Shown in pieces: positions 1 to 54,793 of a stretch of 54,793 nucleotides of DNA. The notes beneath the pieces were generated by a model. It had not been told where the DNA came from and made no database searches. It saw only the letters and a program-made list of their open reading frames with translations. Source of the stretch: Actinomycetes bacterium (GTDB lineage Bacteria > Planctomycetota > Phycisphaerae > JAACET01); contig JAUXAG010000015.1 of assembly GCA_030614915.1 (NCBI GenBank), forward strand, positions 1 to 54,793, written 5' to 3'. Numbering within the stretch: the first letter of the stretch is position 1; every line of letters starts with the position of its first letter. The translations under genes were made by a program, and so were the position numbers.

Positions 1-309
1 GGGCTGCAGTTGACCGAACTTGTTCGCCTTTATCAGGAAAATGAGATCCCCACCGAACTGCTACTACAGAAACCCCAGTTTATAAAACTCTTCACCGGCC
101 AGCTAAACCGCCGATTGGCCAAATGTTCAGCCGACCCTGCGAACCAGCCGCTCAAGGACAAAGACATCGTCTGGGCCCTGCAAACCTTAGCCAACAAAAA
201 CCTCCTACCTGTCCTCCGTACCGACCAACCCTCCCTGAAAACCCGCAAACCCCGTTCGAAATATCAAAGATCAAGATGTAAGGTTTCTCCTTCTCTTTTT
301 GAATTTTGA
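1..309 (+). CDS. C-terminal end of an unidentified protein (5' truncated)
   Basis: The frame is open from the first base of the window to a TGA at 307-309, so this is probably the end of a gene that begins outside the window. The translation is hydrophilic, with a helical, charged first part (LTELVRLYQENEIP) and a basic tail (KTRKPRSKYQRSR). I recognise no domain and propose no function. It runs convergently to ilvC, with only 7 bases between the two stops. The TTG at position 10 could serve as a start, but no convincing ribosome site precedes it. It may also be a chance open frame, since 100 codons is short. Confidence 0.4.
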   Translation, partial: GLQLTELVRLYQENEIPTELLLQKPQFIKLFTGQLNRRLAKCSADPANQPLKDKDIVWALQTLANKNLLPVLRTDQPSLKTRKPRSKYQRSRCKVSPSLFEF

Positions 310-316
310 TATCCGG

Positions 317-1324
317 TCATACCTCTTTCGAATCAATCCAGCTCATCATCTTCCGCAGTTTAGCGCCCACCTTTTCAATCAGATGCTCGTGGTCAGCCTT
401 GTACAAGGCATTGAACACCGGCCTGCCCGCCTGATTCTCCAGGATCCATTCCCGGGCAAACTCGCCCGAGACGATTTCATCCAGAATATCGCGCATCTCC
501 TGGCGGGTGTCCTCGTTGATAATCCGCGGCCCACGGGTCAAGTCGCCGTACTCTGCCGTGTTGCTCACGCTGTAACGCATGTAGTTGATCCCGCCCTGAT
601 AGAACAAGTCTACGATCAGCTTCAGCTCGTGCATGCACTCAAAATAAGCCAGCTCCGGCGCATAACCAGCCTCGACCAGCGTCTCAAAGGCCATCTTCAC
701 CAAGGCCGTTACTCCCCCGCACAATACCGCTTGCTCCCCGAACAGGTCCGTCTCCGTCTCGTCAGCAAAGGTGGTCTCGATAACCCCAGCCCGCGTGCCG
801 CCAATACCCGCCGCCCAGGCCAAAGCCATTTCCTGGGCCTTGCCCGAAGCATCCTGCTGCACGGCGAATAGGCAGGGCAAACCACCACCCTTGACGAACT
901 CGCTCCGCAGCAGGTGTCCCGGTCCCTTAGGTGCCACCATAATAATATCCACCTCCTTGGGGGGAACAATCTGGCCGAAGTGGATATTAAAGCCGTGCGA
1001 AAAACCAATAGCCTTACCCTTGCCCATATTGCCGGCCACTTCGCTCTTGTACACCGCCGCCTGCACCTCATCCGGCAAAGTCATAATCACCAGGTCACCC
1101 TGCTTGGAAGCCTCCTTCGCCGAGAGCGGCTCAAAACCGTGCTCCACCGCCAGCTTGTAATTATCCGTGCCCTCAAGCTCAGCTACTATTACCTTCACTC
1201 CGCTGTCGCGCAAGTTCTGGGACTGGGCATGTCCCTGCGAGCCGTAACCCAGCACCGCCACCGTCTTGCCTTTCAGCCCCGAAATGTCGGCATCCTTCTC
1301 GTAATAAACTTTCAACTCAGACAT
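317..1324 (-). CDS. ilvC: Ketol-acid reductoisomerase (class I)
   Basis: Second enzyme of valine, leucine and isoleucine synthesis. It isomerises and reduces 2-acetolactate or 2-aceto-2-hydroxybutyrate to the dihydroxy acid, using NAD(P)H and Mg2+ in the cytoplasm. The 335 residues match the usual class I length. The N-terminal Rossmann domain shows [17 protein letters not shown] at residues 27-43. The knotted C-terminal domain carries the metal-binding acidic residues ([10 protein letters not shown]; later [12 protein letters not shown]). It is the last gene of the ilvB-ilvN-ilvC operon on the minus strand, 119 bases after ilvN. The ATG at 1324 starts the typical [13 protein letters not shown] terminus. 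Identification is firm. Confidence 0.97.
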
Positions 1325-1443
1325 TGTTCTGCTCCTGTGAATACCCCATATGAAAAATCAACGCCGCGCGTCCGTCGCAAGTTCACACGGTTTCTATATC
1401 CTTATTGGCTCGCGCCGGTTTTCATTCTGATTTTTACCGAGAG

Positions 1444-1932
1444 CTATTCCTTTTCCTTTGCCCCCCGGGTCATGGCGATTACCCCCGTCCGGGCCAGCTC
1501 CTTGATCCCGTACGGGCGGCAGCACTCGATGAAGGCCTCAATTTTGTCTTCCGGCCCCGTCAGCTGCACCAGAATACTCTTGGGCGAAACGTCCACCACT
1601 CGACCCCGAAAGATATTAATCAGGTCCAGCACCGGCCCGCGACGCTCAGCAGGCACCGACAAACGCACCAGCATCAGGTCCCGCTCCACGTGAGCCACCC
1701 CCGAAAAATCACGCACCTTGATTACCGCCACCACCTTGGCCAACTGCTTGCGCACCTGTTCCAGTACCCTATCGTCACCGCGTACCACAATGGTCATCCG
1801 CGACTGTTCGGGACTTTCGGTCTCCCCGACAACCAGCGAGTCAATATTAAAACCCCGGGCCGCGAACATCCCCGCCACGTGGGCCAAAACTCCAGGCTCA
1901 TTCTGCACCAAAGCGCTGATAATATGTCTCAT
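1444..1932 (-). CDS. ilvN: Acetolactate synthase small (regulatory) subunit
   Basis: Regulatory subunit that binds branched-chain amino acids, usually valine, and stimulates the IlvB catalytic subunit. The 162 residues are the usual length of the long (IlvH-like) form. The first 75 residues form an ACT domain (HIISALVQNEPGVLAHVAGMF, then RGFNIDSLVVGETE). The C-terminal ALS_ss_C domain follows (RDLMLVRLSVPAERRGPVLD, then ELARTGVIAMTRG). It lies 29 bases downstream of ilvB and is almost certainly co-transcribed with it. The symbol ilvH would be equally valid. Confidence 0.96.
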   Translation of the reverse strand: MRHIISALVQNEPGVLAHVAGMFAARGFNIDSLVVGETESPEQSRMTIVVRGDDRVLEQVRKQLAKVVAVIKVRDFSGVAHVERDLMLVRLSVPAERRGPVLDLINIFRGRVVDVSPKSILVQLTGPEDKIEAFIECCRPYGIKELARTGVIAMTRGAKEKE

Positions 1933-1961
1933 GCTTTCACCTCGTGCCTTTCCACAGATAC

Positions 1962-3680
1962 CTAAGCCAAAGGTCCCATCTTCATCTCATGCAGGCTCTT
2001 GCCCGCCGGAACCATCGGCCAGACATTCTCCTCCGGATCAACGTGAAAATCCACCACCACCGGGCCCTCCGTGGCCAGCGACTGCTCGATGGCCTCGCGG
2101 ACCTCCGACCTGTCCTGAACCACCATCCCCGTCGCCCCAAACCCCCGGGCCAGGGCCGCAAAATCCGGACTCTTAATCTTCGTTGCCGAGTACCGTTTGC
2201 CGAAAAACAGCTCCTGCCACTGCCGCACCATGCCCAGGTAGCCGTTGTTCATGATCATCACCTTCACCGGCAGCGAGTAGTTTACCGACGTGATAAGTTC
2301 CTGCATAGTCATACAGAAGCTGCCGTCCCCGTCAACGTCTATCACCACCTTGCCCGGATTGCCCCGCTGGGCACCGTTGGCCGCCGGCAGCCCGAAGCCC
2401 ATCGTCCCCAGACCACCCGAGCTGATGATCTGCCGCGGAAACTTCCACTTATAAAACTGGGCCGTCCACATCTGATGCTGCCCCACCCCAGTAGTCACAA
2501 TCGCCTGGCCCTTGGTCGCCTCGCAAATCTGCTCCACCACGTACTGCGGCTTGATCTTGCTCGACTTGCGATCGTAGCCCATTGGGTATTGCTTTTTCCA
2601 CTTTGCGATCTGTTCAAACCACGCCTTGCGGCCCTTGTGCTCCGCCAGCTTGACCAACGCCTCCAGAATATTCCCCGCATCACCGACCACCGGAATATCC
2701 ACCTTGACATTTTTCGAAATGCTCGACGGGTCCACGTCAATGTGAACTATCTTGGCCTTCGGCGCAAACTCCGCCAGATTCCCCGTAACCCGATCCTCAA
2801 AACGCGCCCCCACAGCCAGCAGCAGATCGCAATCCTGCACCGCATAGTTCGCGTAGGCCGTACCGTGCATACCCAGCATATCCAGCGACAGCTCGCTGTC
2901 CTGATCCAAAGCTCCCAGCCCCAGCAGCGTCGTAGTCACCGGGACGTTCGCCTTGCTGGCCAGTTCACGAAGCAGCTTCGAAGCGTTGGCCAGAATTACC
3001 CCCCCGCCCACGTAGATGACCGGACGTTTCGAGGCGTTCAAGGCCTCGGCCGCTGCCTTGATCTGCCGCGGATTGCCCGTAAGCTGAGGCTTATAACCAG
3101 GCAATCGAATCTGCTCATCCGGCTCACCGTTCAATTCAGCCATGCTCACGTCGAAGGGAATATCCACCAACACCGGACCGGGTCTGCCCGTCCGGGCCAC
3201 GTGGAAGGCCTCATGCATAACCCGGGCCAGGTCTTTCACGTCCTTGACCAGAATGTTGTACTTGGTCACCGACCGGCTGATCCCCGTAACATCCGCCTCC
3301 TGAAAAGCATCATTGCCGATCAGGGTCGTCTTCACCTGCCCCGTAAAAGCCACCACCGGAATCGAGTCCATATGGGCCGTAGCCAGCCCGGTAATCAGAT
3401 TGCACGCCCCCGGACCGGAGGTTGCCAACACCACCCCCACCTTCCCCGTCGAGCGGGCATAGCCGTCCGCCGCATGCGCCGCCCCTTGCTCGTGACGGGT
3501 CAGCACAAACTTATCCAGGCTTTCATAAAGTTCATCGAATATCGGCAGCACCACCCCGCCCGGATATCCGAAAATAGTATCCACCCCTTCGGCTTCCAGA
3601 GTCTGGCGAAATATCGCCGCCCCCGTCCTCGCTTTGCCTTTACTGTCTATGGCCTTGGCTTTCTTTTCTCGAGCCATCAT
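1962..3680 (-). CDS. ilvB: Acetolactate synthase large (catalytic) subunit
   Basis: ThDP- and FAD-dependent enzyme that condenses two pyruvates, or pyruvate with 2-oxobutyrate, at the entry to branched-chain amino acid synthesis. It has 572 residues, normal for the family. The N-terminal ThDP-binding domain shows GVDTIFGYPGGVVLP, with the catalytic Glu in the following helices (TRHEQGAAHAADGYAR). The C-terminal domain has the GDG...NN ThDP/Mg signature (VDGDGSFCMTMQEL...IMNNGYLGMV). Two ATG codons open the frame; a GAGGTGA ribosome site a few bases upstream serves either. It heads the ilvBNC operon, and its upstream gap contains the spoVG terminator, so the operon must have its own promoter. 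I could not place that promoter with confidence. Confidence 0.97.
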   Translation of the reverse strand: MMAREKKAKAIDSKGKARTGAAIFRQTLEAEGVDTIFGYPGGVVLPIFDELYESLDKFVLTRHEQGAAHAADGYARSTGKVGVVLATSGPGACNLITGLATAHMDSIPVVAFTGQVKTTLIGNDAFQEADVTGISRSVTKYNILVKDVKDLARVMHEAFHVARTGRPGPVLVDIPFDVSMAELNGEPDEQIRLPGYKPQLTGNPRQIKAAAEALNASKRPVIYVGGGVILANASKLLRELASKANVPVTTTLLGLGALDQDSELSLDMLGMHGTAYANYAVQDCDLLLAVGARFEDRVTGNLAEFAPKAKIVHIDVDPSSISKNVKVDIPVVGDAGNILEALVKLAEHKGRKAWFEQIAKWKKQYPMGYDRKSSKIKPQYVVEQICEATKGQAIVTTGVGQHQMWTAQFYKWKFPRQIISSGGLGTMGFGLPAANGAQRGNPGKVVIDVDGDGSFCMTMQELITSVNYSLPVKVMIMNNGYLGMVRQWQELFFGKRYSATKIKSPDFAALARGFGATGMVVQDRSEVREAIEQSLATEGPVVVDFHVDPEENVWPMVPAGKSLHEMKMGPLA

Positions 3681-3743
3681 AATTCACCTCTATCTACTGT
3701 GGTTAATCCTACTTTGTCATCCCCTGCTGGCGGGGACATTACC

Positions 3744-3771
3744 AAAAAAGCCGAGCCCGTTCGGGCCGGCT
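3744..3771 (-). terminator. Rho-independent terminator of the ispE-spoVG unit
   Basis: Read on the minus strand, AGCCGGCCCG-AA-CGGGCtCGGCT forms a 10-bp GC-rich stem with one bulged T and a two-base loop, followed directly by six Ts. It lies 115 bases after the spoVG stop and just before the upstream region of ilvB, so it separates the two units. Confidence 0.85.
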
Positions 3772-3886
3772 CCAATGACGGCCAACACGGTTCCGTTCGA
3801 CGCGCGAACCGATGCTGGCCTAAAGTACGACCACAGCAGATTTACTCCCCGCTCGTCCGCACCACATCTGGTTACCGCAGAATCTA

Positions 3887-4444
3887 CTACAGAATGCCTT
3901 GGCCAAATTTATGTCCTTCTTCGTCTTCCAGCCTTTCTTCTTTCTGCTCCTCAGCAGTTTCTGTTTTCTCCTGCCCGGCTGGTTCCGCTGGCCCCGAAGG
4001 ACCCGCCCCAGCCCCCGCCGAGTAATCCACCTCCTCAAGGTCCAGCTTCTGTGGCTCGTAATCCGGCTCCTCGGACCGTTCCACCTCTTGATGATAAGCC
4101 TCGAGAAGTACCTTTTCGATAGCCTCCCGACAGGCCGAATTAATCGGGTGAGCGATATCCACGTGCAGTTTTAGTCGCCCCTGCTCGTTGCGAGTTGCCC
4201 GGCTCTCATCCAGACGCGCACCACACTCACCGCAGAACCGCGCCCGAAGAGCATTCTTATTGCGGCACATCGGACATCGGTCCGACAGTTGCCGACTGGG
4301 CATGGCCACAAATAGCCCGTTGGTCCCCTCGATTACCTTCACGTCCCGGACGACAAACTCGCCGTCGAAGGTTACCGAGCAAAATGCCTTCAGGCGTTCA
4401 CTCTTCCGCCCCATCAGTTTGACGCGAACCTCGGTTACCTGCAT
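3887..4444 (-). CDS. spoVG: SpoVG family protein with inserted zinc ribbon
   Basis: SpoVG proteins are small nucleic-acid-binding regulators. The fold is recognisable at both ends: residues 1-51 ([44 protein letters not shown]) and residues 98-118 ([20 protein letters not shown]). In Firmicutes SpoVG the MPSR loop runs directly into the HPI segment. Here about 35 residues are inserted, with Cys57-x2-Cys60 and Cys71-x2-Cys74 and basic residues between them: a zinc ribbon. A long acidic tail rich in E, P and A follows, giving 185 residues against about 90-100 in the classical form. The gene lies 27 bases after ispE, the gene neighbourhood also known from Firmicutes. The zinc ribbon may confer RNA or protein binding (inference). 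Confidence 0.93.
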
Positions 4445-4471
4445 TGTTGGCCTCCGCCTGGGTCTATTCGT

Positions 4472-5437
4472 CTAAAGGTGCCCGCCGTGTACAATCCAAG
4501 CCTTGGCCCGCAACCGCGGGCTCAGCCGACTAACCACACATCTCGCCCGCCCCAGCGAGTTGAAAAGGCAAACCAACGCCGAGCCGCTGCCGCTGATCTG
4601 CACCGCCTTTGCCCCAGCTGCCAGTAGCTCCTCTGCCAACTGGGCCAACCGCGGCAACACCGCAAACGCCGCCTCAGTCAGCATGTTAAACATAACTGGC
4701 CCGGCCGTCTCCGGCTTGTACAGACCTAGGTGCTGTGAGTCAATTCTATCCACATCCGCCGCCTTGGTCAATAGTTCGTCAAATTTATGATAAACTTCTG
4801 CCGTGGCTATTTGCTCCTCCGGAACCAGTAAGACCGCCCAGAACGGCCATTCAAACCCCACCGGCTCCACCACCTCACCCCGCCCCCGCACCGTCGATAT
4901 AGGGCCATTTAAGAACAACGGTACGTCGCTGCCCAGTTGGGCAGCGATCTCCGTCAGCCCCTGATTATCATAACCTGTTTGCCATAAATCACTTAGCGCC
5001 AATAGGCAAGCCGCGGCGTCCGAGCTGCCCCCGCCTAGGCCAGCGCCGACGGGAATCGATTTTTCCAGATGCATCCGCAGATTCACCGGCCTATCGACCC
5101 ACTCAGCCATCGCCCGTGCCGCCCGGATGACTAGATTAGTCTGGTCGCATGCCAGCCCCGCCTGGCTGCAAGTCAGTTCACAGCCCTTGGCCCCCGCCTG
5201 CACCGTCAGCCGATCCACCAGCGAAACCAGGGCCACTATGGATTCGACCGGGTGATAGCCGTCCTCTCGCCGAGCCCCAACCCACAACGTCAAGTTGATC
5301 TTCGCCGGAGCCACCACCCGCACCCCGCCATCTTCCAGTCGGCTCAACCTCGGCTCGCCCACCAACCACTGCCTGCCCGCAATCTGCCCAGGCCCCGCCA
5401 GCCCACTTGATGTCTCCGCTTTACCTTGCCTCACCAA
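4472..5437 (-). CDS. ispE: 4-diphosphocytidyl-2-C-methyl-D-erythritol kinase
   Basis: GHMP-family kinase of the MEP isoprenoid pathway; it phosphorylates CDP-ME at the 2-hydroxyl with ATP. The family start motif APAKINLTLWVGARREDGYH lies about 43 residues in, and the GHMP ATP-binding loop is VGAGLGGGSSDAAACLLAL. The C-terminal motif is AVQISGSGSALVCLF. The 321 residues include a roughly 40-residue N-terminal extension. The frame opens with TTG at 5437 followed directly by GTG at 5434; the AAGGGG site upstream is better spaced for the GTG. The gene is co-directional with and close to spoVG. An extended -10 promoter precedes it. Confidence 0.95.
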   Translation of the reverse strand: MVRQGKAETSSGLAGPGQIAGRQWLVGEPRLSRLEDGGVRVVAPAKINLTLWVGARREDGYHPVESIVALVSLVDRLTVQAGAKGCELTCSQAGLACDQTNLVIRAARAMAEWVDRPVNLRMHLEKSIPVGAGLGGGSSDAAACLLALSDLWQTGYDNQGLTEIAAQLGSDVPLFLNGPISTVRGRGEVVEPVGFEWPFWAVLLVPEEQIATAEVYHKFDELLTKAADVDRIDSQHLGLYKPETAGPVMFNMLTEAAFAVLPRLAQLAEELLAAGAKAVQISGSGSALVCLFNSLGRARCVVSRLSPRLRAKAWIVHGGHL

Positions 5438-5469
5438 TGTCCCCTTCCTGCCTGTCCGCGATCCTCAGC

Positions 5470-5478
5470 ATTATAACA
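5470..5478 (-). promoter_or_regulatory. Extended -10 promoter of ispE-spoVG
   Basis: The minus strand reads TGTTATAATG, a perfect TGnTATAAT extended -10 element, about 33 bases before the ispE start. The -35 region is weak, with TTGGAG about 20 bases upstream, as is usual for extended -10 promoters. Confidence 0.6.
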
Positions 5479-5543
5479 ATAATCTCTGCCTGTTGCTCCA
5501 AGCCACTGATCTGCCCCAGCCAACGCTCAGCACCCAGCTCCTA

Positions 5544-5572
5544 TTGACACCAGAGACCAAAGCTTGTAGATG
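5544..5572 (+). promoter_or_regulatory. Candidate promoter of the VTT-type membrane protein
   Basis: A consensus TTGACA lies at 5544-5549, followed after 17 bases by TAGATG, which is only a partial -10 match. Initiation here would start the transcript almost at the ATG at 5580, giving a leaderless mRNA. No clear Shine-Dalgarno sequence precedes that ATG, which fits leaderless translation but does not prove it. Confidence 0.35.
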
Positions 5573-5579
5573 ATGACTT

Positions 5580-6242
5580 ATGAATAACAACATCGCCAAG
5601 CCCGCTGCCCCAGCCCGCTGGCAAATACATAAGAGACTCTACAACTGGGTCCTCGGATGGGCCGACCATAAATACGGACCCCTGATTATGGTCTCCATTG
5701 CCCTGGTCGAACCGATCTTTCTGCCCATTCCCGCTGACCTTTTACTTATTGCCATGTGCCTGGCTAAGCCCAAAAAAGCCCTGCGCTACGGCCTATTGGT
5801 TGCCGCCTTTTCCATCCTCGGCGGATGCCTGGCCTTCGGCTTAGGGCTGGCCATCGGCGGACAAAACGTCAGCGACTTTTTCCACGCCCTGCAGCTCGGC
5901 CCCCTCGACCTCGGCCCCAAGGCCGACCTCACCCTGGAAATCTATCGCAAAATCCCCTTCTGGGCCGTGGCTACCTCCGCCCTGACCCCCGTCCCTTACA
6001 TGCTCTTCAGTTGGCTCGGCGGATTCGCCGGCATATCCTTCGCCCTCTTTGCCGTAACCTCCATCATCTTTCGCTCGGTCCGCTTTGGAAGCGAAGCCGT
6101 CCTCATTTACTTCCTCGGCGAAAAGGCCAAGCCGCTCATTGACAAATACTTCAACCTGATCTGTTGTGCAGTCATCGTCCTGCTCGCCGGCCTGTTCCTG
6201 CTGACCAAACTCATCACCCGCTACCTCGTCGCCCCGGGATAA
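5580..6242 (+). CDS. VTT/YqaA-type polytopic membrane protein
   Basis: Integral membrane protein of 220 residues in the SNARE-associated/VTT (DedA-like, YqaA subtype) superfamily. It shows an amphipathic N-terminal helix (RLYNWVLGWADHKYGP), then the family segment EPIFLPIPADLLLIAM with its characteristic prolines. A second hydrophobic segment follows (LVAAFSILGGCLAFGLGLAIG), then FWAVATSALTPVPYMLFSWLGG, and a C-terminal transmembrane helix ending at LITRYL. Members are implicated in lipid scrambling or envelope homeostasis; the substrate here is unknown. The next gene starts 13 bases downstream, so both are probably one transcript. Confidence 0.8.
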   Translation: MNNNIAKPAAPARWQIHKRLYNWVLGWADHKYGPLIMVSIALVEPIFLPIPADLLLIAMCLAKPKKALRYGLLVAAFSILGGCLAFGLGLAIGGQNVSDFFHALQLGPLDLGPKADLTLEIYRKIPFWAVATSALTPVPYMLFSWLGGFAGISFALFAVTSIIFRSVRFGSEAVLIYFLGEKAKPLIDKYFNLICCAVIVLLAGLFLLTKLITRYLVAPG

Positions 6243-6255
6243 TGGAGCCCCACTC

Positions 6256-6816
6256 ATGCAATCCCAACAGCGCCAAACTTTGCTGTGTATCGCTCGCGAG
6301 GTAATCGAAGCCGTCGTCCGGGGCCAGCCCCCTCCCTGCCGTGAATTCTCTGACCCTCTCTTCGCCGAGCACCGCGGCTGTTTCGTCACCATAAAGAACC
6401 GCGGCCGCCTGCGCGGCTGCATCGGCACCTTCATCGCCGACGCTCCCCTGCTCCGTACCGTTGAGCAGATGGCCGAGGCCGCAACCCGCGACCCCCGCTT
6501 TGGGCTCGATCCCATCACCCCCCAGGAACTAGGCCAAATCGACCTCGAAATCTCCGTCCTTTCCCCCTTGGAGAAAACTCTCGACCCCCTCTCCCTCGAG
6601 CTCGGCAAGCACGGCATCTACATCCGTCGAGGCCCCAGCACCGGCTGCTTCCTGCCCCAGGTCGCCACCGAAACCGGATGGAACAAAGAGGAATTCCTCA
6701 GCCACTGCTGCGCTGGAAAAGCCGGTCTCGAACCGGATGCCTGGAAAAACCCCCAGACCGAGGTTCTGCTCTTTACCGCCGAAATCCTCAGCGAATCCGA
6801 AGAAACAGGCCCATAA
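6256..6816 (+). CDS. AMMECR1 domain protein (AmmeMemoRadiSam protein A type)
   Basis: Soluble protein of 186 residues that is essentially one AMMECR1 domain. The invariant motif RLRGCIGTF lies near residues 52-60, followed by AATRDPRFG. The end of the domain is seen in GCFLPQVATETGWNKEEFL and CCAGKAGLEPDAWKNPQTEVLLFTAE. In many bacteria this domain occurs with Memo and radical-SAM partners (the AmmeMemoRadiSam set). Neither partner is next to it here, so the genes may be elsewhere or the protein may act alone. The biochemical role is not established. It is probably co-transcribed with the upstream membrane protein and runs convergently to the lipoprotein at 6838. Confidence 0.9.
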   Translation: MQSQQRQTLLCIAREVIEAVVRGQPPPCREFSDPLFAEHRGCFVTIKNRGRLRGCIGTFIADAPLLRTVEQMAEAATRDPRFGLDPITPQELGQIDLEISVLSPLEKTLDPLSLELGKHGIYIRRGPSTGCFLPQVATETGWNKEEFLSHCCAGKAGLEPDAWKNPQTEVLLFTAEILSESEETGP

Positions 6817-6837
6817 CAATCTTAGTATAATTCCCCC

Positions 6838-7698
6838 CTAATTCCCCCGCGCCCAACTCGGCCGGCGATGTACGAAGTTCTTGTCGCTCACCTTGGTAGG
6901 GGAGTTGACTTCCACGTCCCTGAACTTAAGCTCCAGCGTGAGCTTCTCTTCGTGCCAGACGATGTGAATCTTCGTCGCCAGCTTCGGCCCCGCGAACTGC
7001 TGGTGATCATACAGCGATGCCGACAGATATCTGTGCCCCTTCTCATCGAAAAGCTCAATCAAATCCACCTGCTGCTTGCGGCGATGCCACCAGACATCTT
7101 TCTTTGCTCTCAGCGAGCCGTCCGCTAGACGCTCGTCGAAAGAGAGTTTGTAATATGGCGGGGCCGCGAACCCCCGCAGCACCGGCCAAGAACCTTTATC
7201 CTCCATATCCACCGCCAACTCATACACCCCCAGAACGCTCAGCAGATCCAGAGTCCGCTCAGCCTGGGCTCCCGAATCTTCCCCGTAAGGAACGAAGCTG
7301 TAAGCGTCGTCCTTGCTCTTCGGGGCATCCAGCATATACCAGTATCCCTTGCTGTTGGAGCCCATCTGAAAATCAACCGCCCCCAAGGTGTCGCTGCCCT
7401 TGAGCAATAGGTCCCTTGGCGGCTGACCGTACTCGCTGGGCTTGCGAAGAATAAGATGCCCACCCACGCTATGTTTTTCCCCCGGTAATTCTACGCTGAT
7501 ATCAACGCGGCTCCATAAATTGTAAATAAGCCGGTTATTCGCATTGATCTGCTTGATCAATTCCTCCGTGCTCCGCTGGACTATCGGGCCAGGCTCTGGC
7601 GGCTTCTTGCCCCAGCCATTGCAACCACCCATGGCCAACGCCACAGCCAGTAGCGTCCAGGTGCCCAGGCCAAGCAAAATACTTCTGTGAGCCTTCAC
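6838..7698 (-). CDS. Putative outer-membrane lipoprotein of unknown function
   Basis: The 286-residue protein begins with a lipoprotein signal peptide: basic start, hydrophobic core LLGLGTWTLLAVALAM, then the lipobox MGGC with Cys26. The mature part has alternating beta-strand character (VDISVELPGEKHSVGGHLILRKP; TKIHIVWHEEKLTLELKFRDVEV), reminiscent of LolA/LolB-like folds or DUF4292 proteins; I cannot assign it to one. Its start overlaps the stop of the zinc-ribbon gene (7695) by 4 bases, which indicates translational coupling. It is the distal gene of the dnaA-dnaN-dciA-gyrB run. A role in envelope biogenesis is only an inference. Confidence 0.75.
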   Translation of the reverse strand: MKAHRSILLGLGTWTLLAVALAMGGCNGWGKKPPEPGPIVQRSTEELIKQINANNRLIYNLWSRVDISVELPGEKHSVGGHLILRKPSEYGQPPRDLLLKGSDTLGAVDFQMGSNSKGYWYMLDAPKSKDDAYSFVPYGEDSGAQAERTLDLLSVLGVYELAVDMEDKGSWPVLRGFAAPPYYKLSFDERLADGSLRAKKDVWWHRRKQQVDLIELFDEKGHRYLSASLYDHQQFAGPKLATKIHIVWHEEKLTLELKFRDVEVNSPTKVSDKNFVHRRPSWARGN

Positions 7699-8228
7699 AG
7701 TTCACTCCGCAGAATAGCACTCAATTGCTCGGAAACCTCTTCTATCCCCGCATCATCCAATCGCGGGTTCACAACCTCGTGTTTGGTCTGCTCCCGCACC
7801 TGCCCCATGATCCAGATTTCCTGCCCGTCCCGCAGCTGGGTCTGTTGGTACTTCAGAATCCGCTTGCGCATCAGGATCAGGGCCAACACGAATCGAAAGT
7901 TAATCTTCACCCGCTCGCTTGCCTCAGCCAAGCGCTCAAAGAACTCCAACAGTACCTCATCATCCACCAGCAGCTTTTTCTTCTGGGCCGGCTCCGGCAC
8001 ACGAGTCTTCCAAAAGCAGAACGCTTCTGGAGACTCTCGCTCCCAACATTCTTCACAGTAATCCTGGCGCTCAAAGCCACCACTTGCCTGGGACTTTTCT
8101 TTTTCCCCCTCTTCTGCCTCTTCCGACTCCTCAACCAGCGCAGCGTAGTACTCTTGCCCGGGCTCAAAACTTCGCCCGCAACCGCCACACACCCCCTGCG
8201 TCTTGGCCACTTCCCAATCTGCTATCAT
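7695..8228 (-). CDS. Conserved zinc-ribbon protein downstream of gyrB
   Basis: Protein of 177 residues with two N-terminal cysteine pairs, GVCGGCGRSF and DYCEECWER, that can form one zinc-binding treble-clef or ribbon. Between them lies an acidic Glu-rich linker. The C-terminal half is helical and charged (LLEFFERLAEASERVKINFRFVLALILMRKRILKYQ) and ends in an amphipathic segment. No enzymatic motif is visible and I do not recognise a named family. It starts 12 bases after the gyrB stop and overlaps the following lipoprotein gene by 4 bases, so it is translated within the gyrB transcript. A regulatory or adaptor role would be a guess. Confidence 0.75.
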   Translation of the reverse strand: MIADWEVAKTQGVCGGCGRSFEPGQEYYAALVEESEEAEEGEKEKSQASGGFERQDYCEECWERESPEAFCFWKTRVPEPAQKKKLLVDDEVLLEFFERLAEASERVKINFRFVLALILMRKRILKYQQTQLRDGQEIWIMGQVREQTKHEVVNPRLDDAGIEEVSEQLSAILRSEL

Positions 8229-8240
8229 TGAACCTAATGC

Positions 8241-11229
<2,989 letters not shown>

Positions 11230-11248
11230 TGGGCATTCCTTGGGCTTT

Positions 11249-12343
11249 TCAAGACAAACTAACCGGCATCACTACATACAGGAAATCATCCCCGCTGCGG
11301 AACACCCCCGGTGTATTTGCCGCCTTCAGCTCCAGGCTGATTTCCTCCGTGCCCACAACCCGCAAGGCTTCGAGCACATAGTGGGGATTGAAGCCGACCT
11401 CCAGATCGTCATAGCCATACTCGATGCCCAGTTCAACCTTGCCTTCGCCGGTCTCGGCGGCTCGCCCGGTCAGTACCAGGCGATCCTTGCTGAACTGCAT
11501 CCTGACACCCTGTGAGTTTTCCGTCGTCAGCAGGGATGCCCGGCGGAAGGCGCTCAAAAGTGCGTCTGCCTTGAACTTCACCTTCACCGTATTATCGTGC
11601 GGAATAACCTCATTGTATTTCGGGAAGGTACCTTCCACCAGCGTACTGCTTATCGTCACCCTCGGTAGTATAATCACAATGCGATTTTCCTGGAAGCCTA
11701 CCCACACTTGCTCCTCGGCTTCCACCAGGCAACGATCCAAGAGGCTCATCGTTTTGGTCGGCACGATTGCTGTTGCTTCCGTGCCGCCGGAAATCAACTC
11801 TGCCTGTACCTGAGCCAGGCGTCGCCCGTCGGTGGCCACCATCATCAGGTTCTTGCCCTCAGGCGCCCACAAAACACCATTGATCGCATAGCGACTGCTC
11901 TCCTTGGCCGCGGCGAAAAGCGTCCGATGTATCATGCCCCGCAACAGGCCCGCCTTGATCTTCAGCCCGTCTTGCCCGTTGGCCTCCCTCACCGCCGGAA
12001 AACCCTCTACTTCCGAGGTGTTCAGCGTAAAATGGCTGTCCGAGGTGTCGATTCGGCAGGAGCTTTCTCCGATCTCTACACTCAGCGTATCATCTGGACA
12101 CTCGCGCACGATGGCCAAAAAACGATCTGCCGGTATTAACCCTCGCCCCGCCTGTTTCACTTCCACTTGCTCCAGACGGTAGCGAATACCCACCTGCAGG
12201 TCCGTTGCTACCACAGTCAGGCCCTCCTCCTGACAATCTACAAGTACACACTGCAGAGCCGGTTTGGGCGTGCGGGGGGTAATCGCTGCACTGGTTACGT
12301 GGAGAGCTTCTAGCAGCGATGCTCTATTGCAAATAGCTTTCAT
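11249..12343 (-). CDS. dnaN: DNA polymerase III sliding clamp (beta subunit)
   Basis: Ring-shaped processivity factor that tethers DNA polymerase III to DNA. At 364 residues it is a normal three-domain beta clamp. Recognisable segments are LLEALHVTSAAITPRTPKP (N-terminal domain), LNTSEVEGFPAV, SRYAINGVLW and VATDGRRLAQV (domain 2), and the C-terminal strand DDFLYVVMPVSL, where the family usually ends in MPMRL. It is preceded by AGGAG about 11 bases from the ATG. A 368-base gap with promoter and AT-rich elements separates it from dnaA. The next gene, dciA, follows after 19 bases. Confidence 0.97.
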   Translation of the reverse strand: MKAICNRASLLEALHVTSAAITPRTPKPALQCVLVDCQEEGLTVVATDLQVGIRYRLEQVEVKQAGRGLIPADRFLAIVRECPDDTLSVEIGESSCRIDTSDSHFTLNTSEVEGFPAVREANGQDGLKIKAGLLRGMIHRTLFAAAKESSRYAINGVLWAPEGKNLMMVATDGRRLAQVQAELISGGTEATAIVPTKTMSLLDRCLVEAEEQVWVGFQENRIVIILPRVTISSTLVEGTFPKYNEVIPHDNTVKVKFKADALLSAFRRASLLTTENSQGVRMQFSKDRLVLTGRAAETGEGKVELGIEYGYDDLEVGFNPHYVLEALRVVGTEEISLELKAANTPGVFRSGDDFLYVVMPVSLS

Positions 12344-12711
12344 ATCAATTTACTCCTGGGGGCTTGGATTTTGGGGTAAAGTAGCTCCTCAAAGACAGGT
12401 CTTTACCTGCTTTGCCAATGAGATTGTCTGCTCCTCTTGGCTGTGTGCGGCGGTCGGTTAGTTCTTCTTATTATACTAAAACTTTACTTAAAATAGTAGC
12501 AGTAATATACCTGCAAATATGTGCGTTTTCCGAAAGGCCTCCTTACTAACTACTTTTATGGCAAGAGGTTGCGCAGGAAGCGATCAATAAGCCGTCTGTG
12601 GAAAACCTGTTAGCAGCCCCTAGGTTTGTCCTACCGGCCTAATAGAGCTTTCTGCCTAACCTCTTACTACCCTGTTCGGATTTATTCTGAGATAGGCTTT
12701 TGGCTGACAGT
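12344..12711 (-). promoter_or_regulatory. dnaA-dnaN intergenic region: dnaN promoter/leader and possible origin element
   Basis: No gene is seen here. On the minus strand a perfect TATAAT lies in an AT-rich stretch (about 12460-12500), a likely dnaN promoter -10 although the -35 is poor. One near-consensus DnaA box, TTTTCCACA on the minus strand (12597-12605, one mismatch to TTATCCACA), lies upstream of the AT-rich segment. The leader at 12391-12409 can form two overlapping hairpins. Many bacterial origins sit next to dnaA, so this is a candidate oriC. A single box is thin evidence, and the region may be only the dnaN promoter. Confidence 0.45.
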
Positions 12712-14070
12712 TTATCCTGGCACCTCCGTGTTATATCGGCCCTGCTCCAGACCAGCAGCACCAAGGTTGTGGCAGATTTCCTCCAGCAGGGCCTGCAGGT
12801 GTGCATCGTAGCTGCGCTGCTGGTTGATCGTGCGAACGGCGTGCAGAACCGTTGTGTGATCTCGGCCACCGAAGTAGCCGCCGATTTCCTCCAGAGAGTG
12901 CCGCGTTAGGCGCCGGGCCAGATGCATGCATATCTGCCGTGGGTAGGCAATTGACTTGGTGCGCTTCTTACCCTGCAGGTCTGCCAACCGAACACTAAAA
13001 CGTGAGGTAACTGCATCGAATATTTGTTGGATAGATATTTCCTGTGTTTGACCCACATCCGACTCTGCTAGGGCCTGCTTGGCCAACTCTAGATTGATTA
13101 TCCCACCGTTAATGGTCGCCCAGCCCGCCACTTTGGTTAGGGCTCCTTCCAACTCCCGCGTGTTCGAATCGATCTTGGTAGCGATGAAGCAAACCACATC
13201 GTCCGGCACAGTTAACCCGCGAAGGTGCGCCTTTTTATGCACGATAGCTACCCGTGTTTCGTACGAGGGCCTGTCAATCCGGGCCACCAAACCCCAATTG
13301 AACCGGCTGATCAGTCGCTCCTCCAGAGAAGGTATTTGGCTCGGGGCGCTATCCGAGCTGAGTATGATCTGTTTATGGCTTTGGTAAAGGGTGTTAAACG
13401 TGTGGAAAAACTCTTCCTGACTCGACTCGCGGTCTGCCAGAAAGTGGATATCATCTATCACCAGCACGTCTACATGCCGGTAGCGGTAGCGGAAATTGTG
13501 TAAATCACCTTTCTCTACCCCTTCGATAAAGTGGTGGATAAAGGTTTCGCAGGTTAGAAAAAGCACACGGGCTGTCGGTTCTCGGCGGAGAACCTCCTGG
13601 CAAACTGCCTGCATCAGGTGTGTTTTTCCCAGCCCTACACTGCCATGGATAAACAACGGGTTGTAAGCCTGCCCAGGTGATTCGCTCACTGCCACGCAGG
13701 CCGCGTGAGCCAGGCGGTTCGAACGCCCAACTACAAACGTGTCGAAGGTGTAGTCGTTCTTTGGAACTGTGTACAGTTCGCTCTCCGCCAGACGCCCGCC
13801 AGGCCGCGGCTCAACGGCCTCGCCCTCGCTACTGACAAAGCGAACACCAACCAACCGCCCAGTAACCGTCTGGGCTGCCCGGGCGAATGCCTCCCTCGCC
13901 TGCTTCTGTAGATACCCCTTCTGCAACGCCGAGGCCACCCGGATTTCCAGCACCCCATTGTCCAGCTGCACCGCTTCAAGCGAATTGAACCATGGTTGGA
14001 CTATGCTCTCATTGTGCTCACGGATATGGGCGAGAATCTGCTGCCACAAACGAAGCGTTACACTGGCCAC
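12712..14070 (-). CDS. dnaA: Chromosomal replication initiator protein DnaA
   Basis: AAA+ ATPase that binds DnaA boxes and opens the origin. The 452 residues show domain I (LWQQILAHIREHNESIVQPWFNSLEAV), a short linker, then AAA+ domain III. This begins at YTFDTFVVGRSNRLAHAA, has Walker A GSVGLGKTHLMQAV and Walker B VLVIDDIHFLADRESSQEEFFHTFN. Domain IV carries the DnaA signature GGYFGGRDHTTVLHAVRTI. The start is GTG at 14070, supported by GGAG 8 bases upstream. A good sigma-70 type promoter lies at 14212-14240. A HerA-type ATPase gene lies upstream on the same strand. Confidence 0.98.
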   Translation of the reverse strand: MASVTLRLWQQILAHIREHNESIVQPWFNSLEAVQLDNGVLEIRVASALQKGYLQKQAREAFARAAQTVTGRLVGVRFVSSEGEAVEPRPGGRLAESELYTVPKNDYTFDTFVVGRSNRLAHAACVAVSESPGQAYNPLFIHGSVGLGKTHLMQAVCQEVLRREPTARVLFLTCETFIHHFIEGVEKGDLHNFRYRYRHVDVLVIDDIHFLADRESSQEEFFHTFNTLYQSHKQIILSSDSAPSQIPSLEERLISRFNWGLVARIDRPSYETRVAIVHKKAHLRGLTVPDDVVCFIATKIDSNTRELEGALTKVAGWATINGGIINLELAKQALAESDVGQTQEISIQQIFDAVTSRFSVRLADLQGKKRTKSIAYPRQICMHLARRLTRHSLEEIGGYFGGRDHTTVLHAVRTINQQRSYDAHLQALLEEICHNLGAAGLEQGRYNTEVPG

Positions 14071-14211
14071 TGGCCCAACTCCTCGAAGTGATCACCGCTG
14101 CGCGGTTGTTAGACAAGCGCAGCTGCTGACAAGCCACTTTACATCACGATAGCCAAAGCGACAGGGCGGCACACAGGCCGATCGCTTCCGAAACGGACAA
14201 ACTTACAGCAT

Positions 14212-14240
14212 AGTATAAATCGCCTAACCAGTCAAATCAA
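14212..14240 (-). promoter_or_regulatory. Promoter of dnaA
   Basis: The minus strand shows TTGATT (14235-14240), a 17-base spacer and TATACT (14212-14217), five-of-six and five-of-six matches to consensus. The dnaA GTG lies about 140 bases downstream, so the transcript has a long leader. No clear DnaA box was found in that leader. Confidence 0.65.
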
Positions 14241-14323
14241 GAATTGGTTCAACCGCAGGTTTGCCCCGTTCCCCAGCCCCTCGCTTGCAGGTCCCCATGT
14301 CCCTAGGCCCTGTTCCACCGGGA

Positions 14324-15165
14324 TCAATTCTTCGCAGCTACAGGCTCCGCCTGCTGGACCTGATCCACGGAGGAACACCCCTCCGGCAGCCGCCCAGGAC
14401 GCTCTTGTCGCCACCAGGCCTCCACGATGCTGCTGATATCCTTGGTTTTGGCCTTGGACGCCTCTTCTCCGAAGAAATCTGCATCTTCGCTGTCGGGCGG
14501 ATGCTTGGTCAGATAGACCTGAGTTCGCATGGGCATGGGGACCGCCTCCCCTACGACATAGGCCTCGCCGGGCCGTAATTGGGCCAGCGTTCCCACCAGC
14601 CCCGAAAACTGCTCGGAAACCACCTTTGAAACGTACGCCTGGTCCGCCGGGTTGGACATCCGCATGATGATGAAGCTGTTGCACTGCGACAAAACCGTCT
14701 CAGATAGCTCCATGGGCCGCTGCGAGACGACCAGGGCACCTACCCCGTATTTTCGCCCCTCTTTGGCTACCCGCTCCACTGCCCGCCGAGCAAAACTGTC
14801 CGGTTGATCAGCAGCGATGTAGTTGTGTGCTTCTTCATATACCAGCAACAGCGGGCTCCGCCGCGAGTGATCGCACCAGAAGTTAAACTCGTAGAGTAGC
14901 CTGGTCAGCAGGGCCACCGTAATGTCTACCGTCTCAAAAGGAATACGGCTCAGGTCCAGTATCACTAGGTTTTTCCGCGGCACACCGTGGCCGGTCAGCA
15001 GGGCCAAAAGAGGTTCCAGACACCGCGATAAACCTGCTGGGCTATCACCCTGGCTAAACAGGCCCTGGAAAATCTCTGACTGCCGAGCCTGTTGAATTGG
15101 CTGCAGGAGAAAATCATACCGGCGGTCGCTCATCTTCTGCTCCAGCAGGTTGACCAGCCCCCCCC
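14324..15165 (-). CDS. HerA-type ATPase, C-terminal part (separated by a frameshift)
   Basis: Second half of a HerA/DUF87 hexameric ATPase whose first half is read in another frame at 15114-16280. In frame from the G8 run it reads LVNLLEQKMSDRRYDFLL, then NLVILDLSRIPFETVDITVALLTRLLYEF, Walker B LLLVYEEAHNY, the arginine-rich segment GRKYGVGALVVSQRPMELSETVLSQCNSFIIMRM, and a C-terminal tail. An open frame continues upstream to 15238, but that part (RRAKFRTRCTMGVW) overlaps the N-terminal half and has no family character. HerA ATPases act in DNA end processing (with NurA) or DNA translocation. No nurA is adjacent. Confidence 0.75.
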
Positions 15166-16280
15166 AGACGCCCATGGTACACCGGGTGCGGAATTTCGCC
15201 CTCCGGGTTGCCCAGATTAAAGCGAACATCGGACTCAACCATCAGCTTGTCCTGCTCCTCGGGCGGTAGATGTCGCAAGGCTGTTTGCTTAAAGGCGTAT
15301 CTTTCACTGTTTAGCACGAAGCGCGCCTGGTTCAAGTTGTTGGCATAGCAGCGCAGCTGCTCCAGCGAAAAATATACCGGGCTGTCCACAGTGTAAACCG
15401 AGCTCAGACCCAGAGCCTTGGCCGCCTCACCGCGCAGCCGCATCAAGGCCTCTTTCAGAAACGTCTTCTGAGTGGGTATATTGGCAGGATTGGATTTGTC
15501 CAGAAACAACTGTTCCATCTCCTCATATCTGAGAAGCCAGTAGGGTAGGACCAGTTCGTTGCCGCTGATGTAGGCCACGTTGCTCAGCGGTTCGCCCTTC
15601 TCGCCGCAGAAGGCTGAAAAGTACTCTCCGTGCAGGTCGAAAAGGATCACCTGTGCCCCCGGAAGAGCAGTGGCCTGCTGCACGATCTGGGCCACTGTAC
15701 AACTCTTGCCCGAACCGCTGCTGCCCAATATCGCCGCATGTCTGGCGCAGAAGGTTTTACCGTCCAGGCTCACTTCGTACTTCTGGTTGGGGGTGAACCT
15801 TCCCAGGGCCAGGCTGGGCGGATGCCCGCCAGCTCGGACCGTTCCCTGCACAGTCTCTGCCGTAGTGGTTTGCGCCGATTCGCCCTGCTCGTCCGTTTCC
15901 CGGCTGTCCCAGCTCGTGAAGATGGTAGCCAGGTCCGCGTCCCCCGCGGTGCGGACTGATTCGCCTACCACCGGGTAGCGAGTGATCCCCCGGCAGAACC
16001 TCCCCTCCCGGATCATACCTACCGCCAGCACGGTTATAACCGTGCTTTGGTCTTCCGGACTGTCGGCGGCCCGCCGGCTCGGCTGCCGGGTTCGCTGGGC
16101 GGTTACCATGGCCAGAAGATCGCCATTCTCTTGGGGGATTACCACGTAGGAGCCAACCTGCCCGGTACGTATTCGGGCCTCTTCGCCGTCGTTGACTACC
16201 TCGGCGGGCTTGCTCACCCGCACAACGATTTGCTGGTCGTTGACCGACTCAATGTGGCCTATGATCTCTTGGGCCGTCAC
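15114..16280 (-). CDS. HerA-type ATPase, N-terminal part (frameshifted)
   Basis: This 388-codon frame begins with a HAS-barrel-like domain (EIIGHIESVNDQQIVVRVSKPAE, then GQVGSYVVIPQENGDLLAMV). The ATPase core follows, with YEVSLDGKTFCARHAAILG and Walker A SSGSGKSCTVAQIV, then VILFDLHGEYFSAF. Coding character is lost after VYHGRLG at a run of eight G (plus-strand C8, 15158-15165). The remaining residues to the stop are not family-like, and the homology resumes in the other frame. Removing one base from the run would join the halves into a protein of about 650 residues, a usual HerA size. The start is 15 bases after the TPR lipoprotein gene, so it is probably the last gene of the Tad transcript. 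Confidence 0.75.
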   Translation of the reverse strand: MTAQEIIGHIESVNDQQIVVRVSKPAEVVNDGEEARIRTGQVGSYVVIPQENGDLLAMVTAQRTRQPSRRAADSPEDQSTVITVLAVGMIREGRFCRGITRYPVVGESVRTAGDADLATIFTSWDSRETDEQGESAQTTTAETVQGTVRAGGHPPSLALGRFTPNQKYEVSLDGKTFCARHAAILGSSGSGKSCTVAQIVQQATALPGAQVILFDLHGEYFSAFCGEKGEPLSNVAYISGNELVLPYWLLRYEEMEQLFLDKSNPANIPTQKTFLKEALMRLRGEAAKALGLSSVYTVDSPVYFSLEQLRCYANNLNQARFVLNSERYAFKQTALRHLPPEEQDKLMVESDVRFNLGNPEGEIPHPVYHGRLGGAGQPAGAEDERPPV

Positions 16281-16295
16281 AATCGTATTTCTCCT

Positions 16296-17045
16296 CTATT
16301 TGCCGCTTACATGGCCCTGCTCACACAGGGCTAGGCTCGTCTTGGCCTCACTAAGCTCTGGATCGAGTTGCAAGGCCAGTTTGTAGCAGTTGCCTGCCTT
16401 TTCCCATTCGCCGGCCAGCCGGTAAAGATACCCCATGTTGTAGTGGGCCTGCGCTGTCGGAAGGGCCCTTTTGAACTCCACGAAGGCTGCCTCCAGCTCT
16501 CCTTGTTTGGCTAGTGCTAATCCCAGGTTTACCCTCGCCCTCTGGAATTGTCCGTTCAGGGCCAGGGCCTGCTGCAGATGCTTTTGGGCTTCTGCGTACT
16601 TGCCTGCCAGCAGGCAGCTGAACCCCAGGTTGTTGTGCAGGAAGGCCGCTTTCGGCGCGTGCTTGATTCCTTGGACGAATGATTCTTCTGCCTGATTGTA
16701 TCGGCCCAGCTTATCGCAGACGATACCCAGGCGATTCCAGGCCGCCACATAGTCCAGCCGGGTTTTGCACGCTCGCTGGTACAGCTTGGCCGCCTCGATA
16801 AAGTTGCCCTGCGACTCGAGCAGTCGGCCCGTGGCCAGAAAGGTCTCGGCCTTAATGGTCGGTGGTTTGGCGGGTTTGGCCTCCGGAACGATTTTGTCGT
16901 CCAGTCGCACCCAGCGGGCATGGCCTATCTCCAAGTTACGTTTCGATGTCTCTTGGCTACAGCCGCAGATCATCACCGCTGCTACCGTGACTGCCACCAG
17001 GAATACACCTCTCATGGCAGCGGTCTGTGTAAATAACGCTTTCAT
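16296..17045 (-). CDS. TPR lipoprotein, TadD-like
   Basis: Lipoprotein of 249 residues: signal peptide with hydrophobic core GVFLVAVTVAAVMI and lipobox ICGC (Cys29). From about residue 65 to the end there are tandem tetratricopeptide repeats (FLATGRLLESQGNFIEAAKLYQ; AWNRLGIVCDKLGRYNQAEESF; HNNLGFSCLLAGKYAEAQKHLQ; ARVNLGLALAKQGELEAAFVEF; HYNMGYLYRLAGEWEKAGNCYK). TadD is the TPR lipoprotein needed for assembly of the Tad secretin, and the position at the end of the Tad cluster fits that role. A GGAGGT site lies 7 bases before the ATG. Confidence 0.85.
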   Translation of the reverse strand: MKALFTQTAAMRGVFLVAVTVAAVMICGCSQETSKRNLEIGHARWVRLDDKIVPEAKPAKPPTIKAETFLATGRLLESQGNFIEAAKLYQRACKTRLDYVAAWNRLGIVCDKLGRYNQAEESFVQGIKHAPKAAFLHNNLGFSCLLAGKYAEAQKHLQQALALNGQFQRARVNLGLALAKQGELEAAFVEFKRALPTAQAHYNMGYLYRLAGEWEKAGNCYKLALQLDPELSEAKTSLALCEQGHVSGK

Positions 17046-17131
17046 GATTGTACCTCCTACAGTACCGCTTGGTTGTAAGGGTTATCGGCTTGTCCTTACT
17101 TACTATTTTGCTCCGCTTCCACCGCTCAGTA

Positions 17132-17626
17132 TTACCGGATTACCGGCAGGGAAGTGGATCCCTCCCCCACAAGGTTCTTGTCGTAGAAAAGGGTCGCCTC
17201 GCCCGCATCCTGGCCCCGCCCGCGAGTTAGACCGCTCACGATCGCCAAACGTTCAGCGTCTAGACCTTGCCCCAGAAGGAACTGTCGCACAGATGCCAGC
17301 CGTTCCTGCCGGGTGACCTCGTCGCTCTGGCGGGAATCTACGATCACCTGCCCCCCGTATAGCTCCAGATAGCTGGCTATGGCCGCCAGACGAGCCCGTC
17401 CCAGCGAGTTGAGCTCTGCTCGGTAGGGTACGAAATGGATGTCCGCCACGGTCATGCTGCACAGCACGGCGTTGTCAGCCTGGGCTTGGAAGCTCGCATT
17501 GGACGGCCAGTCTATACACTGCCGGGTCGACGCCGGCTCAGGCGCCGTTTTGTCATAGCCGCAGCCCGTGGCAAGAATGACCCCAGCCCCAAAAAGGCCG
17601 AACAGTATGTATTTTTTGTAGATCAT
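17132..17626 (-). CDS. OmpA-like lipoprotein of the Tad cluster
   Basis: Lipoprotein of 164 residues with a signal peptide (YILFGLFGAGVILA) and lipobox ATGC (Cys22). The C-terminal part resembles an OmpA/MotB peptidoglycan-binding domain: IHFVPYRAELNSLGRARLAAIASYLELYGGQVIVDSRQ, then RQERLASVRQFLLGQGLDAERLAIVSGL. The usual peptidoglycan-contacting Asp and Arg are partly recognisable. It lies between tadC and the TPR lipoprotein and probably anchors the pilus machine to the cell wall. Family identity is good; the exact role is inferred from context. Confidence 0.75.
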   Translation of the reverse strand: MIYKKYILFGLFGAGVILATGCGYDKTAPEPASTRQCIDWPSNASFQAQADNAVLCSMTVADIHFVPYRAELNSLGRARLAAIASYLELYGGQVIVDSRQSDEVTRQERLASVRQFLLGQGLDAERLAIVSGLTRGRGQDAGEATLFYDKNLVGEGSTSLPVIR

Positions 17627-17695
17627 GATTTACTCCATTAGTAGTAGTTGGTGCCCGCAGTGGATCGGGCGCCTGGAAAATCGGTTAGACTCATC

Positions 17696-18649
17696 TCAGA
17701 ACCCCATCGAAACCGTAGTCAGAGTTTCGAATAGTTTCATCATCGCCGGCCCGGCCAGGACCACAAACAACGCTGGAAAGATAAACAAGATCAGCGGGAG
17801 AATCAGTTTCACCGCCGTCTTTGCCGCCCGCTCTTCCGCTTGTTGGCTTCGCTTGACGCGCATACTGTCTGCATGCGTACGCACCGCCTGGGCGATGCTG
17901 GTTCCGAAGCGTTCGGCCTGGATCAGGATCGCCGTCAGTGATTTCATCTCCGGAACGTCCGTACGCAGGGCTAGGTTATGCAGGGACTCCGAGCGGGACA
18001 GCCCCATCTGCGTCTCCAAGGTCGTCAGAATCAGTTCCTCCGCCAGCTCCGGATGCACACTCTTCATTTCATCGCTTACTCGTTGCAGGGCCGCATCCAA
18101 CCCCAGGCCCGCCTCGATGGTCACCACCATCAGGTCCAAAGAGTCCGGCATCCCGTGGTTTATCTTTTCTTTGCGGCTTTTAATCGCCAGGGCCAGCCAG
18201 AGGTTAGGCAGCATTAGGCCCACCGCTCCGGCAAAGACAGTCAGCCCCAAAACGTTACGCCCGCTTAACCGAAGGGCAAAGGCCCCTCCAAGTCCCGCCA
18301 GGGCCAGAACCACCCCCACGGCCGTCTTGCTGGCCAGGAAGACACCCGCTGTCTGCTGGCCTCGAAAACCCGCGTTGGCTAACTTGAGCCGAATATTGCT
18401 CCGCGCTTCTTCGGATTGGGGCATCGACGGCTTGGACAATGCCGGCGCCGCCCGGGCTAACAGGTTTTTCGCTGCGCTTGCTTTATGCTGGGCACTCTTG
18501 GAATCTTTTCTAGCCGCGCTGTGAGCTTGGTTTTGCAGCCGATCCATCACCTTGCGACGCTTGTCCTCCTTGTGCGGCAGCAGGCTATAGATAACCAGAC
18601 CCAAACTCAGTAGTGCCAGTATGCCCAAGAATATCGGTGGCATGTTCAA
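17696..18649 (-). CDS. tadC: Tad pilus inner-membrane protein TadC
   Basis: Integral membrane platform protein of the GspF/TadC family, 317 residues. An N-terminal transmembrane helix (PIFLGILALLSLGLVIYSL) is followed by a basic cytoplasmic segment. A transmembrane pair comes next (AVGVVLALAGLGGAFAL; VFAGAVGLMLPNLWLAL). The T2SSF domain is MPDSLDLMVVTIEAGLGLDAALQRVSDEM, followed by LTTLETQMGLSRSESLHNLALRTDVPEMKSLTAILIQAERFG. A C-terminal hydrophobic helix (LILPLILFIFPALFVVLAGPAMM) ends it. It pairs with TadB, encoded 58 bases upstream. Confidence 0.92.
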   Translation of the reverse strand: MNMPPIFLGILALLSLGLVIYSLLPHKEDKRRKVMDRLQNQAHSAARKDSKSAQHKASAAKNLLARAAPALSKPSMPQSEEARSNIRLKLANAGFRGQQTAGVFLASKTAVGVVLALAGLGGAFALRLSGRNVLGLTVFAGAVGLMLPNLWLALAIKSRKEKINHGMPDSLDLMVVTIEAGLGLDAALQRVSDEMKSVHPELAEELILTTLETQMGLSRSESLHNLALRTDVPEMKSLTAILIQAERFGTSIAQAVRTHADSMRVKRSQQAEERAAKTAVKLILPLILFIFPALFVVLAGPAMMKLFETLTTVSMGF

Positions 18650-18707
18650 ATCCTTTGCATCTCTTCCGGCAGCCCGGTGCTGCGGCCCCGAACTGCCTAC
18701 TTTGTAC

Positions 18708-19706
18708 CTAAATCTTTATGTTAACGATCTTCTTGATCATCAGCATTCCCATAATCTGCATAACCACCGCCGCCCCCAGCAGGGCTTGGCCGTCCGGTTC
18801 GTGTAGCAAGATGTCTATGTATTCGGGGTTCAGAGCCTTAGCTACAAAGAAAACGAATACCGGCAGGGCGCTGAGCACCCACCCGGACATTCGCCCCTCG
18901 GCGGTCAGGGCCCTCACCTGCCCCAGTATCTTTATGCGGTCTCTGATAACTTTTGATATTTTGTCCAGGATTTCAGCCAAGTCTCCACCCGTCTGACGCT
19001 GGACCGTTACCGCCGTCACAAAGAAGCTCACGTCCAACACGTTCACTCTGTCCGCCATATTCCGAAGAGCTTCTTCAAGCTTGATGCCCAGGTTTTGCTC
19101 GTGGAAACAACGCCGGAATTCTATCCCCACCGGATCCGGTAATTGCTGGCCTACCAGTTGGATGCCCGCAGCCAGAGAGTGACCCGCCCGCAGGGCCTGG
19201 CAGAGCAGATCGAAAACATCGGGCAGCTGGTAGTTTAATTTCTTCTTCCGGGCCTTGCCTTTGAAGGACATGGCCATCAGCGGCGCCCCCGGCACCAACA
19301 ACCCTAGAGCCACGGCTATTATCGCTGAAACGTCCGATACCGCCAGAACCACAGCCACCAGCATACCCACGCTGCAGGTATTGACCAGGAAGCGCGATGC
19401 CGACCATTCAACCCCCGCTTGGCTGAAGGTTTTCTGGATCTTTTGTACAAGGCCGTACTTGGACAGCAAAACGTCCGCCCACTTTTTCTGCTGCCCTAGG
19501 CTCTTGCGAAGAATGCTTGGGTGGCTGGACTTATCCTTCGGTAATTGTACAGAGGTCTGTTCGCGAAGCCGCTGCTGCAGACGCTTCTGTTCCGGCTTTC
19601 GCAGGTCGTACCACAACTGGTAGAGACCATAGGCCAGCATCGCTCCGCCTGCCATGGGCAGGGCGAAAAGGGTCAGCATGCTTATTTGGTCTTGTAGGCT
19701 ACCCAA
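18708..19706 (-). CDS. tadB: Tad pilus inner-membrane protein TadB
   Basis: Platform protein of the TadB/GspF family, 332 residues. It has an N-terminal transmembrane helix (LTLFALPMAGGAMLAYGLYQL), a cytoplasmic basic region, and two hydrophobic segments (VSAIIAVALGLLVPGAPLMAM and the preceding one). The F domain is LPDVFDLLCQALRAGHSLAAGIQLVGQQLPDPVGIEFRRC, then MADRVNVLDVSFFVTAVTVQRQTGGDLAEILDKIS. The end is a hydrophobic hairpin. It lies between tadA (67 bases upstream) and tadC in the usual tadA-tadB-tadC order. Confidence 0.93.
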   Translation of the reverse strand: MGSLQDQISMLTLFALPMAGGAMLAYGLYQLWYDLRKPEQKRLQQRLREQTSVQLPKDKSSHPSILRKSLGQQKKWADVLLSKYGLVQKIQKTFSQAGVEWSASRFLVNTCSVGMLVAVVLAVSDVSAIIAVALGLLVPGAPLMAMSFKGKARKKKLNYQLPDVFDLLCQALRAGHSLAAGIQLVGQQLPDPVGIEFRRCFHEQNLGIKLEEALRNMADRVNVLDVSFFVTAVTVQRQTGGDLAEILDKISKVIRDRIKILGQVRALTAEGRMSGWVLSALPVFVFFVAKALNPEYIDILLHEPDGQALLGAAVVMQIMGMLMIKKIVNIKI

Positions 19707-19773
19707 TCTTTATTCTCGCGTAGGGATCTCTTCGATTGTCTTACCACTCATGATCTCTCACCATTACTACCTT

Positions 19774-21237
19774 TTACTTTCGGTCAGGCTCGGACTTCTT
19801 TTCGACCGGATTTTCCTCGTCCTCAGCGTCGCTCAACAGGGCCTGACGCTCGAACATGTCGGCTGATAAACCTGCCCCCGACGACTCCAGGCGTTCCAGG
19901 AAGGTCGGCCTGATCCCTGTCGACCAGAAGCTCCCATAGGCATTGCCGTTGGCCGTGACCCCTTCCTGCTTGTAGCAGAAGATCTCCTGCATGGTAACCA
20001 TATCGCCTTCCATCCCCAGTACTTCCGAGATGCTCATCACTCGCCGTCTGCCCCCCTTCAGCCGCGAAGCTTGCAGCACCACGTTTACCGCCGCGGCAAA
20101 CTGCTGCCGGATGGTTACAACCGGCAGTTCGAACCCGGCCATGGTTACCATTGTTTCCAATCGACTCAGAGCGTCCCGCGTGCTGTTGGCGTGGATAGTG
20201 GTCATCGAGCCTTCGTGACCGGTGTTCATGGCCTGAAGCATATCCAAGGCTTCTGATCCTCGCACCTCCCCTACGATGATCCGGTCCGGACGCATTCGCA
20301 GGCAGTTGCGAAGCAGGTCCCGCTGAGTTATTTGTCCTTTACCTTCGATGTTCGGCGGGCGGGTTTCCAACCGCACCACATGCGGCTGTTGGAGGATCAA
20401 TTCCGCTGCGTCCTCGATAGTCACAATACGTTCACTGGCCGGAATAAAGCTCGAGAGGTTGTTCAGCAGCGTCGTCTTGCCTGAGCCCGTACCCCCGACG
20501 ATCATGATGTTCAGCTTGGCCCTCACGCAGGCTGACAGAAAATCAACCATCTCCGGGGTAATGGATTTGAAATTCACTAGGTCTTGAATGCGGATCGGGT
20601 CGGTTCCGAAACGCCGAATCGACAGGGCTGGACCATCCAGGGCCAAAGGCGGGATGATCGCGTTCACCCGCGAACCGTCCTGAAGACGGGCGTCCACCAT
20701 CGGCGATACCTCGTCGCACCTTCGTCCTATCCTGGACACAATCTTGTCGATAATGTGTAGCAGGTGAGTGTTATCCTTGAAGTTCACCTCCGTCTTTTCC
20801 AGCCGGCCCCAGCGCTCAATGTAAATCATGTGTGGACCGTTCACCATGATGTCCGTAATGGTTGGATCTGCCAACAGCACCTCCAGAGGTCCTAGCCCGA
20901 AGGTCTCGTCCAAAACCTCGGTCATCAGCCGCTCCCGCTCCTGATAGTTGAGCAGGGTGTTTTCCTCGTCGCACAGTTCTGCCACTACCGCTCGGATTTG
21001 TTTGCGTAAATCTTCCTTGTCTAATCCCTCGATATTAGACAGGTCCAGACGATCCACCATCTTGCGGTGGATCCGCGTTTTCAGCTCTTGGAACTGCTTC
21101 AGTCGGGTGGCACTAAGGCCCGTTGGTGTCTGGGTCTTTCCCAAGGTGTTGCTGCTCGAGGCCGGCGCTGACATCCGGTCCTTGGAGTCTGTTTTGGTGT
21201 CGGATTGGGGTGACTTAAGATTCAGCTTCATCGGCAC
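19774..21237 (-). CDS. tadA: Tad secretion ATPase TadA/CpaF
   Basis: Hexameric GspE-family ATPase that powers Flp pilus assembly, 487 residues. The CpaF N-terminal domain includes [41 protein letters not shown]. The core has Walker [17 protein letters not shown], the Asp box [10 protein letters not shown], Walker [38 protein letters not shown], and the His box within it. The C-terminal extension is Asp/Glu rich. The gene starts 11 bases after the tadZ stop. Confidence 0.96.
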
Positions 21238-21248
21238 GAAACCTTGTA

Positions 21249-22649
21249 CTAGCGGTTAGTTCTTTCATGCGGTTTGCCGGATACGACACCGGCCAGCGAA
21301 CGCCGGGAATTCCTCTGCCCTGCTCGATTCCGCTCTGCTGCTCTGTGGAACATACGGCTCAACAGACCTAGGTTGTTGCGGCTACTACCACTGCCTGAAT
21401 GGCCTGTTCGGGCAGCCCTTGTCGAGGAAGCCCGAGTCCCGCTGCTTGGCTCTTTGCCCGCCAGGCGCATGGCCACATCTACTAGGCTAGCCCTGATCTT
21501 GCTGTTCGGTGCGTAAAGCGACAGCGGATCACCTGCGTTTATGCTCCGCGAGACCGTCCGCCAGTCGTCGGGAACTTGGGCAAAAATCTTGTGCTTGAGC
21601 GTTTTTTCAACATCTTGTATTCGCAGGTAGCTCGACTCCCGACCCAGCCGGTTGATAACCAGTAGGATCCGCTCCGACGGAGATTCCACAGAGGCGACAT
21701 TTGTTGACGGGCCTTCCCCCCCCAGCCCATGCCTGTGGGTCATGGCCTCCAGTATGCGATGGGCGTTGCGGATCGACGGCACCAGCAGGTTCATCACCAG
21801 CAATATGTTGTCCGCCATGCGCAAAACCCCCAAGTCAGCCTGGTTGCTGGGACTCAGACCGTCAAGGATTACGTAGTCGTACATGTCGGTCAACGTGGAG
21901 ATTACTGCGGTAATCAGCTTGTGCGCTTGGTTAGTCTGTAACAGTTCGCCTTGCGAAAGAGCGGTTGGCCGGGCGATCACCGCCAGTCCCGAGCTGTGCT
22001 TGGTCAGCACCCGCTCCAGCATCTGCGGGTCCAGCGTTTCGGAACTCTCCGCCAGATCACCCAGCGTGAAAGAGGGCATCAAATCCAGATAGGTAGCCAC
22101 CTGTCCCCCACAGAAATCCAGGTCCAACACTACCACCGTCTGGTCGCAGCTGCTGACCAGTTCACAGGCCGTGTTGACCACCACGAATGTCGCCCCGCAG
22201 CCTCCCGTGGACCGCACCGTAGCCAGAATTCTCCCTTTGGCAGCCCCTGGAGGCTTCAGCGCCGCCACCTTCGCCAGAGCCATACTCAGTTGCTCGCTGT
22301 CGATGGGTTTGGTCAGAAACTCACACATCCCCGACCGCATGCTTGTCAGGATTAACTGCGGGTCGCTCGAATCGGCGATGGCGAAAATCCGGCTTTTCTG
22401 GCAGGTCCGATTTAGACGCGATGCCAATGTCAGCAGCGGATCGGGCTCCGGATACAGGTAAACGATCACCACATCGGGCGTCAGTCGTTCTACCGTGGGG
22501 ATCAGTTCATCCGGGTTGCTCACCTCAGCCACTATGCGTGCATCTCGATTTGCCTGCAGCTGATTGCGCAGGGATAATGCAAACTCAGCATCGGTGTTGA
22601 AGACGGCTACTTTTAGCACTCTGGCACGTCTCCTCACAGCGGCCGGCAT
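21249..22649 (-). CDS. tadZ: Tad pilus localisation ATPase TadZ/CpaE
   Basis: Protein of 466 residues with an N-terminal receiver-like domain ([52 protein letters not shown]). A ParA/MinD-type ATPase domain follows. Its Walker A is atypical, [15 protein letters not shown], with no lysine in the usual GKT position. Other segments are [18 protein letters not shown] and [24 protein letters not shown]. TadZ proteins mark the pole or site for Tad assembly. A long Ser/Arg-rich tail (from about residue 410) may be disordered. A paralog lies at 44733-45935. Confidence 0.9.
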
Positions 22650-22963
22650 CTACCGTTACCGACCTATGACTATTCTACTGGATCCAAGCCACCGGGCGTT
22701 CGCCGCTCAGTTACCCGAAAATCGCCATCAGCCCAGCGGTATACTTCTTGGCAGTGTTGCTGCTGGCGAACAATTCCTCTCCTTGTCCGGAAGAAGCCGT
22801 CTGCCGCATCAGGGCTGGGTCCGCGCCGGCCACACCGCCATAAACTAGTGGACACTCTGTTCGCCTTTCGGCGTTTTCCCGTAACGTTCATATTTCCAGT
22901 CGTCCGCCTCCTGGGCCAAAGAACTCCACTGGCGCCAGCGGAGGAGGCACATCAGCGCTTCTC
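22650..22963. other. Gene-free gap between the Tad secretin and tadZ
   Basis: 314 bases with no convincing gene on either strand. On the minus strand three short frames follow one another, separated by stops. One has about 35 codons beginning MCLLRWRQWSSLAQEADDW, and another about 32 codons beginning MRQTASSGQGEELFA. They could be remains of a small gene in the operon, but I recognise nothing. No terminator-like hairpin with a T run is visible, so transcription may continue through. Confidence 0.4.
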
Positions 22964-24427
22964 TTAGCTGCCCTCTTCCTTATCTGTTGGTCCCCAGGGA
23001 CCTTTCAATCTACTCGGTTCATTGAACAGTTCTTTGCCCCGTCTGAGGCGTTCTGCTGGTACCTGGCTGGTGTTCTCGATCTGTCCAAGCCCGAACAGCC
23101 GAAAATTATTCGGATGACGCAAGTTTTCGCCCGGAATGGGTCCCACTTGAGCGGGGTTGAGCGGCTCGATCAGTTCGGGAGTTACGATAATTATTAACTC
23201 CGTTTCATTCTTTTGATATCGCACCGAACGGAACAGCACCCCGAGAATCGGCAAATTACCCAAACCCGGAACCCGACTGACTATAGCGCTGGTTCTTTCG
23301 CTTAGCAAGCCAGCAATGGCGAAGGTTTGGCCGCTGCCCAGCTCGATGGTGGTGTTGGCGCTGCGCATGAGCTTACCAGGAACAGGCAATCCTCCGATCA
23401 CTACGGCATTGGAGGCATCCGGCTCGGAAACCTCTGAAGCTATCTTCAGCCGCATAAGTTGTCCGGCCAAAACCGTGGGGGTAAATCTCAGCCGCGTTCC
23501 GTACTCTCTAAACTCCACCGTCACAACACCGCCCTCTTGGGCAACAGGAACGGGAAACTCACCGCCGGCCAGAAAGCTTGCCTCGTGGCCGTTGAGCGTA
23601 ATGAGAGTGGGTTCAGCCAGAATATGCAGTAAATTGTTATCCTGCATGGCGATAATAAAGGCCTGCAGGTTCGCCCGCGTTAGTCCACCGAGCATGGTTA
23701 TCGAAGGGGGGATCACCTGGTCGGCAGTGAAGAAAGGCATAGAGCCGTCAACAGCGGTGCCGCCTGGCCAGCCGATACCCATAGGCTGGATACCGCCTAC
23801 CATAGACTGGATGAAGGCCGTACCGCCGGCCGCCTGGAAATTTATACCCAGGGCTCGTGTGGCTGTCCGGGAGACCTCCGCGATAGTGACCCGCAGTTGA
23901 ATCTGTTGCACCCCGGCTATCTCCATGTGGTTCATAACCTTGTTCGAGTAGATACCCGCGATGCCGAGAATCTGCCCGCTGGTTTGCACATCCGGCACGC
24001 TCCCCGAGAGGATCACCGTGTCCATGATCGATGAAACCTTCACCCTGCTGTACGGGGAGACCTTTTCAATCGTCGCTTGCAAGGCCGACAGGTCTAAACC
24101 CACAGAAACTACGTAGGTGATCTTTTCTCCGTCGGCTGTTTCCAGGGTCATGGTCGTGCGCCCGTATTGCTTTCCGCTGATCAGTAGTTTCACCGGAGAG
24201 ATTGCATTAACCTCCACGATCCCCGGATTGGCCACCTCAACTTGTTTGATCGGTTCAGGGCTAATTAGTGTGGTGGTTTCCTGGACCGATATGGAGATAA
24301 ATCGCTCGGACAGCTCTTGCTCCTGCTGCTCTTGCTCTGCCGTCTGGCCCATCAGAGGCCCGGCCAGCAGACACAGCAACACAGCCGCGCCTAACAAGAT
24401 TCTTTTTAACTGTAGTGATCGCTTCAT
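22964..24427 (-). CDS. cpaC: Tad pilus secretin CpaC/RcpA
   Basis: Outer-membrane secretin of the Tad system, 487 residues. A signal peptide (ILLGAAVLLCLLAGPLMGQ) leads into the pilus-assembly N-terminal domain (ISISVQETTTLISPEPIKQVEVANPGIVEVNAISPVKLLISGKQYGRTTMTLE) and a BON-like segment. The secretin core follows: GINFQAAGG..., GLTRANLQAFIIAMQDNNLLHILAEPTLITLNGHEASFLAGGEFPVPVAQ, then GQTFAIAGLLSERTSAIVSRVPGLGNLPILGVLFRSVRYQKNETELIIIVTPELIEPL. It overlaps cpaB by 4 bases, a coupled start. Confidence 0.95.
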   Translation of the reverse strand: MKRSLQLKRILLGAAVLLCLLAGPLMGQTAEQEQQEQELSERFISISVQETTTLISPEPIKQVEVANPGIVEVNAISPVKLLISGKQYGRTTMTLETADGEKITYVVSVGLDLSALQATIEKVSPYSRVKVSSIMDTVILSGSVPDVQTSGQILGIAGIYSNKVMNHMEIAGVQQIQLRVTIAEVSRTATRALGINFQAAGGTAFIQSMVGGIQPMGIGWPGGTAVDGSMPFFTADQVIPPSITMLGGLTRANLQAFIIAMQDNNLLHILAEPTLITLNGHEASFLAGGEFPVPVAQEGGVVTVEFREYGTRLRFTPTVLAGQLMRLKIASEVSEPDASNAVVIGGLPVPGKLMRSANTTIELGSGQTFAIAGLLSERTSAIVSRVPGLGNLPILGVLFRSVRYQKNETELIIIVTPELIEPLNPAQVGPIPGENLRHPNNFRLFGLGQIENTSQVPAERLRRGKELFNEPSRLKGPWGPTDKEEGS

Positions 24428-25485
24428 TCTGTGGCCTCCTCTTCGCCAAAGAATTCGTCTTCTACATATTCAAGGATATTGGCTTTGTCCTGCTTATCCA
24501 GCCCCTGGTACTTCTGAAGCTCTGCAGGCACACCCTGGGTATTTTGCCCTATCGAACCGGGTTCGACCCGTCTGGACGAGCTGGTATTCTCGAAGATAAT
24601 TTCTTCCGTCGAGGACCCTCTGAAAATCTGCATCTGCCACCGAGGGTCCACCTTCACCGGAACCGGAACTGCTGACGGCGGGGAAGCCTTTTTGGTCTTC
24701 AACAGGCTCTTCATCCAGCTCTTGAGATTTTTTGGTCGTTCGCTGCTGGTCTCTTCCTCCGCCTTGCCCCTAAGCAACTCCTCAAAGGTAATCGCCGACA
24801 GGGTTGAGGTCGAATTCGCGCCCCGACCGCTCCGAAGCGACAATCTGATCGTACCTCTGCTAGAGGCCATCGACAGCCACTGGGCCTGACGTGGTTTGAC
24901 TAGCAGGGTCACTGAGCGCACTATTATCGCCTGGTTGTTTTCGCCCGGTTCTTTCACCTGTCCAACCGCGCTGATCGTGACATTTTGCAGGATCGTCCGC
25001 GTTACCGTCTTTGTGGGACCGGATTTGCTCCGCTTGACGTTGAACGTCGCTACCACGTCCACCTTATCTCCCGGTTTGAGGAACCCCCCCACACCGCTGA
25101 ACTCATCCACCTTGACTGCCATGGCCAGATAGCCGGGAGGGATCAGGGCCGGCAAGCCCGGAGTCGTCCCCGGCGGGGTCAGCATAGTCTCCAGTACCGG
25201 AAGTTCAGCCGATAAAGGCGCCTGGTTAACCCGACCCACGAGCTCTTCAGGATCGGCGTAGGCATGCGACGGCACCGCCGAGCGAGGCCACTGCACCACC
25301 TTCAGGTCTGATAACAGCAGCGGAGTGCCCGGAGACACGCTACGGGTAGCCACCACCACCGGGGTGTCACCCTGGCTCGCCGCCGCCGAAAGCCTGTTCT
25401 TTTCGATGTAGCTCCACCCCATTTTTAGGGTCAAAAGCCCTATGCCTACTCCTACAAGCATTGGTATCATCGCTTTACTTTTCAT
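24424..25485 (-). CDS. cpaB: Tad pilus assembly protein CpaB/RcpC
   Basis: Periplasmic protein of 353 residues anchored by an N-terminal hydrophobic segment (MIPMLVGVGIGLLTLKMGWSYI). A SAF domain follows (PVVVATRSVSPGTPLLLSDLKVVQWP), then the RcpC/CpaB domain (GYLAMAVKVDEFSGVGGFLKPGDKVDVVATFNV, TILQNVTISAVGQV, SVTLLVKPRQAQWLSMASSRGTIRLSLRS). The C-terminal 100 residues are charged and poorly conserved. CpaB works with the secretin and may bind peptidoglycan. Its last codons overlap the secretin start. Confidence 0.92.
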   Translation of the reverse strand: MKSKAMIPMLVGVGIGLLTLKMGWSYIEKNRLSAAASQGDTPVVVATRSVSPGTPLLLSDLKVVQWPRSAVPSHAYADPEELVGRVNQAPLSAELPVLETMLTPPGTTPGLPALIPPGYLAMAVKVDEFSGVGGFLKPGDKVDVVATFNVKRSKSGPTKTVTRTILQNVTISAVGQVKEPGENNQAIIVRSVTLLVKPRQAQWLSMASSRGTIRLSLRSGRGANSTSTLSAITFEELLRGKAEEETSSERPKNLKSWMKSLLKTKKASPPSAVPVPVKVDPRWQMQIFRGSSTEEIIFENTSSSRRVEPGSIGQNTQGVPAELQKYQGLDKQDKANILEYVEDEFFGEEEATE

Positions 25486-25557
25486 GTCTTGCTCCCTGGA
25501 CTCGTGCTACGTAGCTCACTTTGCAGAGTGTAATAGCAGCAGCAGTTTCAAGCCGCT

Positions 25558-25965
25558 TTAGTCTGCCCCTTCCTTACGCATTACCGTCGTTGCTCCCAAA
25601 TTAAAGTCGGTTGGCCCGAAGTACCCGCCTAAAAGCGAAACATCCGCGTAGGGAATCAACACCTTGACCGTTTCGCTGGGATTTCCCGGCGACGAACGGC
25701 TGATCTGAACCGTGTAGGTACTCAGACCCGTAGGGTTCATGCTGGCCGCCACTCGGTCCCGGATGTCTTGTTCGGTGCTGCCTTGAAGTACAGCCACCCG
25801 GGCACCCTCGCGACTGGAGTTAGTTAGGGTCTCCCGTACCATAAATACCCACCCGAATTCGATGATTCCGAACACCAGAGTCAACAACAACGGCAGCACC
25901 ACCGCCAATTCCACAGCGGCGGCGCCTCGTACTGAGTTATCGGTTTGTTTTTCCTGCCAATTCAT
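25558..25965 (-). CDS. TadE-like minor pseudopilin
   Basis: Protein of 135 residues with the TadE signature: a short basic start, then RGAAAVELAVVLPLLLTLVFGIIEFGWVFMV, in which the Glu five residues into the hydrophobic segment is the conserved pilin-type residue. The downstream part (REGARVAVLQGS...) is typical of TadE/TadG. A longer frame exists from 25980, but the ATG at 25965 is preferred because it overlaps the preceding stop as TAATG, the classic coupled arrangement. The peptidase encoded just upstream would process it. Confidence 0.88.
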   Translation of the reverse strand: MNWQEKQTDNSVRGAAAVELAVVLPLLLTLVFGIIEFGWVFMVRETLTNSSREGARVAVLQGSTEQDIRDRVAASMNPTGLSTYTVQISRSSPGNPSETVKVLIPYADVSLLGGYFGPTDFNLGATTVMRKEGAD

Positions 25966-26522
25966 TAGAACATCCACCAATTAGCCCCTTGGGAGAACAT
26001 CACCACCAGGGCCCCTATGCTCAGGGGCACGCCATAGGGGAGCAGCTGGCTGGTGCTTTGAAGCACCTTCACCGATCCAAAGTCGCTAAAGGCTGTCTTG
26101 AAGCTTCTGAGTTTGGTCATTATCAGACTCATATTGAAATACGCCTGCCAAAGCCGTCGGCCCAGAACAATCATCACCACCGCGATGGCCCCCGCCAGGA
26201 TCGCACCGACACAGAAGGCCCGCAGCGTCAGTACTGGACCAAGCCATACCCCGATCCCCGCCATTAACTTTACGTCGCCCGCCCCCATGGCATGCATCAG
26301 CCACGGGATTATCAAAAGACCAAAACCCAGCAGCATCCCCAGCAGGGCCTGCCAAAGCCCCATCCACCCGTGGAATACCGCTTGGGCTGTAAAACCCGAC
26401 AAAATGATAAAAAGATTCAGCCAGTTGGGAACTTTGTGATAACGCAGGTCTATCCACGATGCCAGCAGAACGCTCGGTACCAGGATCGCTGCACTAACCT
26501 GCCAATATCCAACAGCGTCCAT
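25965..26522 (-). CDS. tadV: Prepilin peptidase TadV/CpaA
   Basis: Type IV prepilin-like aspartic peptidase of the small class lacking the N-methylase domain, 185 residues with about five transmembrane helices. The two catalytic Asp motifs are present: SWIDLRYHKVPNWL (first Asp) and MGAGDVKLMAGIG (second, the GxGD motif). It cleaves the leader of Flp and TadE prepilins at the inner membrane. It follows flp after a 222-base gap containing a large hairpin and overlaps tadE by one base. Confidence 0.93.
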   Translation of the reverse strand: MDAVGYWQVSAAILVPSVLLASWIDLRYHKVPNWLNLFIILSGFTAQAVFHGWMGLWQALLGMLLGFGLLIIPWLMHAMGAGDVKLMAGIGVWLGPVLTLRAFCVGAILAGAIAVVMIVLGRRLWQAYFNMSLIMTKLRSFKTAFSDFGSVKVLQSTSQLLPYGVPLSIGALVVMFSQGANWWMF

Positions 26523-26601
26523 CGCTGTTCCTCCACTAGTATCTCTGTTTTCGTTGTCGCTGCTTTGTTCGACAATCCTTGGATGCTTCGTTTTTTCAGT
26601 G

Positions 26602-26692
26602 GGCCGGGGCCCAGTTCGTCGAGAGCTCTTTGGTTTCTATCGGTTAATCGTCCGCCGATAAAAAGCTCGCTCGCTGAACTGGGCCCCTGGCC
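26602..26692 (-). promoter_or_regulatory. Large stem-loop between flp and tadV
   Basis: The arms at 26602-26617 and 26676-26692 are complementary over about 16 bp (GGCCaGGGGCCCAGTTC against GAACTGGGCCCCGGCC on the minus strand, one bulge). A 58-base loop between them contains further pairs (ATCGG/CCGAT and GAGCT/AGCTC). No T run follows the stem, so it is not a classic terminator. It probably stabilises the 3' end of the flp message or reduces read-through into the machinery genes (inference). Confidence 0.65.
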
Positions 26693-26744
26693 AGAATCCT
26701 TTCTGTCAGTCGCATCTGGGCGACTGGGCTGTTCCTGAGAACGT

Positions 26745-26933
26745 TTAGGTCGTGCTGCCGCTCGGTAGCCCAGCCTCAACGTTCGTGAAGATGTCTTTCA
26801 CCTTGTTGCCCAGCAGCGTAATAGCTGCCAGAGCAACAATGATGATCAGAGCCAGCATCACGGCATACTCAGTAGCCGTAGGCCCATCTTCGCTCCGAAG
26901 GAAAGTTCGCGCCTTTTTGACCAGTGCCTTCAT
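26745..26933 (-). CDS. flp: Flp-type pilin (major pilin of the Tad pilus)
   Basis: Prepilin of 62 residues: a basic leader (MKALVKKARTFLRSED), then the processing site and conserved GPTATEYAVMLALIIIVALAAITLLG, with the Glu-Tyr pair of Flp pilins in the hydrophobic helix, and a short tail NKVKDIFTNVEAG. The frame is open further upstream, but the ATG at 26933 is preferred: AAGGAG lies 7 bases before it and the leader then matches the family. It is the first intact gene of the Tad cluster. Confidence 0.93.
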   Translation of the reverse strand: MKALVKKARTFLRSEDGPTATEYAVMLALIIIVALAAITLLGNKVKDIFTNVEAGLPSGSTT

Positions 26934-26961
26934 CGTTTCACTCCTTACAAAAGAAAAAAGG

Positions 26962-27150
26962 TTAACTTTCGGGAATACCATCTGACACATTAGTAAAAGT
27001 GCTTTTCAAAAACGCTCCGATTAGGGTCAGCATTGCGAATACACCAAAAACAATTAAAACCATCAATACGGCATACTGCGTAACCGTCGGGCCATCTTCC
27101 TCAGCCTAAAACCCTTGTCGGGCTCAAACGGCCCGGCCCAACTCTTTCAT
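26962..27150 (-). pseudogene. Decayed second flp pilin copy
   Basis: Starting from an ATG at 27150 the frame reads MKELGRAV, TGA, ARQGF, TAG, AEEDGPTVTQYAVLMVL, then IVFGVFAMLTLIGAFLKSTFTNVSDGIPES and TAA. The part after the second stop aligns directly with the intact flp next door (EDGPTATEYAVMLAL). Two stop codons interrupt the leader, and the conserved pilin Glu is Gln here (TQY). No start codon lies between the second stop and the GPT motif. I therefore call it a pseudogene that is still easily recognised. It ends 28 bases before the intact flp start. Confidence 0.8.
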
Positions 27151-27663
27151 GTCACTTCTATCGGCTAAAACGCCGGCCCCGTTTCTTGGGCTATCACAAA
27201 ATTTACAAAACAATCAGCCTACTTGCCAAAGACACAACTTCTGCGCCTCAGCCCCCTGCCTGGCTTGCCAGACTCACCCCAACCTTTCGCCACAGTCGAC
27301 CCGAAGCGGACATTTCTCTAACACATTGTAATATCAGGAGCTATCGACGGAGCGTTCCTCCAAAAACCCAGTTTACCCCTCGCTTTCCACTGCCCAATCG
27401 TCCCTGCCCGACAACCGTCGAAACCTTGGTGCTTTCTGATTTTCCTGTTATCGGAAGGGCCTTTCTGAGAGCTTTTACTTTTGTAGGATTGGCACAATCG
27501 ACACGACCGTTCGCTCACCAGCTTGGAGCCATTGTCCAGGAATCTCTTTCAAGCCCGCTTGCCTTTCGTCTAACGCTTGTATAGAATCTCTCAGGTTGGA
27601 CAATCCTGACGGTCGATTACTTTTTGGGGCCGTCTTTTCTTTGACCTTTTTGAAAGGTGTCCT
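27151..27663. other. Gene-free region between the Tad locus and the nifU-like gene
   Basis: 513 bases without a convincing gene; the short open frames on both strands have no family character. The region should hold the promoter of the Tad operon (minus strand) and that of the nifU-like gene (plus strand). On the plus strand TTGTATAGAAT at about 27578-27588 is a plausible -10, and a hairpin with a T-rich tail lies at 27608-27642. I could not identify a strong minus-strand promoter, nor any known riboswitch. Confidence 0.5.
27608..27642 (+). terminator. Hairpin with T run in the leader of the nifU-like gene
   Basis: GACGGTC (27608-27614) pairs with GGCCGTC (27628-27634) over 7 bp including one G-T pair, followed by TTTTCTTT. 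It lies only 22 bases before the nifU-like ATG, and no plus-strand gene precedes it. It could be a leader attenuator or a chance hairpin. Confidence 0.4.
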
Positions 27664-27912
27664 ATGTCCGATGACCAGAACAGCTTGGCTTGCCGGGTGG
27701 AAACGGTTTTGGCCGAGGTCCGCAAAATGATCCAGCGCGACGGCGGTGGTTTGGAGTTGGTCGGTGTCGATGAGGAAAGCGGTTTGGTGAAGGTCCGCTT
27801 TCAGGGAGCCTGCGTGGGTTGCCCCAGCGCAGCCATCACCTTCCAAAGCGCCATCGAACGGACCCTCAAACAGGCCATACCCCAGGTTCAAACCGTTGAG
27901 TTAGTTCCTTAG
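27664..27912 (+). CDS. NifU-like C-terminal domain protein (Fe-S scaffold)
   Basis: Protein of 82 residues consisting only of a NifU C-terminal (Nfu) domain: VLAEVRKMIQRDGGGLELVGVDEESGLVKVRFQGACVGCPSAAITFQSAIERTLKQAIP. The CVGC motif provides the two cysteines that bind a [4Fe-4S] cluster at a dimer interface. It acts as a scaffold or carrier in Fe-S cluster delivery. AAAGG lies 7-8 bases before the ATG. It is a single gene, convergent with tyrS (9 bases between the stops). Confidence 0.92.
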   Translation: MSDDQNSLACRVETVLAEVRKMIQRDGGGLELVGVDEESGLVKVRFQGACVGCPSAAITFQSAIERTLKQAIPQVQTVELVP

Positions 27913-27921
27913 GACCGCCTG

Positions 27922-29184
27922 TTACTCGACGAAGTACAGCACATGGTAGTTTTTCTTGCCCGCCCGCAGGACGATGAATTGCCCCTTGGCCAAATCCCCC
28001 ACCCCCAGACGCCGCTCCAGCGACTGTGCTGCTTTGTGGTTGATATAAGCCCCACCCTGGTTGATTAGTCGTTTAGCAACTCCTCGAGACTGAGCTAATC
28101 CGGTTTTGACCAATATGTCGATTAGTTCAAGCCCCTCTTCCAATTGTGTTCGGCTCAGAATCGTTTGCGGTATCCCCTTAGGCGGTAGTTCCTCCAGGGC
28201 TCCCCCGTAGAGCTTCTGACTGGCCTGAACAGCTTGCTCCAGAGCCTTTTGTCCGTGTACCATCCTGGTTACCTCGCCGGCAAGGACCTGCTGAGCCCGA
28301 CGCTTTTCTGGCTCCTTCGCCGTCTGCTCTGCCAGCTCCTCGATTTGATCTTGGCCCAGCATCGTGAAGTACTTAAGGTAATTGACCACGTCCCTATCAT
28401 CCGTGCGGACCCAGAACTGGTAGAAGTCGTACGGGCTGGTCTTCTGGCCGTCCAGCCAAATGGCCCCGGCCTCGGTCTTGCCGAACTTACTTCCTCCGGC
28501 CATAGTCACCATTGGCCAGGTCAGCCCAAAAACTCTCTTCCCGTGCAGTTTCCGCGTCAGGTCGATTCCCGCGGTTATATTACCCCACTGGTCCGAGCCG
28601 CCGATCTGCAAAGTGCACCCGTATTCACTAAACAGGTGAGCAAAATCGTAACCCTGCAGCAGCATGTAACTGAACTCCGTGTAGCTCATCCCCTCCTCGC
28701 CCTCACCGATTCGCCTGCGGACCGATTCTTTGCCCAGCATATACCCCACCCGAAAGTTTTTGCCCACGTCTCGCAGAAACTCGATCAGTCCAAGACTCCC
28801 CAGCCATTCTGCGTTGTCCACAATGATAACCTTGGTATCCGCATCGGAGCCGCCCAGAAAGTGTTCCAGCTGCCCCCGGATACTCGCTATATTGGCCTTG
28901 ACGGCCTCAGGGCCGAGAAGATTGCGCTCGGCGTCTTTTCCCGAAGGATCGCCGATCATCCCCGTCGCCCCGCCCACCAAGGCTATCGGCCGATGACCCG
29001 CCTGCTGAAACCTCATCAAGGCCAAAATGCCCACCAGGTTGCCTATCTGCAGGCTCGAGCTGCTCGGGTCGAAGCCCGAATAGACGGTCAGTTTCTCTTC
29101 AGCCAGGATTTTCTCCAGCTCGGGCTCGGATGTCTGATCCACCAGACCCCGCCACTGCAGTTCTTTGAGGATATTCACCGCCAA
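27922..29184 (-). CDS. tyrS: Tyrosyl-tRNA synthetase
   Basis: Class I aminoacyl-tRNA synthetase that charges tRNA-Tyr, 420 residues as in bacterial TyrS. The HIGH-like motif lies in YSGFDPSSSSLQIGNLVG, where the usual HxGH is reduced to SLQIGN. The tyrosine pocket is seen in LLQGYDFAHLF and QIGGSDQWGNITAG, and the KMSKS-like loop is SKFGKTE. A C-terminal S4 RNA-binding domain follows (GVAKRLINQGGAYINHKAAQSLERRLGVGDL). It is monocistronic; the tRNA-Met gene diverges upstream. Confidence 0.96.
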   Translation of the reverse strand: MAVNILKELQWRGLVDQTSEPELEKILAEEKLTVYSGFDPSSSSLQIGNLVGILALMRFQQAGHRPIALVGGATGMIGDPSGKDAERNLLGPEAVKANIASIRGQLEHFLGGSDADTKVIIVDNAEWLGSLGLIEFLRDVGKNFRVGYMLGKESVRRRIGEGEEGMSYTEFSYMLLQGYDFAHLFSEYGCTLQIGGSDQWGNITAGIDLTRKLHGKRVFGLTWPMVTMAGGSKFGKTEAGAIWLDGQKTSPYDFYQFWVRTDDRDVVNYLKYFTMLGQDQIEELAEQTAKEPEKRRAQQVLAGEVTRMVHGQKALEQAVQASQKLYGGALEELPPKGIPQTILSRTQLEEGLELIDILVKTGLAQSRGVAKRLINQGGAYINHKAAQSLERRLGVGDLAKGQFIVLRAGKKNYHVLYFVE

Positions 29185-29292
29185 TCTACGCTCCTTGAAG
29201 GGTGGCCTTGTCGTCTCCCACAGTCACTTATTATGCCCATTTGCCCGCCAAAGTAAACCCCGCACAGTGCTGCCTCTCGCCTCGCCGAGCGA

Positions 29293-29321
29293 TTGACAGA
29301 CCGCCCAAATTCGGCTAAAGT
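29293..29321 (+). promoter_or_regulatory. Promoter of the tRNA-Met gene
   Basis: Consensus TTGACA at 29293-29298, a 17-base spacer and TAAAGT at 29316-29321. The expected transcript start is about 40 bases before the tRNA. Confidence 0.7.
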
Positions 29322-29367
29322 GTTCTCGTGAATCGGCCTGGCTTCAACTGCCTTGGCCGAGGTAAAT

Positions 29368-29441
29368 GGCGGCGTAGCTCAGTTGGCTAGAGCGGGGGAT
29401 TCATAAGCCCTAGGTCGCAGGTTCAAGTCCTGCCGCCGCCA
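29368..29441 (+). tRNA. tRNA-Met (anticodon CAT), elongator type
   Basis: A full cloverleaf fits: acceptor stem GGCGGCG with CGCCGCC (7 bp), D-arm GCTC/GAGC, anticodon loop TTCATAA with anticodon CAT, T-arm GCAGG-TTCAAGT-CCTGC and discriminator A. The CCA end is not encoded. The first acceptor pair is G-C, so it is not a bacterial initiator tRNA, which has a 1-72 mismatch. A tRNA-Ile2 with modified CAT cannot be fully excluded, but the anticodon arm GGGGATTCATAA resembles elongator Met. The anticodon stem has one A-G mismatch next to the loop. Confidence 0.95.
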
Positions 29442-29489
29442 TTTTATACTGGTGGCTCCCTGCGTTTACACCTTTATTAACACGCACTC

Positions 29490-30344
29490 ATGCAACCCCA
29501 CGAATCTATCATAAAGCTTTACCGCCAAGCCCGGCAAAGAAACTTGGACGACTATTCCCGCCACGGCCAACTACTCGATTTAAAAGCTCCTGGACAAGTC
29601 ATTATGACCGGGGACCTGCACGGCCACGAGCGAAACTTCGACAAAATCGTCCGTTTTGCCGCCCTGGCTGATAACCCTGGCCGCCATCTGATCCTCCACG
29701 AGCTCCTCCATGAGCCCCAGACTTCTACTGAGCACTGTTTCTCCTTTCGTTTGCTCGAGCGGGCTCTTCGCTTGCAAAAGGCCTTTCCCCAGCGAGTGCA
29801 TCTACTGCTCGGCAATCACGCCCTTTGCCAAATCTTTGACAAACCCGTGGCCCGGGCCAATGGTAATGCCGTCGGCCGCTTGCGTGCCGGATTGGAACAG
29901 ACCTATGGCCCACACGCCCGGAAGGTCGGCCAGGCCATGGCTGATTTTCTGCTCTCTGAGCCCTTGGCTGCCCGATTGGGTAATCGGATTATGCTGAGCC
30001 ATTCGCTACCCCCGCCGGCCAAGATGGCTCGTTTCGACCCCCGGATTATTTACAAAGATCACTTGGACCACGCTGACCTCCAGCGTGACGGCTCGGCCTA
30101 TTTGCTCCTCTGGGGCAGGCGACAAAAGCCCGAGCAACTGGCTCAACTGGGCCGGGCCTGGGACGTTGACCTCTTCGTCAACGGGCATCAGCCTCAGGAG
30201 ATGGGTTTCACTCTCCATGCTTCCCGGCAGATAATACTCGCCAGCGACAACAGTCACGGCTGTTGCCTGCCCATCGATTTGAGCCGAACCTACACCGCTG
30301 GCACCTTGGCCAAGAGTATAGTCAAGCTCGCAGCTATCGCCTGA
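29490..30344 (+). CDS. Metallophosphoesterase (calcineurin-like)
   Basis: Protein of 284 residues with the metallophosphoesterase motifs in order: VIMTGDLHGHERNFDKI (metal-binding Asp and His at residues 42-46), HLLLGNHAL (GNH motif), IMLSHSLPPP (His) and LFVNGHQPQ (GH). It has no signal peptide, so it is cytoplasmic. The motif pattern resembles Ser/Thr phosphatase-like or Ap4A hydrolase-like proteins; the substrate cannot be told. It starts 48 bases after the tRNA gene and may use the tRNA promoter or one of its own. Confidence 0.82.
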   Translation: MQPHESIIKLYRQARQRNLDDYSRHGQLLDLKAPGQVIMTGDLHGHERNFDKIVRFAALADNPGRHLILHELLHEPQTSTEHCFSFRLLERALRLQKAFPQRVHLLLGNHALCQIFDKPVARANGNAVGRLRAGLEQTYGPHARKVGQAMADFLLSEPLAARLGNRIMLSHSLPPPAKMARFDPRIIYKDHLDHADLQRDGSAYLLLWGRRQKPEQLAQLGRAWDVDLFVNGHQPQEMGFTLHASRQIILASDNSHGCCLPIDLSRTYTAGTLAKSIVKLAAIA

Positions 30345-30474
30345 TGTCTGGCAATCCCCTATCTTTTTTTGCTGGCTTCTAGCCGTCCCTTTGAGGATGA
30401 TAACCTCCAGAGCTGCCGTCCGTTCTGGACCCTGGCTGAATTGAAAATGTCCTCGAGCCTTTAGGATCGTTCCC

Positions 30475-31068
30475 ATGTCTGAAAACAGCGGTGAAAACAT
30501 GGACCTGTCGAGCATGACCAAGGCCGTCCGCGAATTGCTTATTGCTCTGGGAGAGGATCCCGACCGCCCCGGTTTGGCTGGCACGCCTGGCCGGGTCGCT
30601 CGAATGTACGGCGAATTATTCCAGGGCCTGCACGCCGACGCCCGCGAGCACCTGACCCATTATTTCCAGGAGGATTACGACGAAATAGTCTGTCTGCGCA
30701 ACATTCCCTTTCACTCCATTTGCGAGCATCATCTGATGCCTTTCCTCGGCCACGCCCACGTCGCCTACTTGCCGGACAAGAGGGTTGTCGGCGTCTCCAA
30801 GCTGGCCAGGGTCATTGACACCCTTGCTCATCAGCCCCAGGTCCAGGAACGGCTCACCAAGCAGATTGCCGACCTCCTCCACGAAGAGCTCCAGGCCCGC
30901 GGAGTTGCGGTAATGATGGAAGCCACCCATACTTGCATGACTATTCGCGGCGTGCACAAACCGGGCTCGATTATGGTTACCTCCGCTATTCGCGGCCTGT
31001 TCCGCACCAACCTGGCCAGCCGCAATGAGGTTATGTCCCTGCTCCGCGGCCACACTTCCGAGCTCTAA
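30475..31068 (+). CDS. folE: GTP cyclohydrolase I
   Basis: First enzyme of tetrahydrofolate (and queuosine) synthesis; it converts GTP to 7,8-dihydroneopterin triphosphate. The 197 residues are the normal size. Motifs: LGEDPDRPGLAGTPGRVARMY, IPFHSICEHHLMPFLGHAHVAYLPD with Zn-binding Cys and His, VVGVSKLARVID, and ATHTCMTIRGVHKPGSIMVTSAIRG with the third zinc ligand Cys. Its stop overlaps the stop region of the convergent membrane-protein gene by 4 bases. Confidence 0.97.
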   Translation: MSENSGENMDLSSMTKAVRELLIALGEDPDRPGLAGTPGRVARMYGELFQGLHADAREHLTHYFQEDYDEIVCLRNIPFHSICEHHLMPFLGHAHVAYLPDKRVVGVSKLARVIDTLAHQPQVQERLTKQIADLLHEELQARGVAVMMEATHTCMTIRGVHKPGSIMVTSAIRGLFRTNLASRNEVMSLLRGHTSEL

Positions 31069-31751
31069 GTTCTGCCTGTTTGCGGATTGTCCCCGGTTAA
31101 ATACTCAGCCAATTCGTTGGCTAGCCCCCTGAGTTGCCGATATTTGCCTGCCTTGAGCTTGCCCGGCGCATAAAGCGCCAAAACACCGTCCTGCACTTCC
31201 AGGCTCGTCTGCTCGCACTGCCTGAGATTCTGAAGCATTTCCTCGCTGATGTAGTCCTGAGCAAATCCGGCACTCTCGCAGAACACCGTATACCCCTGCT
31301 GGTCAGTTATACCCGGCAGCTTGATTTGGTCCATACCGGACAGATTATATTGCCGCCTCCCAGGAGCCCTTAGCTGAACCAGCAGTCCCGGCAGATTCCG
31401 GCTCACTTGTATTATTACTACGCTGAACTGCTGCGTGCGCCGGTCCTGGCCCAGGCCGGTCTCGTAGAGATAGTCGAACAGGCGCAGTTGACGGCCCTGA
31501 TGGTGCCCGATCATCACATTCCGGGCCCGACGGGCATGCCCCTGCCTGAATAGATACATCTGCTCATAACGCTGGGGCAGACCCAGAGGGTCCCGGCTGA
31601 ACAACTGGAGGTTCAGTTCGCCGGCCAATCCTGCCAGCCTGATGCTCCGGCAGCGCTGCCCCGTGCTCACCAATAGCCAGATCACTATCAGCGCCAAAAA
31701 GAAATACGTCAGCGGCGAAAGCCAATAGGCTATATCCGGAATAATCGCCAT
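31065..31751 (-). CDS. Putative single-pass membrane protein, unknown function
   Basis: Protein of 228 residues with one N-terminal transmembrane helix (YWLSPLTYFFLALIVIWLLVSTG), then a soluble domain with mixed alpha/beta character (FSVVIIQVSRNLPGLLVQLRAPG; LEVQDGVLALYAPGKLKAGKYRQL). I do not recognise a family. It follows the CYTH-protein gene by 26 bases on the same strand, so it probably ends the leuS-CYTH transcript. It resembles small planctomycete membrane proteins of unknown role only in general features. Confidence 0.65.
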   Translation of the reverse strand: MAIIPDIAYWLSPLTYFFLALIVIWLLVSTGQRCRSIRLAGLAGELNLQLFSRDPLGLPQRYEQMYLFRQGHARRARNVMIGHHQGRQLRLFDYLYETGLGQDRRTQQFSVVIIQVSRNLPGLLVQLRAPGRRQYNLSGMDQIKLPGITDQQGYTVFCESAGFAQDYISEEMLQNLRQCEQTSLEVQDGVLALYAPGKLKAGKYRQLRGLANELAEYLTGDNPQTGRT

Positions 31752-31777
31752 GGATAATCTCTGCCTTCAAAACCCCC

Positions 31778-32326
31778 TTAGCCGAAACGAATTTCCCGAC
31801 TGCTGTTGCCCGTGTGCTCGAGGTGATCCTGCAGCAATATCGGATACGGCGTTGCTATCAGATTGGCCTTGTCAAGCCCCAGCTTACACAATACCTGTCC
31901 TATCGCCGCCTCGCAAGGCCCTTCCACCTCCACGAATGCCCCCAGCAAGGGCAGGCTGTCCAATTCGACCCGGCACTCATCTAGCAGCCAGCTTTGGCGC
32001 CGTTTTTCAAAAAGCAAGCTCTGCCCAAAACCAAGCTCCCCCAGCAAACTTTGCACAGCATCCCCATCTGTTACTTTAATTTGGATTTCTTGCCGCTGTT
32101 TGTATTTGCTTTGCTGGGCCGGACCTTTGTAAGTCAGCACATTCTTCTCGCCAATGCTTCGTAGCCGCAGGGCCCGGTCCGTCCTGAGCAGCTCCCCCTC
32201 AGCTGTGTCGAAGTATATATTCACTTCCAGCCGCTCGCCCTCGCACTTGGCCCCCAGCTTCTTTAACCGCTCCCGCAGAACCTTATGGTCTGTTACCTTG
32301 ATTTTGGCTTCGGTTTCTACGGCCAT
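31778..32326 (-). CDS. CYTH-domain (class IV adenylate cyclase/thiamine triphosphatase-like) protein
   Basis: Protein of 182 residues matching the CYTH fold. The N-terminal ExExK signature is present as E4-T-E6-A-K8. Basic and acidic residues expected inside the tunnel follow: LRTDRALRLRSIG, VLTYKGPAQQSKYKQRQEIQIKV, FEKRRQSWLLDECRVELDSLPLLGAFVEVEG. Members hydrolyse triphosphates or make cAMP; without experiments the substrate is open. It starts 3 bases after the leuS stop, so it is translated in the same operon. Confidence 0.85.
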   Translation of the reverse strand: MAVETEAKIKVTDHKVLRERLKKLGAKCEGERLEVNIYFDTAEGELLRTDRALRLRSIGEKNVLTYKGPAQQSKYKQRQEIQIKVTDGDAVQSLLGELGFGQSLLFEKRRQSWLLDECRVELDSLPLLGAFVEVEGPCEAAIGQVLCKLGLDKANLIATPYPILLQDHLEHTGNSSREIRFG

Positions 32327-32329
32327 GAC

Positions 32330-35122
32330 CTACTTCTTGACCACGATATTCACCACCCGCGGCCGAGCGATTATTAGCTTCACTATTTTCTGCCCCTCGA
32401 TCCGCCCGGCCACCTTGGCCAATGAACGCGCCGCTTCGCTGATAGCCTCGTCGTCAGCGTCGGCTGCCACCCTCATCCGCTCGGTGAGCTTACCGTTGAC
32501 CTGCACTGCCATCTCCATCTCTACTTCGCGGGCCAATTCCTCATCGTATTTGGGCCAGCGATGATACGCCAGACTCTCGTGGTGTCCCAGCCGCTGCCAC
32601 AACTCCTCGGCTATGTGGGGGGCGAACGGCGAGAGCAAGAGCACAAAATCTTCCACCACTTCTCTTGGCCGAACCTTCAGAGGTGTTAGTTCATTGACCA
32701 ACACGATTAGTGCCGTGATGCCCGTGTTGAAGGCCAGGGCCTCAATGTCCGCCCCAACTTTCCTGATCGTCTTGTGCCGCAGCCGATTGAGTTCTTCATC
32801 TGGCTCTACATCCTGGATTGCCCCGGCCAACTCTGCCGTTTCCGGGTCCACCACCAGCCGCCAAGCCCGATGCAGGAAACGGTGCACCCCCGGCACATCG
32901 CGCGTATTCCACGGTTTGGAGACCTCCAGCGGCCCCATGGCCATCTCGTACAGCCGCAAGGTGTCTGCCCCGTATTGCCTGACCACGTCGTCGGGGTTGA
33001 TTACGTTCTTGAGCGACTTGGACATCTTTTCGATGCTCTCGCTCAGTTCTTCTTTGGTCTGCTTGTGATGGACCTTGCCGTCATCGTACTCCACCAGTTG
33101 ATAAGGTACATATGCCCCCCGGCTGTCCCGGTAGCTGAACGAACGAATCATCCCCTGATTGAAAAGCTTCGAAAAAGGCTCGTCTGTACTGACCAGTCCC
33201 AGATCGTAAAGCACCTTGTGCCAAAAACGGGCATAGAGCAGATGTAGCACGGCATGCTCGGCACCGCCCACGTATAAATCCACCGGCATCCAGTAGCGCT
33301 CCTTCTCCTTGTCCCACGCCGCCTGGTCGTTGTGCGGATCGATGAAACGCAGGTAATACCAGCATGAACCCGCCCATTGCGGCATGGTGTGAATGTCACG
33401 CTGATAGATCTTGCCGCCCTGCTGAACTTGCCGCCATTCTTTCGCCCTGGCCAGCGGAGTAACGATTTCATCTGTCGTGCCGGCTTGAGTGTCCGGCTGA
33501 AAGTTTTCCATCTCCGGCAGAGCTACCGGCAAATCGTTCTCATCCACCGCCACAATCTCACCGTCCGCACCGTGCAATACCGGGAACGGTTCGCCCCAGT
33601 AACGCTGCCGAGAGAACAACCAGTCCCGCAGCTTGTAGTTCACCGCCGCCTGGCCCACATTCTTCTCGCTCAGCCAAGTGGTGACGTTCTTTTTGAACTG
33701 GTCCGTGCTTTGCCCGTCGAAGCGCCCCGAATTGATGGCCTGGCCGTCCTGAATATAGGCCTCGGCAAAGACCCCGGGATCATTCTTGTAAAGCGGTACA
33801 GCTACCTGCCTGATCCAACTCGTGTCTCCGTCCAGCACCGCCTGGGCGTCCTGAGCGGTTATTCCCCCGATGGTCCCCGCCGCCAGACCAGCCGAACGCA
33901 GCAGCTTCTCCAGCAAATCACTCTGCCCGCGTTTGGCGGCATACTCCTCGTCCAGCAGCCCCCGGACAATTTGTTCGTGCAGCCAACTCGTCGGCGGCAT
34001 GACCACCGCCCGGATCGGCAGATCGAACTGTTTGGCAAACTCGAAGTCCCGGCTGTCGTGGGCCGGTACCGCCATAATGGCTCCGCTGCCGTAGCTGATC
34101 AGCACATAGTCAGCCACCCAGATCGGAATCTCCTCTCCGTTGACTGGATTGACCGCATAGGCCCCCGTGCACACGCCCGTCTTTTCTTTGGCCAGATCCG
34201 TCCGGGCCAGATCGGCTTTTTGCTTGGCCTGGGCACAATATTTTTTAACCGCCTCTCCCCGATCCTCCGTACAGATGAGCTCTGCCAGCGGATGCTCCGG
34301 GGCCAGCACCATGTAAGTTGCCCCAAACAGCGTATCAGGCCGGGTCGTAAAGACCCGCAGCTTATCCGGTTGACCAACCGAACGGGCAACTTGGGCCGTA
34401 GCCCCGCTCAGGGCAAAGTCCACCTGGGCACCTTCGCTGCGTCCGATCCAGTTTCGCTGCATGATCTTGATCGGCTCGGGCCAGTCCAGCTTGTCCAGGT
34501 CTTTCAGCAGCCGTTCGGCATAGTCGGTAATCTTCAGCATCCACTGCTTCATACCCCGCCGTTCCACTGGATGATTGCCACGATCGCTCAGACCCTCCGA
34601 GGTCACTTCCTCGTTGGCCAGCACCGTTCCCAGGGCTGGGCACCAGTTCACGGCTACCTCCGCCTCGTAGGCCAAACCTTTCTTGAACATCTGCAGAAAT
34701 ATCCACTGCGTCCAGCGATAGTAGCCCGGATCTGTAGTGTCTATCTCTCGATCCCAGTCGTAGCTAAAGCCCAGCGACTCGATCTGTCTGCGAAACACCT
34801 CAATATTCTTCCGCGTAGTCTCCCGCGGGTGCGTGCCGCTTTCGATAGCGTATTGTTCGGCCGGCAACCCGAAAGCATCCCAGCCCATTGGATGCAGCAC
34901 ATTAAAGCCCCGCATACGCTTGTATCTGGCCACGATATCCGTAGCCGTGTAACCTTCAGGATGCCCTACGTGCAGTCCTGCCCCGCTCGGATACGGAAAC
35001 ATATCCAGAATGTAGTACTTGGGTTTGCCAGACTTATCCGCTGTAGCGAAAGTCTTGTTTTCCAGCCAGTACTTTTGCCACTTGGCCTCCAAGCCGGCAA
35101 AGTCGTATTTACCTGAGGTCAT
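32330..35122 (-). CDS. leuS: Leucyl-tRNA synthetase
   Basis: Class I synthetase charging tRNA-Leu, 930 residues. HIGH-like motif in [21 protein letters not shown]; editing domain with [20 protein letters not shown]; later [12 protein letters not shown] and [34 protein letters not shown]. The C-terminal anticodon and end domains are complete. The start ATG at 35122 gives the typical [19 protein letters not shown] terminus. A 143-base leader with a long imperfect hairpin separates it from the upstream nucleotidase gene. Confidence 0.97.
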
Positions 35123-35181
35123 AGTTGTTCCCGTCTTCCGCTGGTTCCAACAAGGCTTTGGCCGGATGCAGAGCGAAGTGT

Positions 35182-35223
35182 CCTAACCAGGTCCGTTTTG
35201 CTCACGTGGCAGGACCGATTAGG
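35182..35223 (-). promoter_or_regulatory. Stem-loop in the leader of leuS
   Basis: CCTAA-x3-GGTCC (35182-35194) pairs with GGACC-x2-TTAGG (35212-35223): two 5-bp stems separated by a small internal loop, 17-base apical loop. No T run follows on the minus strand. It may be part of the leuS leader or the 3' end of the nucleotidase transcript; a T-box was looked for and not found. Confidence 0.35.
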
Positions 35224-35265
35224 AAAGACACGAAGTAACCAGAGTAGTTTTGCTCGACAGGGCTG

Positions 35266-36306
35266 TCAAGGAGAAACACCTACTGCAACTGATCGGGCCT
35301 GCTCGAGTTTGCGCCGATATTCTTCCAGCCGCTCGGCGATCTTAGCGTCCGCTTCGACACTCTCGTTTACCGGTATCAATCGGCTGCGGACTTTCGTCAA
35401 TTTCCAGTCCCCATCATCTTCTCGGCTAAAGTCCAGGTCGATCCGCCCCAGATACTCGTAGTATTCACCAGCCTGAACGATGTACACCTTCTTCTGTGCA
35501 GATTTTGCCCCCTTTTTTATTATGACCGGCTCTTTCAGGACTGTGTGAGTGTGCCCGCCGATGATTATGTCCACCCCATTCAGTGTTCCCCCGAGCATAG
35601 TGTCCGCGGGCAGCCCCTGGTGCGAAAGCAGCACCACCAGGTCCGTCTTTCCCTCCAGCTCACCGCCCCATTTTCTGGCCAATTGCAGGTTATCCCCCGT
35701 CCGCAGGTTTCGCGAGGCCGGATGCTTGGGACGAATCAGCGACAGCCCCATCAGGCCGACCCGCAGCGGCCCGACTTTCTTGACCACAAAACTCTCCCCC
35801 ACGGCCTTTTGCCCTTCCTTCTTGAGCTCGAAAATATTGCCCGCCAGAACCGTAAACTTGGCTTCGGCTATCCGCCGTCGCAGATTCTCCAGCCCCCAGT
35901 AGTATTCAGCGTTGCCCAGCACCATGGCGTCGTAGCCCATGCGGTTCATCAGATCAATGTTGGCCCGCCCCCTGTAGCGATTGGTAACCGCATCGCCTTG
36001 GGAGAACTCATCGCCGGCGTGGACCAGCAGTACTCGGCCTGGGTTTTTGCTGCGAATCTCCTTGACCAGCCCAGCGGCCCGGGCAATTCCACCGACACTG
36101 CGTCCCTTTACCTTGTGCGGAGCCAAGTGCCCGTGGCTATCGTTGACGTGCAGGATCACCAAGTGCTCCTGCTGAGCTGTTTGAGGGCTCGTCTGGATGC
36201 CTGCATCGCCTGCCTGCAGGCTCACCGCCGCCGCCCCCCAGACCAGCACCAACACCAGCACCGCCAGTAAGCCCCACAGTCCAGTTATTCGCCGCCAGGT
36301 CTTCAT
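35266..36306 (-). CDS. Exported 5'-nucleotidase-like metallophosphoesterase with altered GNH motif
   Basis: Protein of 346 residues with an N-terminal signal sequence (WGLLAVLVLVLVWGAAAVSLQAG) and a UshA/CpdB-type phosphoesterase domain. Motifs: VILHVNDSHGHLAPH, VHAGDEFSQG, LMNRMGYDAMVLGNAEYYWG, VVLLSHQG, IIIGGHTHTVL. The family motif GNHE(F/D) reads GNAEY, so the catalytic His is Ala; the other metal ligands seem to be present. The C-terminal 5'-nucleotidase substrate domain is missing, as the protein ends after a short helical tail. It may be a binding protein or a weakened hydrolase. It precedes leuS on the same strand. Confidence 0.82.
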   Translation of the reverse strand: MKTWRRITGLWGLLAVLVLVLVWGAAAVSLQAGDAGIQTSPQTAQQEHLVILHVNDSHGHLAPHKVKGRSVGGIARAAGLVKEIRSKNPGRVLLVHAGDEFSQGDAVTNRYRGRANIDLMNRMGYDAMVLGNAEYYWGLENLRRRIAEAKFTVLAGNIFELKKEGQKAVGESFVVKKVGPLRVGLMGLSLIRPKHPASRNLRTGDNLQLARKWGGELEGKTDLVVLLSHQGLPADTMLGGTLNGVDIIIGGHTHTVLKEPVIIKKGAKSAQKKVYIVQAGEYYEYLGRIDLDFSREDDGDWKLTKVRSRLIPVNESVEADAKIAERLEEYRRKLEQARSVAVGVSP

Positions 36307-36502
36307 ATTAATAGGATGCTCTCAATTCCTTTGCTGTTGGCCTGCACATCTGGTCTGCTTATCGACTGGAAAGACACAGCCCACAAGACGTTATGCCTGG
36401 CAATCGTTTATTGGCCCTTGTCTTAGCCGTGTTTTTGCTGTATTAAGGCTTGTTTAACACCTTATACGGTACCGACTTGACTATGGATTAAGGTAGTTGC
36501 CC

Positions 36503-37363
36503 ATGGTCGGCCATGAAATCGTCGAAAAGCAAGTTTTGGCCCCCGATGTGGTCAGCATCCGCCTGCGAGCCCCGCAAATTGCCCGGGTTCGCAAGCCAGG
36601 ACAGTTCATAATCTTACGTATATCCGAGGGCGGTGAACGCCTGCCGCTGACCATTGCCGATGCCGATCCTTCGGCAGGTACTATCCGCTTGATCGTTCAG
36701 GCGGTGGGTAAGACCACCGGCCAGCTTGCTTCGCTCGAACCGGGCCAAGCCATCCGGGATGTAGTCGGCCCCTTGGGCAGACCCACGCATCTGGACAGCT
36801 TCGGCCACGCAGTTTGCATCGGAGGCGGTGTCGGCACTGCCGTGGTCTATCCCATCGCCAAGGCCTTGGCTGAGTTGGGCAATAAGGTTACTGCCATAAT
36901 TGGCGGACGCACAAAGGATTACGTCTTACTCGAGCAGGAACTCAGCCGCTTCGCTCAGCGGGTCATCCCCACCACTGATGACGGTTCCTATGGCCAAAAG
37001 GGCTTTGTCACGGCCGCTTTGAAGGACGTTCTGGACAGCTCCCCCGAACCGCCCGTAAAGGCTATCTATGCCGTTGGGCCGGTCCCGATGATGAAGGCCG
37101 TCAGTGAGCTGACCAGGCCTTACGGCATTTACACCGTGGTCAGCCTTAATCCTATTATGGTCGACGGCACCGGAATGTGCGGCGGCTGCCGGGTCACCGT
37201 CGACGGCCAAACACGCTTCGCCTGCGTTGACGGCCCGGAATTTGACGGCCATCTGGTCGATTTTGACGAGCTGACCGACCGCCTTACCACCTACCGCCAG
37301 GCTGAGGCCCGAGCCGTGCAGCGATATGAAAACCATACGTGTAAATTGAAGGATGAGTCGTGA
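36503..37363 (+). CDS. nfnA: NfnA-type ferredoxin-NADP+ reductase subunit (SudB/PyrK family)
   Basis: FAD- and [2Fe-2S]-containing subunit, 286 residues. The FAD domain shows RVRKPGQFIILRISEGGERLPLTIAD. The NAD domain has CIGGGVGTAVVYPIAKAL, and the C-terminal iron-sulfur motif is GTGMCGGCRVTVDGQTRFACVDGPEFDGHLVDF. The frame is also open from a TTG at 36497, but the ATG at 36503 is better spaced from AAGG. It overlaps the following flavoprotein gene by 4 bases (GTGA). The pair could form an electron-bifurcating NfnAB transhydrogenase or supply reductant to glutamate synthase; the sequence alone does not decide. Confidence 0.88.
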   Translation: MVGHEIVEKQVLAPDVVSIRLRAPQIARVRKPGQFIILRISEGGERLPLTIADADPSAGTIRLIVQAVGKTTGQLASLEPGQAIRDVVGPLGRPTHLDSFGHAVCIGGGVGTAVVYPIAKALAELGNKVTAIIGGRTKDYVLLEQELSRFAQRVIPTTDDGSYGQKGFVTAALKDVLDSSPEPPVKAIYAVGPVPMMKAVSELTRPYGIYTVVSLNPIMVDGTGMCGGCRVTVDGQTRFACVDGPEFDGHLVDFDELTDRLTTYRQAEARAVQRYENHTCKLKDES

Positions 37364-38781
37364 GTTCAAATACCGGTCGTATGACCGCCAAGCAGCGCCT
37401 GGCCATCGAACGGCAGAAAATGCCCGAACGCTCGCCCGACGAGCGTGCCAAGGACTTCAACGAAGTCAATCTGGGTTTCACCGCCGAGTTGGCCAAACTC
37501 GAAGCCACCCGCTGTCTCCAGTGCAAAAAGCCTACGTGCATGGACGGTTGCCCCGTCGGTGTGGATATCAAGAAGTTCCTCGAGCTCGTCGAGGATGGCG
37601 ATTTTTTGGCTGCTGCCGCCCTCATGCGCCAAACCAATTCATTGCCCGCCTTGACCGGCAGAGTCTGCCCCCAGGAAATACAATGTGAAGCCGAGTGTGT
37701 CCGCGGCGTAAAAGGCGAACCCGTGGCTGTCGGTCATCTTGAGCGCTTTATTGCGGATTACGAGCGGGCCGCCAGTGAGCCCGTCAATGTCGAAGTTGCC
37801 CCGCCGACGAATAAGAAAGTAGCTATCGTAGGTTCCGGCCCGGCCGGCCTGACCGCCGCCGCCGATTTGGCCCGCATGGGACACGATCTTACAGTTTTCG
37901 AAGCCTTCCACGCCCCCGGGGGGGTCTTGGTCTACGGTATCCCTGAATTCCGTCTGCCAAAAAAAATCGTTGCTGCCGAGATCGAAAATCTCAAAAAGCT
38001 CGGCGTAAAGATAGAGCTCAATACCATCATTGGCCGCACCTATACCCTCGATGAGCTCTTCGAAAACGGTTTTAAGGCCATCTTCGTAGCCAACGGGGCC
38101 GGCCTGCCAGTCTTCTTGGGCGTCCCCGGCGAAAACCACAAAGGCGTCTATTCCGCCAACGAGTATCTCACCCGCGTCAATCTCATGGGCGCCTATAATT
38201 TTCCCAACTGCGACACCCCCATAATGCGTGGCCGGCAGGTCGCCGTAATGGGTGGCGGAAACGTAGCCATGGATTCCGTGCGCACCGCCAAACGCCTCGG
38301 TGCCGAGAAGGCCACGATCGTCTATCGCCGTTCGGAAAGGGAAATGCCCGCCCGCATCGAGGAGGTCCACCACGCTCGCGACGAGGGTATTATCTTTGAG
38401 ATGCTCACTAATCCGATTCGCATCCTCGGCGACGAAAACGGCTGGGTCTGTGGTATGGAATGCTTGCACATGGAACTGGGCGAGCCTGACGAGTCCGGCA
38501 GGCGCCGGCCCGTCCCCATCGAAGGCTCCAATTTCACCATGGACACCGACGTAGTAGTTGTTGCCGTCGGTGCCCGGGCCAATCCGCTGCTCTCCGGGGC
38601 CACCCCCGACCTCAAGATTAACAAGTGGGGCTACATCGAGGTCGACGAAAACCTCCAAACTTCGATACCCGGAGTCTTTGCCGGTGGAGACATCGTCCGC
38701 GGCTCAGCCACCGTAATCCTGGCCATGGGCGACGGCCGACAAGCCGCCCAGTCCATCGACAACTACCTCAAGGACGGCTGA
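37360..38781 (+). CDS. nfnB: NfnB-type/glutamate synthase small-subunit-like flavoprotein
   Basis: Protein of 473 residues with an N-terminal Fe-S domain (CLQCKKPTCMDGCPVGVDIKKF, then GRVCPQEIQCEAECVRG). An FAD-binding domain follows (VAIVGSGPAGLTAAADLARMGHDLTVFEAF), then GGVLVYGIPEFRLPK and an NAD(P)-binding domain (VAVMGGGNVAMDSVRTAKRLGAE). The C-terminal FAD motif is TSIPGVFAGGDIVRGSATVILAMGDGRQAA. The start is the GTG at 37360 inside the stop of the upstream gene. The tandem with the FAD/NAD subunit is the usual gene order. GltD would be an alternative name; no large glutamate synthase subunit is next to it. Confidence 0.92.
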   Translation: MSSNTGRMTAKQRLAIERQKMPERSPDERAKDFNEVNLGFTAELAKLEATRCLQCKKPTCMDGCPVGVDIKKFLELVEDGDFLAAAALMRQTNSLPALTGRVCPQEIQCEAECVRGVKGEPVAVGHLERFIADYERAASEPVNVEVAPPTNKKVAIVGSGPAGLTAAADLARMGHDLTVFEAFHAPGGVLVYGIPEFRLPKKIVAAEIENLKKLGVKIELNTIIGRTYTLDELFENGFKAIFVANGAGLPVFLGVPGENHKGVYSANEYLTRVNLMGAYNFPNCDTPIMRGRQVAVMGGGNVAMDSVRTAKRLGAEKATIVYRRSEREMPARIEEVHHARDEGIIFEMLTNPIRILGDENGWVCGMECLHMELGEPDESGRRRPVPIEGSNFTMDTDVVVVAVGARANPLLSGATPDLKINKWGYIEVDENLQTSIPGVFAGGDIVRGSATVILAMGDGRQAAQSIDNYLKDG

Positions 38782-38786
38782 CCGGG

Positions 38787-40652
38787 CTAGACTGCTTCCC
38801 GCGTCCGGCCTGACAGCAGAACCACGTCCCGCAATTGCTCCGGATTTGCAGCTTCCATCCACCGCTTCTCAAAGTCCGGCTCCTCAACGATATGGGCTAT
38901 GGCCATCAGGGCCCGCAGATGAAAATTCCTCTGATCCCGTGAGCCGATGAGCACGAACACCGTCCGCACCGGCTGATGCAGATCGGAGAATACAATCCCC
39001 GCCTTCGAGCGGATCATCAGCACCGCGAAGATGTTCTGGCCCTCCACCACGATGTGCGGAATCGCCAGGCCCGGCTGAATTACCGTGCTGGACTCTTTCT
39101 CGCGGGCCAGCAGCAGTTCGAACAGCTTATCTTCTGGCATCTCTATGTGCTCTGCCAGGGCCTTGGCCGCTCGGGCGAACATATCCTTAGCTCGGATCGA
39201 TTCGTCAATGTCCAGGATCGCGCAGTCCTGGATCAGTTTATCGAAGCGGTCTGTGCGAATACCCTCTCTCTCCAAAACGATTCTTTTCAACTCCTGCTCC
39301 AAACCCCCATCGCCCAGCTGCCGCGAGGTGATCCGGCGGACCAGGTAGATAAAGGCTGACTCCCGGCCGACTCGCACCTTCCCGTAAAGCAGATACCATC
39401 CTACCGCCAGGGCCCCAAAGCCCCCAGTGATCAGCAGCGGCACCGGACCCATCTCGATTATTAGAAAAACTATTAGAAAAACATAGGACACGATGGCACC
39501 GATCTGGATCCACGGATACAGCGGGCAGTGGAACACCGGCCTGTAGTTCTGCAGCTTGCTGGCCCGCATGATAATCACCGAGACGTTCACCAGCAGGAAC
39601 ATCAGGATCATCATCGTCGAGGCCGTCTTTACCAGGTTTTCGATCGATAGAAAGGCGATCACCACAATCATAAACCCGGTCGTAGCTATTATGGACACAT
39701 GGGGAGTGGAAAACCGCCGGTTCACCCTGCTGAAAAGACCGGGCAGAAGATCGTCTCGGCTCATGGCCATAGGCGAACGCGACGCGCTTAGAATCCCGGA
39801 ATTGGCCGTGGTGATAAAGGCCAGCATAGCCCCGGCCGCCAGGATAATCACCCCCGTGTTGCCCATGGCGACCTTGGCTCCCAGTGAAATGGGCGTCAAA
39901 GAATTCTGCAGCGATCCAGCCTCTACAACGCCAATGGTGACGAAGGTAACCAACAGGTAAACAATCTGCACCACCCCGAAGGCCAGAAACATCCCCAGCG
40001 GTATATTGCGCCCCGGATTCTTGATCTCCTCAGCCACGCTGGCCACCTTGGTTAGGCCCCCGTAGGATACGAAAACCAAAGCTGCGGTGGATAATACTGA
40101 GCCCAAGCCTTGGGGCATAAAATCGGCGAAGTGTTCGTGCTTCACCGCCGGCGCCGCCGAGACAATGTACAGCCCCAGCGTTCCCAGCAGGATCACAACC
40201 AGTAGTACCTGGATGCGGCCGGCATATCTGACACCTACCAAGTTCAAAATGCCAAACACCAGACAGCAAGTGATGGCGATGGCCTTGATCTCTATGTCTG
40301 AGGTTTCCGGGCGGATCAGCCTGGCAAAGGCCCCAATACCGATTAGGGCAAACGCGCTTTTCAGAGCGATGGAAAACCAGTTTGCCAGCCCCGCCATGGT
40401 GCCCGGCAAGGCTCCCAGACTCCGCTCGATGTAAAAATAGCTCCCTCCCGCCTTGGGCATTGCCGTGGCCAGTTCCGCCTTGCTGAGCATAGCCGGTATT
40501 ACCAGGACCCCTGCCAAAAGATAAGCCAGGATCATGACCGGACCTGCCTTGGTAAAGGCGATGCCCGGAAGTACGAACAGCCCGGAACTGATCATAGCGC
40601 CGGCCGCTATGCAGAAGACCCCCGCAAGACCAAGTTCCTTTTTCAAACCCAT
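38787..40652 (-). CDS. APC-family permease fused to a PTS EIIA-type domain
   Basis: Protein of 621 residues. Residues about 1-420 are an amino acid/polyamine/organocation permease with 12 hydrophobic segments (GLAGVFCIAAGAMISSGLFVLPG, the family GxG helix; ELATAMPKAGGSYFYIERSLG). Residues about 470-621 form a type-2 PTS EIIA domain (LAREKESSTVIQPGLAIPHIVVEGQNIFAVLMI), with the phosphorylatable His at about 533 in AIPH. The fusion suggests uptake controlled by phosphorylation (inference). No EIIBC partner is near. It is convergent to nfnB with only 5 bases between them. Confidence 0.9.
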   Translation of the reverse strand: MGLKKELGLAGVFCIAAGAMISSGLFVLPGIAFTKAGPVMILAYLLAGVLVIPAMLSKAELATAMPKAGGSYFYIERSLGALPGTMAGLANWFSIALKSAFALIGIGAFARLIRPETSDIEIKAIAITCCLVFGILNLVGVRYAGRIQVLLVVILLGTLGLYIVSAAPAVKHEHFADFMPQGLGSVLSTAALVFVSYGGLTKVASVAEEIKNPGRNIPLGMFLAFGVVQIVYLLVTFVTIGVVEAGSLQNSLTPISLGAKVAMGNTGVIILAAGAMLAFITTANSGILSASRSPMAMSRDDLLPGLFSRVNRRFSTPHVSIIATTGFMIVVIAFLSIENLVKTASTMMILMFLLVNVSVIIMRASKLQNYRPVFHCPLYPWIQIGAIVSYVFLIVFLIIEMGPVPLLITGGFGALAVGWYLLYGKVRVGRESAFIYLVRRITSRQLGDGGLEQELKRIVLEREGIRTDRFDKLIQDCAILDIDESIRAKDMFARAAKALAEHIEMPEDKLFELLLAREKESSTVIQPGLAIPHIVVEGQNIFAVLMIRSKAGIVFSDLHQPVRTVFVLIGSRDQRNFHLRALMAIAHIVEEPDFEKRWMEAANPEQLRDVVLLSGRTREAV

Positions 40653-40717
40653 TTGCTGCTTCCTCTGTGGCCTGGTTTACCCGCCAACTCGAAAGCACAA
40701 CTCATGCCACCTTCCAT

Positions 40718-41146
40718 CTAAGATGCCCGATCAGCCCCTCTGTCCAGCAGCCGCAACAAGCCCACCACCCACAGCAATCCCACGCAAAACAGACAGGCAG
40801 CTACATCGATCACCCAATCAACAGCACTCCAATCGCGACCTGGGACAAAGTTCTGCAGAAATTCATCCAGTCCTGCGTAAGCCGCGATCACACCGACCAG
40901 CAGCCACGTTTTCTTCGAAGTCAGATATACTCTGCGAAAAAGCCCGGCATTGACAAAGACCAATAACGCAAGGACGAAATACGCCCCCGCGTGCAGCCTT
41001 ATGCCGGATACATCCCAGCCTTTGGGCACGTACGGTTTTGGTATGTGGCTGGCGATAAAAATACCTACCCAATATACACACAAGATCACCAGGGCCAGCC
41101 TGGACTTACCTGTTTGCCGCACAGACCTCGGCTTACCCGGCTCCAT
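40718..41146 (-). CDS. VanZ-like membrane protein
   Basis: Membrane protein with about four hydrophobic segments (LALVILCVYWVGIFIASHIP, LHAGAYFVLALLVFVNAGLF, LLVGVIAAYAGLDEFLQ, VIDVAACLFCVGLLWVVGLL). The pattern P...H..AYF.L...Y....E..Q.F.PGR..S..D...N fits VanZ. In this family the conserved charges are H, E, R and D (DEFLQNFVPGRDWSAVDWVIDV). Earlier ATGs at 41164 and 41206 exist but overlap parA much more; the ATG at 41146 leaves a 14-base overlap. No strong ribosome site marks any of them. The function is unknown; VanZ was first named in glycopeptide resistance. Confidence 0.72.
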   Translation of the reverse strand: MEPGKPRSVRQTGKSRLALVILCVYWVGIFIASHIPKPYVPKGWDVSGIRLHAGAYFVLALLVFVNAGLFRRVYLTSKKTWLLVGVIAAYAGLDEFLQNFVPGRDWSAVDWVIDVAACLFCVGLLWVVGLLRLLDRGADRAS

Positions 41147-42176
41147 GTTGAGTACTGTCTTCATCAGTCGTGGATTCGTAGTTCTCGAAGGGGCCCGGGT
41201 GTTCACCTGGCCCAGTTGGGTTCACAGCTTCTGTGGCTGGAGTCGATTCGCTTTCGATGGATAGTTTACCCCCCTCCTGGGCCGGGTTTAACTCTGCTTC
41301 GACAGCCACAACCTCCGCCTCGTCTGCCTTAGCAGCCACCTTTGCCTCGCGTTTTTCCTCGGAGGGTTGCTCCTCTGTTGTCGCCCCCCGCCAAAAAGCC
41401 AGCATTTCTTCAGCCAGCGCCTTGTAGTCCTGGGCCCCGTGCGAGCTCTGTGAATACTCGAATATGGTTTTACCGTGCCCTGGCGCCTCTGCCAGCCTGA
41501 TATTTCTACGGATATAGGTCTTGAAGATGTGTGCCCCCTGCCACAGCGATTTTAGCGGATGCTCGCTCTTGAAAAACCTGCTTACCTCCGCAGCTACTTC
41601 CCCGCACAGGGCCGTACGCGAATCATACATACACAGCACCACCCCGCTGATACCCAACCGGGCGTTGATGCGGCGCTGAACCAGACTTACCGTCTCCAGT
41701 AGTTTGCCCAGTCCCTGCAGGGCCAGAAAGTGTGGCTGCAGAGCAATGAGTACTTCCTCCACGGCCGAAAGGGCGTTGATGGTCAACAGCCCCAGGCTCG
41801 GCGGACAGTCGATCAGCAGAACGTCGTAACGATCTCTAGCCGGGTCTAGAGCGTCTCGCAGCAATATCTCTCGACCTACCACGCCGACCAGTTCAATTTC
41901 CGCCCCGGCCAGGTCGATCTCCGCCGGCACCAGAACCATATTCGGCCGGACCGTTCGCACACATTCTTCCAGGCTTACCGACCCGCCCAGAAGTTCATAT
42001 ACGCTTGGTTTGACCTCACCCGGTTCCAGACCAAGGTGCATGGTCAAGTGCGCTTGCGGATCCAGATCCACCAGGCACACTCGCTGCCCTGCCTGGCTCA
42101 GAGCTGCTCCAAGGTTAACACCCGTAGTAGTCTTGCCGACCCCCCCTTTTTGATTGGTAATCGCGATGCTGTGCAA
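41133..42176 (-). CDS. parA: ParA/Soj-type ATPase with acidic C-terminal tail
   Basis: Partitioning-type ATPase. Walker A KGGVGKTTTGVNLG, Walker A' VDLDPQAHLTMHLG, Walker B DVLLIDCPPSLGLLTINAL, and GHGKTIFEYS near the end of the core. Residues after about 270 form a Glu/Ala-rich tail unlike Soj. The TTG at 42176 is preferred to that at 42182: GGAG lies 7 bases before it and the start then reads HSIAITNQKGG. No parB is adjacent. A strong promoter (42210-42238) precedes it. A histone-like gene lies upstream. Confidence 0.88.
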   Translation of the reverse strand: MHSIAITNQKGGVGKTTTGVNLGAALSQAGQRVCLVDLDPQAHLTMHLGLEPGEVKPSVYELLGGSVSLEECVRTVRPNMVLVPAEIDLAGAEIELVGVVGREILLRDALDPARDRYDVLLIDCPPSLGLLTINALSAVEEVLIALQPHFLALQGLGKLLETVSLVQRRINARLGISGVVLCMYDSRTALCGEVAAEVSRFFKSEHPLKSLWQGAHIFKTYIRRNIRLAEAPGHGKTIFEYSQSSHGAQDYKALAEEMLAFWRGATTEEQPSEEKREAKVAAKADEAEVVAVEAELNPAQEGGKLSIESESTPATEAVNPTGPGEHPGPFENYESTTDEDSTQHGAG

Positions 42177-42209
42177 GGCCAAGCTCCGCTTGGGCTAAAT
42201 CCCCGCTTG

Positions 42210-42238
42210 ATTATAGGCTCCCCCACCGGCCAACACAA
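42210..42238 (-). promoter_or_regulatory. Promoter of parA
   Basis: On the minus strand TTGTGT (42233-42238), a 17-base spacer and a perfect TATAAT (42210-42215), about 34 bases before the parA TTG. Confidence 0.7.
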
Positions 42239-42420
42239 GCCCTTACCCGCATCGCAACCCCACGCCCCAGACAGGCCTCTGTTTCACCTCTCGGCTTATC
42301 CCCAACTCCCGGCAGCCTTTACAGCCTCCTCCCCTCCCGCTTCGCCGTCCTCTCTCTTTACCGCCCGCCCGACTAACCCTCCAGCCCTTTTACCTGCCCC
42401 TCTATCCAACCCCGGGGCGC

Positions 42421-42461
42421 AAAAAAACGGAAGGTTTCGCCGTGGCCTAAAACCTCCCGTT
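42421..42461 (-). terminator. Terminator of the lysine-rich protein gene
   Basis: AACGGGAGGTTT (42450-42461) pairs with AAACCTTCCGTT (12 bp with one G-T pair) across a 12-base loop, followed by seven Ts (42421-42427). It lies about 95 bases after the stop of the histone-like gene and before parA. Confidence 0.88.
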
Positions 42462-42555
42462 ATACAACTCGCAATGCCGCTTGTGTTTTGCCGTGGCGGC
42501 AATGTGTTGTTCCCGATCCGTCGGGAACTCGCTCGCTTACCCGCGAGCTCAGATA

Positions 42556-42714
42556 CTACCTACGTTTTCTCTTCCTGGCTTTTTTCCTCTTGGCTGTTTT
42601 CTTTTTAGCTTTTCTTTTGGCTTTTCTTTTGGCTTTTCTTTTGGCTTTCTTCTTGGTTTTCTTCTTGGCTGCTTTCCGTTTCGCTTTCTTCTTGGCTTTT
42701 CTTCTCTTCGCCAT
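42556..42714 (-). CDS. Lysine/arginine-rich histone H1-like small protein
   Basis: A 52-residue reading frame. Composition is almost only Lys, Arg and Ala, with repeats of the type AKRK and KKKT; it begins MAKRRKAKKKAKRKAAKKKT and ends KKARKRKRR. The repeat KAKR is encoded by three exact 12-base units (42609-42644). It resembles the tails of bacterial H1/HC2 histone-like proteins, which bind and compact DNA. It is real by its signals: AAAGGAGGTGA lies 8 bases before the ATG, the promoter is near consensus, and a strong terminator follows. The function as a nucleoid protein is inferred from composition. Confidence 0.85.
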   Translation of the reverse strand: MAKRRKAKKKAKRKAAKKKTKKKAKRKAKRKAKRKAKKKTAKRKKARKRKRR

Positions 42715-42742
42715 TACACATCACCTCCTTTCTTAATTGTGA

Positions 42743-42771
42743 ATGCTAGGGACGAAAAAAAAGCCTGTCAA
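42743..42771 (-). promoter_or_regulatory. Promoter of the lysine-rich protein gene
   Basis: TTGACA (42766-42771), 17-base spacer, TAGCAT (42743-42748) on the minus strand, followed by a short leader and a full Shine-Dalgarno sequence. A and T tracts flank the -35 (42755-42802) and could act as an UP element. Confidence 0.75.
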
Positions 42772-42838
42772 ACCTTTTTTTCAAAAAACTTAACTTTTTT
42801 TTCGCCCTTTTTGGGCGTCAAATACCACTTGCACCCGC

Positions 42839-42854
42839 ATAACAGTACTGTTAT
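42839..42854. promoter_or_regulatory. Perfect 16-bp palindrome (operator candidate)
   Basis: ATAACAGTACTGTTAT reads the same on both strands. It lies about 70 bases upstream of the -35 of the histone-like gene and between that gene and the sigma-PheS gene. A CGCCC-TTTTT-GGGCG hairpin (42803-42817) lies between it and the promoter. A regulator site for either gene is possible; nothing identifies the protein. Confidence 0.4.
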
Positions 42855-43141
42855 CGTCATTCCACCGTGAAAATCTTTATCTTTTAATGCTCATATAACT
42901 TGCTTGTTCCGCTGCCTCGCGGCTCAACATTTTCTCCGGATTTATGTACCACAGCCTGATTACGCTTTGCTCCGATTCGCGATTACGGTCTTGTGTATTC
43001 TTATTATCTCTACTAATTTGAGCCGCTTCATCCGCGACGGCCCTGATCGATATGCACTGACGTCCTCTGCCTCACTCTCAGATAGAGCTTAAAAAAATCA
43101 CTCGACCCGGTATCCTCATCTGCTGATTCTGGCTCATTAAG
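42855..43141. other. Upstream region of the sigma-PheS gene
   Basis: With the stretch from 42715 on, this makes a 427-base gap without a gene. Between 42855 and 43141 I found no convincing promoter for the plus-strand sigma gene: TTGTGT-17-TAATTT near 42989 is weak. The sequence is AT-rich in its first part. Nothing RNA-like was recognised. Confidence 0.4.
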
Positions 43142-44440
43142 ATGGAGGCACCGTCGATTGGAGTTACTGTGGAAGAACTCAAACACCTGCTGACTACAGC
43201 AGCCGACCCCGGCGCTCCCTTGGCCAAGAGGCTGGGGGCCTTCGGCAAGATCGTCCTGCGTTTTCGGGACATGGCCTATGGCTGTGCCTATGCCCTGCTG
43301 GGGGACTTCCACCTGGCCGAAGACGCTGCCCAGGAGGCCTTCCTCACCGCCTATCGCCAGCTACCCCAGCTCCGCCGGCCCCAGGCCTTCCCCGGCTGGT
43401 TTCGCCGGATCGTCATCAGCCAATGCCGCCGGATCACCCGCCGTAAGAGCCTTCCCACTACTGGCCTGGACGCCGCAGCCGCTCTGCCCTCGACTGCTCC
43501 CCAGCCGCCCCAGAACCTCGAAAGGCGCGAAACCAAAGACAAGGTCCTGGCCGCCATCGCTGCCCTGCCCGGACATCAGCGGATGGCCACCACCCTTTTC
43601 TACATCAACGGCTACTCCCAGAAGGACGTCGCCGAGTTCCTCGAAGTCCCCCTGACCACCGTCAAAAAACGACTCGCCGATTCCCGCGCCAGGCTCAAAG
43701 AAAGGATGATTGCCATGGTTGAAGAAACACTGCACAACAACGCTCCCGATGAACGCTTCAGCAAGAGAGTCATAGAAGAATTGGTGAACAGGCCAAAGCC
43801 TCTGGAAATCGAAGGCCATCCAATACGCAAAGTCCTGGATTCTATCCGAGCCGCGCTGCCAGAGTACCAGTTCATCGAAGGTGAGGAGATTGTCTCCAGG
43901 TCAGCCTTTCTTGAATTCGCAGAGACCCTCGACGCTGTATATCACGATGAGAATAGGGTTCTGCGTCGTGGACTTACTCTCACCTTGCTCCGGGCCGCAG
44001 CCGGGAAAGTCCTGCCCATCCGAATCCTCACAGCAGGCCGCGTCTTTCGTCCTGGCAACAAGCGCGAGGACGCCATTCATCTGCGAGCTTATCACCAACT
44101 TAACTTGCTCTGTATCGAAGCTGGTGCAGACCTCGACTGTATGAAAAGTACCCTTCGCAAGGTCCTTGAGGCAGTCCTTGGCCCGGTGGAACTCAGGTGG
44201 AACGATGATGACTTTGCCTACTTCGAACAAGCCAAGATGGTGACAATTAGCTACAAGGATGACTGGATGGATATCGCTGGTAGCGGCATGCTAGCCCGTG
44301 AATCTCTCAAGAAAGCCGGTTATGATCTGGACACAATCACGGGCTATACGTTTGGCCTAGGGCTGGACCGCCTGGCCATGCTCAAATACGGCATCGACAA
44401 TATCCGCAAGCTCTGGCAGCCGCCTTACGTGCCGGCGTGA
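43142..44440 (+). CDS. ECF-type sigma factor fused to a PheS-like class II aminoacyl-tRNA synthetase domain
   Basis: Single continuous frame of 432 residues. Residues ~35-105 are sigma-70 region 2 (LRFRDMAYGCAYALLGDFHLAEDAAQEAFLTAYRQLP, GWFRRIVISQCRRITRR). Residues ~132-190 are region 4 (LAAIAALPGHQRMATTLFYINGYSQKDVAEFLEVPLTTVKKRLADSRARLKE). From ~222 to the end it follows PheS: GHPIRKVLDSIRAALPEYQFIEGEEI, PIRILTAGRVFRPGNKREDAIHLRAYHQL (motif 2, residues 292-320), WMDIAGSGML, and motif 3 GYTFGLGLDRLAMLKYGIDNIR (residues 401-422). The PheS Glu after HQ is Asn, and the THTS phenylalanine-pocket segment is replaced (LRRGLTLTLLRAA). The sigma part probably binds RNA polymerase; the synthetase-like part may sense an amino acid, adenylate or tRNA (inference). 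The ATG at 43142 has only a weak ribosome site. Confidence 0.88.
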   Translation: MEAPSIGVTVEELKHLLTTAADPGAPLAKRLGAFGKIVLRFRDMAYGCAYALLGDFHLAEDAAQEAFLTAYRQLPQLRRPQAFPGWFRRIVISQCRRITRRKSLPTTGLDAAAALPSTAPQPPQNLERRETKDKVLAAIAALPGHQRMATTLFYINGYSQKDVAEFLEVPLTTVKKRLADSRARLKERMIAMVEETLHNNAPDERFSKRVIEELVNRPKPLEIEGHPIRKVLDSIRAALPEYQFIEGEEIVSRSAFLEFAETLDAVYHDENRVLRRGLTLTLLRAAAGKVLPIRILTAGRVFRPGNKREDAIHLRAYHQLNLLCIEAGADLDCMKSTLRKVLEAVLGPVELRWNDDDFAYFEQAKMVTISYKDDWMDIAGSGMLARESLKKAGYDLDTITGYTFGLGLDRLAMLKYGIDNIRKLWQPPYVPA

Positions 44441-44732
44441 CTTGCCCCCTTATTGCCTTGGCGATTACTTGTACTCCCTGAAGCACATGCCGGGCTTGTT
44501 GCCATAATCTATGCAGACCTCGCGTCCACCAGCCTGGATACTCATCCTGCTGGCCTCGATTATCGGTCCTGTCCTGGGCAGAAGCCTCGGCCACCAGAAA
44601 TTCTTCACCATCCGCAATAAACTCTCTCCTGTCAACTTATTCTGCCCCTCTCCTCAGCCGATAATCACTATTAGCCTAGGAAATGCTCCGGGACCACCCG
44701 CCCCTACCCCACGGCTGGAAGGATTCTGCAAA

Positions 44733-45935
44733 ATGAACGAGGACATCAAGACGTGCATCTATTCGGAAAATACCAATGATGATTACGGCTCGGCCCTGCG
44801 AACCAGCCTGGTCCGCCATCCAGCTATTCACATCCTCACTGAGGTCCACGACCAGCAAGGCCTTATCGACTGCCTCGAGAGACTGCCTGTAACCCTCCTG
44901 GTCCTGGACCTGGATCCCAAACCATCTTCCGCCCTGGCGGTTATGGAGGATGCCTCTGCCCGTTTTCCTTCTTTGGCCATCGTTGCCCTGTCCGACAACG
45001 CCGACCCGAAGTTGATCCTCTCGGCCATGCGCGCCGGCTGTCGCCAGTTCATTACCAAGCCCATTGATCAGGACGACCTTGCCCGGGCCCTCAAGCCCTT
45101 GACTCGCGCAGCCTCCGGCTGGGCAAAGACCGAAAGGCTCATTTGTCTGCTCGGTTCTTCCGGCGGCTGTGGAGTAACCACCATTTGCGCCAACTTGGCC
45201 ATTGAGCTTGCTCAGTTGGCCGCCGAGCCCTGCGCCTTGGTCGATTTACAATTGGAGTTTGGCTCTGTCGCCACCTTTTTTGATTTACACCCCACCCACA
45301 CCATTGCCGACCTGACCAACGCACCCAACGAGATTGATGCTCGGATTACCGAACAGGCCCTGACCATCTTGCCTTCTAAGGTGGCTGTCTTAGCTCGGCC
45401 CCAACGGATCGAACAGGTCGCCCAAATCGATCCTGAACGCATTGCTCAGATACTCAAAATCCTGACCCATGCCCATGATGCTGTGGTTGTTGACACCCCT
45501 CGCCGTTTCGACCGGGTTGGAATTACCGCTTTGGAGATGGCCAACTCTGTCCTGCTGGTCCTGCAGTTGTCGGTGCCCAGCATTCGCAATGCTCAGCGGC
45601 TTTACAAAGGCCTCATCCAATACGGAATGCCCCCCGAGAAAATCCACCCTGTAGTCAACAGATTCACCCGCAATAGCCCCATTTCGCCCCAGGATGTGGA
45701 GCAACACCTAAATACCAGCGTGTTTGCCGTTATCCCCAACGACTACCAGACCGTCCAGGCTGCCCTGGACTTTGGTAGGCCTCTCCTGAGTGATTCGCCT
45801 GATTCGCCCGTCCGCAAGGCCATTGCCAAGATGGCCGTCCGGATATATCGAGGTGATTTCACCGCTGTCAAGTCAAAATCCAAACGCAAGGCCGGGCTCT
45901 TCAACCGCTGGCTTGGCAGTGGCGACAAACATTGA
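44733..45935 (+). CDS. Second TadZ/CpaE-like protein
   Basis: Protein of 400 residues with a receiver-like N-terminal domain (LLVLDLDPKPSSALAVMEDA; AMRAGCRQFITKPIDQDDLARAL). A MinD/ParA-type ATPase domain with unusual Walker A follows (LLGSSGGCGVTTICANLAIEL; CALVDLQLEFGSVATFFDL; VVDTPRRFDRVGITALEMANSVLLVLQ). It closely resembles the TadZ at 21249-22649. A longer frame starts at 44511, but the ATG at 44733 gives a start at the receiver-like domain and has GGAAGGA about 10 bases upstream; the 74-residue extension has no family character. It follows the sigma-PheS gene by about 290 bases. No other tad genes are next to it, except the FHA-GspE gene at 49716. Confidence 0.85.
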   Translation: MNEDIKTCIYSENTNDDYGSALRTSLVRHPAIHILTEVHDQQGLIDCLERLPVTLLVLDLDPKPSSALAVMEDASARFPSLAIVALSDNADPKLILSAMRAGCRQFITKPIDQDDLARALKPLTRAASGWAKTERLICLLGSSGGCGVTTICANLAIELAQLAAEPCALVDLQLEFGSVATFFDLHPTHTIADLTNAPNEIDARITEQALTILPSKVAVLARPQRIEQVAQIDPERIAQILKILTHAHDAVVVDTPRRFDRVGITALEMANSVLLVLQLSVPSIRNAQRLYKGLIQYGMPPEKIHPVVNRFTRNSPISPQDVEQHLNTSVFAVIPNDYQTVQAALDFGRPLLSDSPDSPVRKAIAKMAVRIYRGDFTAVKSKSKRKAGLFNRWLGSGDKH

Positions 45936-45992
45936 TTTAGCTGACCCCCGTTGCTGCCATCCGTCCCCCTGATTTACCATGCCCTCGGTTGT

Positions 45993-48900
45993 TTATCCCT
46001 CGTTTTGGGCCAAGGCCTCTTCAGCCTCCTCCAGTGTCTCTGAACCGTTCCCATCCACGGCTCTTCCCACCGGGCCGTTAGGGCCAATGATCTGGACCCG
46101 TCCGCTTCCCAGCAATGCCCGCATCCGCTCGCAAAAAGCTGCACTTGGCTGTACCTGCATCTGCTCTGATACCTGGATAGCAACCGTATAGCCTTGGCCC
46201 GTGTCCACAATGAAATACAGTGGGCACTGTCCCGGATATTCCTGCACGATTTTCTGTACTGCCGGCAGCAGTTCCTCCCCTTCAGGTTTGTTCGCCAGAT
46301 GAACCACCACTGACTGCGCCAGTAATTCCATACCTCGTTCTATCGGATAGACCTCCATCACCCGCACCGATGGCACCTCCCGCCGCAGAGAAACCTGCCC
46401 CAGCACGAAAACCATCCGCTCGGTGTGGATCAATTCTGTGTACCTAGCCAACTCTTTCGAAAAGATCACCGCGTCCATCGGCCCATCCAGGTCTTCGATG
46501 GTCAGAAGCGCCATCTTCGCCCCGCTTTGTCGGGCGTTCTGCGTCACTCGGTAATGCACCCGCGAGAGCATCCCCCCCACGATGACCTCCGCCCCCTCGG
46601 CAAATTCCTTCAACGTCTGCGACCCCGCCGTGCTCAAACCCCGCAGCTGCTCGCCGTACCCTGCCAGTGGATGACTCGTCACGTAGAAACCCAGCGTAGC
46701 TTTCTCGTAAGCCAACATCTCCGACTCCGTCCAGCTCACGTCCGGCAAATTGGCGTAATCGTCCTCCAGCCCCAGTTCCTTTTCTTGGCTGTTAAACAGA
46801 TTCCCCTGCCCCTTACGCTTATCCTCTGCTGCACTGGCCCCACGCTCGATGGCTTGGCCCACCACCTTCATCAGCGGCGCCCGCAGGGCCCCCGTCGAAT
46901 CGAACGCCCCGCACTTGATTAGGGCCTCGATCACCGCCCGGTTTACCACCCGCAGGTCCACGCTCTCGCAGAAATGGAATAGCGACCGGAAGCCTCCAAT
47001 TCGCTCCCGGGCTGCGATGATCTCTTCTACCGCCTTTTCACCTACTCCCTTTACCGCCGCCAGGCCGAAACGAATCGTCCCTGAGCTCGTGGTAAAATCT
47101 ATCTCTGACTCGTTGATATCCGGCGGCAAGACCTCGATGCCCATCCGCCGGCACTCCTCGATGTATTCTACTATCTTCTCGGTATTGCCCATCTCGAAGG
47201 TTAGCAACGCCGCCATAAACTCCAGAGGATAGTGCCGTTTAAAATACGCTGTCTGATAAGCCACCACCGCGTAGCGGGTCGAATGGGCCTTGTTGAACCC
47301 GTATCCTCCGAAACGCAGAATCAGCTCGAAGATTTGCTCGGCCTTACTTTTGTCCAGGCCACTGGCCAGCGCCCCGGCCATAAACGGTTTGCGCTCCTTG
47401 CGGATGACGGAGTTCTTCTTTTTGCTGATCGCCTTGACCAGGCTCAACGCCCTGCCCAGAGATATCCCCCCCAGTCGATGTACTATCTGCATCACCTGTT
47501 CCTGGTAGGCCATTATCCCATAGGTCTCAGCCAAGATCTCGTCCACGATGGGATGGACTTTCGGCCAGTCGCCACTGTGTTTGCGCTCGATAAAGTCATC
47601 GATCATCACCATCGGGCCGGGACGATACAGGGCGTTGGCCGCAATCAAGTCTTGTATCCGGTCCGGACGCAGCTTCATCAAAAGATCACGCATCCCCGGC
47701 GATTCAAACTGGAATACCCCTTTGGTTTGACCCTCCGCAAACAGTTTGAGAACTTCCACATCGTCCGGAACCAGTGTTTCCGGATCGATATCTAACCCGT
47801 GATTTTTCCGCACCAGCTCCCGGGCCCGCTCCAGTGTGCTCAGGGTCCGCAGCCCCAGAAAGTCGATCTTTAGCAGCCCGATTTTATCTACCGTCGGCCC
47901 GTCGAACTGGGTCATCAAGTCATCCGAATTGGCTTGCTTATACAACGGCAAAAAGTTATCCAACGGCTCATCGGCTACCACCACCCCGGCCGCATGCACC
48001 GACGCGTGACGCGGCATCCCTTCCAGCCCTTGGGCCACATCGATGACCTGGCGGATGGTCCGGTCGTTTTCGTACAGCTTCTTAAGCTCCGGCTCGGCCT
48101 CCAAGGCCTCCGACAGCCGGATGTTTAACTTATTGGGTACCATCTTGGCGATCTTGTCCGCTGTTGCCAGAGGAACAGCCATGGCCCGGCAAACGTCCCG
48201 AATCGCTTGCTTGGCCTTGAGGGTCCCGAAGGTGATAATCTGGGCTACGTGACCGTACTTGTTCCGCACATAGTCGATTACCTCACCTCGCCGCGTTTGG
48301 CAAATATCCATGTCGATGTCCGGCGCTTCGTTACGCTCGGGGTCCATGAAGCGCTCAAATACCAGCCCATAGGCCAACGGGTCCACGTCGCTCAGTCCCA
48401 GGCAATAACCCAGCAGCGTAGCACAGGCCGAGCCTCGAGCACTGCACGGTATCCCTTGTGTCCGCGCATAGTGAACGAAGTCCCACACCATCAGGAAGTA
48501 GCTCGAGAATTCCTTCTCTTCGACCACCTTCAGTTCGTACGTCAGCCGCTCCCTGTGGCTGTCCGTGATCTGCTGGTAACGTTTGGCCAAACCATCGTGG
48601 GCCAAGTGTTCCAGAAACTCAGCCGGTGCCTCTCCCTCCGGCGTTTTGTATCGCGGTGCATGTCGACTCGAAAAGTCCAACTCCACTTCGCACCGCTGGG
48701 CAATCCGCACCGTATTGGCCAAAGCCTCCGGACAATCGCTAAAAACCTCCGCCATCTCGGCGGGGCTCTTCAGGTACAGCTGATCGCTTTCTTGCCGCAT
48801 CCGATTCTCGTCGTCCACTGTTCTGCCCGTATTGATGCACACCAGAATGTCTTGCGTCCGGGCGTCGGCGGGCCTTAAATAGTGCACGTCGTTCGTTGCC

Positions 48901-49514
48901 ACGACCGGCACACCGCTGAGCTTCGATACCTCCAGGAGCTTGCCCAGCAGATCCAATTGCTCCGGCTGGCCGTGATTCTGCAGCTCTACATAAAAATTAT
49001 CCTCACCCAGCGTTTCTACGTACCACCTCGCCGTGGCAACCGCCTGCTCGATGTTTCCCCCGGCGACCTGATCGCTCAGCTCCGTGTTCATATGTCCCGA
49101 CAGACCGATCAGCCCCTGAGAATACTCCGCCAGCAGTTCTCTATCGATCCGTGGACTGTAGTAAAAACCTTCGGTATAGGCTCGGCTAGCCAACTTCAAA
49201 AGGTTTTGATACCCCTGGTTGTTCCGGGCCAGAAGAATAAGGTGCTGGTATGACCCCGGACGGTTACGCGTCGCCCGATCAAAACGGCTCCCCCAGGCCA
49301 AGTAACACTCGCACCCGATGATCGGCTTGATGCCCAGCTCCAGGGCCTTGGTGTAGAATTTCACCGCCCCGAACAAATTGCCGTGATCGGTGATAGCCAG
49401 CGCCTCCATACCCAGTTGCTTGCAGCGGGCCAGCAAATCCCCGATGCGATTGGCCCCGTCCAGCAGAGAATAGGATGTGTGCGTGTGTAAGTGAACGAAT
49501 TGCGGCTCAGACAT
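45993..49514 (-). CDS. dnaE: DNA polymerase III alpha subunit
   Basis: Main replicative polymerase, 1173 residues, as in DnaE1. The N-terminal PHP domain starts FVHLHTHTSYSLLDGANRI with further metal-binding-like motifs (ITDHGNLFGAVKFY). The polymerase core includes CSARGSACATLLGYCLGLSDVDPL, then EAPDIDMDICQTRRGEVIDYV with the catalytic Asp pair. Later QFDGPTVDKIGLLKIDFLGLRTL and GIMAYQEQVMQIVHRLGG. A C-terminal OB fold follows (IVGGMLSRVHYRVTQNARQSGAKMALLTIEDLDG). The start ATG at 49514 has an upstream TTGACA-17-TAGCAT promoter. Confidence 0.97.
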   Translation of the reverse strand: MSEPQFVHLHTHTSYSLLDGANRIGDLLARCKQLGMEALAITDHGNLFGAVKFYTKALELGIKPIIGCECYLAWGSRFDRATRNRPGSYQHLILLARNNQGYQNLLKLASRAYTEGFYYSPRIDRELLAEYSQGLIGLSGHMNTELSDQVAGGNIEQAVATARWYVETLGEDNFYVELQNHGQPEQLDLLGKLLEVSKLSGVPVVATNDVHYLRPADARTQDILVCINTGRTVDDENRMRQESDQLYLKSPAEMAEVFSDCPEALANTVRIAQRCEVELDFSSRHAPRYKTPEGEAPAEFLEHLAHDGLAKRYQQITDSHRERLTYELKVVEEKEFSSYFLMVWDFVHYARTQGIPCSARGSACATLLGYCLGLSDVDPLAYGLVFERFMDPERNEAPDIDMDICQTRRGEVIDYVRNKYGHVAQIITFGTLKAKQAIRDVCRAMAVPLATADKIAKMVPNKLNIRLSEALEAEPELKKLYENDRTIRQVIDVAQGLEGMPRHASVHAAGVVVADEPLDNFLPLYKQANSDDLMTQFDGPTVDKIGLLKIDFLGLRTLSTLERARELVRKNHGLDIDPETLVPDDVEVLKLFAEGQTKGVFQFESPGMRDLLMKLRPDRIQDLIAANALYRPGPMVMIDDFIERKHSGDWPKVHPIVDEILAETYGIMAYQEQVMQIVHRLGGISLGRALSLVKAISKKKNSVIRKERKPFMAGALASGLDKSKAEQIFELILRFGGYGFNKAHSTRYAVVAYQTAYFKRHYPLEFMAALLTFEMGNTEKIVEYIEECRRMGIEVLPPDINESEIDFTTSSGTIRFGLAAVKGVGEKAVEEIIAARERIGGFRSLFHFCESVDLRVVNRAVIEALIKCGAFDSTGALRAPLMKVVGQAIERGASAAEDKRKGQGNLFNSQEKELGLEDDYANLPDVSWTESEMLAYEKATLGFYVTSHPLAGYGEQLRGLSTAGSQTLKEFAEGAEVIVGGMLSRVHYRVTQNARQSGAKMALLTIEDLDGPMDAVIFSKELARYTELIHTERMVFVLGQVSLRREVPSVRVMEVYPIERGMELLAQSVVVHLANKPEGEELLPAVQKIVQEYPGQCPLYFIVDTGQGYTVAIQVSEQMQVQPSAAFCERMRALLGSGRVQIIGPNGPVGRAVDGNGSETLEEAEEALAQNEG

Positions 49515-49565
49515 ACTCAGGACTTTCCTTTGCCTCTGATCAAATATGCTTGGCTCATCATCCTG

Positions 49566-49594
49566 ATGCTATCGCCTGATTGGGCCACTGTCAA
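49566..49594 (-). promoter_or_regulatory. Promoter of dnaE
   Basis: On the minus strand TTGACA (49589-49594), 17 bases, TAGCAT (49566-49571), about 50 bases before the dnaE ATG. The two hexamers and the spacing equal those of the lysine-rich protein promoter. Confidence 0.75.
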
Positions 49595-49656
49595 TTACCC
49601 TGATCCTTCTGGCATCGCTTTGCCGGAATATCGCCTGGTCGGCTCTCCTCAGCGCC

Positions 49657-49685
49657 TTTACCTTAGGCCCGTCCTATGGTAGAAT
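49657..49685 (+). promoter_or_regulatory. Promoter of the FHA-GspE operon
   Basis: TTTACC (49657-49662), 17 bases, TAGAAT (49680-49685); the ATG follows 30 bases after the -10, with GGGAG as ribosome site 6 bases before it. Confidence 0.6.
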
Positions 49686-49715
49686 CCTCTGGAGTGGATT
49701 CCTCGGGAGCTTCCT

Positions 49716-51248
49716 ATGCCTCACTTGTGGTATCGAGACCTTCAGGGCCAGGCCCATACCTTGGTCCTCGTCGGCAAGCGCCTTCGCATTGGCCGGGCCC
49801 AGGGATGTTGGCTGGTCCTCGATACCGACCGTGTTAGTCGCGTCCACGCCGAGCTGACCTGCGACCAGGCCGGCCAATGGACTCTCGCCGACCTCGGCTC
49901 CGTCAACGGCACCCTGGTCAACGGCCAGACTATAGACACTCATCCACTTAATGCTGGCGATGTCGTCGATATCGGCGGCTTCCAGCTCCATTTCATCGAA
50001 GAAAGCGAACCGGTCGAGGCCGAATTGGCCTCCGAGCCTATCCACGGTTTCGCCTCTACCGCTGCCGCCCGGGAAAATCAGATCGCCGCCGACGCCACCG
50101 CCCTGGAAACCGTCAACACCCTCCTTGACGAGGCTGCTCAGCGGCGTTCCAGTGACCTCCACATCGAGCCCACCCCCGCAGGTATTCGCATCAGGATGCG
50201 CATCGATGGTGTTCTCGAGCAGGTCCACGCTCTGCCGGCCTCATCGGCGGCCTCGCTGGTCAGTCGAATCAAGGTCATGGCTCATCTTAACATTGCTGAA
50301 AAACGCGCCCCCCAGGACGGCCGATTTCGCCATACCGTAGCAGATAACCCCTTTGACGTCCGCGTCGCTGTCATTCCCACCATCCTGGGAGAGCGGATTA
50401 CTCTGCGCATCCTTGGATTGGACCGTTCCCGCCAAGGCCTCAAATCCCTTGGTATGAGCCAATCCTGCCGCAAGGTTATGACCGGGCTTATCCACCAGCC
50501 CCACGGTATCATTCTTATCACCGGACCCACAGGCTCCGGAAAAACAACCACCCTCTACGCAGTCATCAGCCTCATCAACGACGTTACCAAGCACATCATC
50601 ACTATAGAGAATCCCGTCGAGTACAGCATCGAGGGCGTAAACCAGATCCAGATAAGTTCCGAAGCTCGAATTACCTTTGCCTCAGCCCTCCGTAGCATCC
50701 TTCGACACGACCCCGACGTCATCATGGTCGGCGAAATACGCGACCAGGAAACTGCCCACTTGGCCCTGGAGGCCTCGCTCACCGGCCATCTCGTCTTTGC
50801 CACCTTGCACACTAATTCTGCCTGCGGCGCCCTCACTCGTCTGCTGGACATAGGCGCCGAGCCTTACCTCGTTGCCAGCGGCGTGATGGCTTGTCTGGCT
50901 CAACGGCTGGTCCGCTGTATCTGCCCTCACTGCAAACAGACTTACCAGGCTTCCAAAGAGGAGATGGCTTATTGCCAACTGCCCGATGCCGATAAGCCCG
51001 TCGAGTTGGCTCGCGGGCAGGGCTGTTCTCATTGCCGCGGCGGTGGTTTCTTCGATCGTACTGGTCTGTTCGAAATCGCCACGGTTAGCCCCGCTCTAAG
51101 TCAACTGGTCATGCGCACCGCCCCCACCGAGGACATGCAGCGCTTGGCCGTGGACGAGGGAATGACCACACTTCGCCAGGACGGAATTGCCAAGGCCCGC
51201 GCAGGAATCACCAGCTTGGCCGAGGTCATTCGCGTTACCAGAGATTGA
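49716..51248 (+). CDS. FHA domain-GspE/PilB-type secretion ATPase
   Basis: Protein of 510 residues. Residues ~20-95 form an FHA phosphothreonine-binding domain (LRIGRAQGCWLVLDTDRVSRVHAELTCDQ; LADLGSVNGTLVNGQTI; LNAGDVVDIGGFQLHFI). The N2 domain shows RRSSDLHIEPTPAGIRIRMRIDGVLEQV. The ATPase core has Walker A GPTGSGKTTTLYAVI, Walker B PDVIMVGEIRDQETAHLALEASLTGHLVFATLHTN, and a four-cysteine zinc site (CICPHCKQTY; GCSHCRGGGF). It belongs to the GspE/PilB type that assembles type II systems or type IV pili. The FHA domain suggests control by Ser/Thr phosphorylation. Two small membrane-protein genes follow closely. Confidence 0.93.
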   Translation: MPHLWYRDLQGQAHTLVLVGKRLRIGRAQGCWLVLDTDRVSRVHAELTCDQAGQWTLADLGSVNGTLVNGQTIDTHPLNAGDVVDIGGFQLHFIEESEPVEAELASEPIHGFASTAAARENQIAADATALETVNTLLDEAAQRRSSDLHIEPTPAGIRIRMRIDGVLEQVHALPASSAASLVSRIKVMAHLNIAEKRAPQDGRFRHTVADNPFDVRVAVIPTILGERITLRILGLDRSRQGLKSLGMSQSCRKVMTGLIHQPHGIILITGPTGSGKTTTLYAVISLINDVTKHIITIENPVEYSIEGVNQIQISSEARITFASALRSILRHDPDVIMVGEIRDQETAHLALEASLTGHLVFATLHTNSACGALTRLLDIGAEPYLVASGVMACLAQRLVRCICPHCKQTYQASKEEMAYCQLPDADKPVELARGQGCSHCRGGGFFDRTGLFEIATVSPALSQLVMRTAPTEDMQRLAVDEGMTTLRQDGIAKARAGITSLAEVIRVTRD

Positions 51249-51257
51249 GGTTTTTGG

Positions 51258-51683
51258 ATGGCTTCTGATAGTGCCAAGCTCAAAGGGTGGGAATTCCCCC
51301 TGGCTGCCGTCCTGGCCTGGCTCGTACCCGGAGCCGGCCACTTCTATCTCGGCCTGCGCAAAAGGGCTCTCCTGCTGTTCATTGCTATTGAGCTGACCTT
51401 TTTCATCGGCCTGTATGTCGGCACCTTGCGCATCGTCGACCCTGCTCAGAGTATGTTTTGGTTTGTGGCCCAGGTTCTTGCCGGCCTGAATACTATTATC
51501 GCTCATCTCTGGTCCACGAGTTCTTATGCAGAGGCTACCACCCCGCTTGTTCGCGATTGGTCTTATCACATGGCTGTACTTTATACCGGTATAGCCGGCT
51601 TGTTGAATTTGCTTGCTGTTTTTGACACCGTTATTCGGGCCGGACGAGCCAACGTCGGCCAAGCCCCCTTGCCCGCAGATTAG
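51258..51683 (+). CDS. Small polytopic membrane protein of unknown function
   Basis: Protein of 141 residues, starting 9 bases after the FHA-GspE stop. It has at least three hydrophobic segments (FPLAAVLAWLVPGAGHFYLGLR with the TM2-like GAGHFYLG pattern; ALLLFIAIELTFFIGLYVG; VLYTGIAGLLNLLAVFDTVI). The motif PGAGHFYLGLRKRAL is common in small planctomycete membrane proteins; I assign no function. Co-transcription with the ATPase gene is likely; a role in the same envelope process would be inference. Confidence 0.75.
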   Translation: MASDSAKLKGWEFPLAAVLAWLVPGAGHFYLGLRKRALLLFIAIELTFFIGLYVGTLRIVDPAQSMFWFVAQVLAGLNTIIAHLWSTSSYAEATTPLVRDWSYHMAVLYTGIAGLLNLLAVFDTVIRAGRANVGQAPLPAD

Positions 51684-51695
51684 GAGTCTCAAAGC

Positions 51696-51917
51696 GTGCC
51701 CATCTGTCTTGCCAGCTTTCTCGGCCAACCCCTGCCCGTCGCCGACTATTGGCTCTGGTTGGCTTTTCCCATTTGCCTGACCATCTCCGTGGTCTACAAG
51801 ACAACCAAGGCCGAACGCTTTCGCGACATTTTTCCTGCCGCTGCCGTCCTCTTTGGCAGCATGATCGTTGGCCTCGCCCTGGTTACCATCGCCCTCTGGC
51901 TGCTCACCCGCCTTTAG
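51696..51917 (+). CDS. Very small membrane protein of unknown function
   Basis: Protein of 73 residues with two hydrophobic helices (YWLWLAFPICLTISVVYK; AAAVLFGSMIVGLALVTIALWLLTRL) linked by a short charged loop. The start is GTG at 51696, with GGAG about 9 bases upstream. It starts 12 bases after the previous gene, so it belongs to the same transcript. I recognise no family. The terminator at 52025 follows about 110 bases later. Confidence 0.6.
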   Translation: MPICLASFLGQPLPVADYWLWLAFPICLTISVVYKTTKAERFRDIFPAAAVLFGSMIVGLALVTIALWLLTRL

Positions 51918-52024
51918 CTGCTTTAGCCCGCCGCTACGTAACCCCCGTTTTACCAGGGGCTTATCTCCATCTATGCCCTGGATGCTGTCAAACCCGATTA
52001 GGAACGGGCCAGCCGCCCCGCCTC

Positions 52025-52053
52025 AAAAAAAACCTCCTCTTGGAGGTTTTTTT
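52025..52053 (+). terminator. Terminator of the FHA-GspE operon (possibly bidirectional)
   Basis: AAAAAACCTCC-TCTT-GGAGGTTTTTTT: a 5-bp GC-containing stem extended by A-T pairs, A run before and T run after. Confidence 0.88.
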
Positions 52054-52057
52054 CTTC

Positions 52058-52096
52058 TTGACTTGTTAGTTTGCCTTGCATATTATGTACTACATA
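52058..52096 (+). promoter_or_regulatory. PadR gene promoter with overlapping palindromic operator
   Basis: TTGACT (52058-52063), 17 bases, TATTAT (52081-52086). The palindrome TATGTA-C-TACATA (52084-52096) overlaps the end of the -10 and the expected start site. PadR repressors bind sites containing ATGT...ACAT, so autorepression is likely (inference). Confidence 0.7.
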
Positions 52097-52163
52097 CTAG
52101 GATGAAGTGCCCTGGCAAAACATGTTTACCTATTCGCCAACGTTCTTATTGAAAGGTCCAAAA

Positions 52164-52505
52164 ATGCGTTTCGAACGTGAATTACTCAAAGGCCTCGCCC
52201 CCACCTTGGTCATGGAGCTACTGGCCCGCCAGGCAATGTACGGCTACGAGCTCTCCGAAGCCCTGGCCAAACGCAGCAACGGCATATTCAATCTGGGCAA
52301 AGGCACGCTCTATCCGCTGCTCTACAACCTCGAGGCCAAGAAGCTCGTCTCCGGCGCCTGGCAAACCGGCCCGACCGGCCGAGATCGCAAATACTATTGC
52401 CTCACGGCCAAGGGCAAAAAGCAGCTCGCCCGCTCGCTCGAAGAGCTCCGCCAGCTAAACAAGGGCCTTCAACTCGTCCTCCAGCCCAACCTGGCCCCAG
52501 CCTAA
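52164..52505 (+). CDS. PadR-family transcriptional regulator
   Basis: Winged-helix regulator of 113 residues: FERELLKGLAPTLVMELLARQAMYGYELSEALAKRSNGIFNLGKGTLYPLLYNLEAKKLVSGAWQTGPTGRDRKYYCLTAKGKKQL is the typical PadR domain, including the GYEL and GTLYPLL motifs. The frame is open from 52107, but the ATG at 52164 is preferred: AAAGG lies 8 bases upstream and the longer start adds no family sequence. A strong promoter with a palindrome precedes it. It pairs with the large membrane protein gene 32 bases downstream, the usual PadR/permease-prefix arrangement. Confidence 0.9.
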   Translation: MRFERELLKGLAPTLVMELLARQAMYGYELSEALAKRSNGIFNLGKGTLYPLLYNLEAKKLVSGAWQTGPTGRDRKYYCLTAKGKKQLARSLEELRQLNKGLQLVLQPNLAPA

Positions 52506-52537
52506 TCTGCACAGTGCCCCTTACCGGAGGCCCAGCC

Positions 52538-54184
52538 ATGCTCAACCACCCTGACCCCCAAGACCTGCCCGAGCTGATTCAGCAGTACATTAAGAGTCTT
52601 GCTCGGCGAATACGCAATCGCCACATGCGCCGCGACGTCTTAGCTGAGCTCCGCGACCATTTCACCGACGCCTTAGCCCATGCCCCCGGAGACTGTGACC
52701 GCGACGAGTTGGCCGCTTCTCTCATCGCCGACTTTGGCGATACGAAATCCCTTTCTAAGCTCATCAAACGAGCCAAGAAACGCTGCCGGCCCCTCTGGGT
52801 GAAGTTTGTCATCCGCACCTGCCAGAGCGTCCTGGTCCTTCTAATCATCTTTGTTGCCTACACCACCTGGTTCCTCACCGGCGAACCCACGATCAGCGTT
52901 GACTATCTCACCAAGCTCAACGAGATGGTCCGCCCCGTCGCTGACGAATCCCTAAACGCCTCCCCACACTATCTCAAAGCCATCGATTTATATGTTGAAC
53001 CCGAAGAAGACTACGACTTGCGCAAGCTCTTAGGCTCAACGCTTGATCGGCAAGAGCGCCAAGTCCTAAAAAAATGGATTCAAAGTAATCAAGCGGCCAT
53101 AGGAGAAGTTCGCGTGGGGACAACTAAGCCCCATTGCTGGTTCAAATACGAGGTTGCCCAACAGGACGGCCGACCAGGGTCATTACTATACCTTCTCTTA
53201 CCCTCTCTACAGGGACATCGTGACATGGGCTTACTTCTTGCCTGGCAAATGCGATTTGCCGCCGAGAAAGGCGACTGGGATTCAGTCATCGCCGACCTGA
53301 AATCTGCAAAGACACTCGCCAGGCATTTTATGCAATGTCCTACTTTGATCGAGCAGCTTGTTGGTATAGCCATTGACCAACGGGCTAATAAGCAATTGAT
53401 GCATGTTTTGCGGAGTCATCGTCTTCCTGCGTCAGTCTTGGAACGCTTGGCGGTAACCCTGGACGAGAGTTTCCAGTCTGCTTACCCTATTGCTGACATT
53501 GGTTTTGAGTACTTTACCTACGAGGATTTGGCTCAGCGGGTTTTTACTGATGACGGTTCCGGGGATGGCCATCTGATACCTAGCCAACTGCCTGCGCTTG
53601 CAGATATTATTGAAGGCGAAGAGAGGCCGCATTCTTACACAGATACTATAAAGTTTGTGGCTGGTTCCATGATTCATTCCTCCCGCCGTGACACAGTCGC
53701 ACTTTTCGAGCAGTGGAGGCGCAAGGCTGATGAATATCGTTCCGTTACCCCCTATCGAAACCACATTTCGGGCGAATCAATTGGCGATTGGTTCACTAAA
53801 ACCGTCGAAGAGAACCCGCGAAATTTCCTTTTTCAGATACTCGTACCTTCTGTCTGGCGTGCAGTTTGCCTTTCTTATATGGGCCAAGCCAATCACCAAG
53901 CCGCCCAGACTGTCGTGGCTCTGTTGCGTTACAAAGCTGAGCACGGCCAATTCCCCCAAACTCTCGACCAGCTCGTTCCCCAATATCTAGAAACCGTCCC
54001 GCTAGACCCCTTCGGCCCGGGTCCGCTAACCTACAAGCGTCATGAAGATGATTTCATTCTCTACAGTTGGGGACTGAACTTCGAGGACCACGGCGGCCAA
54101 CACAATAAGGAAGTCTTTCGCGTACGAAAGGCTGATGGTGACTACGTCTTCTGGCCGCCGGAGCCCGTCGAAAGGACGAGGTAA
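52538..54184 (+). CDS. Single-pass membrane protein with permease-prefix-like N-terminus
   Basis: Protein of 548 residues. The first ~85 residues resemble the HAAS/permease-prefix helical domain found next to PadR genes (IQQYIKSLARRIRNRHMRRDVLAELRDHFTDAL; ELAASLIADFGDTKSLSKLIKRAKKR). One transmembrane helix follows (TCQSVLVLLIIFVAYTTWFLTG). A long extracytoplasmic region comes next, and the C-terminus (ALLRYKAEHGQFPQTLDQLVPQYLETVPLDPFGPGPLTY) resembles the C-terminal part of planctomycete pseudopilin-like proteins. The start at 52538 is chosen because GGAGG lies 7 bases upstream; the frame is open from 52397. It is probably regulated by the PadR protein; its function is unknown. Confidence 0.75.
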   Translation: MLNHPDPQDLPELIQQYIKSLARRIRNRHMRRDVLAELRDHFTDALAHAPGDCDRDELAASLIADFGDTKSLSKLIKRAKKRCRPLWVKFVIRTCQSVLVLLIIFVAYTTWFLTGEPTISVDYLTKLNEMVRPVADESLNASPHYLKAIDLYVEPEEDYDLRKLLGSTLDRQERQVLKKWIQSNQAAIGEVRVGTTKPHCWFKYEVAQQDGRPGSLLYLLLPSLQGHRDMGLLLAWQMRFAAEKGDWDSVIADLKSAKTLARHFMQCPTLIEQLVGIAIDQRANKQLMHVLRSHRLPASVLERLAVTLDESFQSAYPIADIGFEYFTYEDLAQRVFTDDGSGDGHLIPSQLPALADIIEGEERPHSYTDTIKFVAGSMIHSSRRDTVALFEQWRRKADEYRSVTPYRNHISGESIGDWFTKTVEENPRNFLFQILVPSVWRAVCLSYMGQANHQAAQTVVALLRYKAEHGQFPQTLDQLVPQYLETVPLDPFGPGPLTYKRHEDDFILYSWGLNFEDHGGQHNKEVFRVRKADGDYVFWPPEPVERTR

Positions 54185-54186
54185 GT

Positions 54187-54234
54187 GGCAAAGGCACAGA
54201 GGCACAAAGGCACAGAGCCACAGAGGGACAAAGG
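54187..54234 (+). repeat. Degenerate 8-bp tandem repeat
   Basis: About five to six units of the type GGCACAGA (GGCACAGA, GGCACAAA, GGCACAGA, GCCACAGA, GGGACAAA), just after the stop of the preceding gene and before a histidine-kinase fragment. Confidence 0.8.
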
Positions 54235-54244
54235 AAAATAGGGA

Positions 54245-54660
54245 CTATGATTTGCCGGATGCGTCGGCATCAGGCCGGGCAAAGCGTACGCGAAAGCTCG
54301 CCCCGTGTCCCGGCGTCGAGGTCACATCAATCTCCCCGCCCATCTCTTTGACCAGTCCATGCACCACCGCCAAGCCCAGCCCTGGCTTATTCTGTTGCCC
54401 CTCGCCCGTAACCCCCTTGGTCGTATAGAACGGCTCAAATATGCGCTGCCAGTCTTGGGGTTTGATGCCCACCCCCTCATCGGAAAACTTCACCCATACC
54501 GTCTTTGCATCGGCTCCCACTTCGATATCCACCCGGCCGCCTTCGGGCATGGCCTCCTCCGCATTGTCCAGCAGATTCCCCAGCACCGTATGCATCCAGT
54601 CCACCCGCACCGGCAGCACCGGGGCCGGGTTCAACTGCAAATCCAGCTCAATAGCACATC
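54245..54660 (-). CDS. Histidine kinase catalytic (HATPase_c) fragment, 5' truncated
   Basis: C-terminal ATP-binding part of a sensor histidine kinase: N box [21 protein letters not shown]1 box [26 protein letters not shown]2 box [34 protein letters not shown]. Upstream (towards higher coordinates) the family sequence can be followed only to about 54650 ([19 protein letters not shown]); a TAG stands in frame at 54677-54679. No dimerisation domain or sensor is present in the window. Where the kinase sequence ends, argS sequence begins on the opposite strand, so the gene is cut at this junction. Confidence 0.75.
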
Positions 54661-54793
54661 CTTCGCCTGCCCGATGCTATCTATCAAGCCCAGGCCACCT
54701 ATAAGCCCAACGTGTTGTGTAATTATCTCTATGATTTAGCCGGCCGATTCACCAGCTTTTACGGCGACTGTCCCGTGCTGAACGCCGCTCAGC
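54661..54793 (+). CDS. argS: Arginyl-tRNA synthetase, C-terminal fragment (partial at both ends)
   Basis: In the frame starting at 54661 the last 133 bases read [20 protein letters not shown], followed by [20 protein letters not shown] and NAAQ. This is the DALR anticodon-binding domain of ArgS, with the family words YLYDLA and FY.DCPVL. A TAG lies in frame just upstream (54652-54654), so nothing of the gene's earlier part is present on the left. The window ends inside the gene. The abrupt beginning within a conserved domain shows that the junction is not a natural gene start. Confidence 0.75.

Follow-up and report, generated by a model that had tools for sequence, protein, structure and literature searches.

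In eukaryotes, the kinase GCN2 contains a domain derived from HisRS that binds uncharged tRNA. HisZ, a HisRS paralogue and regulatory subunit, is another class II synthetase relative that acts as a regulator, in this case responding to an amino acid (PMC9437257). Among ECF sigma factors, at least 26 groups are described that carry N- or C-terminal extensions (PMC8999054).

We analyzed a stretch of 54,793 nucleotides (the window; assembly GCA_030614915.1, contig JAUXAG010000015.1, a member of the Phycisphaerae), in which an ECF sigma factor is fused to a PheS-like synthetase core. The gene is a single open frame on the + strand, running uninterrupted from an ATG at 43142 to a stop at 44438-44440, with the following features:

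43142..44440, + strand: whole fusion gene, 432 aa plus stop (open frame, Pfam, full-length homologous fusions)
43253..43447, + strand: sigma-70 region 2, residues 38-102 (Pfam PF04542 Sigma70_r2, E 7e-11; helical in the model)
43538..43696, + strand: sigma-70 region 4, residues 133-185 (Pfam PF08281 Sigma70_r4_2, E 5e-11)
43727..43774, + strand: junction linker, residues 196-211, TLHNNAPDERFSKRVI (pLDDT <50 at residues 197-204)
43775..44437, + strand: PheS-like class II synthetase module, residues 212-432, EELVNRPKPLEIEGHPIR to LWQPPYVPA

The N-terminal part belongs to the ECF sigma factors: regions 2 and 4 score above the Pfam cut-offs, region 3 is absent, and the protein reaches 70 bits against TIGR02937 (cut-off 42.9). 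The C-terminal part matched the Pfam family tRNA-synt_2d (PF01409) at residues 187-427 with 117 bits (E 9e-34, cut-off 19.8), and its best NCBIfam model was bacterial pheS, TIGR00468 (residues 270-426, E 5e-30, 105 bits). The nearest solved structures by sequence were also PheS chains. An initial annotation, made from the letters of the window, had read this frame as sigma regions 2 and 4 joined to a PheS-like core with motif 2 and motif 3. The open frame, Pfam and NCBIfam all agree with that reading, and both motifs were found (AGRVFR and GLGLDRL, respectively). We conclude that the fusion is real.

AlphaFold2, run on the window protein with a 30-row alignment, returned a model with a mean pLDDT of 87.6 and a pTM of 0.60, in which the sigma part is helical, the linker is poorly defined at residues 197-204 and the C-terminal part forms a complete alpha/beta class II domain; the orientation of the sigma part relative to the module was predicted without confidence. 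In a Foldseek comparison with the PDB, PheS chains ranked first (E. coli 3pco_A, 213 columns, 2.4 A, TM 0.73 by target length). The predicted structure (pLDDT 88 when rounded) is therefore a confident class II fold related to PheS, in line with the initial annotation. Its description of the core as nearly full needs some qualification: motifs 1-3 and the fold are present, but most of the PheS stretch NFDALNxPxxHPARDxxDTFY, which precedes the LRTHTS motif, has been deleted, and there is no N-terminal coiled coil, the sigma domain standing in its place. The module is derived from PheS yet is not a PheS itself, its score lying far under the TIGR00468 equivalog cut-off of 237 bits. With a folded extra domain C-terminal to region 4 in one chain, the protein is an ECF factor with a C-terminal extension.

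Genome searches, plus one scan of named genomes, located the same arrangement in nine other genomes of the Planctomycetota and Armatimonadota, as seven complete frames and two that are cut by contig ends. Complete single-frame fusions are present in the Planctomycetota MAG CSMAG_1807 (L010/L040), the Phycisphaerae MAG Lab288P3bin214 (L011/L041), a genome from another class (L046, G655), Armatimonadetes UBA5829 (L042) and G605 (L053), as well as in a more divergent pair, L019 (G085) and L061 (G670). The contig end cuts the frame inside sigma region 4 in L012 (G017) and in the linker in L017 (G218), where the sigma part was not seen. The in-frame fusion thus spans at least seven families and two phyla. 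Among 397 genomes of the class, five modules matched with E <1e-50 over the full length, and the rest of the matches listed scored as canonical PheS does (E 1e-27 or weaker) and nearly all covered the catalytic part only; divergent modules score under this gap in E-value. All full-length modules found are joined to a sigma factor or run off a contig end.

The initial annotation had allowed that an assembly error near position 43740 might have joined two genes, or that relatives might hold no similar fusion. Since independent genomes carry the same fusion, we rejected an assembly or frame error, and the seven complete and two truncated frames dispose of the second objection. No shared gene neighbors and no adjacent anti-sigma gene were seen among the fusions when these were inspected by eye, a result in keeping with a self-contained regulator.

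The host has a PheS of its own (L005, G000:C35:30323-31138), which belongs to the archaeal/eukaryotic type (PRK04172, 552 bits) and is adjoined by a PheT-like gene, so translation does not depend on the module. Bacterial PheS is matched better by the module than this archaeal-type enzyme is; therefore, it is not derived from the host enzyme and is unlikely to pair with the host beta subunit. A recent duplication of the host PheS was likewise rejected, given the type of the host enzyme and the separate clade that the modules form (see below). The other class members whose PheS we examined (L028-L031) have the shorter bacterial type, unlike L005.

Around the gene, the upstream alignment with the congener G002 revealed by eye no clear ECF-type autoregulatory promoter element. 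Low-complexity repeats occupy 42481-42870 (FLLAFFLAF on the + strand, a Lys/Glu/Gln/Ser-rich repeat frame on the - strand) and are present in G002 too. By eye, the product of the downstream gene (44511-45935) is a response-regulator/ParA-type ATPase similar to the pilus protein CpaE. An amino-acid permease-like gene with a C-terminal PTS EIIA-like stretch (38787-40652, by eye) lies upstream, a few genes from the sigma gene, and is conserved in G002.

For the function of the module, we examined which residues of PheS are kept. In T. thermophilus PheRS, Ser180, Gln218 and Glu220 are the residues that hold the alpha-amino group, and Arg204 (motif 2) and Arg321 (motif 3) those that hold ATP. The corresponding positions in the window protein are:

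43976..43978, + strand: Thr279, equivalent of PheS Ser180 (T. thermophilus numbering); Ser or Thr in 10/10 modules
44048..44050, + strand: Arg303, motif 2 arginine; in 9/10 modules
44096..44104, + strand: Gln319-Leu320-Asn321, equivalents of Gln218 to Glu220; Gln in 9/10 and acid in 9/10 modules, Asn in the window copy
44213..44221, + strand: Phe358-Ala359-Tyr360, equivalent of the FPF phenylalanine pocket; variable among modules
44348..44350, + strand: Thr403, at the position of Ala314 (E. coli Ala294), which sets side-chain specificity; the modules have T,A,G,V,A,A,H,G,G,G
44369..44371, + strand: Arg410, motif 3 arginine; in 8/10 modules, replaced by Asn in L010 and L046

We compared ten modules over 105 columns that show little or no variation among five canonical PheS, and a column was retained on average in 4.0 of the 10 modules. 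Retention at the key positions was far above this mean (Ser/Thr180 10/10, Arg204 9/10, Gln218 9/10, Glu220 9/10, Arg321 8/10), an enrichment that is not blind, as these residues were chosen from prior knowledge of PheS. The modules have lost His178 (0/10) and Phe260 (1/10), the Trp149 segment is deleted, and the Ala314 position is variable. In most of them the C-terminus reads LWxPPYV or a near-variant, a signature missing from PheS. The pattern of kept and lost residues is as expected for a scaffold that binds amino acids and has changed its specificity.

The same residues could also belong to a working enzyme, such as a ligase that activates amino acids and, tethered to the sigma factor, acts on RNA polymerase, tRNA or another acceptor. 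Both catalytic arginines and the amino-group residues are mostly retained, and there is a ligase family related to PheS whose function is unknown (the NF051887 SrmL model). However, L010 has lost both class II arginines and L046 that of motif 3, and both have retained the fold family and the fusion, which speaks against catalysis as the conserved function. In addition, the protein lacks a beta subunit and the tRNA-binding coiled coil, and many of the other modules in this sigma family are non-enzymes. We consider an enzymatic role improbable.

The module might instead sense uncharged tRNA or the translation state, in the manner of the GCN2 HisRS-like domain; its origin in a tRNA synthetase and its retained class II core would agree with this. 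PheRS recognizes tRNA mainly through the N-terminal coiled coil of the alpha subunit and through the beta subunit, but both are missing here, and the motif 2 loop of the module has diverged. Of the readings weighed here, we regard tRNA sensing as the least probable. The initial annotation had offered an amino acid, an adenylate or tRNA as the signal. The first two fit the retained residues, although in the window copy an Asn replaces the acidic residue by which PheS contacts the amino group, a point against the ligand reading; tRNA fits poorly, as the parts of PheRS that grip it are absent. With contacts to the amino group and the nucleotide kept and those parts gone, the ligand is more likely to be an amino acid or a relative than tRNA.

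Therefore, we propose, with slightly better than even confidence, that the fusion is a one-component ECF sigma factor whose PheS-derived domain senses a small ligand. Sigma regions 2 and 4 would select the promoters, as in the rest of the family. The diverged PheS core would bind the ligand, most likely an amino acid, an aminoacyl-adenylate or a similar amine-bearing metabolite. Binding would then act through the flexible linker and toggle the sigma domains between states able and unable to engage RNA polymerase or the promoter. Of this picture, the fusion with its recurrence, fold and residue pattern is observed; that a ligand binds, what it is, in which direction it controls the sigma factor and which genes respond are inferred. 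The initial annotation is partly supported: its architecture, its PheS assignment and its broader suggestion of a synthetase-derived domain regulating a sigma factor hold up, and the fusion does recur.

What was not visible to the initial annotation is that the C-terminus is exchangeable and has been swapped at the same locus in a sister species:

43726..44465, + strand: exchanged cassette, without DNA homology to the orthologous locus of the congener G002, both flanks being homologous

In G002, which belongs to the same genus, the locus is conserved at the DNA level over 36799-42887 (85-90%), 43092-43725 (83%) and 44466-44670 (78%), and 43726-44465 has no counterpart. The G002 sigma factor is 78% identical to that of the window, and its gene runs into a tail of equal length ending in a Rho RNA-binding domain (a single-sequence structure model of this protein had a pLDDT of 35). 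Residual similarity (FSKRV/FSQRV) places the junction directly after the linker motif. In a second congener, G001, the corresponding locus falls in an assembly gap. A chimeric contig is unlikely, because it would need two joins exactly at the cassette ends, in frame and with a complete domain. The C-terminus is an exchangeable cassette on a retained sigma chassis. No insertion-diagnostic repeats were found adjoining the cassette, the module had no match in viral contigs, and the best plasmid matches were weak (26-29% identity), the annotated ones being ordinary pheS; a phage or plasmid origin was rejected on these grounds.

The C-termini of the relatives of the sigma factor are of many other kinds: ATP synthase alpha/beta, T2SSF (three times), T2SSE, phosphotransferase, bifunctional nuclease plus TPR, BNR/sialidase-like, HEAT, ankyrin, another sigma factor (FliA-like) and some matching no identified domain (the tails of L054, L057, L058 and L064 were assigned by eye). 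The linker pattern [LA]PxxFxxxV also occurs in relatives with other modules. In L020 (526-2181, - strand), the ATP synthase alpha/beta nucleotide-binding domain has a degenerate-looking P-loop (MQGVGRIVL) and is possibly another sensor derived from a housekeeping enzyme. One module, T2SSF (type II secretion protein F-like), recurs on sigma relatives in three genomes (L033, L056, L062), and in L021 (805-2331, - strand) the ECF sigma factor is followed in one frame by a complete FliA-like sigma factor (regions 2, 3 and 4). L013, L014 and L037, the closest to the window sigma after G002, have a tail of ~450 aa with only a faint GNAT match, and L018 and L058, from different families, have in common a tail of ~380 aa with a faint Peptidase_C10-like match in one of them.

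In a module tree, the ten PheS-like modules group together, apart from six canonical PheS (100/99). In the tree of the sigma parts, in which many inner branches are weakly supported, the PheS-bearing sigmas are scattered, with six changes in the core set and seven in the wider set; an AU test rejected a single clade of PheS-bearing sigmas (P = 4e-8) and did not reject the pair L010+L046 (P = 0.12). Taken together, the PheS-like modules share one origin and have been joined to different sigma chassis.

Such variety of tails could also arise by neutral read-through, if the tail is of no consequence to the sigma factor, pieces of unrelated genes being added and replaced without function. The sharp change in GC3 at the junction, from 75% to 61% in the window and from 73% to 55% in G002, would agree with this. 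The PheS-like modules, however, form one clade with fixed borders, an LWxPPYV tail in most members and selective retention of residues in very distant genomes, and random tails would neither recur nor stay open for ~230 codons. This explanation is already disfavored, and we consider it very improbable.

The main rival to ligand sensing is a role in protein contacts, in which the module is an interaction or decoy domain that mimics PheS and responds to proteins that partner or attack PheS. Integrated decoys of this sort act in plant immunity. It is the main rival because the sister modules come from many unrelated proteins and include repeats (HEAT, ankyrin, TPR) and domains of housekeeping origin (PheS, ATP synthase alpha/beta, Rho, T2SSE, T2SSF); several of them (HEAT, ankyrin, TPR, T2SSF) look protein-interacting rather than ligand-binding, so the common logic may be protein contact. 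A swap at one locus within a genus is also typical of components under changing selection, and the extensions of ECF42 and ECF57 are thought to act by protein contacts (PMC8999054). Against this, the selectively kept residues are the ligand-binding ones, a bacterial-type module would be a poor mimic of the archaeal-type host PheS, and the window protein has no match to a defense family. We judge a protein-contact or decoy role unlikely.

Under the ligand-sensing reading, the replacement module of G002 and the other modules on relatives fit interchangeable inputs to one output, and one type of genetic switch seems to have been given different built-in inputs. We tentatively propose, at somewhat less than even confidence, a plug-in architecture in Planctomycetota and relatives: one ECF chassis with a standard junction after region 4 ([LA]PxxFxxxV), at which unrelated domains, many of them of housekeeping origin (PheS, Rho, ATP synthase, secretion proteins), would be swapped as cassettes and provide new inputs for the same promoter output. 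The PheS module would be a mobile plug whose pocket diversifies for different ligands. If the module senses an amino acid or a related metabolite, it would link translation chemistry directly to transcription initiation in a single protein. The cassette swap at one locus is a natural experiment on how sigma factors gain new signals, and it might supply parts for sigma factors that are controlled by ligands and work without an anti-sigma factor.

Compared with known systems, the module shares with bacterial PheS (TIGR00468; PDB 3pco) the fold, motifs 1-3 and most of the amino-group and ATP residues. It differs in its score (105 bits against the 237-bit equivalog cut-off), in the missing coiled coil and largely deleted segment before LRTHTS, in the loss of the phenylalanine pocket (FPF, Ala314), and in that the modules have another C-terminal tail, are fused to sigma factors and in some cases lack a catalytic arginine. 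The PheS-related ligase SrmL (NF051887, E 8e-24) is likewise derived from PheS and stands outside translation, but the window protein reaches only 84 bits of a cut-off of 300 and has a sigma factor attached. The HisRS-like domain of GCN2 is also a synthetase-derived domain within a regulatory protein, whereas the window protein lacks the tRNA-binding parts of PheRS. HisZ resembles the module in its working only, as a non-translating class II synthetase relative that responds to an amino acid (PMC9437257); it is a separate, HisRS-derived enzyme subunit, while the window domain has its best matches in PheS and is covalently joined to a transcription initiation factor.

The literature that we searched held no sigma-PheS fusion and no synthetase-type ECF extension; an earlier listing is possible in the ECF reclassification (PMC7826278) or in planctomycete surveys (PMC3497475, PMC7286433), which lay outside that search. 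The closest architecture is that of the ECF factors with regulatory C-terminal extensions, in which the chain continues beyond sigma regions 2 and 4 into a cytoplasmic domain believed to replace the anti-sigma factor, and the window module sits directly after region 4 as it does there (PMC8999054). The extensions of ECF41, ECF42, ECF57 and ECF238 are SnoaL-like, TPR, WD40 and cysteine-rich, respectively, and the window protein has no such Pfam match and by its extension falls in none of these groups; a class II tRNA-synthetase core is not among the extensions described there. ECF factors with regulatory extensions are thus already known, and the most novel part of the present system is that unrelated, housekeeping-derived modules are exchanged at one junction within one sigma family, even at one locus in sister species.
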